A stretch of DNA of 64,000 nt from NCBI RefSeq assembly GCF_947623445.1, contig NC_135241.1, forward strand, positions 6,016,501 to 6,080,500, given 5' to 3'. The stretch is from Clavelina lepadiformis (lineage: Eukaryota; Chordata; Ascidiacea; Aplousobranchia; Clavelinidae). Of this stretch, positions 1 to 64,000 are shown one piece after another; the first letter of the stretch is position 1; every line of letters starts with the position of its first letter. Both the position numbers and the translations under genes were made by a program. The notes below the pieces were generated by a model, which was given only the letters and a program-made list of their open reading frames with translations, did no database searches and was not told where the DNA came from.

Positions 1-760
1 TTCTTTTTCTTCTTATGTTTTTGGAAAGTAATCCTGCGAGAATCTCATCATACTTAAACTTACTTGCAGCAAAAGGATTGCTGTTAGCGCAATGCTCTAA
101 CAAGATGAAAGCGTTTGTCAACTTTTTAGTGGAAGAACGAGATAATCTGGTTAAAGGTTCTGTGGATGCAACGATCAAAAACAGCGGCAAATCAGCAACA
201 GCGTTTGATGTTTTACAGTGGTTAGCTAAATCACACCTACTTGATTCAACAAGTACGTAGGCCTACCATATTTATGCTTGTGTCTGAAACTTTATCTTAC
301 CATTGGTGTTTCAATTGCGAGTTGTGAGAGGAGTTTCTCAAAGCTCAAAATGATAAAGTCCTATTTACGTTCTACCATGAATGATGATCGGCTATCAGCT
401 CTATCGATTCTTTCTATAGAAAGACATTATACGTTCAAAAACTTGATTTTGAAGATATTATCGCTTATTTTGCTTCGGCGAAAGCTCGAAAAGTTCAATT
501 TTGAGGCGGTTATTGATCTTTTATTTGCCTAATACATTTGTTCTCCATTTTTTATCTTTTATTTTAGGCCTTAACGCTGAGACAGTGTGGCTTCTTTCTC
601 AAGCAATATAGAACTTCTGAGACGCGGCACATTATCTGTAATTATTTTTATTGAAAAGATTGCGTGAACATGAAACTATACTTCAAAATTTGCTGCAGTC
701 TACATAGGGCGGCATTTTCATCGAAAGCCAGGGGCGGCAGCATATGCTCCTACGCCACTG
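1..760 (+). mobile_element. hAT transposon, 3' part with transposase C-terminus
   Basis: Reading on +, fragments at 15-260 and 278-532 encode the end of a hAT transposase. The segment with IASCERSFSKLKMIKSYLRS is the hAT C-terminal dimerisation region of the TTF/ZMYM-like kind. The two pieces are in different frames, so the copy is dead. The element seems to end at 760: the last bases read TACGCCACTG, the complement of the common hAT terminus CAGTGGCGTA. The 8 bases after it (CAGTGCTT) would be the target duplication, but the left end lies outside the window, so this cannot be tested. Confidence 0.7.
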
Positions 761-3317
761 CAGTGCTTAATAGTATAAGTTCACATATATAAATGTTATA
801 TAGCTGTCACGTTTCGCCTAACTGATTCTATTTGTTTTAGTTCTGTTCAATTCTGTTTTTAATAAAGCCTAAGTTGCTCGAATTTAATGTTTGAGTTTCA
901 AGGTTATGACATCTACCAACAGTTAATGTAATAGCATTGAGACTGATACGCTTAGCTATGTTCAACTGTATCAAATTACTGGCAGCTAGTTACATTTAAC
1001 GCGACTGTACGACTTTCTACAGCAGGCCAAAGTACATATGAGAAAAAGGCATGACGTAATATGATCGCATAAGTTGCAGCGGCATACAGGAAACTGTGTT
1101 GGCATAGCGTTAAACTTTACTGATACTACACTTAAGGACGAGAATTCTATGTTTTACACAATTTTATATTACATTAATTGATATAATTATCACAGATTAA
1201 ATGCCTTATTTTAAACCTGGTTTATTTCTGATCGTCGCTGGTGCATACCGTTAGTAAAGATCAACAGTAGTTGATCGCAGATCAAAAGTAATCTGTACTT
1301 GATCGTTTTTGGTGCATCCCACCCTAAGTCTTTATTCTGTGATGGAAATTTTATCTGATGTCTATAATGGTAGATGTTTGTTTGGTGTTTTATGGCAGCA
1401 AGCTGAAAGTGCTGAGCACCGCGTTGCACCAGTTTTTGCTTTTTTAGACCAGATTGCTCAGTGTGGCTGGAACAAAACCGAGATTTTCTTGTAAAAGGCT
1501 ATACGTTGCCTATCACAAACGGCGGACAGGCTAGGGCCGCGAGTCGCAGTGCACACCGAATTTGGCTTTTGTACCCCCGACATCTCTGAAAACTTCAATA
1601 CTCTGCAGCAATGTTCCCTCTAATTTTTCACGAGTCTGAGCAAACACTCTAACTTCCTGAGCGGTCTCTTGGACCACTGTCAGCAACATCAGACGTGCGC
1701 GTGGTCATTATTATGCGTTTATTCTATTTTTAATTCAGGTTGGATGTTTTTCTTGTGCGCAGCACAGATTTTCTGTGCGCGGAGACGGTGTCAGCAGTGC
1801 GCAGTTGCGCACGCGCGCAGCTTAGAGGAACATTACAGTCTGCAGTCCGGATTTTAGGGAAACCGCACAGTTTCCAGTGATATCTGTAATAAGTGAAATA
1901 AGTAATAAGTAAGGTTTTTTCAGTCGTGATTTCGGCACAAGATTTTTCCTCTTCATTGGAACCCCCTCCTTCCCTTGCCGTTCGTTTTTTGCTTCATTTT
2001 TCTCCTTAGGTGTCTTGTTTTTAATTTTTTCGCTGACGGCAGACGTTTCCTTCTAACACCTACAGATGAGTGCTACTTCTATAAAAGATCATCCACGGGC
2101 GCCAACTTAGGGAGTGCAGGCGGGCGTGCCCAAAATTCGGTAAGATTTTGCGTTTTTTTTTTAATTCAAGGACGCATTAAAACGTTCAAAATTTTACTAA
2201 ATTAAATTTTTAATAATCTCTGACTGGTTTCTTATCGTGTCAATGTAAGCACACAGCTTCATCTCTGGAAATCGTTTTGTAGCCTATAGGCTAGCCCTAT
2301 AATGTAGTATAAAGACCTGTTTAAGTATAAACTATTCTTTCGTTTTTACTTCATAAATGTGGAAATGTGTTAAAAAGCATAACAAAATTGGTTTATTTTT
2401 GTCAAAATCTGCAGTGTAACAAGTTTTTTTTCATTAATGCACACTTTAACAGCGTCCCACCTACTTTACAATTAACTGCGTGTCCATATTTTTAACCCTG
2501 CAACTTGCAGCGTATTCTGGGTGAGGAGCGTGGATTGTTCTCTTTCTTCTTGAGATGGTTTTTCTTTTTTAACTCCTTGACGTATGTTATGTATCCTGCA
2601 CAACGCACTTGGACGAAAAGATGCTAAAATAAATCCGAGCGCTTGCAGTTTGAACTTTATTTCTTGTCATTTTGAGCAATGTATTTTTGTTTCAAAGTAA
2701 TAAAGTATATTATTTTGTTAAACGTTGAATATATGAGATTAGCAGATATCCATTTTTGTTTTGCGAAAGTGATAATTAAGTCCATTTTGCGAGCGGTGTG
2801 TTCGCTCGATCTGTTCTCGTATGTAGGGTAATAGGTAGGTAGGTAATTTACCATTGTTATGTCGGGTGTCCGCATGAAAATGTTTCAGTTACGTCAAGCG
2901 TTTTCAATCATCAACAATGTACATTATAATAAGCGTTAATGCATACTTTGCTTTGATTGGGTGGTCATATTCGTCTTAAAAAAATGTCGTAATACCAATT
3001 TTCCAAATAAAAAAATACAACTCCTCGAAATTTTCTTAAATTTTTTCTAAAGAAGTGTTTCACTTTTCATATATCAAATCTAAGCAACGTGGGACATATT
3101 ACGATTACATTTTTACGCCGTTTGAAAGGAATATTTAGAGAAACTTTTGCAATTACTTAACCACAAAACTTGACCTGCTTTGCGCATGGAGTGAGTTACT
3201 TAAATGACGTCACGACGGAACTTGATGACGTCACACCGCACGCCCAGTTGTTTTTCTAAGCTGGCGCCTATGTGTTATTTAGTCTATTTCTTTAAAGTAA
3301 AGTTGGTCACCCTAAAT
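761..3317. other. intergenic, no gene seen
   Basis: No ORF here resembles a known protein. It contains one MITE-like inverted repeat (1609-1838, listed separately), T-rich tracts around 1975-2200 and otherwise AT-rich unique-looking sequence. Confidence 0.5.
1609..1838. mobile_element. hAT-like MITE (AATGTTCCCTCTAA ends)
   Basis: Left end AATGTTCCCTCTAA (from 1610) is matched in inverse by TTAGAGGAACATT near 1822-1834, about 225 bp away. The inner side of the right end is rich in GCGC (GCGCACGCGCGCAGCTTAGAGG), as in a widespread vertebrate hAT MITE family. TCTGCAG occurs just outside both ends and may be part of a target duplication. Confidence 0.5.
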
Positions 3318-4330
3318 CAGGGGTGGGAAAACTTTTTAGCTCGAGGGCCGCATTCAGAATCTGAAATTGTTCGAGGGACGCACTATAGTATAATCAAGAT
3401 TACAAGCCAAAACATAAAATCTAGAATAGTCAAAATACAAGCTTTTATTTAATTTTAAAGTGACCAAAGAAATGGAGATTTTATATATATATTACATAAA
3501 AGATATACAAAACGTTTGTTTCAATTATTTCTTTGAATACAACCCACATGTATCAGAAGCATTAATGAGATTATTGCAGTTGGTCAGGGTCATTAACCAA
3601 CTTCTCAAAATTAGGGATGAAGTTGGTTGTGCTGATTCTTAAAACAGATTGGAGATTTGAATCTGTGAGCAGTGACCTGTTCTTAGATTTGCTGATTTTC
3701 GTTACTGAGAAAGTCTGCTCGCAAATGTACGGTGATGTAAATATCACAAACAACTTTCTTGCAAAATTTTTGAGATTTTTAAATTTTTCTGAATTAGAGA
3801 TGCATAAAATTCAATCAGTGATTTGCTTTCACTCATTTTCTTAAAAGAGTCATCGGTATACAAATCTATTATTTCTAACTGCAGCTCTTCAATTGTTGTT
3901 TCAATATCACAGGCAAAAGGTGAGCTAAGTTAATTGAACTGGCCTTCCATTGCTTTGAAATTGCCAAATCGTTTGATAAATTCCCCATGTAATGCTAACA
4001 GCTGAGAACTGTAATTCTCTGACAATTCTCGTGTGACGTTGATTTGGGTTCTTAAAAGTGGAAAATGAACAAAGTTTTGCTCTTAGCAAAAAGTTAAGTT
4101 TCATTTGAAAGGCTTTTACTTCCCGGTACATTTCATGAGCAAATATACCTTTACCTTGAAGTTTCGTGTGCAGTTCGTTTATCTTTTGCATTATGCCGAC
4201 AGAAAATGCAAAATCACATGCCCATTCCTTATGCCCCATTTTCCTTAAAAAGTAACAAGAAATATTTTTAATATTGAAAAACATGACAATCTCTGTTTTG
4301 ATCCTCCATGTTCTCCGAGACATAAGTATG
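3318..4330 (-). mobile_element. hAT element, truncated (CAGGGGTGGG family)
   Basis: The terminus CAGGGGTGGGAAAACTTTTT at 3318 is a classical hAT inverted-repeat end followed by the GAGGGCCGCA subterminal motif. Behind it on - lie remnants of a transposase related to vertebrate GTF2IRD2/Charlie-like hATs. Region 3571-3753 has YICEQTFSVTKISKSKNRS and LLTDSNLQSVLRIST (dimerisation helix), and 3925-4323 has INELHTKLQGKGIFAHEMY. Frames are broken and there is no opposite terminus, so this is a 3' fragment. It belongs to the same family as the element at 26120-26886. Confidence 0.8.
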
Positions 4331-5026
4331 GCTTCTATTTTCGATTAAACTTCAGGCTTTGTTTGGGCTGTGCATATTTAGGTTATGTTTAAAAAGGTAA
4401 GGTAAATAGACCAATCCAATTCAGTACCAACCAAAAGCATATATGCAAAAAAGGTTTTGAAAAAACTTTCAGACCCCACTCATGAGCCGTAAAGTTTTCA
4501 CTTAAAAATTGGAAAATTTTCCAAACTGGAAATTGTGAGAAACTTAAATTTATAGCACTGTGAGAAATTAAAAATATTTTTTTTTAATATTCTTGTAAAT
4601 ATGACATCAGCAAACATCTTTAAAAAGTATTTTTCCATTGTGTTTAGTTACTAAAGCAGGATTGTACCTCTAAAATTTGCACAACTTATAGTTCGTATAT
4701 ATGCCACATTTTGGATTTTGTTCATCATAAATTTAGGCTACGGTTCTGAAGCCCAATTTGTTGCTTCTATAATACTGAGCGATTATATATACAGCACACA
4801 ATGAATGCAACAGCAAAAAGTGATAAGAAAATTGTTATCAAGATTTTGCCATAAACTAAACCCGACAATACAATTTAGTGATTTTTAGAGTAGTAATGTT
4901 GACCTCAACTAGTATGGTTTGTCAATAGCATTTGGCTACAGCTCTTTTCTAGTCTGATGAACACTCATTTGAGTATTTGACTAGTAATAAAGGTTATTTC
5001 CTGTTCCAGCATTCTTACATTTAAAT
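4331..5026. other. intergenic, upstream of SDR1
   Basis: AT-rich sequence without a recognisable gene. CTGTTCCAG at about 5001-5009, 18 bp before the SDR1 start codon, resembles a splice acceptor. In other SDR copies a similar TTTCCAGCATTTATTT-like block precedes the ATG. It could be the acceptor of a 5'-UTR intron or of spliced-leader trans-splicing; the sequence alone does not decide. Confidence 0.35.
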
Positions 5027-6563
5027 ATGGAAAGGTGGGTAGGTAAGGTGGCTTTAATTACTGGGGCTTCAGAGGGCATTGGTGCTTCAATAGCTGAAAA
5101 ATTAGTTCAGAGTGAAATGAAAGTGATTGGTTGTGCAAGAAATATAGACAAGCTCAATAAAACTGCATCCAAAATCAACAATGTTGGGCCTGGTGAGATG
5201 TATCCGTATCAGTGTGATTTAAATGAAGAATCTCAGGTACTTGGAATGTTTCAGTTCATCAGAGAAAAGTTTAAAACTCTGCATGTATGTGTAAACAATG
5301 CTGCTGTGATCCATGACACGTCAATTTTGGAAGGAAAAACAGAAGTATGCTGTTTGTTTGTATATTGTACTTGTAGAGGAAAGTGCTATGTTACAGGCCT
5401 GTAAGAGGTGTTAATTTAAAGTTCTGTGTTACTATATCTAACTAGCAACTATATCTAACCAAAGCGCTTTGCTGGGCCGAAAAGATATCAATTTTTTAAA
5501 TGAGTCCCGCACATTGAATAATTATGTGATAAAGTCATTGCTCTTAGCCTAGTTCAGATAGCGTAAATGGATATTAGAGCTTTATTTATTATTTTGTGGC
5601 CCATACCTTACACACCCGACTTGTTGTTTTCTCTAGTACAGCACTTTGTTAATTGATTGTAATTTGTAAGTCATTTCTTTGTGGTAAATTTGTCAGATAC
5701 TAAACATATGACTTGAACAAAGTATGTAAGGTATGGGCCACAAATAATTTCAGGAGACTTAAATATTGCTAACTTAGGTATGTATATGTATAAAAAAGAC
5801 AAATAGTTTGTATTGTTTCTTAATTGTATGTGTGTCATGTAAAATTAGGCACAAAACTGTATGTTTAAGGTTGAGTAATTAATTATTTTATAGTATGCTT
5901 GACGATTAAATACTCAATTGTTTAACTGTGTATAATATCATACAAACGCTTATTGACAGGAATGGAAACATATGCTGAATGTCAATGTATTAGCAGTACT
6001 GATATGTTCAAGGGAGTCAGTTAAGCTCATGAGGGAGTCAGAAGTGGATGATGGGCACATCATTAATTTGAACAGTGTGGCTGGGCATCGCATTGTCCAT
6101 AAACCTCTGTATGGTATTACAAAGTTTGCTTTGAGTGCAATCAACCAGGGTCTTAGGGTTGAGTTGATTGGAGCAAAAACTCATATCCGTTCAACACAGA
6201 TTTCACCTGGATTTGTGGAAACCTATCTTTTGGACAAGTTAGTAAATTTATACATGTTTTCCATGAAATTCTATGTCGAGAATGCAGTGGTTTTTTTTAT
6301 ACAGTATGATATTTGTATTTATATTGTGTTCTTTACAAATACATACAGTAAGTTTAAGGCATAAAAAATTGTTATTCAAATCATTTTGTTTCCCAACCTT
6401 ATCAAGAGTTTATCCTGGACAAGGAAAATGTGATAAGCTATTTTCGGAAATGGAATGCTTGAAGACAGAAGATATTTCTGAAGCAGTTTTGTATGTTTTG
6501 GGATCTCACCCTCGCGTTAATGTCAATGATATCATCATTCGACCAACAGAACAACTTGAGTAA
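5027..6563 (+). CDS. DHRS11: DHRS11-like short-chain dehydrogenase, SDR1 (3 exons, intact)
   Basis: Coding exons 5027-5344, 5960-6237 and 6407-6563 join in frame (phases 0 and 2, GT/AG introns) to 250 residues. The start MERWVGKVALITGAS mirrors the MERW start of vertebrate DHRS11 (260 aa). Classical SDR motifs are present: TGASEGIG cofactor loop, CARN (NADP-type pocket), NNAAV, catalytic Ser in NLNSVAGHR, catalytic YGITK, and the C-terminal NDIIIRPTEQ typical of DHRS11. The family is cytosolic NADPH-dependent 3-/17-ketosteroid and carbonyl reductases; the substrate here is inferred only. It is the most diverged of the five intact copies in the window. Intron 1 (615 bp) holds a small inverted-repeat MITE. 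Confidence 0.93.
5592..5747. mobile_element. MITE, inverted repeat in SDR1 intron 1
   Basis: TTGTGGCCCATACCTTACA at about 5594-5612 is repeated in inverse as TGTAAGGTATGGGCCACAA at about 5725-5743. It forms a roughly 155-bp foldback unit. No ORF. The superfamily is unclear. Confidence 0.7.
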
Positions 6564-8307
6564 AATTCTTGCATTTACTATGAAAACCTAAATATTGTCG
6601 GTTGTTATTTTTACCATATGTTCTATTTGTATCACATTTCTTTAGTTTTTATGTAATCAAGGATTTTTGTTCGGTAACCAAGCTCCAAGTAATAATTGCA
6701 GAAGAACATCATACAAATGGTTATAATAGAAAGTTTATAACACAACTTAAAACTTACTATATATCATGATTGTAGTAAAAATAGTGTTGCCATTTGGCAA
6801 CTTTTAACCTCGCACAGTGAGTCTCTGATGTTTACTGTAACTTTGTGTGTCGTGTTGGTACTGTGTGTTCCTGTTATTTCAGGAGTCATTTCCTGTTAGC
6901 TGTATGCATTTGCCAGGAAATGCAAGTTAATGATCCAATAATAATTAATTAATTAATAAGTGTTTTAATGATATGCACTTTCCTTGCCACACATACTTAC
7001 GTTCAATTTTGCTTATAATTACAGCTTGTTTATACTGTTTTAAGTGTAAATGATGTAGTGCAGAGAATCGACTGACCATGTACCAAACTTGTCGTACTAC
7101 TGACGGTACCAACTACCTTATCATACAGTATATAACGTATTAATCCATAAGTGTGTCAGCTTTTTTTAAACTTTTGGGCTGTATCAATATTCCATTTGGG
7201 TTCGATTGTGTCAGAAATTTCAAGAAAGTTGCTGCTTGTTTTTTACTGTTCTACTCATTTCTGCATGGTACCTAGTTGTATTGCTTGCGGTTGACTTTTT
7301 CATACTTAAAATGTTTCAGTTCACGGTTACCCTAGATTTGTGGCATACTTCTTAATGGACAAATTTGTGCTACAAGTAGAAGTAATACTGACATTTTAGT
7401 TTTTGAAGTTCAAGGTTGTTCCGATAAATATGGAAAAAGATTTCTTAAATGATGACTTGACTTGGTTTGTTATTGTGTGTTGATTAGCAAAAATGTTGAG
7501 AAAAATTTTTATGTAGGCTTTATTGTTCATTAATATTGCATACTTTCTTACTAATGAAATGTTTTTGTATTTCTCACATGTCTCTATTACATTTCGCACA
7601 CACAAACACTGAAAACAATAGAAAACAGTTATTAACCTGATGTAGTAATACCGTGGGGTAGTACATTATACCCGTATTTGCTTTTGTTTTTTGGACTTTA
7701 ATGTTCATTATGCATACGAGTTGTAACTCCCAACACTTCATTACATCTATTTCATTAGGATTGCTACATACTGGTAACAAAGCTTCAGAAACGCTTTTCA
7801 TTCTCACTCTCATTTTTCTATTAATTATGCAAGTTTTCTTACGCTTAAGTCAACGTCAACAGATAAGCACTTAATGCTTTTGTATTATGGTGTTTATGCA
7901 AAATGTTTTACAAATGCAGTGTTTAATTAAAGGATTGTGTTTCATGGGCCAAATAATTTTTAGTTTTGGTAAATTTAAACATATATACATAAAATAGTAT
8001 TTGATGCAGAATGTTGTATATGCAAGCGAAATGCTTGAAAATGTGATTGTTTGACATTGTATTACACCAATGCCAAAAATGTATGGACTGTTTTTGTTAA
8101 ATACTATATGTTAATAAATAATAATAATCAACTAATGGATCATAAACAAAACTGTGAAGATTGTGTGCTGAAACGTTTTCCTGGAGAACACATATCATTA
8201 CTGTTGTTAACCTCCATTGTTAACAAATATTTTGCAGCTAGGTGAATTGGATTTGTATATATAGTTGCAATGATCAGAACAGGGATTGTATTGAAATACT
8301 TTTAACA
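6564..8307. other. intergenic between SDR1 and TRAPPC3
   Basis: 1.7 kb of AT-rich sequence. I see no coding exon and no clear repeat. TATTTTGCAG at about 8227-8236, some 70 bp before the TRAPPC3 ATG, looks like a splice or trans-splice acceptor. Confidence 0.4.
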
Positions 8308-8850
8308 ATGTCAAAGCAACCTGGACGTGGATTGGAAAGCAGAAAACTTGTTGGGGAGTTGTTTACATTAACGTATGGTGCGTTGGTCTCCCAACTAATT
8401 AAGGATTATGATAACGACGATGAGATAAATAAGCAGTTGGACAAAATGGGTTACAATATTGGAATACGCTTGGTTGAAGATTTCATGGCTCGCTCAAATG
8501 TTGACAAGTGTCAAGATTTTCGTGAAACAGCGGAAGTTTTGTCAAAGATGGCTTTTAAAATGTACTTAAATATTTCGCCGACAATAGCAAACTGGTCACC
8601 AGCCAATGACGAATTTTCATTTATTCTTGACAACAATCCTCTGGTGGAGTTTGTCGAACTTCCAGATGATCATCCTGACCTCAATTATTCTAATATCTTA
8701 TGTGGTGCTATTAGGGGAGCACTGGAAATGCTGCAGCTTGAAGTGGAAACTTGGTTTTCTAAAGATGTGCTGAAAGGGGACAATATTACTGAACTAAGAG
8801 TAAAATACATTAAAAGACTTACAGATGCTTTGCCTGCGGGTGAAGATTAG
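8308..8850 (+). CDS. TRAPPC3: TRAPPC3 (Bet3), TRAPP complex subunit 3
   Basis: A single exon encodes 180 residues, exactly the length of human TRAPPC3. Landmarks: SRKLVGELFTLTYGALV, NKQLDKMGYNIG, FMARSNVDKCQDFRETAEV, NWSPANDEFSFILDNNPLV, FVELPDDHPDLNYSNILCG and the closing LPAGED. The Cys in NVDKCQDF sits where mammalian Bet3 carries its palmitoylated Cys68. Bet3 is a core subunit of TRAPP I/II/III, tethering factors and Rab1/Ypt1 exchange factor at ER-to-Golgi and Golgi membranes. An in-frame ATG-less extension lies upstream; the ATG at 8308 matches the family N-terminus. The lack of introns is unlike the neighbouring genes: it could be the native state or an intact retrocopy. Confidence 0.96.
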   Translation: MSKQPGRGLESRKLVGELFTLTYGALVSQLIKDYDNDDEINKQLDKMGYNIGIRLVEDFMARSNVDKCQDFRETAEVLSKMAFKMYLNISPTIANWSPANDEFSFILDNNPLVEFVELPDDHPDLNYSNILCGAIRGALEMLQLEVETWFSKDVLKGDNITELRVKYIKRLTDALPAGED

Positions 8851-9301
8851 TTGCTCATACTTATTGGATCTCATTGCTTGTATTTATGAGCTAATCTTCC
8901 GAAGAGTCTTGGTTGACGGCTGCTCGTGAACATACCCTATTAATAGTGATGTGATTGCAAGATCACATGGTAAATGTTTCAACAGTTTCCTGACTATTGT
9001 TATCAAGGCTGCGCAAATCAAAGTTATCCAGTGACTTTCCCATGTTATTTAACACATAGTTGAACATTACAAAATTTGTATGGTTCTTCTGTAGATAGAT
9101 TTTTGAACATAATCAGGCGTTGCAGTTTTGAAGACATGAAAATATTTTTAAATGTAATCAAACTTAAAAAAACAATGTTGTTGACACTTGGAAGTGAAAT
9201 ATTTATGTGTTTTGTATCTGTAATGACTTTTTAGTTGCATGCTTAGAACATCACCAATCATAGCTGCCAAAAACTGGAAAGTAAACAATTTAATTACTCT
9301 T
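8851..9301. other. intergenic, downstream of TRAPPC3
   Basis: AT-rich, no gene. The last 50 bp or so (9250-9301, around ACATCACCAATCATAGCTGCC) are paralogous to 44845-44905, upstream of SDR5. They therefore belong to the ancient duplicated block that also gave the SDR2 pseudogene. Confidence 0.5.
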
Positions 9302-9302
9302 A

Positions 9303-10530
9303 AGGGGATATGGAATCATTCTCAACCTATTTTCTAAAAAAGGATAAAAATACGCTGATACCGAAAATATAAAAGAAATTCTCTACCTTTTTCGTCAACA
9401 ACCTATTTGGCGAAACTGTTTTAAAACATTGTACCGAGAACGGATGTGACGTCACCAGAGTTGCTGGCGTTCGATCATGGTTCAAGTGCATATCAGTTCA
9501 ACGGAAAGTTGCTGTTGCAAGACTTGTTTAGGCGTATTTAGTGCGCATGTTGAATAATTTTTTATATTATTTCATTAACAGATGATTGACTAATTGTAAA
9601 AGGCGTTTTTAATTAAACAAATCTTGCCTGTATGAGCATTGTGTGGCCTTAGCTCTAGGTAGTATAAGCCTATTATTAAGAAACTATGTACAATTTTATT
9701 TGGCTTTCGGCTTTTCAATGTTGTTCATAAATGCAAACTTTCAGGTTCTACCAATACAAAGTATTGCGCAGTTTGCAAACAGTCCAACCCAGATCATTAC
9801 ATCTATTTTTAAAAACGAAACTTGTACCTACAATTCAAAATACTTTCTCACTCAACTGGTGAGTCTATTGTAAAACAAGCTGACATCACAAATTAAATAC
9901 TTGAGGTCTAATATCCGAAGTAACTAATGCAACACATGTTTCTGTACTTGACCGTAAGGTTGATCCTATCTGCCTACTGTTCTAGCTGGTGACTAGCTTC
10001 TTTTCTCTCACGGTCCTACTTGACAATCTAGCCAACCCTATTTAAGTCACTCAGGAAACCGTTATCTTAATGTTTTGTTACATTTGGTAGGATCTGAAAG
10101 TTTGCATTTATGAACATTAAACTGAGAGCTGAATAGGCCTAATCAAACTGTATATAATTTCTAAGGCTAGGCTTAGACTACCTCGAGCTAAGGCCACACA
10201 ATGAACATACAGATAAGACTGGTTTAATTAAAAACGGCTCTTACAATTAGTCAATCATCCGTTAATGAAAAAACATAAAAAATTATTCAACATGCGCACT
10301 AAATTCGCCTAAACAAGTCTTGCAACAGCAACTTTCCATTGAACTGATATGCACTTGAACCATTATCAAACACCAACAACGTTGGTGACGTCACATCCGT
10401 TTACTGCAAATTTTTTTAAATGGTTTTGCCAATAAGTCTTTAACGAAAAAAGACAGAAAAATTTCTTTCAGATCTTCGGATTCAGCAAATTTTTTTATTT
10501 TTTTAGAAAATACATTGAAAATGACTTTAG
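9303..10530. mobile_element. long-inverted-repeat DNA element, non-autonomous
   Basis: Arms of about 400 bp (9303-9750 and about 10095-10530) are diverged inverted copies. Shared blocks include CGGATGTGACGTCACCA, GGTTCAAGTGCATATCAGTT, TTGCAAGACTTGTTTAGGCG, TTGACTAATTGTAA and GAAAGTTTGCA. The left terminus sits in TTAAGGGGATATGG, the right in CTTTAGTTTCCCTTTGA (inverse TCAAAGGGAAACTAAAG). This TTAA plus GGG form recalls Kolobok-type ends but is degenerate on the right. No transposase is visible. The paralogous locus at about 44900 reads TTAATTATTCTAAAGCAGAC with no element, an empty site. Confidence 0.7.
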
Positions 10531-10831
10531 TTTCCCTTTGAGCAAAGAAGTGCTGCTCAATACAGATGATGCTGTTGTTTTGGATTTGTCGTGAAAATTT
10601 GCGTAATAAACTGTAATTCATTTGATACGAACTTTGAATCAATGGTTGGGAAAAGAATATTTAATTAAGAATTAACTAAGTTAATTAAACTGGGAAAAGA
10701 ATCTACAGTATAACACAGAATTTAAATTATCCAGTGCATTAGCCACATTTTACAATTACATGCTTGTGTTCTTTGCTAGCATTTATTTCCATTACAGTAT
10801 TATCATAAGCCACAATTTCGCTTCTAAAATA

Positions 10832-12714
10832 ATGGAAAGTTGGATTGGAAAAGTAGCTTTAGTCACTGGTGCATTAGCTGCTATTGTAAAAAAAACTTGT
10901 TGAAAATGGAATGGAAGTGGTTGGTTGTGCTCGAAATTTAAAGGAATTAAATGAGATAGCATCAAAAGTCAATAAAGCTGGCCCTGGTCATATGTATCCT
11001 TACAAATGTGATTTAGTTGATGAAAATCAAATCCTAACTGTTTTTGAATACATTAAAAAACAATTTGGAACGATTCACATTTGCATAAATAACGATGCAG
11101 TTACTGAGGTTTGTTCCTTTCAATGGTAAGATATTTAGGCTACTTCAAATCTAGAGTTTTAATAGTCTGATTAGTATGTAATGATTTTTGCAGCATTTGA
11201 AAGAAATGATCAATGTTAACATTCTTGCCTTGTGCATTGCAACTCGAGAAGCAATCACTTTGATGAAAAACACAAATGTAGATGATGGACACATTGTCAA
11301 CATTAACGGCAACGCAGGCACAAGATCTGTTTTGAGACATTTTATTCGGCTACAAAATATGCTGTTACAGCGCTCACGGAGGGTTTACGACAAGAGCTAC
11401 GTGCTGCAAATAGCCGCATTCGTGCAACTGCTATTTCGCCTGGCCTAGTGAAGACAGAACTAATGTATCGGTAATGGTATGATCTCAATATTTCTACTTT
11501 AAAGAGATGAAAATGTGAATAAGGTACCTGTGCCTAATAAGGCCCATTGCTCATATTTCGCAAACCCTTGCAAATAAATGAAAAGTTTTATCCCTATATA
11601 AAAACTAATATAAATTCATGATGGTTTACCAGATTTCATCCTTGTCACGTGATCAACCGATTCGCTAGACTAGACCACAACAAAAATTTGATATTTGCAT
11701 TTAAGGTGGTTTTGTTAATTTAGAAAAAAGGTAAGTGAGAATTTGGCCTGTTAAATGAACTGTTGTCAGCCGGCTGAAGTTTTCATGTAACAACCAACTT
11801 AGTATTGAAAAGGATAATGCACTTTTTTTGCTAAAATTTTTCTGATAATAAAAATGTGACATTTTTTTCGTGGATGCCACATGCGCCTATAATAAGGCCC
11901 ATGCAAGATGCTTGATGGTTGAAGATGGTTGATCCCCCCCAAAAAAGAAAAAAGGTCTTTGCTACAAAATATGCCAGAAAAGTACCAAAAATTGCTCAAA
12001 TAAATTTGAACTGCCCAAAAATTGCCTATTTAATGACGGTTAGGGGGGCCGGTGATCCCTCGCCTGCTGCACCTATGCTGATGGGTCACATTCCTTTAAG
12101 TTTTCAACCCACGTTTGTTGGTCGTTGTCTTACACAAATTGGTGGTTGCTGTCTTGTTTTATTTGCTTAATACGATTTTTCAGCTATGTTTTAAATCAAA
12201 ATACTCACAAAATTAGTGGGCCTTATTAGGAGCCTTTGCTCCTAATAAGGCCCTTTTTGGAATTTTTAATTTCTTTATTTTGGGGGTTTGTCAGGTATTG
12301 TGGTTTTAATATGTTGTAGTCATATACCCTCACTAATAGAATACGATTTTTCACTCTATTCTCATTTGTGGTTCTTGAGTTATTTTCAAAAAAGTGTTAG
12401 GTGGGCTTTATTTGGTACAGGTACCTTATTTTATGACAATTAGTTTTATATAAACCTATGCTTGCATCTTTTAAAACAGTTTGTTTATTCGATGGTTGTA
12501 GGCAAAAACTAATCTCAAACGTTGTGATAAAAACTTTAGGCTATAATATAACAGAATGCACAAAGATGATTCACGAAGTGTAGACGAGTTGTATGCCACA
12601 AAGCCTTTTCTACAACCTGATGATGTTGTCAATGCAGTGTTATTTGCCATTACATCTCCATCACACGTGGAAATCAATGATATGCGTATAAGACCAACCG
12701 GACAATTGAACTGA
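10832..12714 (+). pseudogene. DHRS11-like SDR2 pseudogene
   Basis: A decayed copy of the SDR4/SDR5 type. Exon 1 (10832-11108) has lost the part coding for the TGASxGIG loop, with a frame change right after, and the last dozen codons before the donor. Exon 2 (11194-11470) keeps NINGNAG but loses one base in the following GGGCAC run, so the YSATK region is out of frame. Exon 3 (12555-12714) is still open and ends in the usual IRPTGQLN. A 905-bp DNA element sits in intron 2. About 300 bp upstream are also paralogous to the regions before SDR4 and SDR5, including the TTTCGCTTCTAAAA block just before the ATG. Not expected to make an enzyme. Confidence 0.9.
11522..12426. mobile_element. non-autonomous DNA transposon in SDR2 intron 2 (TA target)
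   Basis: Terminal inverted repeats are AGGTACCTGTGCCTAATAAG on the left and AGGTACCTGTACCAAATAAA (inverse) on the right, flanked by TA on both sides. SDR4 and SDR5 introns provide the uninterrupted version (about 37390 and 45880), so the 905-bp insertion is directly visible. TA duplication suggests the Tc1/mariner-pogo group. An internal palindrome around 12218-12255 repeats the GGGCCTTATTAGGAGC motif in both orientations, echoing the termini. No transposase; the 11919-12170 ORF has no recognisable family. Confidence 0.8.
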
Positions 12715-13344
12715 AGAGAAATATCGTAGACTATTGCAGCTAATGGGCTTAGTATTAAAATTAATCGAACTGATAATTAATCGTAAAGTAATAAACTGCC
12801 ATGTATTTAAACACGCAGACGCTTGTAAAGGACGGTAATCAACGAAAGAGTTTAAATTAAACGAGAAATCGAAAGATGGCCTGGCCGCCAACTGAACTGC
12901 CCCCAGAGATGAGGCTTGAGAAGAAACAACAACAAGCGGAAATAAAAAATGCAATGGCAAATAAATCCGGAAAGTGTTAGTAGGTTTGACTTACAGTTCA
13001 TTTCTATTTTATGACTTATGTATCGGTTAACATAGTCACGTGGCATTTGTATATCACTGTTGGCTTGCGCTTCCATCGTAAACCAGTTAGTAAATGCCGA
13101 GCATTTGAAAAGAACTCAATAATAAAACATGATGCCTGCCTGTTTCATTGAATAGCCTTTTGCAAGCAACGTGCCAATCAAAACCGAAATGCAAAGCAAT
13201 TTACCGGTTCCTTCACCGATGGTGATGAAGGGAAAAGATCAAGGAAACTGGACCTACTTCAAAGAGTAGCGGGTCAATTAGGAAATTGCATCTGGGTTGA
13301 AACGGAAGACAGCTGAAGTTTGCGTTGCAACGTTTTTGGTCATC
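12715..13344. other. intergenic, no gene seen
   Basis: AT-rich region following the SDR2 pseudogene. ORFs on both strands resemble nothing I know. No repeat structure noticed. Confidence 0.4.
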
Positions 13345-13345
13345 A

Positions 13346-13800
13346 GAGGTGGGTAATACCGCCATGCTATAGTACCGAGTTACTGTACCGCGGTACTTTT
13401 TCAGTACCGATTCCGAGATCCTCGGCACTTTTTTCTACATTAAGTTCCGAATCTCTATGACAAATTACTTTTTTCAAGAATTTATAAGTTATTTCCGGTA
13501 GTCGGTAATTTAAAAATGAATAGGCCTACTTCAAGGTTTTGAGAAGTATGTTTTTTTAAACTCCATTTTAACTAAAGTTAGTGCCATTTACAGCGCCAAA
13601 GCGTGAGTTTACATATTTTTTGACCTGCAGTGACCTTTAGCGGCTTCATAATATCTGAAAAATTGCACTTGCAATAAAATCCGCTTTCTAAAAAGTGTCG
13701 GCAAAGTATCAAACTATTTTTTGAAATAGTACCGAATACCGGAACCGTCGGTACAGTCTTTGCCAAGTACCGGCACCGTTACCGTTGATACCTCGAAAGT
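13346..13800. mobile_element. hAT-like MITE of the GGTACC-rich family (degraded)
   Basis: The left end CAGAGGTGGGTAATACCG, followed by CTATAGTACCGAGTTACTGT, matches in inverse the right end of the complete copy at 44029-44462. Near the right side ACGGTAACGG and GGTTCCGGTATTCG blocks match that copy's left part in inverse. The family is marked by repeated GGTAC/GTACC motifs. The right end is worn. Confidence 0.65.
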
Positions 13801-14627
13801 AACAACTTTTTGTCAGTGAAGGATGCTACCAAGCCTACCAGAAGTTTTGTGACGATTACGTCACGACTCACGAGTTGTTTTCGAGATGTTTGGAATTTAA
13901 TTTGGGATCTTGTAATTCAGTTGTTTATCAGACTTGAGTTTTCCTTAATGACGTCAGATAAATTACCTCGCTTGAACTGGTGTGCCATATATATATCGAT
14001 GCAATGCAATCTTCCCTTTTTACGTGATTGGTTTCACTGGTTATTACAGCGCAATGTAACATTCAGTAAGCTTTGCCCGAAGGTGGAAGCCTTCGTGTCT
14101 GATAATTAATAAAATGGGAACTTTATCATTTAGTAATATGCATAAACAGAATTCAAGCAACTAACAGCATAGTCACGCAATTTGAGAAATGAAAACTCAT
14201 ATCATCGAAGCAGAAGTAAAACAAGTTATCAACCATCAATCGTCCTCGCTCATATTCAAACAATTACCGCCAGCATATGCGGTCATTATGACGGATGAGT
14301 TTGTTGTGTAATAGTTCACACGAGTAGTACACAAACGAACATATTTCTTTGTCATAGTTTTTTTGACCGGGGACGAGAAGAAAGAAATCCAAGCAATAAA
14401 GGACGTTTTGAAGTACACTTCAAGGCACCGTGCATGCTTGTAAAGGGGCGTAATTTCTTTGTTTGTTTTAATAACTTATAATGTAAAATTACTAAAATCA
14501 GAATTAATGAAAGGATCCCGGATGGTGCTTCCTGAAATTTTTTATGTTACTTCAGTATGCTTTGGGCTATTATTTCATGAAATCATCGTAAAATCACATA
14601 TCTCTAACTTTTGTGATAAAATTTTAA
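13801..14627. other. intergenic, no gene seen
   Basis: No credible coding sequence. Open frames at 13810-14109 and 14459-14728 have no recognisable family. Confidence 0.4.
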
Positions 14628-14880
14628 AGGGAACACTGCAATTTTGGGGCAAATTTCAGAAAGTTAAATTTCCTCAATCTTCAACGACCATTTATGCTAA
14701 CCTAAACATCCGACCTGCGGGTTTTTGATACGCCACTTGCTAAGATAATCCCCGCACTTACAAACAACACCGGCCATGCAGGCCTCTGATTGGTCTAACT
14801 CTAACAAACTTGTTTTCACCATTACGTAGAACGTCCAACAAAACCAAGAAAATCGCAAAATTTCAGCAAATAAGGTTCCT
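14628..14880. mobile_element. TTAA-flanked MITE
   Basis: A 253-bp unit begins AGGGAACACTGCAATTTTG and ends AATAAGGTTCCT (inverse AGGAACCTTATT). It is flanked directly by TTAA at 14624-14627 and 14881-14884. TTAA duplication points to the piggyBac or Kolobok groups. No coding capacity. Confidence 0.7.
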
Positions 14881-14885
14881 TTAAG

Positions 14886-15165
14886 CCGGATGTGAATGCC
14901 ACCTACGAAAGATATGTGTTCAATTTGTGTGATCAAGAAGATTATGAGACAGTAGATCAGTACGTTAGTAGACTGCTGGAGTTAAAGCAACTCCTGTGAA
15001 TTCGAAAATTTGTGTAATACCTTAATGAAAGATGCAATTGTAATTGAAACGAAGAACAACGTCTACTGCAAAATGACGCTTAGTTCAACTTTAACAAGGG
15101 TATATCAATTTATGAGAAAACGCAAAAGCAACCACTTTGCATTGCAACAAATGCAAAGAAAGCTC
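14886..15165 (+). mobile_element. Gypsy-type LTR retroelement fossil, gag fragment
   Basis: A short stretch on + resembles the gag region of Gypsy/Ty3-like retroelements (motif NLCDQEDYETVDQYV, cf. the usual NQ..E..DQYV pattern). No LTRs, pol or other parts are seen nearby. It is a small, broken, old fragment. Confidence 0.6.
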
Positions 15166-15391
15166 TGATTGTTCCGTACCCCCTCTGCAAAACAGATAAA
15201 CGAAACGCCCGAGAAGTTTCCATCACCATGTCGCCGGTCGTGAAATTTTCAACTCAATAAAATTTGTCCGTATAAATGTTTAATTTATTGACATTGCAAT
15301 ATAATCCAATTCCGCTAAAGACTAGAACAACATCACAAAACGTTTTGAGAAGGTCCAAATTAGACTGGGTTACAGTATAAGATTAATAATA

Positions 15392-17466
15392 ACACTGGCC
15401 AACAAAAAAATTTTGGCATGGAAGGTAAGAACGATTTTAGGGTATATCAGGGGCGCTGAGCTCGAAAATGCCATTAGTTTTTGCAAATTGGCTCTAGTTT
15501 TTAAGACATTAGCGAATTTCGATATTTTTGGTACCTTTTAATTTTGAACGTAGGTTGCATTTTATCTTAAGGAACAGCCTATATTAAATGTTGTTGTAAG
15601 TCTATCTGCACTAAAACCACAAGAATGAGCAAAAGCTAAAGACACAATGAGATTAACTAAAAGAAGAGGTGCTGCATAAGTCTATTCTTTTCCTTATATT
15701 CAACACAAAAAATGCCCCATTTATTCGTCTTTTCAACAGATTTTCTTAACATATTGCAATGTGTGAGACTAAGCTTCCAATACCACATTAAAACTTGCTT
15801 GAAGTGAACAATAAATAGCAGTAATTTGGTAATAATAAACCAAGTATGCCTAAGCCAACACCAGAAAGACGACAATTTGTAAAAACAGACGAAATAAACA
15901 AGCAATCAATTTTTTTATTTGCCACGGAGTATTCAAAACAAAACACTATACGAAGAAATATACCCATCTCAGGATGTGCATTAGTGAAGTTCCTAGATGC
16001 ACTCTAGTTAATTACTCAAATTAGCTTAAAGTCATCTGCAGGAAAGTTCTCTTGTACGACTTTCGCCTGTAGTTTGGTTGTGGACAGTTTCGCATTAGGC
16101 ACCAGCAGTAATCTGCCATCATGTGAGTATCACATCTACCTTGATATCCTCATCTATTAATTTGATATCTTGGTGAAACCTTTCACCTTGTTCCTCACTC
16201 ATATTTCCAAGGTTTTCAGAGAAGCGATCCAAGTAACTAAATAGATAGTGAACTTTTATGTTCATCCTTGATCCAAGAGCTTGAAAGTTTGTAAGCTTTA
16301 CTTCTAGGAGATCCACATTCCACATAGTTGCTTGCTTTTGTGCTTCCAAGAAATCCTTTTACAACTGCAACGAAAGAGTGCCAGGCTGCCTTCTCAACTT
16401 CAGTCATATGTGATGGAAAAACTTAATATTAAATTAATTTTCGTATTTGTGGCCCATCAAAAATTCCTCCTTTCATCGTTTCAATACTAAGACCAGGAAA
16501 TACTTTGCACAGGTGATCAAAACAAGCACCATCTTTATCTAATATAAGGCCTTGACAAATTGTTTCATCAAACCCAGTTTGATGTGCAATGTGAGTAAAA
16601 TGATGCGATCACAAATGACCAAAGGTTCATTTACAATGTTTTTATCTTCGTGCACAAGCTGTTCACGTATGGGCCATTCCTTTTTAATCCAGCGTTGATC
16701 AGTGGCCCGACTATCCTAGTAACAAATAAAGCAGGGATACTTGGTGTAGCCGCCTTGTTGTCCTAAGAGAAAGTTGAACATTTTCAAATCAACGCATATC
16801 TCCCAGTTATGCTCAGTATAAGAAAGTTTCTTCAAGATCATCTTTACACTTTGGTAGTGTTCCTTTAAAACGACTGAGTGGCCAATTGGAACACCTGCAA
16901 ACTTATTTTCGTTGTGAAGTAGCACACATTTCAAGCCTTTTTTGGAGCTGTCAATGAATGACCTCCATTCTTCTGGTTTATACTCAAGTAGACCCATAGT
17001 TGAAAGAAGTCCTTCGATGTTTTTACAGTACACAAAATTATCTTCTTGAGAGAAAAATTGCATTAACATTTCTTCTCTGTCCCGGTAAAACGTTATTTTT
17101 GTTGCCGAATCAAGAATGTTATGCTATGTGTTGATGTTAAGGCTTATGTTAGTGCTTGATGGGAGATGATATAAACTAATCTAAGGTCTTATTTACCTCT
17201 CAAGCGAGAAATTTGTGCCAGACAACTCAACATTTGGGCAAAACTAAATAGTTGCTTCACATGGCTTCAGTTTTTGTTAACCTACGTTACTCACTAGCAT
17301 ACATTTGTAACTTTTCATGGCGTATTTAGGAAAAAGCAATATCTCAAAAACTAGAGCCAATTCAGCAAAAGTAATGGCATTTTCGGACTCAGCGCCCCTG
17401 ATATACCCCTAAATCGATCTAACATATCATGCCTTTTGAAAAAAAATTTTTTTTATTGGCCTGTGT
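15392..17466 (-). mobile_element. TE-A1: DNA transposon with ACACWGGCC ends, decayed transposase
   Basis: Inverted repeats of about 110-120 bp frame a 2.07-kb unit. The left arm starts ACACTGGCCAAC and includes GGGTATATCAGGGGCGCTGA and TTGGCTCTAGTTTTTAAGA. The right arm is its inverse (ACACAGGCCAAT..., GGGGCGCTGAGTCCGAAAAT, GGCTCTAGTTTTTGAGATAT). On -, pieces of one transposase remain: 16716-17069 (KPEEWRSFIDSSKKGLK, IPIGHSV-like, EICVDLKMFNFLLGQQGGYT) and 16119-16349 (NMSEEQGERFHQDIK). This protein family recurs in arthropods and cnidarians under hypothetical names; I cannot assign its superfamily. TE-A2 at 33538 is a relative. Frames are broken; no clean target duplication seen. Confidence 0.75.
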
Positions 17467-17540
17467 AATGAGTTACTTTGGGCGTCAAACCGTAGGCAGT
17501 ATACACAGTTTTTCTGAGTCAAATTTTTATGCCGTGTAAC
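17467..17540. other. short spacer between TE-A1 and P element
   Basis: Seventy-four bases of unassigned sequence whose last eight (CGTGTAAC, 17533-17540) are the left target duplication of the P element. Confidence 0.7.
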
Positions 17541-20364
17541 CATAGACACCTTAAATAGAAGGACTGGTAACTTCTATGCTCGGTATCTGGAACTTGGGTC
17601 CCAAGTTGGAACTTGGGTCCCATCATAATTTGTGTCAAATACATGGTAAAACCTTCATTCTGGTGTCTCTTGGGGGGTTTTGAAGGGTGAGGAATTACTT
17701 TTTCATACTTTTAACCTTCTACAAGGTCATCTGAAGGTCATCTAAAGGTCAAATCACGAAAAAATAGTCCAAAATCACTCAAAATATTGCATATTTTCTC
17801 ACTTAAACAACTGAAACACACAGTATGTTCCCCTGTGACTGAATTAAAATGTATTCATGGACAGTTTAGCCTGAATATTTCAACACGAACAATGAAATTT
17901 GTGAAACAACAATAAAAAACAACAACAAACAACAATGAAATTTGTAGAAATGAGTAATCAAAATACTTGTTGGCATACTAAAGATACTTGTTCAGTTTTT
18001 AGTAGAGAGTTTTTCTTTTCTTCTCAAACAGCCGAGTTGTCTTTCTTTGTCACTGTTGTCAAGCACAAATGCTTTCAAAAGAATGTTTGATAAAGTAAGA
18101 CATGCTCCTTGAATTACAACCATTGGACTATCAATACGACGCAAAGCATGGCTGAGATGAGCTCGGCAGCAATGCAAGTTGCACTTACCAAACAGTTTAT
18201 AGGCTGAGTGTACAAAATGTACTGTTGAGAGTAGAGGTACAGTTAGTCCACCTCTATTTAAGTTTGTGAGAAACTCCGAATTAATCCGATGGTCGTCATC
18301 ATTTTCAGTTTCGATACACAAGATATTAGCTGGATATTTGCGTTCCAAATATCCAGCTAGAAAAATACATTTATGCTTGACACTGTCATTAGATTGCACT
18401 AGGTCTTCAGTGTCAGCAATGGTGATGTCAAATTGATCATCATCAATGCAAATGTTAGAGGTGCAAGGCACATCATGAGACTCGCACGGAGTTGACTCAT
18501 ATTTTAAAAGTGCATGGAGATTTTTGGTTTTTGCAGCTGCCTTGATATCTACAATGTCAATATAGAAATTACCTCCACTGCGTTGTCTGGCTTGACCAAA
18601 GAACTTTTCAAGGGCCTCATCAGCAAACACACCAGGTAGAACGTAGATGAAGTTGTGCTGAGTCAGTAGCAACTCTGCGGCTTCGATGTTAGCGTCAATG
18701 AAGACTTTACCAGGGCCATGTAATTTACCATAAACTGCAACATTTGTATTGCAATTATCACCTACACAAGAAATTATACTACCACCAGCATTTTTTACCG
18801 CTACTAGAGCTTCCAATATAATTTTCTTGAGTTGATCTGAATTAAGTTTTGCAACAGGGTAAATGCGTAGTATATATCTAGGGCCACCAAAATGGCAGAC
18901 AACTTCAATCACCAAAGCATCTGTTGCAAGAACTTCGGTATCACCAGAACCATTTTGCGCATAACCAACAACACGACCACCTGAGTACCTAAGTGTTTCT
19001 GTGAGCTTCACTTCATCAAAAAGAATGTTGACGAGACACTGCTGAGGTTGAAGCTTTTGGAAAAGTTGCTCTAAGTTTTCATCATGGAAACTACAGGAGA
19101 GTAGTTTTTTCAACAGTTCCACTCTCGGTAAAACAATTGAACCGGACTTTCGTACCATTTTATATGCAGCTGGAGAAATGTTATGAAGTTCGGCAGCAAG
19201 AATATAAAGATTTTTGTCAAAACGTCGACCTTCTGGAGGAGTGAGCAGTAACTGTAACTGAGCATAAATAAACTGGAAATGAGGCGAATCAGAACAACTC
19301 ATGCTATTCAATTCCTCTACAGCACTTTTTAGATAGTCTGTATCTTTGAATTCATACTCAGTAATGCATGACAGAATTTTGTCTAACTGTGACCATTTAC
19401 TAAGAAGGCTATTCTTTTGCAGACAACCAGCTTTGAAAAAATATGTTTTAGGTATGTCCTTTCCATTTTTCTCAACACATTTAAGATGCAAAAATCCAAA
19501 TGACGATTGAACGCATTGAAAATGAAGAAATTGAATAACAGAACGTCCTTTTGCATCAGTTTTAGAAATGTAAATGTCATCACTATCACAAAAAAAAAGA
19601 TGATCCTTTGAGAAATGCTGCTTGATTTCATTACAAAAAGAAAAAAAGTCAGCTATCTTATCCAGGCCTTCAGTACGGAATCGTTCCTTTTCAGCTCTCA
19701 CCTCTGCTGAAGCAGTTCTAGGCCTAGTTCTGGGTGCTGAGGAGACCTGCTTTAAGCATGACTTTAAAACTCCAGGGAAAATGGACGGTGGTTGGCTTGG
19801 TCTTTTTCCACCTTTAACTGAAATCCATTTACAGTCAAAATGATTAGCACAAGCATAGATCTGCTTAAGCTGTAGCAAACTAGAACGTTCATTTGGCATG
19901 GCATCAATCCAGCGGTTTCGTTCTACTTCATCAGTTGGAAATGATACCACTTTAGAGTACGGTTCCTCCCTGTAATTGCCTCGACAACCATATACATTAC
20001 ATTTCTTAGGCATTGTGTGTTATTAACAGAGACCCCTGAAAAAACTTTGTTCCGATTATGAAATAGAAAAAAAGAAAAGTTGCTTTAAAAAATTACCCTA
20101 CTCTATCGGCATTGCCATAGCCTATAATTGGTTTCATCGTCACATGTGCTTATTTATCAGCTATTGAAGCAGTTAGAAAGCTTTAAAGTCACATATGCTT
20201 GTCTGCATGCCTTATTTTAAATATTTATACAGTTCTTTTCCAAAATTCAAAAGATTCGCGGCACACCTGAGAATCTGTGACGGCGCACTAGTATCTGTGA
20301 TTGGTACCCAAGTTCCGTAACCCGAGAGTGCGAGTTACTAGTCCTTCTATTTAAGGTGTCTATG
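17541..20364 (-). mobile_element. P element, apparently complete, with 8-bp target duplication
   Basis: The 2,824-bp element is bounded by CATAGACACCTTAAATAGAA (17541) and its exact inverse at 20364. The repeat extends to about 32 bp with a single mismatch (GGACTGGTAACT versus GGACTAGTAACT). The 8-bp duplication CGTGTAAC lies on both sides (17533-17540, 20365-20372), the size used by P elements. Subterminal GGAACTTGGGTNCC boxes occur twice on the left (17589 and 17608) and once on the right (20303-20316, inverse). The left pair forms a perfect 17-bp palindrome (17591-17607). A single uninterrupted transposase ORF fills the interior. Identical duplications, nearly identical ends and an open ORF indicate a recent insertion. 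Confidence 0.93.
17992..20013 (-). CDS. P-element transposase with N-terminal THAP domain (THAP9-like)
   Basis: An intronless 673-aa protein. Residues 1-85 form a THAP zinc finger: CNVYGC supplies the first Cys pair, YACANHF the C-x2-H half, and PSIFPG resembles the closing THAP box. A basic/coiled linker follows. The RNase H-like core is recognisable from FDEVKL (first acidic position), GYAQNGSG, VGDNCNTN (second acidic region) and ALEKFFGQARQRSGGN, which matches the P/THAP9 pattern near the third acidic position. It would bind the element's subterminal boxes and cut and paste the element, using GTP as cofactor in the Drosophila protein. It is shorter than the 751-aa Drosophila transposase, and the extreme C-terminus (ERQLGCLRRKEKLSTKN) may be trimmed. 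No frame break seen. Confidence 0.92.
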   Translation of the reverse strand: MPKKCNVYGCRGNYREEPYSKVVSFPTDEVERNRWIDAMPNERSSLLQLKQIYACANHFDCKWISVKGGKRPSQPPSIFPGVLKSCLKQVSSAPRTRPRTASAEVRAEKERFRTEGLDKIADFFSFCNEIKQHFSKDHLFFCDSDDIYISKTDAKGRSVIQFLHFQCVQSSFGFLHLKCVEKNGKDIPKTYFFKAGCLQKNSLLSKWSQLDKILSCITEYEFKDTDYLKSAVEELNSMSCSDSPHFQFIYAQLQLLLTPPEGRRFDKNLYILAAELHNISPAAYKMVRKSGSIVLPRVELLKKLLSCSFHDENLEQLFQKLQPQQCLVNILFDEVKLTETLRYSGGRVVGYAQNGSGDTEVLATDALVIEVVCHFGGPRYILRIYPVAKLNSDQLKKIILEALVAVKNAGGSIISCVGDNCNTNVAVYGKLHGPGKVFIDANIEAAELLLTQHNFIYVLPGVFADEALEKFFGQARQRSGGNFYIDIVDIKAAAKTKNLHALLKYESTPCESHDVPCTSNICIDDDQFDITIADTEDLVQSNDSVKHKCIFLAGYLERKYPANILCIETENDDDHRINSEFLTNLNRGGLTVPLLSTVHFVHSAYKLFGKCNLHCCRAHLSHALRRIDSPMVVIQGACLTLSNILLKAFVLDNSDKERQLGCLRRKEKLSTKN

Positions 20365-20372
20365 CGTGTAAC

Positions 20373-20485
20373 TCACTTATTAAGCCAGGATTTCTCCACT
20401 CGGGCCCCATGACCCCTGATTGGGGCCATGTGCAGTGGTGTCACTAGTGAGCTATAGTGTAGTACTGCAGCAGGAGGCAATAGGG
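20373..20485. other. spacer between P element and hAT MITE
   Basis: Unassigned 113 bp. CAGTGGTGTCACTAGTGAGC at about 20431 looks hAT-terminus-like but has no partner. GCAGGAGG (20470-20477) may be the left target duplication of the foldback element; CAATAGGG (20478-20485) is that of the MITE. Confidence 0.5.
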
Positions 20486-20812
20486 CAGAGGTCGGGAACC
20501 TATGGCTCGCGAGCCAGATGTGGCTCTTTTCATGATGGCATCTGGCTCGCAGATAAATCTAAGCTGGTATTTCTTAGCTCGATTGTTACGAATAAAACTT
20601 TTTCTGTAATTTTAAGTCTCATTAACAGTAAGAAACATGTTATTAAAGAGTAAATTCAGGTATTTACCGTAGTCTAAAGTTGTTGGTTTTGCTTAAAAAT
20701 GAACACGTTAGTTGCATTAATTGTTGAAAAATATTATATGGCTCTCACGGAAATACAATTAAAAATATGTAGCTTTCATGGCTCCCTTAGCCAAAAAGGT
20801 TCCCGACCCCTG
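20486..20812. mobile_element. hAT MITE (CAGAGGTCGGGAACC), 8-bp duplication
   Basis: 327-bp element beginning CAGAGGTCGGGAACCTATGG and ending GGTTCCCGACCCCTG, with CTCGCGAGCCAGATGTGGCT near the left end. The 8-bp duplication CAATAGGG is present at 20478-20485 and 20813-20820. It lies right at the left tip of the foldback element. Confidence 0.9.
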
Positions 20813-20861
20813 CAATAGGGGAAGTGATCCATTTATGACCTGCAAGCCAGGCTTCTAATTC

Positions 20862-21800
20862 AGAAGCCTGGCTCGAGATTACAGAGGTCATGGGTTTTGT
20901 AGATTGAAGCCTGGGTCGGGATTACAGAGGTCATGGCTCGTATAAAATGAAGCCTGGCTCGAGATTACAGAGATCATGGCTCGTATAAAATGAAGCCTGG
21001 GTCGGGATTACAGAGGTCATGGGTTCTGTAGATTGAAGCCTGGGTCGGGATTACAGAGGTCATGGCTCGTATAAAATGAAGCCTGGGTCGGGATTACAGA
21101 GGTCATGGGTTCTGTAGATTGAAGCCTGGCTCGGGATTACAGAGATCATGGCTCGTATAAAATGAAGCCTGGCTCGAGATTACAGAGATCATGGCTCGTA
21201 TAAAATGAAGCCTGGGTCGGGATTACAGAGGTCATGGGTTCTGTAGATTGAAGCCTGGGTCGGGATTACAGAGGTCATGGCTCGTATAAAATGAAGCCTG
21301 GGTCGAGATTACAGAGGACATGGCTCGTATAAAATGAAGCCTGAGTATAGATTGGAAGGGTCATGCCTCGTATGAATCGAAGCCTGGGTCGAGATTACAG
21401 AGGTCATGGGTTCTGTAGATTGAAGCTACAGAGGTCATGGGTTCTGTACATTGAAGCCTGGCTCGAGATTACAGAGGGCATGGCTCGTATAAAATGAAGC
21501 CTGGGTCGGGATTACAGAGGTCATGGGTTCTGTAGATTGAAGCCTGGGTCGGGATTACAGAAGTCATGGCTCGTATAAAATGAAGCCTGGGACGACATTA
21601 CAGAAGTCATGGCCGGTATAAATTGAAGCCTGAGTATAGATTGGAAGGGTCATGCCTCGTATGAATCGAAGCCTGGGTCGAGATTACAGAGTTCATGGGT
21701 GCTGTAGATTGAAGCCTGGTTCGAGATTGGAAGGGTCATGGCTCATATAAAATGAAGCCTGGGTCGACATTACAGAAGTCATGGGTTAGGCTATGTAGCC
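20862..21800 (+). repeat. 43-bp tandem array, left arm of foldback element
   Basis: About 21 units, each starting GAAGCCTGG and containing GATTACAGAGGTCATGG. Two main unit types share the first 31 bases or so and end either CTCGTATAAAAT or GTTCTGTAGATT. They often alternate, giving an 86-bp higher-order period. A third type (AGTATAGATTGGAAGGG) recurs twice with an identical neighbour, suggesting block amplification. One unit near 21421 is partly deleted. Confidence 0.95.
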
Positions 21801-22532
21801 TATGACTGGAAAGTTCACAGCTTTTTTTACTAAAGGTTTGATCGACAATAAAGAGGTCATGCCTAAAAAGGCTGGTTTGAAATGAAATAGATCATGTTTT
21901 TTAATTAAATCCTGTATCACTAAGTTTGCGTTGTGCAGTAAATTATCATACATTACCTATATTACGGAAATTAAGCCCCACAAATTACACACGAAGTTAA
22001 ATTGAATGCCACAGGAATGTTGAGTTATGCAAAACCACAAATACATTATGCAAGTACATGATAAAATTATTGTTGAACTGCTTATTTGTGGTGTTTCTGA
22101 TAAAATGCCTGCTACCAATTACTTTTTTTCTCCTCACATGTTGATTACCCTATTGTCTTTTGTTGTACTTTACAGGTATATAGTGATTTGCTTAGCTATT
22201 GAAGAACATAAAAATGGAGTGGTTTGACCATACATTATTACTGCATGTTAGGATTTTTGATGCAGACCATTTCACGTTGCTCCTAGGATTGTGAAATCAT
22301 TCACGTGACCCACGTTCAATTGGGAAGTCTCCTGACTGCATGAGTTAAAGAAAACACATTTACAGATGAATGTATTTGTAGTGAGGAAATTGTTTAAAAG
22401 TACTTTCTTCAACACCTTCCTTTCCGCTGATATGCTTTAATTCAATAAATCATTTACAGTAACGCTTGCCTGACTTATAATTGTACCACAAACAGATTAA
22501 GAACTGGAAAGAATTTTATTACAGTACATGAA
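21801..22532. other. 3' side of the Ulp1-PHD gene inside the foldback element
   Basis: AT-rich sequence between the left tandem array and the stop codon at 22533, probably 3' UTR plus spacer. An ORF at 22027-22227 (+) is hydrophobic but resembles nothing and is probably chance. Confidence 0.4.
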
Positions 22533-24978
22533 TTAAATTGTGCAATGTTTGCATAAGAACTGTTCTTTTTCTGCCGGTTCAGGAGAGCAGGATTCGTGTA
22601 TCCAGCGGCAGCATTGATCACATGCATACTGAAAGAGAAATAGGCAAAGCAGTTTGATATTGCTGTAATAGAAGCCTTAATGTTATGACATTACATTGAA
22701 CAACTTCAGGCGAAAACTATTTACCCATGCAGTGCTCCTTGATGTTGTTTTCGAACAATGAACACAAAATTCGTCAAGGTTCTCTTCGTCTAAAAACAAA
22801 ACATGAAGTGAAATAATATTATTTTTCATTGAATTAATGGGACCCCAAATAAATTAAGCATGGACTTACCACAATGTCTAAGCAGCATATTTCCAATTGC
22901 AATGCGTATTGCATTACAATCTGTGGAAGCCTCTCTAAATTCTTGAAATTCATTTTTCATGTATTGCTGGGCAGCCTACATAAACATAACGTAGAAGTAG
23001 CTTTCAGTGGATAGGCATTTTCAAGTTTACAATATTTTGTCACATATAATCCAGAAAAATGTATAATCTCCCACATATGTCCACAGTCTAAATGTTCTAT
23101 GAATTGTAAAGTGCACATTAGCACTCAACTAGTAAAAGTCAAGCTCTTCTTCTACAATTATTATGCAATTGTGGTCTTACATACATATTGAACAACAAAT
23201 ATTATAGCTATAAGGCAAACTACCATGTGGCTGCATCGTTAGGGCGTAACAAGATATGAGTTAGGGGCTTAATCTTGTATGATTGAACACTTACCATGAG
23301 AGAGAGGGGCCCACAACTGTGGGAATCTTTTTGTACATTGTGGCTGTACATCACCACTTTTGCGTCTTCGTAAGATGAATTTGGTTGATGCAATTTCATG
23401 TTATGAAATTTCTGGAAGAATCTATTTACAATTGAAATATATCAGTACAGTATAAATACTTGTAAAGTACCGAACCCGAATTTTAAGCTCATGCGAGCCC
23501 GAGTGATAGGTGTGATAATATTACAAACATTGAAATTTGTTTGTGAAAGCACAAAGGTCCTTATTGACTCACTGTTGGGTACATTAAAATCCCATATGTC
23601 CACGGTATACCACCTGTGTATTTGTTAATAGTAATAAAACTTTTTTGTCAATCATTGGACAAATTTCATGTACCATTCCATGACAGATTACAAGCCAATG
23701 TTTTAATCACAGCTTCAGCTTACGTTAAATTAGTTGTAATGGTTGGAGCGATGGTCTTTTCCCTCCCAAGTGGATCATAAATAAACACTTCAGCGTTAGT
23801 AACATCAATTGCCTTCAAATAATGTAACGGTTAGGCAGATAGCTAGTGTTACAAATAATCTCAATACATTGAATTTGAATCTCACCAAAAACACCCAGTG
23901 TGCTCCAGTGTTTATCATAGTTACAACTGGTTTCATGAAACGCGCAGTTACCTAAAAACAAACTTCATAAACAACATTTAAAAAGGAGCAAATTATGGCT
24001 TGAACATACCCAGTCGTTATTTCTGCTGGTAAATCTTCCTTTGTGAAACCATAAAGTACCATACTGTGCTGAAACATTATTCCAATCCTCGTTCTTTGAA
24101 AGAAATTTTCAAACCACATGTGAATTCAAACGTGAAATACATACAATTCCAAAGTAAACCAATAACAACTGTATGGAGGTAGAATACCTTATATAATATA
24201 TGTTTTACACTACAGCACATTCACTACACTAAATCAAATACAACATGCTAGTTGTGGTGCTAAAATCAAGTTTAAAGTATATTGTTTTTCCTCAATTTTA
24301 CCTTATTTGTAAGCTGTGAAAGGGAATATTTCCTAATGTGAAGTATAAAAATTATATAAATGAAAATACCAAAGCATACCTCAATACATAAGGCTTCTAG
24401 TGCTGCATCAATTACCTAAAGATAAAGAGACATACCTACACTTAGCCTGTTTACATACAACCTATACCATGAAGAAAAATTATTAGATCAGCAGATTATT
24501 TCCGTGTGCACATATCATAGGTAGGGTAAGGTTTTTCAAAAATGACTAAGTACTGTTTAGGTTGACATTGTAATATAGCCCCTATGAGTATAATGACTGT
24601 AACAACAAGGGCTGCACATGCTCACAATATCATCGAGCCAATTGCTTCCTTGAAGAAGACATAAACTTTTTTTCTTTAAAACAACATTTCCAAAAACTGA
24701 TTCAACTCTGTCACCATCATGATGAGAACACCAAAGCTCTTCAATATCTAGTAAAGATTATAAAAGCATTGGGCATTCAGTTTCTACATCATGTAAAACA
24801 AACAAGCAAAATAAATTGAAATTTAAGCAATACTTAGTCTAATTTGTATGTAAAATTTACCCAGATATTTTCTCGGAATTAATTTTCTAGGTGATGGTTC
24901 TTTTTCAAATGATGAACTACTTGCCAAGAGCTCATCTGCAATTTCTGTACTTTCATTTTTCTCAACCGGTAGACTCAA
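22533..24978 (-). CDS. Ulp1-like (C48) cysteine protease with C-terminal PHD finger, 10 exons
   Basis: Exons on -: 24861-24978, 24626-24747, 24380-24415, 24010-24093, 23886-23951, 23724-23812, 23295-23421, 22870-22975, 22725-22789 and 22533-22628. All junctions are GT/AG and keep frame, giving at least 302 residues; the start lies further upstream and is unresolved. The Ulp1/SENP fold is recognised from SNWLDDIVIDAALEALC, then TGAHWVFLAID with the catalytic His codon at 23898-23900, IYDPLGREK with the Asp at 23774-23776, and QKDSHSCGPLSLM with the Cys at 23313-23315. The last two exons form a C4HC3 PHD finger: CVHC, CDQC, WIHESC and FLCKHC. C48 enzymes process SUMO or similar modifiers; PHD fingers read histone tails. 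Function in this element is unknown. Confidence 0.85.
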
Positions 24979-25279
24979 CTGGTAGACTACTATACTTTAC
25001 TTTACCAGTATGTACTGGTAGACTACTATAAGCTACAACCTATAATATTCATTTTTACGATTGCTTAATAATAAATTTAACCTGATACAGGCCTAGCCTA
25101 ACTTTCAATGCAGTCAAAACACATGACTTAAAATAATTCAATAGGCCTACACACTGACACAGTAATTTCTTTAACATTAATCAGCTTCCGCATTCTGCTA
25201 GCCTAGTTCTAAAAAAAAGCAAAAGAGCTCGACTGGGCTAACCTTCCTGCCTTCTGATTCAACCTATTTACCCTTTTCT

Positions 25280-25790
25280 GATATCGACCCAGGCTTCAAT
25301 CTACAGAACCCATGACCTCTGTAATCTCGACCCAGGCTTCAATCTACAGAGCCCATGACCTCTGTAATCCCGACCCAGGCTTCAATCTACAGAACCCATG
25401 ACCTCTGTAATCCCGACCCAGGCTTCAATCTACAGAACCCACGACTTCTGTAATCCCGACCCAGGCTTCAATCTACAGAACCCATGACTTCTGTAGCTTC
25501 AATCTACAGAACCCACGACTTCTGTAATCCCGACCCAGGCTTCAACTACAGAACCCATGACCTCTGTAATCCCGAGCCAGGCTTCATTTTATACGAGCCA
25601 TGACCTCTGTAATCTCGAGCCAGGCTTCAATCTACAGAACCCATGACCTCTGTAACTTCAATCTAATGAACCCATGACCTCTGTAATCTCGAGCCAGGCT
25701 TCAATCTACAGAACCCATGACCTCTGTAACTTCAATCTAATGAACCCATGACCTCTGTAATCTCGAGCCAGGCTTCTGAATTAGAAGCCT
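25280..25790 (-). repeat. 43-bp tandem array, right arm of foldback element (inverted)
   Basis: Inverse copies of the left-arm unit (CCAGGCTTCAATCTACAGAA, CCATGACCTCTGTAATC). About 11 full or partial units; nearly all are the GTTCTGTAGATT type, so the two arms have different composition. Several units are shortened to CTTCAATCTA...TGACCTCTGTAA. The array ends in the same hairpin and tip as the left arm. Confidence 0.95.
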
Positions 25791-25834
25791 GGCTTGCAGG
25801 TCATAAATGGATCACTTCCCCGCCTCGCAGGAGG

Positions 25835-26119
25835 AGGCTAGTCTGGCTAAGCAAAGCGAGACAGTGGAAGTTTCTCACGTTTTTTAATCTTTGGCTTCTT
25901 ATACCCGGAAGCACTTGTTTGCCACCAGTGAGCAGTGCTTATGTAAAATTAGCGACGTAAAGGCTACTGTACACGCAGTAGTGAGGTAAGAATTGTTTTG
26001 CAATCAATGATTTACATTTTTTATTGATGAACAAGGAGCCACCGATTTTAAAGGTTGGGAACCACTGTATTAAGCTATACATGTATGTTTTCCTAAATCA
26101 TAGCCTTCATAGGCTAACT
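25835..26119. other. spacer with a solo hAT end
   Basis: Contains AAGGTTGGGAACCACTG at about 26051-26067, the inverse of the CAGTGGTTCCCAACC terminus of the hAT MITEs at 35834 and 43507. No opposite end was found. GGCTAACT at 26112-26119 is the left target duplication of the next element. Confidence 0.5.
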
Positions 26120-26886
26120 CAGGGGTGGGCAAACTTTTTGTACTGAGGGCCACATTTGAAAAAATGTTGCAGCCGGGGGGCCGCACACTCTCATTACAAA
26201 GTAGGAAAATTTACCCGGTGTGTAAATAAACGCATATACATATTAAAAACAATTTTTGTATTTCACACTCAGTTACGTTTAAAGCTATGCAATCATTATC
26301 ACAAAAGTTAATGAGACTTGTGCAACTGTTTACAGTTTTTCACGATCTTCTGTAAATTGAGAGCAAGTTTACTGGTAGATATCTTCATAACATCACGCAA
26401 GTTGGTGTCTGTCAGCAAAGACCTGTTCTTCGATGTGTTTATGTTTAAACAAGAAAATGCTTGTTCGCATATGTATTTGGATCCAAATAGTGCCAAAAAC
26501 TTAGCAGCAAAGTTTTTTAAGTTTGGAAACAAATCGTCAGACAATGACTTGTAAAAGTCAGGCAGTGAATCTGACTTAAACTTCTCTTTCAAGTCATTAT
26601 TTGCTTGCAAATCCAGCAGTACCACCTGTAAATCCTCAGGACCCGAATAAACTTCTGTAGTATTTGTATTTTATGATCAAACAATGCGTGAAAAGTGTAC
26701 GGCTAGTTGCTGAGAGCATGTTACAATACATGCGCGACTGACATGTGTGTTTACGCACTGAGAGTGAAGAGAAAAACACACTCGTAAAGGGAATAATATT
26801 TTGTCATGTAACTTGTTTAATTAAAACAATAAGTGATGAGTAGGAGTTTCTGCAAGTGCCGGCGGGCCGTAGTTTGCCCACCCCTG
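26120..26886 (-). mobile_element. hAT element, internally deleted, with 8-bp duplication
   Basis: CAGGGGTGGGCAAACTTTTT at 26120 and its inverse AGTTTGCCCACCCCTG ending at 26886 delimit 767 bp. GGCTAACT duplicates the target at 26112-26119 and 26887-26894. On -, 26308-26625 codes for the last 105 residues of a hAT transposase (LFGSKYICEQAFSCLNINTS, KNRSLLTDTNLRDVMKIST), the dimerisation region. The catalytic core is missing, so the copy is non-autonomous. Same family as the fragment at 3318. Confidence 0.92.
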
Positions 26887-26894
26887 GGCTAACT

Positions 26895-27975
26895 GATAAG
26901 TAGACCTAATTGAATACAACAAAATGCGATAAACGAAAAGGAATCAAGATGTAAAAACGCTTATGGCCCCTAAAATGGTATTTTTGAAGGAGCATGGCCC
27001 AATAATGCCGCTCTTTCTACGGTAGTGCGAGAAGAATTACACAGCCTGACGGTTTTATTATAAAAATATTCTGTATGTGTTATGGCGGTTTCATATTTTC
27101 TTATATATTACAATATTTGTTTGGTGCAGTTCCAGAGCCCTAACATGTGCAACCTGGTGTGGGCGCAGGTCACGTGTTGTACAATTGCAAATGGGTGCAG
27201 ATGTGCAGTATCTTGTGGGTGCGATCTCGTGTGGTTGCAATCCCATGGTGATGAAATCAGTGTGTAACGCTAGATGTCATATTGAACAAGTTAAGTGCAT
27301 AGGATTCAAACCACTGTAAAATAAGAACTAGACAACACATTTGCAAATTTTTTATAATGTAGTGGTTTCATATGTTACTCACCTGAGCAAAATCTTTACA
27401 ATCCGATGCCGAAAATGCTTGTAATTTAAAAAAGAATCAAAGTGGGTTGAAAATTTTCACTGTAAAATACAGGCAATCGGAAAAATTTTGCCACTCCAAA
27501 AAAATAGTGGCGATAATTTGGAAAGATTTTACTGCCCTGTATGGAAAGCTTACATTTTATCACAAGAACATTTATACCAAAAAAGGTAGGATTTGTGTAT
27601 TACCATACGCCATGCCAGTAATAGTATTCTAATTATTTTCTGCCACCACTAATCCCTATTCTAATAATTGTAGCCGAGTCTAAGGCCTTTGGCTTCACCT
27701 TGGTTATTCATGCAACTGCAAAGAAATTCTACTGCACTTGCAATGTTTATATATCTGTTTCTTGTGACACGGTTTTATGACGCCATGTCAGAAAAGCCGA
27801 AACTGATATTATTGCCAGTGGTGTAGCAATATTTGCTCCTTCCCTACACTGGAGATTTCTGACACATCATACAAGCTTTCCATACAGGGCCCTTGTTATG
27901 TCGGAATTTTTCATCAATTATTAGGCTTTAGTACTTTTGTGCTATAGTTACTTTTTTACTGACGTTACTAAAAAT
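26895..27975. other. intergenic, upstream of SDR3
   Basis: No gene recognised. 27130-27250 has loosely repeated GTGTGGGTGC-like motifs. Frames at 27077-27319 and 27447-27632 have no family. Confidence 0.4.
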
Positions 27976-29050
27976 ATGGAACGATGGACTGGAAAAGTAG
28001 CTTTAGTGACTGGTGCGTCAGCTGGTATTGGAGTTGCTATTGTTGAAAAACTTGTCGAAAATGGAATGAAAGTAGTTGGTTGTGCTCGAAATTCAGAGAA
28101 GTTGAATGATATTGCAACAAGAGTCAACAAAACAGGTCCTGGTGAAATGTATGCTCAAAAGTGCGATTTAAATGATGAAAACGACATATTAAAAATATTT
28201 AAGTTCATCAAAGAAAAATTTGGCACAATTCATATTTGTGTGAATAATGCTGGGTTATCTCATCACGCTTCTTTGATGTCTGGAAAGACAGAGGTTTGTC
28301 AAGTTCTATAGCATATGTCAGTATGTGTAATAAGCTCAGAAGTAAAAGCCTTTACTTTTCGTATATTGTATATATTAATTATTGATTTAATGTGTATATT
28401 ATTTGACAAATGATTGAGATGGTCATTCTGAGTTAGTTGTAACACTTGGCAAATTTCGTAGCATTGGAGGGAAATGGTCAATGTCAATATTCTTGGTTTA
28501 TGCATTGTAACTCGTGAAGCAACCACTTTGATGAAAGATACTGGTGTTGATGACGGGCATATTATCAACATTAACAGTATGTCTGGACACAGAGTTACCA
28601 CGCCATTTTATTCGGCTACAAAATTTGCTGTTACAGCATTAACTGAAGGTTTGCGGCAAGAGCTACGAGCTGCAAAGAGTCACATCCGGACTACTTCTAT
28701 TTCTCCTGGACTTGTAGAAACAGAATTTGCATATCGGTAATAAAAGTAAAATGCTCATTGCACAGCTTAGATTAATTTATTTGTACATACATTGTTATAA
28801 ATTGTATCACATACATACAGCCTGATACAGGACAAGCAAGATGCAGCTGATGTAAAAAACTACTTGTTATTTCTACTGTTTTGCATTTAGGATGAACCCT
28901 GACAATCCAGAGAGGGCAAAGAAAATGTATGCAAATTTTCATTGTCTACAAAGCAATGACATTGCTAATGCTGTTCTATTTGCCATCTCTTCCCCATCCC
29001 ACATGGAAATTAATGACATACACATTAGACCAACTGAGCAAAAGTCATAA
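27976..29050 (+). CDS. DHRS11: DHRS11-like short-chain dehydrogenase, SDR3 (3 exons, intact)
   Basis: Exons 27976-28293, 28462-28736 and 28891-29050 give 250 residues. The frame is open upstream to 27937, but [15 protein letters not shown] is the family start, so 27976 is chosen. Motifs: [23 protein letters not shown], catalytic Ser in NINSMSGHR (identical to vertebrate DHRS11), catalytic FYSATK, and the ending [26 protein letters not shown] and [15 protein letters not shown] are close to the human protein. Of all the copies it keeps the most family consensus residues. Predicted cytosolic NADPH-dependent carbonyl/steroid reductase; the substrate is not known. Introns are short (168 and 154 bp). 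It sits alone between two transposon-rich stretches. Confidence 0.95.
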
Positions 29051-30620
29051 GATAAAGCCTCAGGTGTTTGCTCATTTGAAGATGATTTTGATTTACTTAT
29101 AGTGTTGGTTAATTCCGTTGTTTTTACAATAATTTCTGGAAACTCTGTGTTTACTTGGCGTAGCGTACATCAATGGATTTTTTTATTGGCCTTAAAATTC
29201 ATACGGAATAGTTTATATCTAGTGTTACCATTTGAGCTTGTCATCAGAAAAGATCATCGTTTTGATACCTTATGGCTGCACTATGCGTGACATGAAATTT
29301 TTTTGTCTAACGATGTTGTTTTAATTGAGTTTCAGTTTTTTTCTATCAGTTTTATTTACTTTTCTTTGCAATAGAGTCTGGGGCAGATGACCGTGAAGTC
29401 TTTTCGCTGCCCCACACCAATCAAGTGTGTTACGATCCTTTTTAGTTTTTTAAATGATGAAATTAACTCTCTCTTGACTGGTAGCCTACAGGTTAATGAT
29501 ATTGAAACAATAAACGTTCCATCACAAATTTCAAGTGATCATTTTGTCCATGGCGAAATCATACAAATGCACACAATCCATGAAAGCAACTGTACAGTAG
29601 TAAAAGAACCGCGTAATTGAAGTAGGAAAGCGATTAAGAAATTAACAACTCAATTCATAGAACTTGAATTTGTTTCACGACCCTAAAATTACATTTTGCG
29701 ACCGATATTATAAGAAGTCCTGGTCCAACATATCCTAACTGTCTTCAATTCAACCCTAGCCTTGCACTTCCACTAGAGCTTAGGTAGCACCTTGCCAAAG
29801 TTGGCGCCCGTGACAACAATATTGCAGTTTCAAAGCCGAGATTCTGTAACGTTAGAGTGGAACTCATAGCTGGGGTTGCCATACGTCCTGCTTTTGGAGG
29901 ATTTGTCCTTTTTTTTTCATGACGATTAAATTGTCCTACTAGGGCGGGCTAAAATCCCAAAATGTACTCGTTTTAGTTCGAATTGGCAGCAGCTGGCCAA
30001 CAAATGTAGATGCAAGTTGTTTTTTTACATATAGGCTATTACGGTTTATATCAAACTAGTAAAGCATTCAGAAAGTTTAAATTTCTGTTGGCGCTAAGGC
30101 CAATGGTTGTAGTGTCCTTGTATGTGTTGTCACAAACGTTTTATTACAATTGCTAAAAAGTACAAATGATGCTTGTTTGATGCATTAGCTTTCAAAGATA
30201 GAACAGAATAAATGTGTTATTTCCTCAATTACCGATACAACTATAAGAAGCGCAAATAGATAAATGAAAAATTGAAGATTCCGCCGTGTTGGGAGTTACA
30301 ATCACCGCAATTCAACTAACTTATTTTCAGAAATCAGAAAACTGTTGTTTATTCGTGCCGTGCCCGGTTTTTCTTGTAGTGAAGAATAAAACGTTGGCTT
30401 AGCTACTGTGGTCCTTTGGCAGTTAATTAGTTCCTAAATTTAATCAGACGTTTCTTGTATTATTGCGAAGATATTCCAAATTTTATCTAAACTTATTCCA
30501 ACAGTCTAACTTTGGGAAAGAACAAAAACTAAGTTTCTTTTAAATTACAATATCACTGTTATTTTACTTGCATAGAAAGTGAATCCATGTCACGCATTTC
30601 ACACAATTAAAGTTACAAGT
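29051..30620. other. intergenic, no gene seen
   Basis: AT-rich. GGGGTTGCCATACGTCCTG near 29872 resembles an end of a known hAT MITE type, but I could not find a clean partner. Frames at 29102-29290 and 29387-29620 have no recognisable product. Confidence 0.4.
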
Positions 30621-30621
30621 G

Positions 30622-33410
30622 CAATAGCGAAATAAGGGAGGGCCATGGCCCCCCTCATGAACCAAATTGTTTTTGATTAATGTCGTTTTTTAGTCTTCAT
30701 TACTTTTCGTTTATCAAATTTTCTTGTTTGCTTCTCCTTATCAGCTGTCACCTAGGAAATCATATACTTAACGGAACGGCGTTTTAAAATCGATGTTGAC
30801 CGTGACACCATAAATTGCCGCTAATGTTGTTTAAATATGAAAATACAATTCATTCTGAGGCGGAAAAACTCAAAATCACCTCAAAAACATAAGCATCGTC
30901 TAATCAACAAATACGACATTAATGCAAAGTTTGACATAAAAATAGTAATAAAAATGTATCACTGATAAAAAGTGGATATAACAACAATGACCAGAAAAAC
31001 AGAAGTTTTTCAAAAGAAATTATTTCAAAGAATTTTATAGAAACCAACACTAAAAACGAAAAACAAGTGTTGCCAATTCATTTAATCATGATTTTACTTG
31101 CAAAACAATAATTGGATAAATCTTAGGCAATCGCAAGGTTTCAATTCGGTTAAATATAAAGCCATCTGATGATAACACTGGTACGTACATTTTCATAGTA
31201 CAGTATATCAGGGCACAAATTAAGGCAATGTTTCCAATCACATTTGGGTTACCATATTTTCATCACCAAAAATGACACATTTTTGGTAAACATTTTAACT
31301 GTTGCTTGTTATTAAGAATCGTCTATATACCGGTAATGCACAAAAACAATGTAAGCAATAGACATTGGAGCCGAAATTTAAGTGTTAATGAAAGCAACAA
31401 ACAATGAAGTTTCATCCAAAAAAGCAAAAATAAGATTATCCGATTTAATTGTCGGATTTTGCCCACGAATATTTGGCCGTTCACTTTACTTTTTTCAACA
31501 ATACAGCATCAGCTTTTACAATATCATGAAACTGGTTGCACCTAACATGATTGAAATTGTACACCACCATTAATATACCTGTACTTGCAACTGACTCAAA
31601 CAGAAATCTCTCTCTTTCTTTCCACCATTTTGGCTGCATTAAGGAAAAAATACGCTCCACATTAGCGTTGTGAGCTACAATGCTGAAGTAAAACTGCGAA
31701 ATTTTTAACAGTCCACTGAAAAATTCAGTGGTGTTGCAAGTTTTAAAATATTCTGTTCATCTTTCATGTGCCATCATTTCACGATGCAGCGTTCCATTTG
31801 TTTCAAGCTGTTTTTCCACAAACTTGCGCAGGTTTTGGTATTGGTCAAAAAATTTAGCTTCATGAAGATCAAAATTTTTCTGATGCAGATAATAATCCAT
31901 GCATGGTTCAATATTTTCGCACTTGGTTGTTTGCTACAGGATTCTCCAATCAAAACATTCGAATTCAGCAAACAATGTGGTCCATTTATTACGATAATCA
32001 ACACAAGAATCGTACAACACAGACACGTTTGAGATGAACTGGTTACAGTCATGATCTTTACCTTCTTCTCTGAGTTTACTCAAGTTTGATTTTATTTGGG
32101 TGGCTATGAACATATGTTTTTGTCTTTCCTTTATTGTAGATTTTACAGCATCAAGAGCAGGTCTAACTTCAATTATTGATGCTTTTGACCTTTCAATATT
32201 CTGAACTTGTTCATGAAAAACAGCAACAAACGATTGCAAATGTTTTAAATATAGTTCGATCACAGAAGTTTCATAAAATCGTTTCATAAAATCGTAAAAA
32301 CAACTGGTGGTTTTTCATTGGACGTGAAATATGACTGCAGGTAGGGTAGATTTGAAGCAACCTTGACAAGCTAGGATAAAGTGATAACCACCTAGTAACG
32401 CTACGAGAAGCAAGTTTTTGGTACTCTGTATCCACGAAGTTGCAATTATCCTTCAACTCTTCTATGGGCATGGTATAAATGCATAAATACTGATAGGTGT
32501 TGCAAATGATACTTTCAATACTCATCTGACTTGTACCATGATGCAAACAGCTATTGAAAATATGTGCCGGGCAACCAATGCCAACCAGTTTTGGCCAGTC
32601 GTTCTCCAATCCAGAAAAAACGTTGTCACCATTTCTATGGGCCAAACCACCAAAGTTAAAGTCACAGTTATCACTAGTACACGAAACACATTTTTCAGCT
32701 AAGCCCATCTTTGACAAGGTTTCTTTCACTTTGTTTGCGATTGCTAAAGATGTTTCGTTTGTAGTACTTTTCACTTCAAGCAATTTACATTGAAGACAAC
32801 CATTTTTCCATTCGAAATATTGTATCAAAATCGGGAAATGTTTGGTATTTTGTGATTACTACCATGAGTTGTTACTACAAGATATATAATGTCATGTCCT
32901 CGTATATTGTTCAGTACATACTGAACAGTCATAGAGACAAGAACATTATTAACAATAGCTTCTACTTCAGTCCGAGCACAAGAATACTTTTTCGAAAGGT
33001 TTCAATCGGGGAATAATTTCCTCATCAGATTAGAAGTACAACCGTTGGACTTGTAGCTCTGATGATGCTTTACAGTGTGAAATGTCATGGTGGCTTCAGC
33101 AGCCACAGCAACATTATCTTCAGTTTGCGATGAAAACTTATAAAAACACTCAGTAACTTTTGCTGAGGATGTTTTTTCTCTAACAGCTTTTTATGCTTTA
33201 AGCTTTCAACATGCAAATCTATGCTAAGCCCACCTTTATATATGCTAAGCCAACCAGTTAATCTGTAGTCAATCCAACGCATTGTCCGATCTTTCTGGTG
33301 ATAACTTGGTGTCGCATCAACTCCAGCATTTGTTAATAAAGTCGATGCCGGCTTGGCTACTCGGCAAGACAATCTTAGTGCAGCTAACACTTTGCCTTCA
33401 TGCTTCAAGG
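30622..33410 (-). mobile_element. TE-B: hAT element with decayed BED-finger transposase
   Basis: On - the order is: an N-terminal part at 33085-33408 ending in a BED-like ...HVESLKHKKLLEKKH; a core at 32271-32828 (VSCTSDNCDFNFGG, GCPAHIFNSCLHHG, SVTRWLSLYPSLSRLL); a middle helix-rich part at 31934-32287; and a C-terminal dimerisation segment around 31580-31740 (HNANVERIFSLMQPKWWKER). They lie in different frames with gaps, so it is inactive. The putative 3' tip at about 30622 (CAATAGCGAAATAAGGGAGG plus GGCCATGGCCCCC) matches worn copies of the same end at 38366 and 46845. No opposite terminus was found. Confidence 0.75.
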
Positions 33411-33537
33411 GTCAACAAGCAACGATGTGGTATTTACAGAAGTTTAATGACCTGATATAAGCTTGTCCATGTAATGTATTGAACATTTTACCATAAAATA
33501 CTCTTCAGACTAGTAAAACGAATCTCGAAAAAATTAT

Positions 33538-35172
33538 ACTGGTCAACAATTTTTCAAAAGTTGTTTGCTTCCGATAAGAAAACAGTTGATTCTTATGTAT
33601 TTTTGGATGCTGAATCCAAAAATGTCGGTTAAAATTGCTGATTAGCTCTAGTTTAAAAGATAAAAACTTTTTTCATATTTCAATGTGGATCTACATATGG
33701 CAAGCCTTGGTGCACTTTACTGAACACAACAGTAACAATCTACAAACAGTGTAATAATTGCATGCGTTTATATTTCAGCATAGCATATGCAACAAATAAT
33801 TTTCACTTTTCAAATATAAATTTCTAATCTGTTACTTTCCTTTTGGCCTGTCGCTTGTATACGGTTAATGGAGCATCCCTAGATATCATCCAGCAAAAGT
33901 CAGCAAGCATTGATTGATTCTGTTTTCCCTGGTACCTCTTTTCCATTGTAGATATGCATTGGTGAAATCGCTCACCATGCTCATCACTAACGTCTCCACA
34001 GTTTGGTGGAAAAAAATCCAGGTGCGAGTCCAAAAAATGTATCTTCATTGACATGTTGCACCCCATGCATCTGTATGCTTTAATAAGATTGGACACCAAT
34101 TCCGTGTTGTTGTCAGCTCCTTTGTTCCCCAAGAATTTTGTGGCCAGCAACTTAAACGCTTCTCATGCAATTTTCTCTTTGCCAAATAACACTTGATCAA
34201 ATTCACCGTCTTCGAGAAGGTGCCTTATCTGGGGACCTATAAACACACCTTCCTTTATTTTGGATTCGCTCATTCGGGGAAATTTTTTGCTGAGGTACAT
34301 GAAACTAGCTCCTGCTTTGTGCATTGCCTTGACAAAGTTCTTCACTAAACCAGCAACCAGTTCTATGTGCAACGGTGGCAACAAAATCTTATTTGATTCA
34401 ACAAGTGGTGGATGTAGAACGTTTTCTTCCTGGAGTCAATGATTGGCGGAGAGGCTAGTCTCTATTGATGTAGTGGGAATCTTTCGCTCGACTATCCCAT
34501 TCAGAAAAGAAAGCAGCAGTACTTAGTATAACCTAGCTGTAGACCCATAACAAGAGCTACTACCTTTAAGTCACCACACAGCTGCCATTGATGTTCGTCA
34601 TACTTTATGCATCTTAGAAGTTGCTTTATGTTGTCATATGAAGATTTGCACCACAGCAGTTACAGCATATGTGAGGGGCCCAACTCTTGCCCTGATCATC
34701 AACTTTGCATCCAAAATACAAGTAGAATACAAGGTTTGCTTTCCTGACCACAGCCGTTGTACTTCGCTTTTGTGCAGGAAAAGTTATTTCACCACAAATG
34801 TAGCAGAAAATGTCTGCTTTATTTATGCATTTACGAGGCATCTGCAGAAAGTGCAGTTAAGGCTAATCACATGAAGTTTTTACAAAAGAAGCAAGCAAAC
34901 AACCCCACTCAAACATGTCAAAATATGAATACACACGTCATCTACCATCCAACAAATATATTAAGTGCCCGACTCTATCTGACCGATGCAAGCTACAACA
35001 GAAAAACGCACACTGCTTTCCGCGTAAGCAAGTAAAGCACATTTTGGCATGGTGCCATATCTCAAAAACTAGAGCTAATCAACAAATTTAAAGTTGATAT
35101 TCGTGATCAGCGACCCCAAATTAGCCAAGATTGACCTCATTCGTTTCAGAAGCAAATTGGCTGTTGACCAGT
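33538..35172 (-). mobile_element. TE-A2: second TE-A transposon, ATTAT target duplication
   Basis: Ends ACTGGTCAACA (33538) and inverse TGTTGACCAGT (35172), with GCTCTAGTTT...AAGATA further in on both sides, frame 1,635 bp. ATTAT is duplicated at 33533-33537 and 35173-35177. The paralogous locus near 41055 (CGAATCTCGAAGAAAATTAC continuing CACCTCCGCAC) is the unfilled site. Transposase pieces on -: 34626-34841 is the N-terminus, with Cys pairs (FCYICGE, PHICCNCC) and YFGCKVDDQGKSWAP; 34163-34384 has LPPLHIELVAGLVKNFVKAM; and 33824-34150 has CNMSMKIHFLDSHLDFFPPN and VSDEHGERFHQ. The middle is largely lost and frames are broken. Confidence 0.82.
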
Positions 35173-35833
35173 ATTATCAACTCCGCACATTTTGAATTGA
35201 AATTTTTAATGATATGATTTCTCAGTTGATGTAAACTGATGTAAAATATATATTAACATAACTTATATGAAAATCATAAACGTAATCATTAGCATAATTG
35301 AGTATGTTTTAAGTACATTACTATTTCAGATATACAACCCTCATATTAAGATACAGCAATGTCCTTATTTTTGTTCTCATTAAAATGTTGTATTTTCCAC
35401 CACTTATGTGTTTCGATGTATTTGAAGAAATCGACTCCAACTCTTTACTTCGATTTCCTGGAACGGCCATTTGACGAATAGAGGTATGAAGAATTGAGAA
35501 TCAACAGCGAAACAAAATATTAAATGAAATTATGTGACTTTATTAAATATGTTTGTATTATTTTCAAGATACAATTTTCCCAGAACATAACGTAGAATTT
35601 CGTTTCCCTAAAACAGCCTTCAAACCATTTCCTGTCCTCGTTTGTAGCTGCGTTTCGTGTCGCTTTTGTATGTCTTGAGTTATAACATGCTTCCCTGTAT
35701 TGGCTTATAACAGCTGTTTGTATGTAATGCAATGGTTACGCTCGTTATCACTACTCTTCTAGTATAACCGAGTCTAATTTGGACCTTTTTCAGTCTAGTA
35801 CTCAAGCCTGTGTTTCGTGATGTTGTTCTAGTC

Positions 35834-36184
35834 CAGTGGTTCCCAACCTTTCTACACCGGGAGACTGGTAAAGATCTTAAAAAATGTTCACGGACCGGTA
35901 GATATTTTAAATAAATGTTCACGTACCTGCAACAAAAAATCGTAGTGAATAGATCAGATAGGTGTAATCGTTTTGTTAACCAAAGTTGTCGTTGTGTTTG
36001 CGGTATCAATGAAGGCGAGATACGCCAGTTTTACTGCTGTGAATCGGCCAGGAGTAAAGTGAGTTTTACAAGGAGTAACAGCTTTGCAATGCTTATGAGT
36101 CCCTATTAAAACTTGCTTGGCAGAAAGTAAGATATTTTGCGGACTGGCCAAAAAATTACGCGGACCGGCGGTTGGGAACCATTG
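35834..36184. mobile_element. hAT MITE (CAGTGGTTCCCAACC), unit 1 copy
   Basis: 351 bp with CAGTGGTTCCCAACCTTTCT at the left and CGGTTGGGAACCATTG at the right. The 8-bp duplication TTCTAGTC is at 35826-35833 and 36185-36192. The paralogous segment near 41892 reads TTCGAGTC once with no insert. Confidence 0.93.
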
Positions 36185-36351
36185 TTCTAGTCCTTAGTAG
36201 AATTGGAATTTATTACGATGTCAATCAAATGAACAGTGACGTGGACAAACTTTGTCGAGTTGAATGCAAGTTTGATAAAATTAGTATCCTAGTTGCGTAA
36301 GATTGCACGACCGATAGATACGATACTCATTGAATATAACCAGAACCAAAG

Positions 36352-36532
36352 GTGGGCAGTCGGTACTTTAAAAGTACCGTCGAGTACGGTACCGTTTTTA
36401 GGTAAAACATGTACTGACGGTTCCGGTATTCGATAATATTCTACAAAAGTAGTTCGGTACCGGTACTTTTTGTGTAAAAGATGCTGCGCTGCAAATGCAA
36501 TGTTTGCCGCAATTATGCTCTCAGTAAAGGTA
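36352..36532. mobile_element. GGTACC-family hAT-like MITE, truncated copy
   Basis: Begins at about CAAAGGTGGGCAGTCGGTAC and matches the first 180 bp or so of the copy at 44029. It stops where unit 1 jumps to GTATACTTATTGGTGAATG, which in unit 2 lies about 800 bp further on. A deletion removed the remainder. Confidence 0.75.
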
Positions 36533-36673
36533 TACTTATTGGTGAATGAATCAACAATGTAATAAAGAAATTTAAATTATCTCATTCATTAACCACATTT
36601 TACAATTACATGTTTTTGTTCTTTTCCAGCATTTATTTCTATTATCATAAGCCACAATTTCGCTTCTAAAACC

Positions 36674-37685
36674 ATGGAAAGATGGATTGGAAAAGTAGCT
36701 TTAGTCACTGGTGCATCAGCTGGTATTGGAGCTGCTATTGTAAAAAAACTTGTCGAAAATGGAATGGAAGTGGTGGGTTGTGCTCGAAATTTAAAAGAAT
36801 TAAATGAGATAGCCACAAAAGTCAATAAAGCTGGCCCTGGTCATATGTATCCTTACAAATGTGATTTAGTTGATGAAAATCAAATCCTAGCTGTTTTTGA
36901 ATACATTAAAAAACAATTTGGAACGATTCACATTTGCATAAATAACGCTGCAGTTTGCTACCATACTCCCATGGTGTCTGCAGATACTGAGGTTTGTTTC
37001 TTTTTATGTTACGATTTTTACTTCAAATTTAGAATTTTAAGAGCAAAACCAAGTCTGACTAGTATGTAATGATTTTTCCAGCATTTGAAAGAAATGATCA
37101 ATGTTAACATTCTTGCCTTGTGCATTACAACTCGAGAAGCAATCACTTTGATGAAAAACACAAATATAGATGATGGACACATTGTCAACATTAACGGCAA
37201 CGCAGGGCACAAGATCTATTTTGAGACATTTTATTCGGCTACAAAATATGCTGTTACAGCACTCACGGAGGGTTTACGACAAGAGCTACGTGCTGCAAAT
37301 AGCCGCATTCGTGCAACTGCAATCTCGCCTGGCCTAGTGAAGACAGAACTTATGTATCGGTATGGTCTCAATATTTCTACTTTAAATATGATGAAAATTA
37401 GAAAATTGTATGACAATTAGTTCTATATAAACCTATACTTTTATCTTTTAACACATTTTTTTATGCGATGGTTGTAGACAAAAAGTAATCTTAAAAATTG
37501 TGATAAAAAATTTATAATATAACAGGATGCACAAAGATGATTCACGAAGTGTAGACGAGTTGTATGCCACAAAGCCTTCTCTACAACCTGATGATGTCGC
37601 CAATGCAGTTTCATTTGCTATTACATCTCCATCACACATGGAAATCAATGATATGCGTATAAGACCAACCGGACAATTGAACTGA
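36674..37685 (+). CDS. DHRS11: DHRS11-like short-chain dehydrogenase, SDR4 (3 exons, Ser-to-Gly)
   Basis: Exons 36674-36991, 37082-37359 and 37526-37685 give 251 residues starting [19 protein letters not shown]. The cofactor loop, CARN, NNAAV and FYSATKYAV motifs are all present. The loop that normally carries the catalytic serine reads NINGNAGHK instead of NINSMSGHK-like: the Ser codon position (37196-37198) is GGC, Gly. SDR5 and the SDR2 pseudogene share this. The end is IRPTGQLN instead of RPTEQ. The reading frame is intact with small introns (90 and 166 bp), so it probably makes protein, but classical SDR catalysis is doubtful. SDR5 is a near-identical copy made by the segmental duplication. 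Confidence 0.92.
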
Positions 37686-39937
37686 AGAGGAATATCGTAA
37701 ATCTTTCTCACCTTTTTCGAGTTCGAATTGTAAAGTGTAAAACATAAGAATTAAGCGTATTCAAAATCAAGCCGTGTGATACTTGAGTTTTTTTGCTAAG
37801 AAGTCAAATAAAATAATCCAAAGTTGTAAGACAGATCGGGTTCGAGCTAAAGTTTAAAAAACGTTGGGTCAGATTCGGGCCCGACTGCAAATCAATGAAT
37901 CGTCTGTATATATGGTTATCAAGCAGCGAGACAAAGTTTCTAAAAAGTCTACTTCCAACAATGCAAATTGAGTGTTGAAGTTGCTGATACAGAGTTGCAT
38001 GTTGACTGTTGGAACGAGTTATGGAGGCAAAATAAGGTCATCCACGTTGTCCAAAGTAGATGCTGAAAGGAAATGGTATTACAAAACTCATTATGAAGTG
38101 AATACGGCTACGTAACCAATACAATAAAAGCTTCGTTGAGAATAAGAATTTTTGTTAGAATATAGGCTAAGCGGTCATTAAAATTTCGTTAATATCACTA
38201 ATCGTGGTTTAGCCTACAATTGAACAGTACAGGTATTTTCTAAATGCTTTTGGGACAAATCTATTTCTGCAGGTTGGCTTAAAAATGGCCTAGAAAAAAA
38301 CTTCTAAATCTTAAACAATTTTCAGAGATTCTGTCATTTACCCTCCTAAATATTATTTTATGCTATCACTAGCGTATTTAGGAAGAAGGCATCGGGCCAT
38401 ACCCACTCACGAACTTAATCTTTTAAAACCATAAACCGTTTTACGTTTTCAGTCTTTTTCGTTTATTGCATTTCCCTGTTTGCGACTACAACGCTACAGC
38501 TTCAGCTACAACGCTTTCACAAAGATTACAACGGCATTTTAAAAGTAAAAACTGTAAGTTGGCTGTTCTATTGTCCACATAAATATGAAAATACCTTTCG
38601 GTTATACTGTAGACTAATTTCATCGTGCAGCGCGCTGCAGATGAAACCATGAGCTAAAGTTGATTTTACAAAAAAAAGTGTTGTTAAAGAATTGAGATTT
38701 AAACAAAGTTAATTTTGCGAAGCAAAAATGGCGTGAATAAATGCAAGTCAATCGAAGCCTAAATTTTTCAGAGTTTATTGAGCTCGTCTCTACTCATTAT
38801 GTTAAATGCGTTGTAAGTATGAGCCTGCCATACATAGTGTGGAGTAAAATATAAAATTAAAACCAAAGTCAGCTTGCTGTATCTTATATTTTACTCCATA
38901 CTAAGCCGCTAAGTGCATCTTAGACGATCCATTGATCGCTTGCTTTTTAACAACCGACGCTGAAAAGTTTGTTAGATCCAGGTTTTAGACAAACTTTTAT
39001 TCTACCATACATAGGTTGGTATTTGTGTCTATCTTCTGCAGGCACGTCAGCTAGTAGCAATTGGCAGAGCAATAACGATTCGTAGCTATATAGCCTACTT
39101 GGAGTCCTTTCGTTAATAAAATTATAGTTTAAGCGAATATGTGCCAAGTTTAGCTTCATAAACTCCATCACCTTTTTGTAGGTCTAATTAGACTAGTTAG
39201 CTACTGTATTTGTTCAACTTATAAAGAATTGCGCAACTAGCGTATACTTAAAATAACAGCGTCGGCGTGAAAATATTAAAATACTGATAATCCTCACAGT
39301 AATATTGTGTTACCAAGTACAACTGTACATAATTAGCAAGCAGTAGCGTATTTAGGGTTGCGTTGGAGTGAGGGAAGCTAAAAAACTTTAAAAATTGATT
39401 TTAAAATTCCCGAGCTTGTCTATCCCGCTCAAAATGCCCGAAACGCAAACATTTTGTGTTTTTACGCCTCAAATGCGACTTTAAAACACTTTAACTACAC
39501 GTTGCGCCACATTGAATCAAAGGAACAGCTAATCTACTTATACAAGAATTAAACTGTAGAAAGAATCCCTGCTTAGGCGCTCACTCCAAAGTAGAGTGTT
39601 GAGCAACATACTAGAAATTTAGGAAATAACCACCTTGGTTTTTGTTAAAATATATGTTATGTCGTCCAATAATGTAATTAGCTGACTCCAATTGACAAAG
39701 AAACAATGAAATAAAATTGCGTTCCAAGTATAATAATTCCCCTAACGTGCAGATGCAGTTCAAATTCCTAAACCCATAATAGATATAGGCTATAGCTTAT
39801 AACTTATTTGCCCTTTTTTAACAATCGAAATTTCTAACATGATTTATAGAGAATGTGTTGGTGAATTATTTATAAAATAATTTATTATAAAATAAAAACA
39901 AATTGTAAATACCGAAGCCAGAAATGACGAATTCGTA
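37686..39937. other. spacer of unit 1 between SDR4 and exon relic
   Basis: 2.25 kb with a close counterpart at 46164-48689. It holds a worn hAT 3' end near 38366 (CACTAGCGTATTTAGG, same as the TE-B tip) and a 67-bp hairpin at 38836-38902, plus CAGTAGCGTATTTAGGG near 39342. The open frame on - at 38947-39171 is kept in both units but has no recognisable family. Confidence 0.5.
38836..38902. repeat. 67-bp hairpin, unit 1
   Basis: AGTGTGGAGTAAAATATAA pairs with TTATATTTTACTCCATACT across a loop of about 30 bases; one base step would be a G-U pair. Flanked by TA-containing context; probably a tiny mariner-type MITE. The copy at 47304-47370 is perfectly paired. Confidence 0.7.
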
Positions 39938-39949
39938 ATGTTTGAAATG

Positions 39950-40085
39950 CAAAATTGGAGAAATATGCTTGATGTGAATGTTCAGTCTTTGTACATTGGG
40001 ACACATGAAGCCGCTGCAGTGTATGCTGATTATACTGTACAGTGTAGAATATACAACAACGAAATACTGCGATATTCGCAAACAT
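39950..40085 (+). pseudogene. SDR exon-2 relic, unit 1
   Basis: The translation NWRNMLDVNVQSLYIGTHEAA resembles the start of SDR exon 2 (EWAEMLNVNVLALCIATREA). Nothing of the rest of the gene is present. It indicates that a further SDR gene once lay between SDR4 and SDR6. The same relic is at 48702 in unit 2. Confidence 0.6.
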
Positions 40086-40403
40086 GGCTAAGTTTGATAT
40101 TTTATCGAGGTGCGTTAATCATTAAACATGCTCTGCCGTGTTCGCTCTTGTTACCATATCATTCGCCTTTAGTTTGCAAATTCGACGTAGTCATTTTGCT
40201 TTTGGTAGTTAGAAACGTGCCAAAATTTTTAATATTAATTAAAATCATTTTTGGATATTCGTGAACATGAAGTGTGATAAATATTTAAAAATAATTTTTA
40301 ATTTGTCTGATTCCACAACATAATATTTCTGTGATACCGGCATTACTCTTCTACAGTAGCTATACTGCTATAGTAACCTTAAGCGTTAGGGCAAATTTGT
40401 GAA

Positions 40404-41006
40404 ATGGAGCAGTGTGCCAACGATACCAAAGTCGTGCTTGTAACTGGAGCATCTTCCGGAATAGGGGCAGCTATTGTTAAGAATTTTGTTGAAAATGGAA
40501 TAAAGGTGGTTGGATGTGCTCGAAATTTAGACACGTTGGAAGAGATCGCAGCTGATATCAACGTCAAAGGAGCTGGAACTTTTCCAGAAGAAATGTGATT
40601 TGAACCATAGAAATCAAATTCTGGAGGTGTTTGCTTTCATCAAAGAAGTTTGAAACCATTAATATTTGTGTGAACAACGCGGGAATGTCTCATCACGCAC
40701 GATTGATGTCTGCTAAAACGGAAGTACAGTAGGTAACATAAAACACCTATAATATCGGCCTACATCAATTGACGTGGTTTGATGGCTTGTTCAGCGTTTA
40801 CTATGGATTTATGAAATCTGTTACAAATTTTATTACATACTACAGTGGGTCAATATGTTAAATGTTAACGTTTTAGCGTTATGCATAGCTACGCGAGAGG
40901 CTATTGCATTGATAAAATCAAGTGGTGTTGAAGACGGACACATTATTAACATCAACAGTATGTCCGACCACAATGTTTACAGACCATTTTACTCTGCTAC
41001 CAATCG
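40404..41006 (+). pseudogene. DHRS11-like SDR6 pseudogene, cut by duplication breakpoint
   Basis: Close copy of SDR7. Exon 1 (from 40404) starts MEQCANDTKVVLVTGASSG but shifts frame after GAGTFPEEM, and again around AAAGAAGTTTGAAACC. The acceptor of exon 2 is altered (TACAGTGGGTCAATATG). Exon 2 ends abruptly inside the YSATK codons at about 41005, where unit 2 of the segmental duplication begins; exon 3 was never included. SDR7 at 49157 is the complete partner. It is a pseudogene created by the duplication and decayed since. Confidence 0.9.
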
Positions 41007-42954
41007 AACATTTTACCATAAAACACTCTTCACTCTAGTAAAACGAATCTCGAAGAAAATTACCACCTCCGCACGTTTTGATATGAAGTTTTCAATGATA
41101 TAATTTCTTAGTTGATATTCTGAAGAATAATCACCTGATGCACAAAGAAACGTTGCAAAAGTCAAGTTGCCTCTTAATAAAAATGCTTTTCAAAAATTAA
41201 CAGTAAACATTGTTTGTGTAAGCTGAAAAAGATTTGCAATTGTAAGTAACAGCAAGACAATTAAAGTTTTTCTTTCATCATCATTAAAACTGATGTAAAA
41301 TATATATTAACATAACTTATGCATGCATGACAATCGATTGTGTTCATATGTCATACAAAACTTTCCTTAGTCCAGCAGTGTTAGGACTGGACGACAAGTA
41401 TTCCAATACCAACCTTTATAGTTACCGATATAACTGATAGCTTTAGTTTTGATACGTTCTGTTGTCCTCACTCTTAGATTTACAGGCACATCTTTTATTT
41501 AAAAGCAGTTAAGTCAAGTTTCCGTTCACACAGCTCATTTCAGGAGCTCCAATACAAAACTGGCAGTGCAACTACCTGTCGGACACAAGTCGATAAAAGA
41601 CGCAGGTGCTTAATTAAGCACGAAAACGCGCAATCGGCCGCAAAGGGAGAAACGCAATAGATACAGGGCAAAAACAAGTGTAACAGTTTCATCAATTTCT
41701 TTCAGAATGCAAACAAACCTGTCAAATCCAACCATCAGCCAATATTACGACTTATAAACAATTTACAATATTTGACTGTCTGCTGGATATCACAATTTCA
41801 AATGAATTCATTATTATTACTCTTCTAGTAGGCTTATCTATCCCAGTCTAATTTGAACCTTGGGTACTCAAGTCTGGGTTTCATGATCTTGTTCGAGTCT
41901 GTAGTGGAATTGGAATATATTACGATGTCAATAAAATGAACAGTTATGTGGACAATCCTTGTCGAGTTGAATGCAAATTTAATAACATTGTATCAGAATT
42001 CTGGCTGTGAAAGATTTCACGACCTATGGATACGAAACTCATTGAATATGGCCAGAACAACTTAAGCTATAATTACGTAACCGTGAGCTAAGTTAAACTA
42101 CTAATAAGTGTAACTCAACATCAACCGAAGCACCACAGCACAGCAGCGCAAACAAAAAGTTCCAACGTTTAGTTACAATAACCAACAACAATGAGTTATA
42201 AATGGTTCCCAAAAGTTTGGACTTTTCTTCTGCAATCATCAGAGAGCATTTTGACTCCAACAAAGAATTGCAGAGTAACAGCGACAGAAGCATCATCTGC
42301 TGGCGCAAAGACACCTTAATGTGGACCACGAAAACAACTTTTACAGGACTGACAATCATAAATGTGGTAATGTAATATTTATAAATACCTTTTAACTCAC
42401 GTTGTTTTTTTTATGAAAGTTTATAATATACCCAGCAATGATAAAGTAGCCTACACTCTTTTGCGCATACATATTATTACCCTGTTGTACTAGCAACCGA
42501 TCTTAATGATAGAATTGATTACCTTTCTTAAACAGCTATGCACAAGTACTTGGAACCATTTTTTTATATGTTGTTTATATATATATATAGCCTATAGCCC
42601 GACTCACCGTGGCTCATCATCTTTTTATACGTTTGATATTTTTATATATACATAGCCCGACCCTCGTGGCTCAAATGCAATGAGGCCTGCAAAAGGCGCA
42701 ATGATAACTTCACCCTCAATGAAGCAGATTTACTCCTATCTGGACTACGTAAAGTATACCTGCTCAAGTGCAAATCATTTTCTACTTTTTTTCTTGTGGG
42801 GCGCGCTAATGTGTAGCATTTTTGCATATAGCTGACCATATATTATGTACAGAGGTGATAAGTTGATAGAAAGTAGCAACACATGAATTCCAAAGCCAAC
42901 AGAACTGTTTTTCAAGTATTTCAAAGCGAGTCATTTTTAATGTTGTTTTACACC
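41007..42954. other. start of duplication unit 2, no gene
   Basis: 41008-41330 corresponds to the flanks of TE-A2 (empty site near 41055). 41812-42060 corresponds to the flanks of the hAT MITEs (empty site near 41892). 42580-42670 carries a short tandem duplication around TATATAGCC...CGTGGCTCA. 41330-41810 and 42060-42950 have no counterpart in unit 1 and no gene that I can recognise. Confidence 0.6.
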
Positions 42955-43506
42955 GTAATCATTAGCATAATTGAGTATGTTTTAAGTGCATTACTATTTC
43001 AGATATACAACCCTCATAGTAAGATACAGCAATGTCCTTATTTTTGTTCTCATTAAAATGTTGTATTTTCCACCATTTATGTGTTTCGATGTATTTGAAG
43101 AAATCGACTCCAACTCTTTACTTCGATTTCCTGGAACGGCCATTTGACGAATAGAGGTATGAAGAATTGCGAACCAACAGCGAAACAAAATATTGAATGA
43201 AATTATTTGACTTTAGTTACTGAGTTTGTATTATTTTCAAGATACAATTTTCCCAGAACATAACGTAGAATTTCGTTTCCCTAAAACAGCCTGCAAACCA
43301 TTTCCTGTCCTCGTTTGTAGCTGCGTTTCGTGTCGCTTTTGTGTGTGTTGATTTATGACATGTTTCCCTGTATTGGCTTATAACAGCTGTTTGTATGTAA
43401 TTCAATGGTTACGCCGGTTGTTACTACTCTTCTAGTATAACCGAGTCTAATTTGGACCTTCTTCAGTGTAGTACTCAAGCCTGTGTCTCTTGATATTGTT
43501 CTAGTC

Positions 43507-43856
43507 CAGTGGTTACCAACCTTTCTACACCGGTAAACCGGTAAAGATCTTAAAAAATGTTCACGGACCGGTAAAGATTTTAAAAAAATGTTCACGTACC
43601 TGCAACAAAAGATCGTAGTGAATAGATCAGATATGTGTAATCTTTTTGTTAACCAAAGTTGTCGTTGTGTTTGCGGTATCAATGAAGGCGAGATTCGCCA
43701 GTTTTCTGCTGTGAATCGGCCAGGCGTAAAGTGAGTTTTACAAGGAGTAACAGCTTTGCAATGCTTATGAGTCCCTATTAAAAGTAGCTTGGCAGAAAGT
43801 AAGATACTTTGCGGACTGGCAAAAAAATTACGCGGACCGGCGGTTGAGAACCACTG
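43507..43856. mobile_element. hAT MITE (CAGTGGTTCCCAACC), unit 2 copy
   Basis: 350 bp, the duplicate of the element at 35834, with the same TTCTAGTC duplication at 43499-43506 and 43857-43864. The insertion therefore predates the segmental duplication. Confidence 0.92.
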
Positions 43857-44028
43857 TTCTAGTCTTTAGTAGAATTGGAATTTATTACGGTGTCAATCAA
43901 ATGAACAGTGATGTGGACAAACTTTGTCGAGTTGAATGCAAGTTTGATAAAATTAGAATCCTAGTTGCGCAAGACTTCACGACCGATAGATACGATAGTC
44001 ATTGAAGGTAACCAGAACCATAGGTGGG

Positions 44029-44462
44029 TAGTCGGTACTTTGAAAGTACCGTCGATAACGGTAACGGTTTTATGCAAAACATGTACTGACGGTTCCGGTA
44101 TTCGATACTATTCTAAAAAAATAGTTCGGTTCTTTGTCGGTACCGGTACTTTTTGTGTAAAAGATGCTGCTGCAAATGCAATGTTTGCCGAAATTATGCT
44201 CTCAGTAAAGGTTACTCCAGGTCAAAACATATGTGACGTTAATCGCTTGCAATTTTACTCGACATTTCTAGAATAAAAAAGAGCAACAGGTGGTAAAATT
44301 AGTACTAAGGATTAATTAACATGTGGTTTTGAAAACATACTTGCTAACATTTTGAAATTATCACGTGGAAAGTACCGAGTACCAGGACCGACTGAAAGTT
44401 CGTGAAAAAGTAACTCGGTACAGAGATTCGGTACTATAGTACCTCGGTACTGCCCACCTATG
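44029..44462. mobile_element. GGTACC-family hAT-like MITE, complete copy
   Basis: 434 bp, with CATAGGTGGGTAGTCGGTAC at the left and GTACTGCCCACCTATG at the right. Flanked by ACCAGAAC (44021-44028) and ACCAGAAT (44463-44470), an 8-bp duplication with one difference. The interior is full of GGTAC/GTACC words. The segment near 42046 (GGCCAGAACAACTT) appears to be the empty version. Confidence 0.8.
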
Positions 44463-44510
44463 ACCAGAATACAATTGTTTTGTGTTTATATGTCCGATGT
44501 CTATAGTAAG

Positions 44511-44833
44511 ATCAAATACAGGGCATTCCCCCTTCTCAATACGAGATAAATCTCCAAGTTCATTTGAAGATTTTGCTTACAATCAAATACGTGACTTGTG
44601 GCGCATGGAGATATACCCTACTAATTATTAGTGGACAGTTAATTAGTTGCTGGACCGGGAGTAGTGGGTACTGTTGGCTCGGGCGACCGGGTTTTTCTGT
44701 TGTTATTGCTGATTTTAATTTTTGCACAAACACACTAAACCTTGCGAACTTTTTGTGCAACGTTCAGACGTATGTTTATTAATTCTACTCCAAATACTTG
44801 AACTTATAACAAGAAAGTTCAGACAGTTACATA
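44511..44833 (-). pseudogene. duplicated fragment of the I-kappa-B-like gene (exons 8-9 region)
   Basis: About 320 bp match 52551-52893 of the functional gene in the same orientation: ATCAAATACAGGGCATTCCC, TCTCCAAGTTCAT, GTACTGTTGGCTCGGG, TTGCTGATTTTAATTT and ACTCCAAATACTTGAACTT all have counterparts there. The frame is broken (for example KIF is followed by a stop where the gene has KIFDFDELG). It includes the small intron, so it came from DNA, not RNA. Confidence 0.85.
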
Positions 44834-45152
44834 CTTACAACATCAACAATCATAGCGGCTAAAAACTGTAAAGTAAAAAAGTTAATTATTCTAAAGCAGA
44901 CAGATGTTGCTGTTGTCATAGAATGATAATGAATTTTGCAAAACTCATTTCATATAAACTTTGAATCAATCGTTAGAAAATAAGAAATTTAATGAAGAAT
45001 TCACAAAGTATACTTATTGGTGAATGAATCAACAATGTAATAAAGAAATTTAAATTATCTCATTTATTAGTCACATTTTACAATTATATGTTTATGTTTT
45101 TTTCCAGCATTTATTTTGTATTATCATAAGCCACAATTTTGTTTCTAAAGCC

Positions 45153-46163
45153 ATGGAAAGTTGGATTGGAAAAGTAGCTTTAGTCACTGGTGCATCAGCT
45201 GGTATCGGAGCTGCTATTGTAAAAAAACTTGTCGAAAATGGAATGGAAGTGGTTGGTTGTGCTCGAAATTTAACTGAATTAAATGAGATAGCCACAAAAG
45301 TCAATAAAGCTGGCCCTGGTCATATGTATCCTTACAAATGTGATTTAGTTGATGAAAATCAAATCCTAGCTGTTTTTGAATACATTAAAAAACAATTTGG
45401 AACGATTCACATTTGCATAAATAACGCTGCGGTTTGCTACCATACTCCCATGGTGTCTGCAGATACTGAGGTTTGTTTCTTTTAATGTTAAGATTTTTAC
45501 TTCAAATCTAGAAATTTAACAGCAAAACCAAGTCTGATTAGTATGTAATGATTTTTGCAGCATTTGAAAGAAATGATCAATGTTAACATTCTTGCCTTGT
45601 GCATTGCAACTCGAGAAGCAATCACTTTGATGAAAAACACAAATGTAGATGATGGACACATTGTCAACATTAACGGCAACGCAGGGCACAAGATCTGTTT
45701 TGAGACATTTTATTCGGCTACAAAATATGCTGTTACAGCACTCACGGAGGGTTTACGACAAGAGCTACGTGCTGCAAATAGCCGCATTCGTGCAACTGCA
45801 ATTTCGCCTGGCCTAGTGAAGACAGAACTTATGTATCGGTATGGTCTCAATATTTCTACTTTAAAGATGATGAAAATAAGAAAATTGTATGACAATTAGT
45901 TCTATATAAACCTATACTTTTATCTTTTAACACATTTTTTATGCGATGGTTGTAGACAAAAAGTAATCTTAAAAGTTGTGATAAAAAATTTATAATATAA
46001 CAGGATGCACAAAGATGATTCACGAAGTGTAGACGAGTTGTATGCCACAAAGCCTTCTCTACAGCCTGATGATGTCGCCAATGCAGTGTCATTTGCTATT
46101 ACATCTCCATCACACGTGGAAATCAATGATATGCGTATAAGACCAACCGGACAATTGAACTGA
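45153..46163 (+). CDS. DHRS11: DHRS11-like short-chain dehydrogenase, SDR5 (3 exons, Ser-to-Gly)
   Basis: Exons 45153-45470, 45561-45838 and 46004-46163 encode 251 residues beginning [19 protein letters not shown]. It differs from SDR4 at only a handful of residues (for example MES/MER, NLTEL/NLKEL, CIATREA/CITTREA, NVDD/NIDD, KICFE/KIYFE). NADP-binding loop, CARN, NNAAV and FYSATKYAV are conserved. The catalytic-serine position is Gly (GGC at 45675-45677, NINGNAGHK). Splice sites are canonical. It is the unit-2 product of the segmental duplication and shares upstream sequence back to about 45000 with SDR4, so probably also the promoter. Confidence 0.92.
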
Positions 46164-48689
46164 AGAGGAATATCGTAAATCTTTCTCACCTTTTTCAAGT
46201 TCGAATTGTAAAATGTAAAAGATAAGAATTAAGCGTATTCAAAATCAAGCCGCTTGATACTGGAGTTTTTTTGCTAAAAAGTCAAATAAAATAATCCAAA
46301 ATTGTAAGACCTAAAGTCAACCTAAAGTTTAAAAAACGTTGGGCCAGATTCGAGCCATACTCGGGCTCGACTGTAAATCAATCAATCGACTGTATATCTG
46401 GTTATCAAGCATCGAGACAAAGTTTCTAAAAAGTCTACTTCCAACAATGCAAATTGAGCTTTGCAGTTGCTGATACAGAGTTGTTGACTGTTGGATCGAG
46501 TTGTAGAAGCAAAATAAGGTTATCCACGTTGTCCAAAGTAGATGCTGAAAGGAAATGGTATTACAAAACTCATTATGAAGTGAATACGGCTACGTAACCA
46601 ATACAATAAAAGCTTCGTAAAGAATAAGAATTTTTGTTAGAATATAAGCGGTCGTTAAAATTTTGTTAATATCACTAATCATGGTTTAGCCTACAATTGA
46701 ACAGTACAGGTATTTTCTAAATGCTTTTGGGACAAATCTATTTCTGCAGGTTGGCTTAAAAATGGTCTAGATAAAAACTTCTAAATCTTAAACAATTTTC
46801 AGAGATTCTGTCATTTACCCCCCTAAATATTATTTTATGCTATCACTAGCGTATTTAGGAAGAAGGTATCAGGCCATACCCACTCACGAACCTAATCTTT
46901 TAAAACCATAAACCGTTTTACGTTTTCAGTCTTTTTCGTTTATTGCATTTCCCTGTTTACGACTACTTATCAGCTACAACGCTTTCACAAAGATTACAAC
47001 GGCATTTTAAAAGTAAAAACTATAAGTTGGCTGTTCTATTGTCCACATAAATATGAAAATACCTTTCGGTTATACTGTAGACTAACTTCATCGTGCAGCG
47101 CGCTGCAGATGAAACCATGAGCTAAAGTTGATTTTACAAAAAAAAGTGTTGTTAAAGAATTGAGATTTAAGCAAAGTTAATTTTGCGAAGCAAAAATGGC
47201 GTTAATAAATGCAAGTCAATCGAAGCCTAAATTTTTCAGAGTTTATTGAGCTCGTCTCTACTCATTATGTTAAATGCGTTTTAAGTATGAGCCTGCCATA
47301 CATAGTGTGGAGTAAAATATAAAATTAAAACCAAAGTCAGCTTGCTGTATCTTATATTTTACTCCACACTAAGCCGCTAAGTGCATCTTAGACGATCCAT
47401 TGATCGCTTGCTTTTTAACAACCGACGCTGAAAAGTTTGTTAGATCCAGGTTTTAGACAAACTTTTATTCTACCATACATAGGTTGGTATTTGTGTCTAT
47501 CTTCTGCAGGCACGTCAGCTAGTAGCAATTGGCAGAGCAATAACGATTCGTAGCTATATAGCCTACTTGGAGTCCTTTCGTTAATAAAATTATAATTTAA
47601 GCGCATATGTGCCAATTTTAGCTTCATAACCTCCATCACCTTTTTGTAGGTCTAATTAGACTAGTTAGCTACTGTTATTGTTCAACTTATAAAGAATTGC
47701 GCAACTAGCGTATACTTAAAATAACAGCGTCGGCGTGAAAATATTAAAATACTGATAATCCTCACAATAATATTGTGTTACCAAGTACAACTGTACATAA
47801 TTAGCAAGCAGTAGCGTATTTAGGGTTGCGTTGGAGTGAGGGAAGCTAAAAAACTTTAAAAATTGGTTTTAAAATTCCCGAGCTTGTCTATCCCGCTCAA
47901 AATGCCCGAAACGCAAACATTTTGTGTTTTTACGCCTCAAATGCGACTTTAAAATACTTTAACTACACGTTGTGCCACATTGAATCAAAGGAACAGCTAA
48001 TCTACTAATACAAGAATTAAACTGTAGAAAGAATCCCTGCTTAGGCGCTCACTCCAAAGTAGAGTGTTGAGCAACATACTAGAAATTTAGGAAATAACCA
48101 CCTTGGTTTTTGTTAAAATATATGTTATGTCGCCCAATAATGTAATTAGCTGACTCCAATTGACACAAAAACAAAGAAATAAAATTGCGTTGCAGATATA
48201 ATTACCCTGACGTGCAGACGCAGTTCAAATTCCTACACTCACAATAGATATTGGCTATAGCTTATATTTGCCCTATTAAACAATCGAAATTTCTAACATG
48301 ATTTATAGAGAATGTGTTGGTGAATTGTTTATAAAATAATTAATTATAAAATAAAATAATATTTTAACATGATTTAATTTTTATTAAATAATAATTAATA
48401 GTTTTATAACATGTTTGGGAGAGTACTCTTTGTGAATATTCTGCATGCATTTTGCTTTATAATAAATAATAGAGACAAAATTCTGTATAGGCCCAATGAT
48501 ACCTTTTAGCCCCAGGTCCAACACGGTCTTTATCCTGCTCTGGATGAGCTGTGCATGTATGATAACAGAATATTAAATACATGACGTAGATACATGAACA
48601 GCAGGCTTATCGTAAAAAAGATCCAGTAAGACGTCAACCATGTTTAAAAACAAATTGTAAATACCGAAGCCAGAAATGACGAATTCGTA
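46164..48689. other. spacer of unit 2 between SDR5 and exon relic
   Basis: Counterpart of 37686-39937. It has an extra stretch of about 270 bp of AT-rich sequence at roughly 48355-48640 that unit 1 lacks. No gene. Confidence 0.5.
47304..47370. repeat. 67-bp perfect hairpin, unit 2
   Basis: AGTGTGGAGTAAAATATAA and TTATATTTTACTCCACACT are perfectly complementary over 19 bases with a loop of about 29 bases. Confidence 0.75.
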
Positions 48690-48701
48690 ATGTTTGAAAT
48701 G

Positions 48702-48840
48702 CAAAATTGGAGAAATATGCTTGATGTGAATGTTCAGTCTTTGTGCATTGGGACACATGAAGCCGCTGCAGTGTATGCTGATTATACTGTACAGTGTAGA
48801 ATATACAGCAACGAAATACTGCGATATTCGCAAACATGGC
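48702..48840 (+). pseudogene. SDR exon-2 relic, unit 2
   Basis: NWRNMLDVNVQSLCIGTHEAA is related to SDR exon 2 (EMLNVNVLALCIATREA). It is the same relic as at 39950, here with the Cys that the intact genes carry. No other exons. Confidence 0.6.
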
Positions 48841-49156
48841 TAAGTTTGATATTTTATCGAGGTGCGTCAATCATTAAACAGGTTCTGCCGTGTTGGCTCT
48901 TGTTACCATATCATTCGCCTTTAGTTTGCAAGTTCGACGTAGTCATCTTGCTTTTGGTATAGTTAGAAACGTGCCAAAATTTTTAATATTAATTAAAGTC
49001 TTTTTTGGATATTCGTGAACATGAAGTGTGATAAATATTTAAAAATAATTTTTAATTTGTCTGATTCCACAACATAATATTTCTGTGATACCGGCATTAC
49101 TCTTCTACAGTAGCTATACTGCTATAGTAACCTAAGTGTTAGGGTAAATTTGTGAA

Positions 49157-50124
49157 ATGGAGCAGTGTGCCAACGATACCAAAGTCGCGCTTGTAACTGG
49201 AGCATCCTCCGGAATAGGGGCAGCTATTGTTAGGAATTTCGTTAAAAATGGAATAAAGGTGGTTGGATGTGCTCGAAATTTAGATAAACTGGAAGATATT
49301 GCAGTTGATGTCAACGCCAAAGGACCTGGAGAAATGTTTGCAAAGAAATGTGATTTGAATCATGAAAGTCAAATTCTGGAGGTGTTTGCTTTCATCAAAG
49401 ATAAGTTTGGAACCATTAATATTTGTGTGAACAACGCGGGAATGTCTCATCACGCACGATTGATGTCTGCTAAAACAGAAGTAGGCCTACATCAATTGAC
49501 GTGGTTTTAATAACTACTTACTATAGGGCTATGAAATCTGTTACAAATTACTTTACATGCAGGAATGGGCCGAAATGCTGAATGTCAACGTTTTAGCGTT
49601 ATGCATAGCTACGCGAGAGGCTATTGCATTGATGAAATCAAGTGGTGTTGAAGATGGACACATTATAAACATCAACAGTGTGTCCGGCCACACTGTTTAC
49701 AGACCTTTTTACTCTGCTACCAAGTTCGCCGTCACTGCTCTGACTGAAGGCTTGAGGCAAGATCTTCGTGAAGTTCAAAGCCGCATACGAGTGACAGGAA
49801 TTTCTCCTGGTTTGGTGGAGAGTAAATTTGCGTATAGGTACAGATTTATAGGATCTTCAGTTAAATGTAGTCAGTAAATAATTTATATGTATTACTAACG
49901 ATATTTTGTTACAACTTCAACTTAAGGTATTACATGTTTGTAGGCTGAATAAAGATCAGCCAGAAAAAGCATCAAAGTTGTACTCAAGTTTGAAATGCTT
50001 GGAACCGGTCGACATAGCAAATGCGGTCATGTTTGCAGTAAATTCCCCACCGCATATGGAAGTAAATAACATTATAGTGAGACCCACAGAGCAAGGCAAT
50101 GACATAGACGCGAAGGTCCGGTAA
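49157..50124 (+). CDS. DHRS11: DHRS11-like short-chain dehydrogenase, SDR7 (3 exons, intact)
   Basis: Exons 49157-49480, 49563-49837 and 49944-50124 encode 259 residues starting [21 protein letters not shown]. The N-terminus is two residues longer than SDR3, and the tail beyond IVRPTEQ is extended by GNDIDAKVR. Motifs: CARNLDK, NNAGMSHHARLM, catalytic Ser in NINSVSGHT, catalytic [18 protein letters not shown], and GLVESKFAYR at the exon 2/3 junction. Small introns of 82 and 106 bp. All elements for NADP-dependent reductase activity are in place. It is the parent of the truncated SDR6 pseudogene: the duplication boundary falls inside its exon 2 at about 49727. Confidence 0.94.
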
Positions 50125-50827
50125 CTTCAAGAAAATGAAAAGTTTTAAACTTTTTTTTCTTGCTTTTTCTATTGGTGTGAAATTCATTACAGATAGCCCT
50201 GAACGCTGTATGTTTGCTGAAAGCTATTTCACGGCTCAGCCATGCTTTTGTGAAAGTGTTCATGGTCTTTCAAACAAAATGTACCAGTTTGCAAGATGTC
50301 CGACGGTTTTTAGAGATATAAGCGAATTTTTAATTGTCAAACGCATAATACTTTACTAACCGATATTAACGGTTTTAACATGTGGTTATTTTTACTTGGT
50401 TCTCCAATGTGCATGTAATCATTTGAATCATTAAACTTTTCCTGTGCTCTGTTGTAGATGAGACTCAATCGTGTTAGCTTTTTTCTTACTCGTAGTCATG
50501 CAATAAGTTTAAAGGATTTCGTGCTAACAATTTTAGTTTATGACAGGTGAAAAAACTTACCATTAATACTAGCTGGTTGAAGGCTGCACCACCGTCAGAC
50601 AAACTTAACTTACTTTACAAAAATTATTCCAGAAAATTGAAACAAATACTGAATAGAGGTATGACATATATATTTGCACTTGACGGATTTTGCACATAAT
50701 AAAATTGCAATATATTAGTTAACGTTTATGAATTGATTTTGTTAACGTGGCAACAGAAAACAATACTGAACAAACTTTGATTGTCTGATGTACTTATGGC
50801 TTCCTTGTTTTTAATTTCCAGCAGTTT
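50125..50827. other. intergenic between SDR7 and I-kappa-B-like gene (convergent)
   Basis: Both neighbours end here, one from each strand, so both 3' UTRs must lie in these 700 bp. No other gene seen; the 50135-50359 frame is probably SDR7 3' UTR. Confidence 0.5.
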
Positions 50828-52786
50828 TTAGGCGATCTTGCCGGCTTCGCGTTCGTTTACCATTGTGTTAGTATCTTCATCATCGCTTATTTCAAGATCG
50901 CTGATCCCAATGTCTTCTGCGCTATTCATTCGATTGTGACAGGAAGATGACATGACTTGATACTGGCTAAGAGTCATGTGCCGCGAGATGTCGCTATTGC
51001 GCTCTACGTTCTGAAAACAAGCAAGGCGTGAAATGAGGAAATGTTCGAATTACTTTTCAGTTCCAACTTTAAATTTTTTGTTATCAATATAAAAAATAAT
51101 TCAAAAAAACTGAATTGAAAGGTAAGTTAACAGCTTTAACCTGAATTTGAGTCATTATAGGACGATCTAGGAGTTAATGATCTTAGTTTATATAGCTAAG
51201 TATCATAGCATTTAATCGTCTTCGTGATATTGGGCAAGAAATGTTACCCAAAAGCTCGACATGACGCATTAGTTATTCGTTAATTTCATACTTGGCAACA
51301 AAAAAATTTAATCGTTACCACATAATCTACAGCCATGTTGATGGATAAAAAGTTTGTAAGGGCCTCACAGAAAAGAAAGTTAAAAGATATACTGCTGTAA
51401 GAGGAAAGTAAGGAGAAATATCTTCAACAATTTCAATATTGGACGGTTACTGAATAGCTCGAAAAATAAGTCAAATTTGAAATAGAAAGCTGCAGATTGT
51501 AGACTAAACTAACAAATACGCCCCAGGGCAAGCTAATTGTCATAAGGTCCGAATGTTGGTTTTACTAGGAAGCGCTTAAGGGCAAGGCGGCAGTTGATAA
51601 AAATATTCTCGCTCTAAACAATTTGTATAATAAGTACGTTATCGCTTACCCTGAGTTGATTTACTTCCAACACCTTCGGATAGCAAGAACGGCCGTCAAT
51701 CGGTGAATCCCTCCGCTGTAGTTTCCTTACGATATTTCTTCGTGGTCCGTTTGTCACAGCGGCAGCCTTCTTGTCACATTCGTCGTCAGAGGAATCTTCA
51801 ATCGAATTGGCTAGTACATCACAGGTGTCATCAAACCTGTTCATAACATCTACGACTGTCTGCTGGGGGGAACTACTGGGGGAAACTTTCTCCGCGACTG
51901 AGTCGTTTGTGGATGTTGTTTTACTTGAATCCACTTGGCGATCAATCGCTCTTTTCCTTAGTTGTTCCAATTTAGCGTCTAAAGAGTTCATGCGATGGGT
52001 TCTTCGAAGTAGGGGCACAGGTCCGGCTTCTTCCCGGGATATTGCAAGTGGAGGAACTTCTTTTTCTTTCGGTAAATCCGCGGACGACGTTTCCGCCCCT
52101 AAATGAGCTTTTCTCACTTCCATCTCGCTGCAGTAAACCGCATTCGACGACGTAACAGAGGAGGCGATAACATACCTGTCAAGAGAAAGAGTTTAGGCAA
52201 ACTGACCTCAAATTGAAAAATTGATCAAAAATGACTTGAAATAAACATTATTTTAAACAAACATAAATTTACTTTCTGGAAGGAGTAAATTTCCATATGT
52301 TCTCTATCAGGGTTGGAATTTCCGATTTCTTGGAATTTGCGCAGCAGGCACACTTGTGAGCCTGCTTGTTAGTCGACGACAATCGATAGCCAAGGCGAGG
52401 AGAGCTGTGTTTCTGTTTAAGCGGGACAGTAACACTTCTAAGTATCGCCTTCGTTCCTTCTGAAATATATTTCTGGTTGACGCGAAAGTCCGTGGAAAAT
52501 GACGGTTTATGGGATGTCTTGTCTTGTTGGCTACTGGACAGTTTGTAAGGAAGATCAAATGCAGGGTATTCCCCTTTCTCAATACTAGACCAATCTCCAA
52601 GTTCATCGAAATCGAAGATTTTGCTCACGGAGCAAACAGGTAGCTTATTGGCGATAGAAAACAATAGTGGAGGTGTGGCGCAGGGAGATATACTGATTAG
52701 TGAAGCGTTAGTTGCTGGATTGGACGAACTGTGCACTGTTGGCTCGGGAGATCGGGTTTGACTTCTGATATTGCTGATTTTAATTT
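50828..52786 (-). CDS. downstream coding exons of the I-kappa-B-like locus (alternative 3' end or separate gene)
   Basis: Three exons on - at 52273-52786, 51650-52175 and 50828-51010 join in frame, ending NEREAGKIA at 50830. No known domain: low-complexity, Ser/Pro-rich and charged regions (FDFDELGDWSSIEKGEYPA, a small Cys cluster HKCACCANS, a helical KLEQLRKRAIDRQ, acidic DLEISDDEDTN). The first exon starts 74 bp past the stop of the ankyrin gene's exon 8 and needs one base from the preceding exon. A weak donor inside exon 8 (AAAGGTTACA, after ETPDK) would supply that and bypass the stop, so this may be a long isoform. A separate gene with an unseen first exon is the alternative. Confidence 0.65.
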
Positions 52787-52859
52787 CTGCGCAAACAAAC
52801 TTCAATTAAATCTCGGTTTCATCAAAACCGCAAAAAATTTTGTGTTGTGCATATTTACT

Positions 52860-55800
52860 CTACTCCAACTTGATGAACTTGGGACAAGAAAATTCAGTTT
52901 TTATCAACCTGTAACCTTTATCTGGAGTTTCTTGCTTGATTGTAATCCCGTTCTCAACCATGTCATCTTGAAGTATATCCGCCACGTTTTTCAGGGCATT
53001 TGTTGTTTTTATTGGCAAGTTTCCAGAAGACTCGAGCAGATGTAGGTAATGTGGCGGAAGACATCCAGTGTAAGATCTCAGGTCAAGCTTCTCATTGCTC
53101 TGAAAAGACAAGCACACAAAGTTAGCACTGTTTTGTTGTATTAACATATCTAATTTGTTGTGTAGATGTCGTCTACTTAGTTGTCCTAAGAAATGGATCG
53201 TTACAGGGTTTGCAGCAAAAAGAATCAAGTAAAGATTCTGCATGAAAATGATAGAATTGAATAAAACAAGCGTTTTTGAAAATATTGTACCGGTGCAGGT
53301 AGTAGATCTACAATACACTGTCAATGCAGACTACTTTCTTACCATCCCGCCGTCGATGGGTAAACTAGTTCTTCTAACGAGGGCCTGTTTGCTGGTTTTA
53401 TGATAGGTTGGAGTTTCATTTTGGGATTCATCATTGTGGTACCTTTGTTCACGACTCATGGAATGTTTTTTTTCGGTTGCCACTGCGGACACAACCGATG
53501 AGTTTGTGCTTGATCTTCGCGTCTCCAGTGAAGCGTGGTAGTCTGCCACAGGGGCGGAACACTCCCTTATTGGTCGATGTTGATCACACGCTTCAATAAA
53601 TCTTCGGATTTCCGGTGTTATGTAACGCAAATCTGGATACTTCTTCATCATTTGCAGCTGGATGGGATCAAGGACCATTTCGACCGGACCGATGCCAACC
53701 TGTGGAGCAATGCCGACTTCGCTGAGTTTGGCAGCAGTTGATGCAATGTTACCACGAGCGCTAACTCGTAAACTAGTATTATTGCACTCAATAAAATGCT
53801 TATTTTTTAGTGGTTGTTCAGCGCTGATTTTCCTGCGACAACCGGAAGGCCCACCTGATGGTGAATCCTGCGGAGTAATCTTTCGCAAACTGCCCGGTAG
53901 GTTTAGACCGTGGGCCTCCACAGGCGTCCTAGTTGGCTGTTGCGCGTCGCCCGATAGTTTTGTCAGCGGTTTCACTGGTTCGATGACGTGGCTATTACGA
54001 GCAGCCAGCGCTTGGTAAAGCATGTTCGTAGGCGGAACGGCAGGCAATGTAATATGATTGGAGACAGCAAACTGATGAGGAATGACTTTGTAAAAGTAGT
54101 TAGGTGTTGGAATTCGTAGCTGAGAATGGTGGTAAGTAGGGTGAACAATGGCGTAATTGCTGCGACGTTGGGCTTGTTGGTCGACAGGATGACAGTCGGC
54201 CCGGGAAATGAAACGTTGGGTTGGAGCGGTCATCCTCAATTTCTTCACGCTTAAATCTAGCGGTTTGTCATTGACCGCTTCGCGTTTAGGATTTCGCTGC
54301 GCAGTACTGGCTGGCTCAACTGGTTTGCTAGTTGACGACAGTTTTTTCATGGTATAGTTAATAGGCTGAGGTTCTATTTCGGCTTGACTTTCAGTTGTGC
54401 TTACACGTCTTGTACATTCAGTGCCTGGATATGTCGAAGCTGGAGAAATTCTTTCTTTCTTAACAAAAGGTTGACCATTTAGTGACACGCCGTGATGCTG
54501 GGTTGTTGAAGACGTCTTTCGTTCTTCCACGGAAGAAGAGGCTCTATTGGCAAGAGAGCTATTGACGAACGGTCTAACCTTCACGTCATCTTGTGAGTCG
54601 ACGATGAAACGCTGTTGGACAATTGATAGCTCGTAATAATAACTAAATATTTACCTAAAGCCAACCCAAGTAATATATCAACCATGTTTACACGACATCA
54701 ACGTACTTCCTTACTGACGTTACTGGCATTGGAGTTATACGATTCCAAGTTTACGTAGCGCGGCATTGGTGTGTGTCTATTGCTGACGTCATATGGCGTA
54801 TCATATAAAGCAAGCAGTTCACCCATTGCGTGGTCACCTTTTGTGCTGGCCCACATAGACGCTGACTCTCCGTACGTCGTTCTAATGTTGGGGTTAGCGC
54901 CGAGCTGTAACAAAAAACGAGTTATGCCTCCATATATGACACATAACGAAACTGAGGCGTGGCCTTGTGATTTAACAAACGATTAACCTTATAAGGATCG
55001 CTTCTGTTCAAATCCGTTTGTCCACTTAGCTGAATAATTTTCGATTTTAAAGTTTACATTATACTCCAACATCGCTGGGTAGTATCGCTACACGTTTCGC
55101 TTCCAGTTCACGGTACGATACAATACGATTCGCGTGATATTTTTACGACTAAGCATCAAAACGGGTTTTCCAATTTGAGCATTGTCAACAACAAAATACA
55201 CAACAGACGAAGGCAGCCCTCGCAACTGCGTAAAAATTGTGTAATCTACACACCATCTACGTCAGACATGTCTGTCAAAATAGGTCAATCGGGCTTATTA
55301 ATAGCTATACAGTACCTCGAGCAGAGCTTGCGCCGCTTCCCTTTGCGATGCTCTGGCAGCCAGGATGATTGCTGATGCACCGCCTTTGTTTTCCTATATT
55401 GGAACAACGAAAGATGTGAAGAGACGATTCGAAACTACTGACTTTATTATCCGTATGTACGAAGAAAACTTGCTGACCTTTTTGGGTATTGTGTACAACG
55501 CCCCTTTTGTAAGCTATTGGCAAGTAATATCCTCTGTTAACCCGGAAAACACGCAATACTGTACAATGCGCTAATTAAGCAATTTCTTTCGTAACACATG
55601 TGTAAACTATGACTAGCAACGTAGTACATGGCCCGACTGATAAAATGGCTATTTTTTGCGTGGTGTAACTCAGTATTTGTAAGCTAACCGCACGACATAT
55701 ATATTTTCTAAACGCTTTCTCACCAACCAAGCATTTGTTTGTCAACCTATATTCTGCTTATGGCGTTGTTGCAACATAAAAACGTGCCAGCTAATCAATT

Positions 55801-58800
55801 CACGATTTCGCTTCGTGACTAGCGTTTTAAGTTGCATTTTGCGCGGAAATCAAAACCTTTTTGAATATGTTGATGCTTGTATAAGTTGTGTATGCACCCA
55901 CAGAACTTACATAAAAAATACACACTCCGGTAACCTTTTGCAGGTACAGTGAAGGCAGATGAAATCAATGATAAACGCTTACATACTGAGTTGTTGTTAA
56001 AACTAGCATCAGCAAATGGTTACATGACTTCACCGATCGTACCACAAACAAACAATGTAGTATAATTAATGTTTTTACTTGACTTACCAAAATATTCAAA
56101 TCGGTTCCTGCTTGTTTTAACAAACGTACAGCTTCTGAGTTTCCTTCAGTTGCGGCGACATGTATAGGTGCTAAACCTGTTTTAATACCTTAATTTAATG
56201 GCTACACGAACAACAGCAAACTCAGAAAATTATTTTAATAATATTTTTGCAAACAAAACAAAAGACTATTCAAACCTTTACCAACATTCTTTCAAATTTT
56301 CTCAAAAATGGAAAAAATATTATTACTTACGACTGACTGAAAACTTTAAATTAATAAAATAGTCAACTTAAATCACTGACTATGATACAGCACGTCGGAC
56401 TGACTATCTATAGCGTTTTGAATCATTAAACGCGGTTTTCAGAACGGCGTTTGGCTATCAGAGGACCGGATTTGCCTTAAGTAAATTATAGTTTCGATCA
56501 TGAGTCATATTGACGGGCAACGTACGCCGAGAAATTGATTAAAGCGCGATGTTATAGTGAAACGGAACACTTGTGACTTCCATTCTTCCAACCGATCGAA
56601 TCCATCTCTTAGAGTCTAAGACTTAGACGCTCCATTCGCTTTTTGCGGGTGCACGTGAGACTAAAATACTGAAACCTAAGAAAGTCAGCAAAAACAAAGT
56701 TCTTGTAGATACAGGGGAAGCGAAATTACTTCGCATCGTCCCTTTGTTAATACAAAACCTGAAACCAGACCTGATGACGAACCAATCTGGCACAATTTCT
56801 GTGTCTACTGCGTCTGAAATAGGCCTACGACACAGGCATGTCACGTTTTCACCGTCATAAAAACGCTTGGCTGCATTTTAGCGGTTAGCAAAGTTTCTGT
56901 TTTGAAGCGGATACTTTTTGTCCAACAGTGAGAATCAATGAACAAAACTCTTGCTGGTTTTCACTTAAAAATTTTCCAAACTTTCAAAATTTTCAAACTT
57001 AAAAAATGTAATTTCTTATCGCTATCGTACGACGAAATACCATTTCATAAGTGTAGCCTTGTTTAAATGGTTGTACATATGACAACCGTGTTAACACCGC
57101 AGGCGACATCACAATATGTCAAGCCACGTTTGGATCTGTAATCGCTCGAAGGTTTAAGGCAAAAAAAGGAAGTCTAATAATAACAGTAACCGAAAAAAGC
57201 TTTGCGTCTACAGTACTATATACAACGATGACTACTTAGTACCACTTAGGACATAAAACTGCAAGGATCGCAACCTCAGGCACTTTGACGTTCAAGTTTA
57301 ACCTACAGCGCCTCTGAAACGCAACGGGAACGAAACAACGCTGATATTACATTAACGCACGATCAGGTAAAGGAAACCATTCGATGCTCTTGGCGATTTA
57401 ACTACTTCCACCACGTATATGTTTTCTCTTTTCGCAAGGGCTGCAAGCGGTGAGTTTTAACCAGCTATGCAAAACGCATGAAGCGTAAACTTTCAGCGCA
57501 AAGCAAACAAGCAGACAATGTGGTTTTTATGGTTTTAATTTATGGTTTTTGCCATGTAATCGAAAGTACGTGGGAAGTGCTATAGCCCATATGTCATGCC
57601 AATCAAGTTTCTTTTAATAGTGGAATCCATAAAGCCTAAAGATAAACTGTCAAGCGCACTGGCATAAACAAATGCATAAAAAATGTTGCAGCTTTGCATG
57701 CTGTTTTTACCCAATTAATTTATAATATTACTGTCATCGGCAAACTACGAAATCATTTATATAAAAGTCACGGATGTGATTGGCTTACCGTAAATATTCT
57801 TCTTCTCCATAGCCTGCATCGACGCTGCCTTCACAACTGTGCGTAAGGTGGCGTAGTGTGTTGACTTCCTGCTGTATTTAATCGCCAAATGGACAGCGTT
57901 GTTACCATGGCGGTCGGTCACTTCGCACGAGGACGGACTGGCCTTCAGCAGATGCGCTACGATGTTGCTGTAGTCCGTGATACAAGCCACATGAAGTGGC
58001 GTCTGCCAACAGAATATCTACATTAGACATCACATCAAATGTAGTTTCGGTTTTGATAAGGATTTCGCAAGTCATTTATCATAATGGTATTTTAGCGTGA
58101 TGCTTCCCTTTCGAAACTGGGAAAAAGTAGTACAACAAACGGCGGAGATTCGAAATCGCAAAACACGCTTCTTGTTCCCAATATAAAACATGTCAACTAT
58201 CGCTTTTAATATATCGAAATATAAAATCCCGTACAGTCAAGCTACAGCGTGTACGATGGGAATAAGTCTGACAACAATACCAACCGCATGTGTGTTAATT
58301 TTGCTGGTGGAATTTATATAGACAAATTGCCTGGAAAAAACAGTACAAATTGCCTTAAAAAAACAATACTGGAAAGTACAATCATGTAAAATGTTTCAAA
58401 ATATATCCGCACAATTTTACCCGGGGCTAAAAAGAGATTGATCGATTTGATTTTAATCGCAACTTTCTAGTACCGGTGGGTACAGAATGCGTGAGAGCGC
58501 AAAGGTGCCAGGTAAATACAAAAGTCTTCACGCATTACTGTGGTGGTCAACAACCGCAAAATAACCAATGATTACCTGCATAAGTTTATTTCTCAAATCC
58601 ATTGAAAGTTTCCATTGCTTTATTATTCCAATAAGTTTCTCGCAGGCCACTTCATTTTTCTGAGCGGCCGCGACATGAAGAAATCTGTAACGTTTACCAG
58701 TCAGGGAATTTTAAACTAAAATCTTCCACAAACGTAACCTACAGTCACCTCGTGTGATAAAAATAATTACATTTTAGTATAAAAAGCTCAAAATACGACA

Positions 58801-59334
58801 CGATTACAATTGAAAGGATTTTCCCCATGGCTTACGTTACGAAAGCAAAAAGAGGATTTATAACATGATTAATTTATTCATGACGACCTATACAAGTAAA
58901 CAAATTACAACACGATTTATAAAGTCAATTTATACGTTAGAATAGATTCATACCCATAGAGAAAGGTGTTGATACATTAAACCTTTATAATTCCGATTAT
59001 TTCAACCAGCAAATAAATTCAAAATCGAATAGAAATACACTTTTATCAAACTTGATAAAAGAACAAAACTAGAACTTAAACAAATTTCAACTCGAGCCAA
59101 AAACGAGCGTTTTAGCAATGTAAGGAGCTTGTTGCTAAATGTAAATAACAAATTAAAGCAAAACAAATTTCCTTACGTGTCCCCGTCCTCGTCATGTCTG
59201 GTTGCCAATTCTACTTCGTCCCGTTTGCTGGGTGACCGGCCCCTTATCAATGGGTTATAAGCAGGAGGATACATCAGGGGCGGCTGCCAGGAGTCATCTT
59301 TCTCGTAAAATAGGGGTTCGCTTTTAGCCATCAT
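52860..59334 (-). CDS. nuclear I-kappa-B / Bcl-3-like ankyrin protein (8 exons)
   Basis: Exons on -: 59177-59334, 58576-58684, 57789-58002, 56088-56176, 55316-55393, 54715-54904, 53343-54589 and 52860-53099. All GT/AG and in frame, 774 aa. Residues 49-270 form six ankyrin repeats with I-kappa-B hallmarks: DGDTFLHVAAA opening repeat 1, QTPLHVACITDYSNIVAHLL, RHGNNAVHLAIK, YGLAPIHVAATEGNSEAVRL, and LELGANPNIRTTYGESASMW. The N-terminus is short, without a DSGxxS phosphodegron, and Pro-rich (WQPPLMYPPAYNP), closer to Bcl-3 than to I-kappa-B-alpha. The long tail has PLDLS (389-393, CtBP-binding type) and three SUMO-type sites (VKKE 322, IKQE 749, IKTE 761). It probably binds Rel/NF-kB p50-like dimers in the nucleus and modulates transcription; the exact orthologue is not settled. 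Confidence 0.85.
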
Positions 59335-61088
59335 CTGCTATAAACTTGTTTAACCAACTTTCCAGTTTATCAAGCTGAGCTTATTGCTGTGTATCAAACG
59401 GGGCGTTTTAAAGCTCCCGCCCTCCGGCTATACAAGTTTAGATGCTTTTTTCATAATTCCATCAGCTCTTCAAGAAATTTTGAAACGTCAGAAAAGGCGA
59501 CACCGCAGTTTCCACAATATGCTTGACCGCTATGCAATTAAGGCACTTTTAGTCAGACCAAGCTGAAAAAAAAAATTTTCTTATAGTAGCGTTCGCTCTC
59601 ACACACTTTTCCTCTGTACTATACGTTTTCTGATAATATAGATCAATTATCTTAGCAGTAACTATCCGATCTTTATCCTACTTGACCTCATCCCTAAAAG
59701 TAATCCGTAAGAGACCAGCCGGATAACAACATAACAATTGTCCATATCAATTCAATAGTAAAACTCTGCTTTCATCTTTTTTACAAAAACGACAATTTTA
59801 TAATTTAATCATACTCTATATTTGACCACTAATAAATAAATATATATTTATAGCGATGAAAACGTAAAAGCAGACCTAACGCTTCAATAGACCATATAGG
59901 TGTGTATCGCGGGGCGCTGATGGTGAATAGCCCACCCTCGGGCGTTAGAATTTTTGTCGAACCAACACTTTTCGTGCTGTGTGAAACTGTCGCACTATAT
60001 GACTATACCGAAGGCAAACTAACGAGTAGCAAGGCGTGCTTCGTACACACATGGACAAGTTTCGGGCATGTTGTACGCGATGAGTAATATACGCCGCCAG
60101 GTAAAAAATACTGATATTCTGTGGCTGTGGATTGATTGTTACAGCTTGGAAAGTCCATTAATTATTGTGTTAAGTGTTGGAGGCGTTATCGTAAATTTTC
60201 ATGCATGCATGTGGTACCGATCAGATATAATGCTATAATATTATACATTTTCTACAAAATGTGTCTACAATTAATTATTATTTATAAACAAATTAATAAA
60301 TAAAAAATAAATAATAAAATTGTATTTTTTCGTGATGACTTTCTGGAGTGACGACAAGCTCAGCAAAAAACACTCACGTTTTCAAATTAGCCTAACAAAA
60401 ATGCTAATTATGCTGGGAAAATTCATGAAAGTTCGAAGGAAGTTGCAAATGCATATCGGTTTTACGCGTACAATCTATAACAAACACATAAATGACTATA
60501 ACGGCGTTACAGGCTTTAATACCATTAAAGAAGATATTGCCAATAAAACAAAAGGTTTAACAGCTTGCTGTTGGAATACAACACTATGCTTAAAATTGAA
60601 ATGTCAAAGTTCATGCTCAATACAGCAACGGATCAATGATGAACTTGTCTTCAGTACGTCGCGTTGTTAGAATTTCAAGCAGGTATATTTCAAGCGTTTA
60701 CGAGCTATAATCAAAATCAACGCCGCACTCTCTAAGACAAGTCCTTTACACGTTACAGAACAGGCGTTTATATGTTTTTTGAAGCTGCTTTACGTCAAAT
60801 AACAGCACTGAAATGTATTAAATGCCAAATTTGTATGACTGTGGCTATCCACTAAAATGACTCAACACACCATTGATTACGATACAGCTTCAGGGTCATT
60901 CATGTTGCAAAACAACGTTTTTGATGCAAACTTAACCCTTCAACTGCAATGTGGTTTTACGTAAGCCTAAAGCAACTTGAACGACAAGCGAAACCAAAAG
61001 CACGAACGAAATTTACCGGAATCGGATACTTCCATCCATACAATCTTTTGTTTGGAAGTGCACTGCTAGAAGAATTGAGCTATAATCG

Positions 61089-61270
61089 TATCCATGGTTC
61101 AACGGTTCCAGGTCGATTTAACCCAGGACGACTTAACCCCTGACGACCCAAATAACATCTATGGGTTGAATAGTTTTCGGGTTAAATTGTTTTGGGTTTA
61201 TTAGTGCTTTGGTTGAGTTGTTTTGAGTTTACTCGTCCTGGGTTGAATTGTCCTTGGGTTAAAGTGACCG
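61089..61270. mobile_element. MITE with repeated TTTAACCCAGGACG words
   Basis: The left side has GGTCGATTTAACCCAGGACG then ACTTAACCCCTGACGACCC. The right side carries the inverse (CGTCCTGGGTTGAATTGTCC, TTGGGTTAAAGTGACC). Between them GGGTT words recur every 20-25 bp. About 180 bp, no ORF. Confidence 0.55.
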
Positions 61271-61731
61271 ACCACTATTTTCAACATTCAGCGGAGAGGC
61301 TGACTGACTTGACTTGACACATTGAGTGTTTTACCGTTTATGACGCGTAGACAGTGAAATAGTTAATTGCAGAAACAGTTATTTTGTTACTCATTATACC
61401 AACCATTTGCTAGTCGGCTGGATAGTTTACCAAACGCTACAATTTTTGTCAACTTGCAAAAGAAGGGGATTCTTTTCAACCAAGTGTGACGCGCCCTTAT
61501 ACACGGCACGGCGGATAACACTTGCACGTTATCGGTGGGCTTTGCTTGCGTATGATGAAGTTGGGTAAACACAACTACACAACCGTCCACTGACTGACTC
61601 CAAAAATATGCCGCTAAGATACTGAGCGAGTTATCGAGTGTTTTCAGCGGTTTGGTTCACAGAACAAACGAGATTATAGTTTGCGAATTGCCGCGAAAGC
61701 CAACGTTTTACAAACTGATGATTTCTTTAGA

Positions 61732-61831
61732 GGTCTAGTATTCAAGTGCACAACCACGGCATACAATTGTATACTAGACCCAAGCTACTCAAATTGTGAC
61801 GTCATCTGGTTATGCACTTATTTACTAGACC
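61732..61831 (+). mobile_element. 100-bp MITE, copy 1
   Basis: Ends GGTCTAGTATTCAAGTGCA and inverse TGCACTTATTTACTAGACC. The middle contains ATACAATTGTATAC and CAAATTGTGACGTCAT. Related to 63638-63739 in the opposite orientation. Confidence 0.7.
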
Positions 61832-63637
61832 ATTTCTTTGTCAACAGTCTTAGCAACTTCAATTCCTTGTACTTTCCTTATATGTCTTATCATAATCTAT
61901 AGACTTACAGTTAAAACTTACAAAAATTCACAATAGCTCAGTCTGCATTGAACAAGCAAAATGGTGCCCAGACGTGGCAATGTTCTGTTTTACACCACAC
62001 TGTGCTATACTCTAGGGCTAGGCCTATTGTATCTACAAATGACTCTTAAAACATGTTTTCAATACGTTTGCTACGGAACCATTCTGAGTAACATTCCTTA
62101 GAAACTAGCCCTGTATTTGCCGACCCTTATTGTGGTTTGTCGATGCGTAAACCGCTATTGCACTGGAGAATTAGAATGCTTTGTATAGCAACCTTGACTA
62201 AATGAGGCAATGAAAGTGGACTCATGGACTGTTCTAAATTCTGATGTACAGTAGTACTGTAACATGTAGCATAAACCGTGCTGACTCCTGCTAGCCAAAA
62301 CGCTTGTAGGAAAGCATTACAACACAAGCACTAATATAATTCATAAGCGGTTTTACTAAACGACCATAGTGACACTTGCAGATTGAAAGGCATTCTGGTA
62401 TGGCTAGATGCGCTACAAGCTCTTTATATTTTACGATTGCTTGTGAAAGGCAGAAGCTTTCGATTTAACGATTGGCTTTGAAACAAGATGCAAGTCGAAT
62501 GATTGCAGCGCAAATGTTCAATTGTCAAAAGGTCAAAGTTCTATGAATTTGGTAACACAGTAGCCGACTACGTTTTCTATACAGTATCATCAAGATTTTT
62601 GCAAAGTACTTGTACGTAACATTGACATCTACCTGTTTATATGCTTAAATGACAACTGAATGGTGGAAGTTTGTGCTGATGTAACTGGTTAAAGGGCTAA
62701 TCGCAAAACCACCAAAGTATACTGAACTGTTGATGTTTTGAATTCCCTTTCTCGCGATTCCTAGCCTGTCGCACCACCAAGAGACGCTTTTCTAACTGTA
62801 ATGGTACAATAAGTTGCTACTAGTAACAGTACGCGTCAATTGACCTTTCACCTGCGTGGGCTTTTGAGTTTTCTGAACACGATAAGGCCGATTAGTTGAT
62901 GACCATTGGCTTACATTCACTGGCATTATCAGCTGATATTTGCAGTATTATGACAATACTCTACTAACAACTGATATAGTCGCATGAAAAGCGTAGTGTG
63001 AGCCCTTGGAAAAACTGAAGTTCTACAATATTCACTTGACTTATAGCCTATTATTAAGAAATACCAATAATAAAAGCAGAAGACTATTTCGAGATTGAAA
63101 AGGTCGTTTGTGATGGAAAGACTACTGCAAATTTAAGCTTAAAACTGGTTACCCAGGACATGTTAAACAGTAACAGCAAGCCTATGTCCATGAAAATTCA
63201 GTACCGGTAGGCTAGGCCTATATAGCTGCATAACGCTTCTTATACCACTTACCAATACGTTAATTCTGAGAATCTAATGTACTAACTAGCCTAGCGTAGT
63301 GTAAAACTGTCAGTCTTCAGACTTACTTTTGTTGGTCCAGCTTCTAGGTTCACTTTACCGTATTTAACATCACTTGACTAAAGCTACACTTCCACAGACT
63401 TTTGCGAGGCAAATAGATAGAACTGAGCGCAAATATTTGCTAAGTCCATTGTGAGCAACTTGTTTTACTTAAAACTGTTTAAATAAGAGCTCATACCCGG
63501 TTTAGTTATTTGCGAATAGAGTGTTTGCATAGGCGTTCTGCACGCTGTTTACTGCAAAGCTTGGTGGTGTAAGCAAAATTTTAGTCATGAAAGCATGGGC
63601 ACCCTTTATGATGAAATAACTTTTTAAATCAATTTTA

Positions 63638-63739
63638 GGGTCTTGTGCAGAAGTGCACAACCAAATGACGTCACAATTTGTGTAGCAGGTGTATAGTATA
63701 CAATTGCATCACGTGGTCATGCACTTTTGCAGTTGACCC
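63638..63739 (-). mobile_element. 100-bp MITE, copy 2 (inverted)
   Basis: GGGTCTTGTGCAGAAGTGCA at the left and TGCACTTTTGCAGTTGACCC at the right. The middle has ATGACGTCACAATTTG and GTATACAATTG, the inverse order of copy 1. Confidence 0.7.
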
Positions 63740-64000
63740 AAAACACTATGGAAAATTTGCTTTCAGTGCACTGGATAAATGCACCAATAACTATAATGCC
63801 AAAATTTGTGCTTCGCCAACGTAATAGCCTACTTACAATATAGAAAATCCGGCACAATGACAATTCTGCACCAGTTTTTTTATTAAGCCCACTTTCTGTG
63901 CTGGGGAAATCCAGTGCATCATACAAACTTCCAGTAGTTCCAAAACAGTTATCACTGCCTCCATTGAAGCAATAGTAGTTTGTGCACATGGAATACACAT

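Follow-up and report, generated by a model that had tools for sequence, protein, structure and literature searches.

The window, a stretch of 64,000 nucleotides from the ascidian Clavelina lepadiformis (contig NC_135241.1, positions 6,016,501 to 6,080,500), contains a foldback element that is real and mobile and belongs to a recently active family. The copy in the window is very probably a nonautonomous deletion derivative, and the family to which it belongs very probably combines foldback arms with a CxC4-type transposase (gene A, present in sister copies) and a separate helper protein with an Ulp1 protease domain and a PHD finger (gene B).

Termini, arms and dispersal of the element

The element ends at 20478 and 25826, and an 8-bp target-site duplication, GCAGGAGG, lies on both flanks, with the left copy (20470-20477) identical to the right one (25827-25834). 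These ends replace those of the first-pass annotation (20818 and 25821), as the CAATA and GCCTC termini sit beyond the tip recognized there. The true left terminus, CAATAGGG (20478-20485), whose CAATA end is also found in sister copies, is interrupted after its first copy by a 327-bp nonautonomous insert (20486-20812; CAGAGGTCGGGAACC...GGTTCCCGACCCCTG) that is foreign to the foldback element proper and has its own 8-bp duplication, again CAATAGGG. The insert is presumably hAT-like, judging from its terminal repeats and duplication length, which are features of hAT families. The left terminus then begins anew (CAATAGGGGAAGTGATCC..., 20813-20862), including most of a tip hairpin at 20845-20873, and is followed by the left arm (20863-21784), which consists of 21.7 copies of a 43-bp unit. 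The right arm (25284-25776) is made of the same tandem units in inverted orientation, with 11.0 copies at 25284-25729 and the remainder of the array extending to 25776, and it passes into the right tip hairpin (25766-25794) and the true right terminus, ...CTTCCCCGCCTC (the two together spanning 25766-25826). Both arms end in the same tip, and the single-stranded fold of the left one has a z-score of -4.6, which none of 200 shuffles equalled. The repeat counts and the folding thus bear out the earlier description of two inverted arms of 43-bp units sharing a tip with a hairpin, and long terminal inverted repeats with internal tandem repeats are the architecture that defines foldback elements.

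The genome-wide search with the arm unit and tip that had been proposed in the first-pass annotation returned further copies, with at least 129 arm matches and 46 tip matches (none for a reversed-pattern control); the CAATA end had 32 matches at two or fewer mismatches, against one for its control. Twenty-one copies were read, 17 of them two-ended, and an exact 8-bp target-site duplication flanks 15 of these 17, at 14 distinct sites. The two exceptions are L015, with one mismatch, and L017, which has no duplication and a second end that is a weak match. Dispersed copies with target-site duplications are what is expected of a foldback element, and the arm matches, tip matches and exact duplications confirm the earlier reading of the 5 kb as a mobile unit. 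That reading was to be given up if the arms proved unique and the Ulp1-PHD gene proved to be a single-copy host gene; this is not the case, because the C-terminal part of gene B recurs at many element loci and no single-copy host Ulp1-PHD gene was seen among the matches listed.

An internal deletion in the window copy

The window copy is 99.75% identical to a sister copy, L009, across 3,195 bases, and lacks 4.55 kb of L009 in which gene A and the beginning of gene B lie. The deletion junction, with six filler bases, is at 24972-24977, where positions 4785-9336 of L009 (4,552 bases) are absent, so that the stretch lying upstream of the gene A ATG in L009 (24978-25283 here) is fused to the remnant of gene B. 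Other stretches are missing from the sister copies L010 and L011, and L009 itself is without a catalytic segment and without the right tip; not one of the 21 copies read is complete in both genes and both ends. The earlier statement that the element has no transposase therefore holds for the window copy, which lacks one because of the 4.55-kb deletion relative to L009, but not for the family, as sister copies carry the transposase-like gene A. The idea of a transposase-free unit centred on Ulp1-PHD is accordingly unsupported.

Structure and domains of gene B

Gene models rest on the sequence and on comparison across copies. Complete gene B has 11 exons; the window retains a start-less fragment and nine exons, all on the minus strand. 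The fragment (24861-24971) is the 3′ remnant of exon 2, the deletion having removed exon 1 with the start codon. It is followed by exons at 24626-24747, 24380-24415 (36 nt) and 24010-24093, by exons carrying the Ulp1 His (GAHW, 23886-23951), the Asp (YDPLG, 23724-23812), and the Gln and catalytic Cys (QKDSHSCG, identified by eye, 23295-23421), by an exon for the C-terminal part of the Ulp1 domain (22870-22975), and by two exons for the first half of the PHD finger (22725-22789) and for its second half and the stop codon (22533-22628). A 31-nt exon of the first gene B model was discarded, because reading it produced a stop at one and the same codon in seven older copies (two alike). The gene had been described as an intact ten-exon gene, but it has lost exon 1 and a portion of exon 2, and the first methionine of the open frame is at residue 132 of 308, within the Ulp1 domain. 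An internal deletion can thus be mistaken for a captured intact gene, as happened here.

The Ulp1 assignment, with its His, Asp, Gln and Cys, is upheld by a PF02902 match of 41.3 bits (E 2e-10, cut-off 20.7) to full gene B of L009, to which the window exons are nearly identical, and by the QKDSHSCG motif; the His and Asp also align to SENP1 (E 0.05, first gene B model). No C48 match was obtained when one window reading frame was scanned alone. The PHD finger stands on a match to KDM5B PHD3 in the PDB (E 5.2e-6), but falls under the Pfam cut-off of 24 bits, with a best score of 20.3 and 15.1 for the whole gene B protein. Both of its tryptophans align to KDM5B and KDM5A PHD3 in the PDB matches, and these are candidate cage tryptophans of the H3K4me3-reading C4HC3 type.

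Selection on gene B

It is unlikely that the Ulp1-PHD gene was captured as a fragment of a host gene and rides along as a passenger, with chance and youth keeping its frame open. Such an origin would fit the truncation of the window copy, as well as the stops or frameshifts of gene B in L013, L014, L016, L018, L026, L027 and L028. In-frame dN/dS is 0.23-0.36 in eight of nine older copies (two alike) and 0.12 in the ninth (67 codons), and shifted frames gave higher values than the true frame in all four copies tested. In six of eight older copies, however, gene B exons have diverged further from L009 than the aligned introns have (in L018, for example, 9.1% in exons and 5.9% in introns), a point in favour of a passenger, and the low dN/dS therefore owes much to high dS. 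Simulations in which each change was relocated to like sites (2000 runs) gave 105.5 expected nonsynonymous and stop changes against the observed 85 nonsynonymous and 3 stop, with no run as low. This deficit resides in changes common to at least three older copies, 25 of 50 of which are nonsynonymous against 36.4 expected (0 of 2000 runs as low), whereas the 79 changes confined to a single copy look neutral (547 of 2000 runs as low), as those of a passenger would. Against a passenger are the shared changes, the rarity of indels in exons (0, 0, 1 and 2 in the four copies counted, against 5, 5, 9 and 8 in introns) and the recurrence of the C-terminal part of gene B at many element loci.

Gene B is thus under constraint in the changes common to older copies and not in private changes, and therefore served the element lineage rather than each copy. 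The first-pass annotation had concluded from the intact frame that there was selection or recent spread. Youth stands, as does constraint in shared changes, but the window gene is 5′-truncated and private changes look neutral; the open exons of the window therefore demonstrate the youth of a copy that is truncated and 99.75% identical to L009.

Gene A and the source of the transposase

In the fuller sister copies gene A is a multi-exon gene with zinc-finger-like motifs and a CxC4 cysteine cluster, a type of cluster associated in Pfam with KDZ transposases. The CxC4 family (PF18717) matched with 36.4 bits (gene A) and 39.3 bits at a cut-off of 26.9, and a KDZ-associated cysteine cluster is therefore present. 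A C2H2 match in gene A scored 17.5 bits, under the Pfam cut-off of 27. A six-frame search for the CxC4 family found none in the genome and none in control genomes; the domain is split by introns here. Putative catalytic pieces occur in L013, L014 and L016, and there are two diverged relatives (59 and 56%), the second of which has stops. The KDZ catalytic domain (PF18758) matched neither gene A nor the catalytic pieces scanned apart, and matches to it exist elsewhere in the same genome; no Pfam match to a MULE transposase domain was found in gene A or the pieces. The arrangement of motifs near CxC4 and the putative D and E may resemble that of HMGXB3-like proteins. Codon constraint is seen in the first three exons of gene A, where none of 2000 simulations was as low (union of 57 changes). 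Separately, L034, a relative of gene A at 33-38%, has decayed beyond reading.

Genes A and B lie close together on the same strand, as they would if they were one gene for a transposase with C-terminal Ulp1 and PHD domains. This is improbable, as the frame of the last gene A piece in L014 reaches a stop upstream of the gene B ATG with the likely last intron removed or kept, and in L009 the phase at the end of gene A exon 8 does not match the frame preceding that ATG. It is highly unlikely that the arms were moved by the transposase of another family with genes A and B as passengers, for although a frame with THAP and TNP-like RNase H domains, resembling a P element, adjoins the element on its left (window 17992-20019), P and hAT transposons make duplications of about 8 bp (available text of PMC3706591) and a THAP transposase is described for the foldback-like Galileo (available text of PMC4079207), the THAP frame is outside the target-site duplications of the foldback element, gene A and its pieces are inside several copies, and the first three gene A exons are codon-constrained. 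The THAP frame also fits an animal host, THAP being typical of animals. We take the gene A protein to be the transposase of the family.

Relationship to known transposons

Kaonashi and KI-MULEs are plant Mutator-like elements that carry an Ulp1-like gene, with a transposase that differs from the one here, and we know of no PHD finger in them. Assignment to Mutator or Rehavkus was considered and rejected, as all 15 exact target-site duplications measure 8 bp, against about 9 bp there, and no MULE domain is matched in Pfam. Rehavkus, as described in the available text of PMC6446971, shares a minisatellite and a PHD finger with the present family, but has a 9-bp duplication and a MULE-like transposase that itself contains the PHD finger, which here is on the protease. 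The long inverted arms, internal tandem repeats and short target-site duplications recall FB, Galileo and Tetris, and most foldbacks are placed in the Mutator superfamily, with exceptions (both from the available text of PMC4079207); what sets the sister copies here apart is a gene of the CxC4 type alongside one for Ulp1-PHD.

Likeness to KDZ elements lies in the CxC-type cluster (CxC4 here; CxC7 for Zisupton in the accessible part of PMC12062965), in the 8-bp duplication, also given for Zisupton and a Dileera element in the accessible part of PMC12730594, and in the multi-exon gene (accessible part of PMC9297572). Differences are the absence of a PF18758 match, the long foldback arms of 43-bp units and the Ulp1-PHD gene as a separate gene; the main texts of PMC12730594, PMC9297572 and PMC12062965 do not contain the term Ulp1. 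Assignment to KDZ was likewise not adopted: the CxC cluster and the 8-bp duplication fit, but PF18758 does not match. Among open-licence papers, some accessible in part, the combination of foldback arms, a CxC4 gene and an Ulp1-PHD gene was not found.

A possible mechanism and its implications

The arms, termini, 8-bp duplications, deletion, sequence-based gene models and constraint in shared changes come from the analysis itself, and around them a scheme for the family may be proposed. A fuller element would carry gene A and then a separate downstream gene B on one strand. The gene A protein would bind the repeated 43-bp units and cut and paste the element with an 8-bp stagger. The gene B product might act on the transposase or on silencing factors by stripping them of SUMO, and its PHD finger may tether the protease to H3K4-methylated chromatin. 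The window copy would have been moved by proteins supplied in trans, its middle perhaps lost during interrupted gap repair.

More tentatively, the family could represent a non-Mutator foldback lineage with its own tool for counter-silencing or targeting, a PHD-steered SUMO protease selected across subfamilies, in which the zinc fingers of a CxC4-type transposase read the 43-bp units of the arms. If the main reading holds, foldback architecture would become tied to a CxC4-type transposase outside Mutator, and a eukaryotic transposon would gain a helper gene for Ulp1-PHD that is under constraint. The family would then lend itself to tests of whether a mobile element disturbs SUMO-based control or chooses its chromatin.

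Termini, target sites and copy number

The 43-bp arms, the common tip and the tip hairpin that the first-pass annotation described in the window were all confirmed, and a search of the 209-Mb host genome shows the element to be multi-copy, with at least 129 matches to the arm; the 29-base tip has 46 (up to three mismatches allowed; reversed-pattern control, 0). The CAATA end, allowing up to two mismatches, gave 32 matches and its reversed control 1. The proposed tip is not the end of the element, since constant bases were found beyond it in the 21 copies compared (the window and 20 further places): one terminus consists of GAGGC followed by GGGGAAGTG, and the opposite terminus of CAATA followed by GGGGAAGTG. 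The element is mobile. Both ends are visible in 17 of the 21 copies, and exact 8-bp target-site duplications (TSDs) flank 15 of these; the TSD of L015 has one mismatch, L017 has no TSD and a weakly matching second end, and a single end was found in L009, L021, L022 and L024. Common flanking sequence in L014, L015 and L016 (C1 at 2.4, 3.5 and 4.0 Mb) points to segmental duplication rather than separate insertions, so that the exact TSDs represent 14 distinct sites.

The window copy (20478-25826) is bounded by the TSD GCAGGAGG at 20470-20477 and 25827-25834, after allowing for a 327-bp hAT-like nonautonomous insert (20486-20812, TSD CAATAGGG) that splits its left terminus. By eye, 26124-26200 just to the right resembles the opening stretch of a further hAT-like miniature element, and just to the left lies a P-element-like transposase frame of 675 aa (17992-20019, minus strand) that combines a THAP domain with a TNP-like RNase H domain. 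Elsewhere on the plus strand are three similar short-chain dehydrogenase-like frames (4991-5404, 36593-37069 and 45054-45485; Pfam on the first only), apparently a repeated gene, and a frame (8242-8850) in which a single exon contains the complete TRAPP-component domain, possibly a retrocopy or intronless gene.

Gene content of the family

Gene A, taken as the transposase, reads in sister copy L009 through eight exons, bounded by GT-AG and consistent in phase, for 636 residues until the model runs out. Its CxC4 cluster scores 36.4 bits (Pfam cut-off 26.9) and is linked by Pfam to Kyakuja-Dileera-Zisupton (KDZ) transposases; a C2H2-like motif scores 17.5 bits, below the cut-off of 27, and a SWIM-like motif is discernible by eye. 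The putative catalytic part is absent from L009, and its pieces are present in L013, L014 and L016, the sole three places returned by the genome search. One of the pieces also has matches of 59 and 56% in two diverged relatives; the first of these matches the next piece as well, and the second carries internal stops. Candidate catalytic residues are the D of GDGNWK, a D in FISD and the E of AEQ, by analogy with HMGXB3-like proteins. The KDZ catalytic domain PF18758 had no match in gene A or in the putative catalytic pieces, scanned apart. Elsewhere in the host genome PF18758 has 31 matches, 21 of them short, over the same stretch and with nearly equal scores, which suggests a separate KDZ family in this genome.

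Gene B encodes an Ulp1 (C48) protease with a C-terminal PHD finger. A 31-nt exon of the first model, where a stop was read in seven older copies (two alike), was rejected, and joining the neighbouring exons via another acceptor removes the stop. Corrected in this way, gene B spans 11 exons and encodes 385 residues; its C48 score rises from 28.7 to 41.3 bits, a gain not due to the exon correction alone, because three final exons had also been missing from the first query. For the PHD finger the best score is 20.3 bits, below the Pfam cut-off of 24, but the finger matches the PHD3 fingers of KDM5B (E 5.2e-6) and KDM5A (6.4e-4) with both tryptophans aligned; with the whole protein as query the E-values rise to 1.6e-4 and 0.016. 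The last piece of gene A in L014 runs in frame into a stop before the gene B ATG, which favours two genes over one.

The gene in the window had been described as intact, with exons in frame and canonical splice sites. The internal splice sites are indeed canonical and a 308-residue frame is open, but of exons 1 and 2 the copy keeps only the last part of exon 2, followed by exons 3-11, and no in-frame Met occurs before residue 132, which immediately precedes the catalytic His. The gene is therefore not intact. The window interior is 99.75% identical to L009 over 3,195 bases and then skips 4,552 bases of L009, with short similarity and six filler bases at the deletion junction. Other stretches are missing from L010 and L011, and all these losses seem to be internal deletions that arose independently. 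Such deletions usually result from interrupted gap repair, and we infer the same cause here.

Gene B relatives in the host genome

The last 160 residues of gene B have at least 163 matches in the host genome. Among those listed, the closest are loci of the window's foldback family, several already known by their tips, and the weaker ones are PHD-only and lie within other repeats. At three places, a mirror-image pair on C1 (3.16 and 3.43 Mb) and a single site on C4 (21.79 Mb), no arm or tip match was found nearby among the matches listed. Nor was a single-copy host gene for Ulp1-PHD seen among the matches listed, which, together with the many arms and tips, speaks against a host gene beside unique repeats and for a mobile element. 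A separate PHD-bearing repeat forms an array of about 180 kb (C1:17709935-17890537), with matches of about 40% identity spaced about 3.7 kb apart on both strands.

Selection on genes A and B

Against L009, gene B dN/dS is 0.34 in L014 and alike in L016, 0.23 in L018 and L026, 0.36 in L023, 0.27 in L025, 0.29 in L027 and L028, and 0.12 in L021 (67 codons); the shifted frames of the four copies tested give 0.54-0.92 and 1.12-3.37. Gene A values are 0.23-0.46 (L013, L014, L016, L019, L023, L025 and L028), with 0.49, 0.25 and 0 in L010, L011 and L012, where changes are very few, and 0.59-1.70 in the shifted frames of two copies. As a control, each change was relocated randomly to sites with the same base and neighbours in 2000 simulations, using eight older copies for gene B and four for gene A. 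The 145 distinct gene B changes include 88 nonsynonymous or stop changes versus 105.5 expected (0/2000 simulations as low). Constraint lies in the changes common to at least three copies (25 of 50 versus 36.4 expected; 0/2000), whereas the 79 single-copy changes look neutral, with no shortage (57 versus 59.6; 547/2000). Gene B is constrained at the level of the family, in the pattern expected if the source lineage is under constraint and dead copies are shed from it. Counting against constraint, divergence is greater in gene B exons than in aligned introns for six of the eight copies, which indicates that dS is high rather than that exons are slow. Individual copies also show decay, with one stop in L014 and L016, two stops and a frameshift in L018, two 7-bp inserts in L026 and L027, two frameshifts in L028, and deletions and a stop in a gene B fragment of L013. 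In gene A, 30 of the union of 57 changes are nonsynonymous or stop versus 40.5 expected (0/2000); private changes are also short of them (6/18; 10/2000 as low), and shared changes less clearly so (15/27; 59/2000).

Probable mechanism and relation to known transposons

The gene A protein may bind the arm units and would cut and insert with an 8-bp stagger; repeated binding sites within arms are described for Galileo (PMC4079207). At H3K4-methylated chromatin, gene B might act on transposase or silencing proteins that carry SUMO, and mobilisation of the window copy was probably in trans. Arms are shared with foldback elements, CxC clusters and 8-bp TSDs with KDZ elements (PMC12730594, PMC12062965), and a minisatellite and PHD with Rehavkus (PMC6446971). 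The combination of features was not found in the open-licence literature searched.
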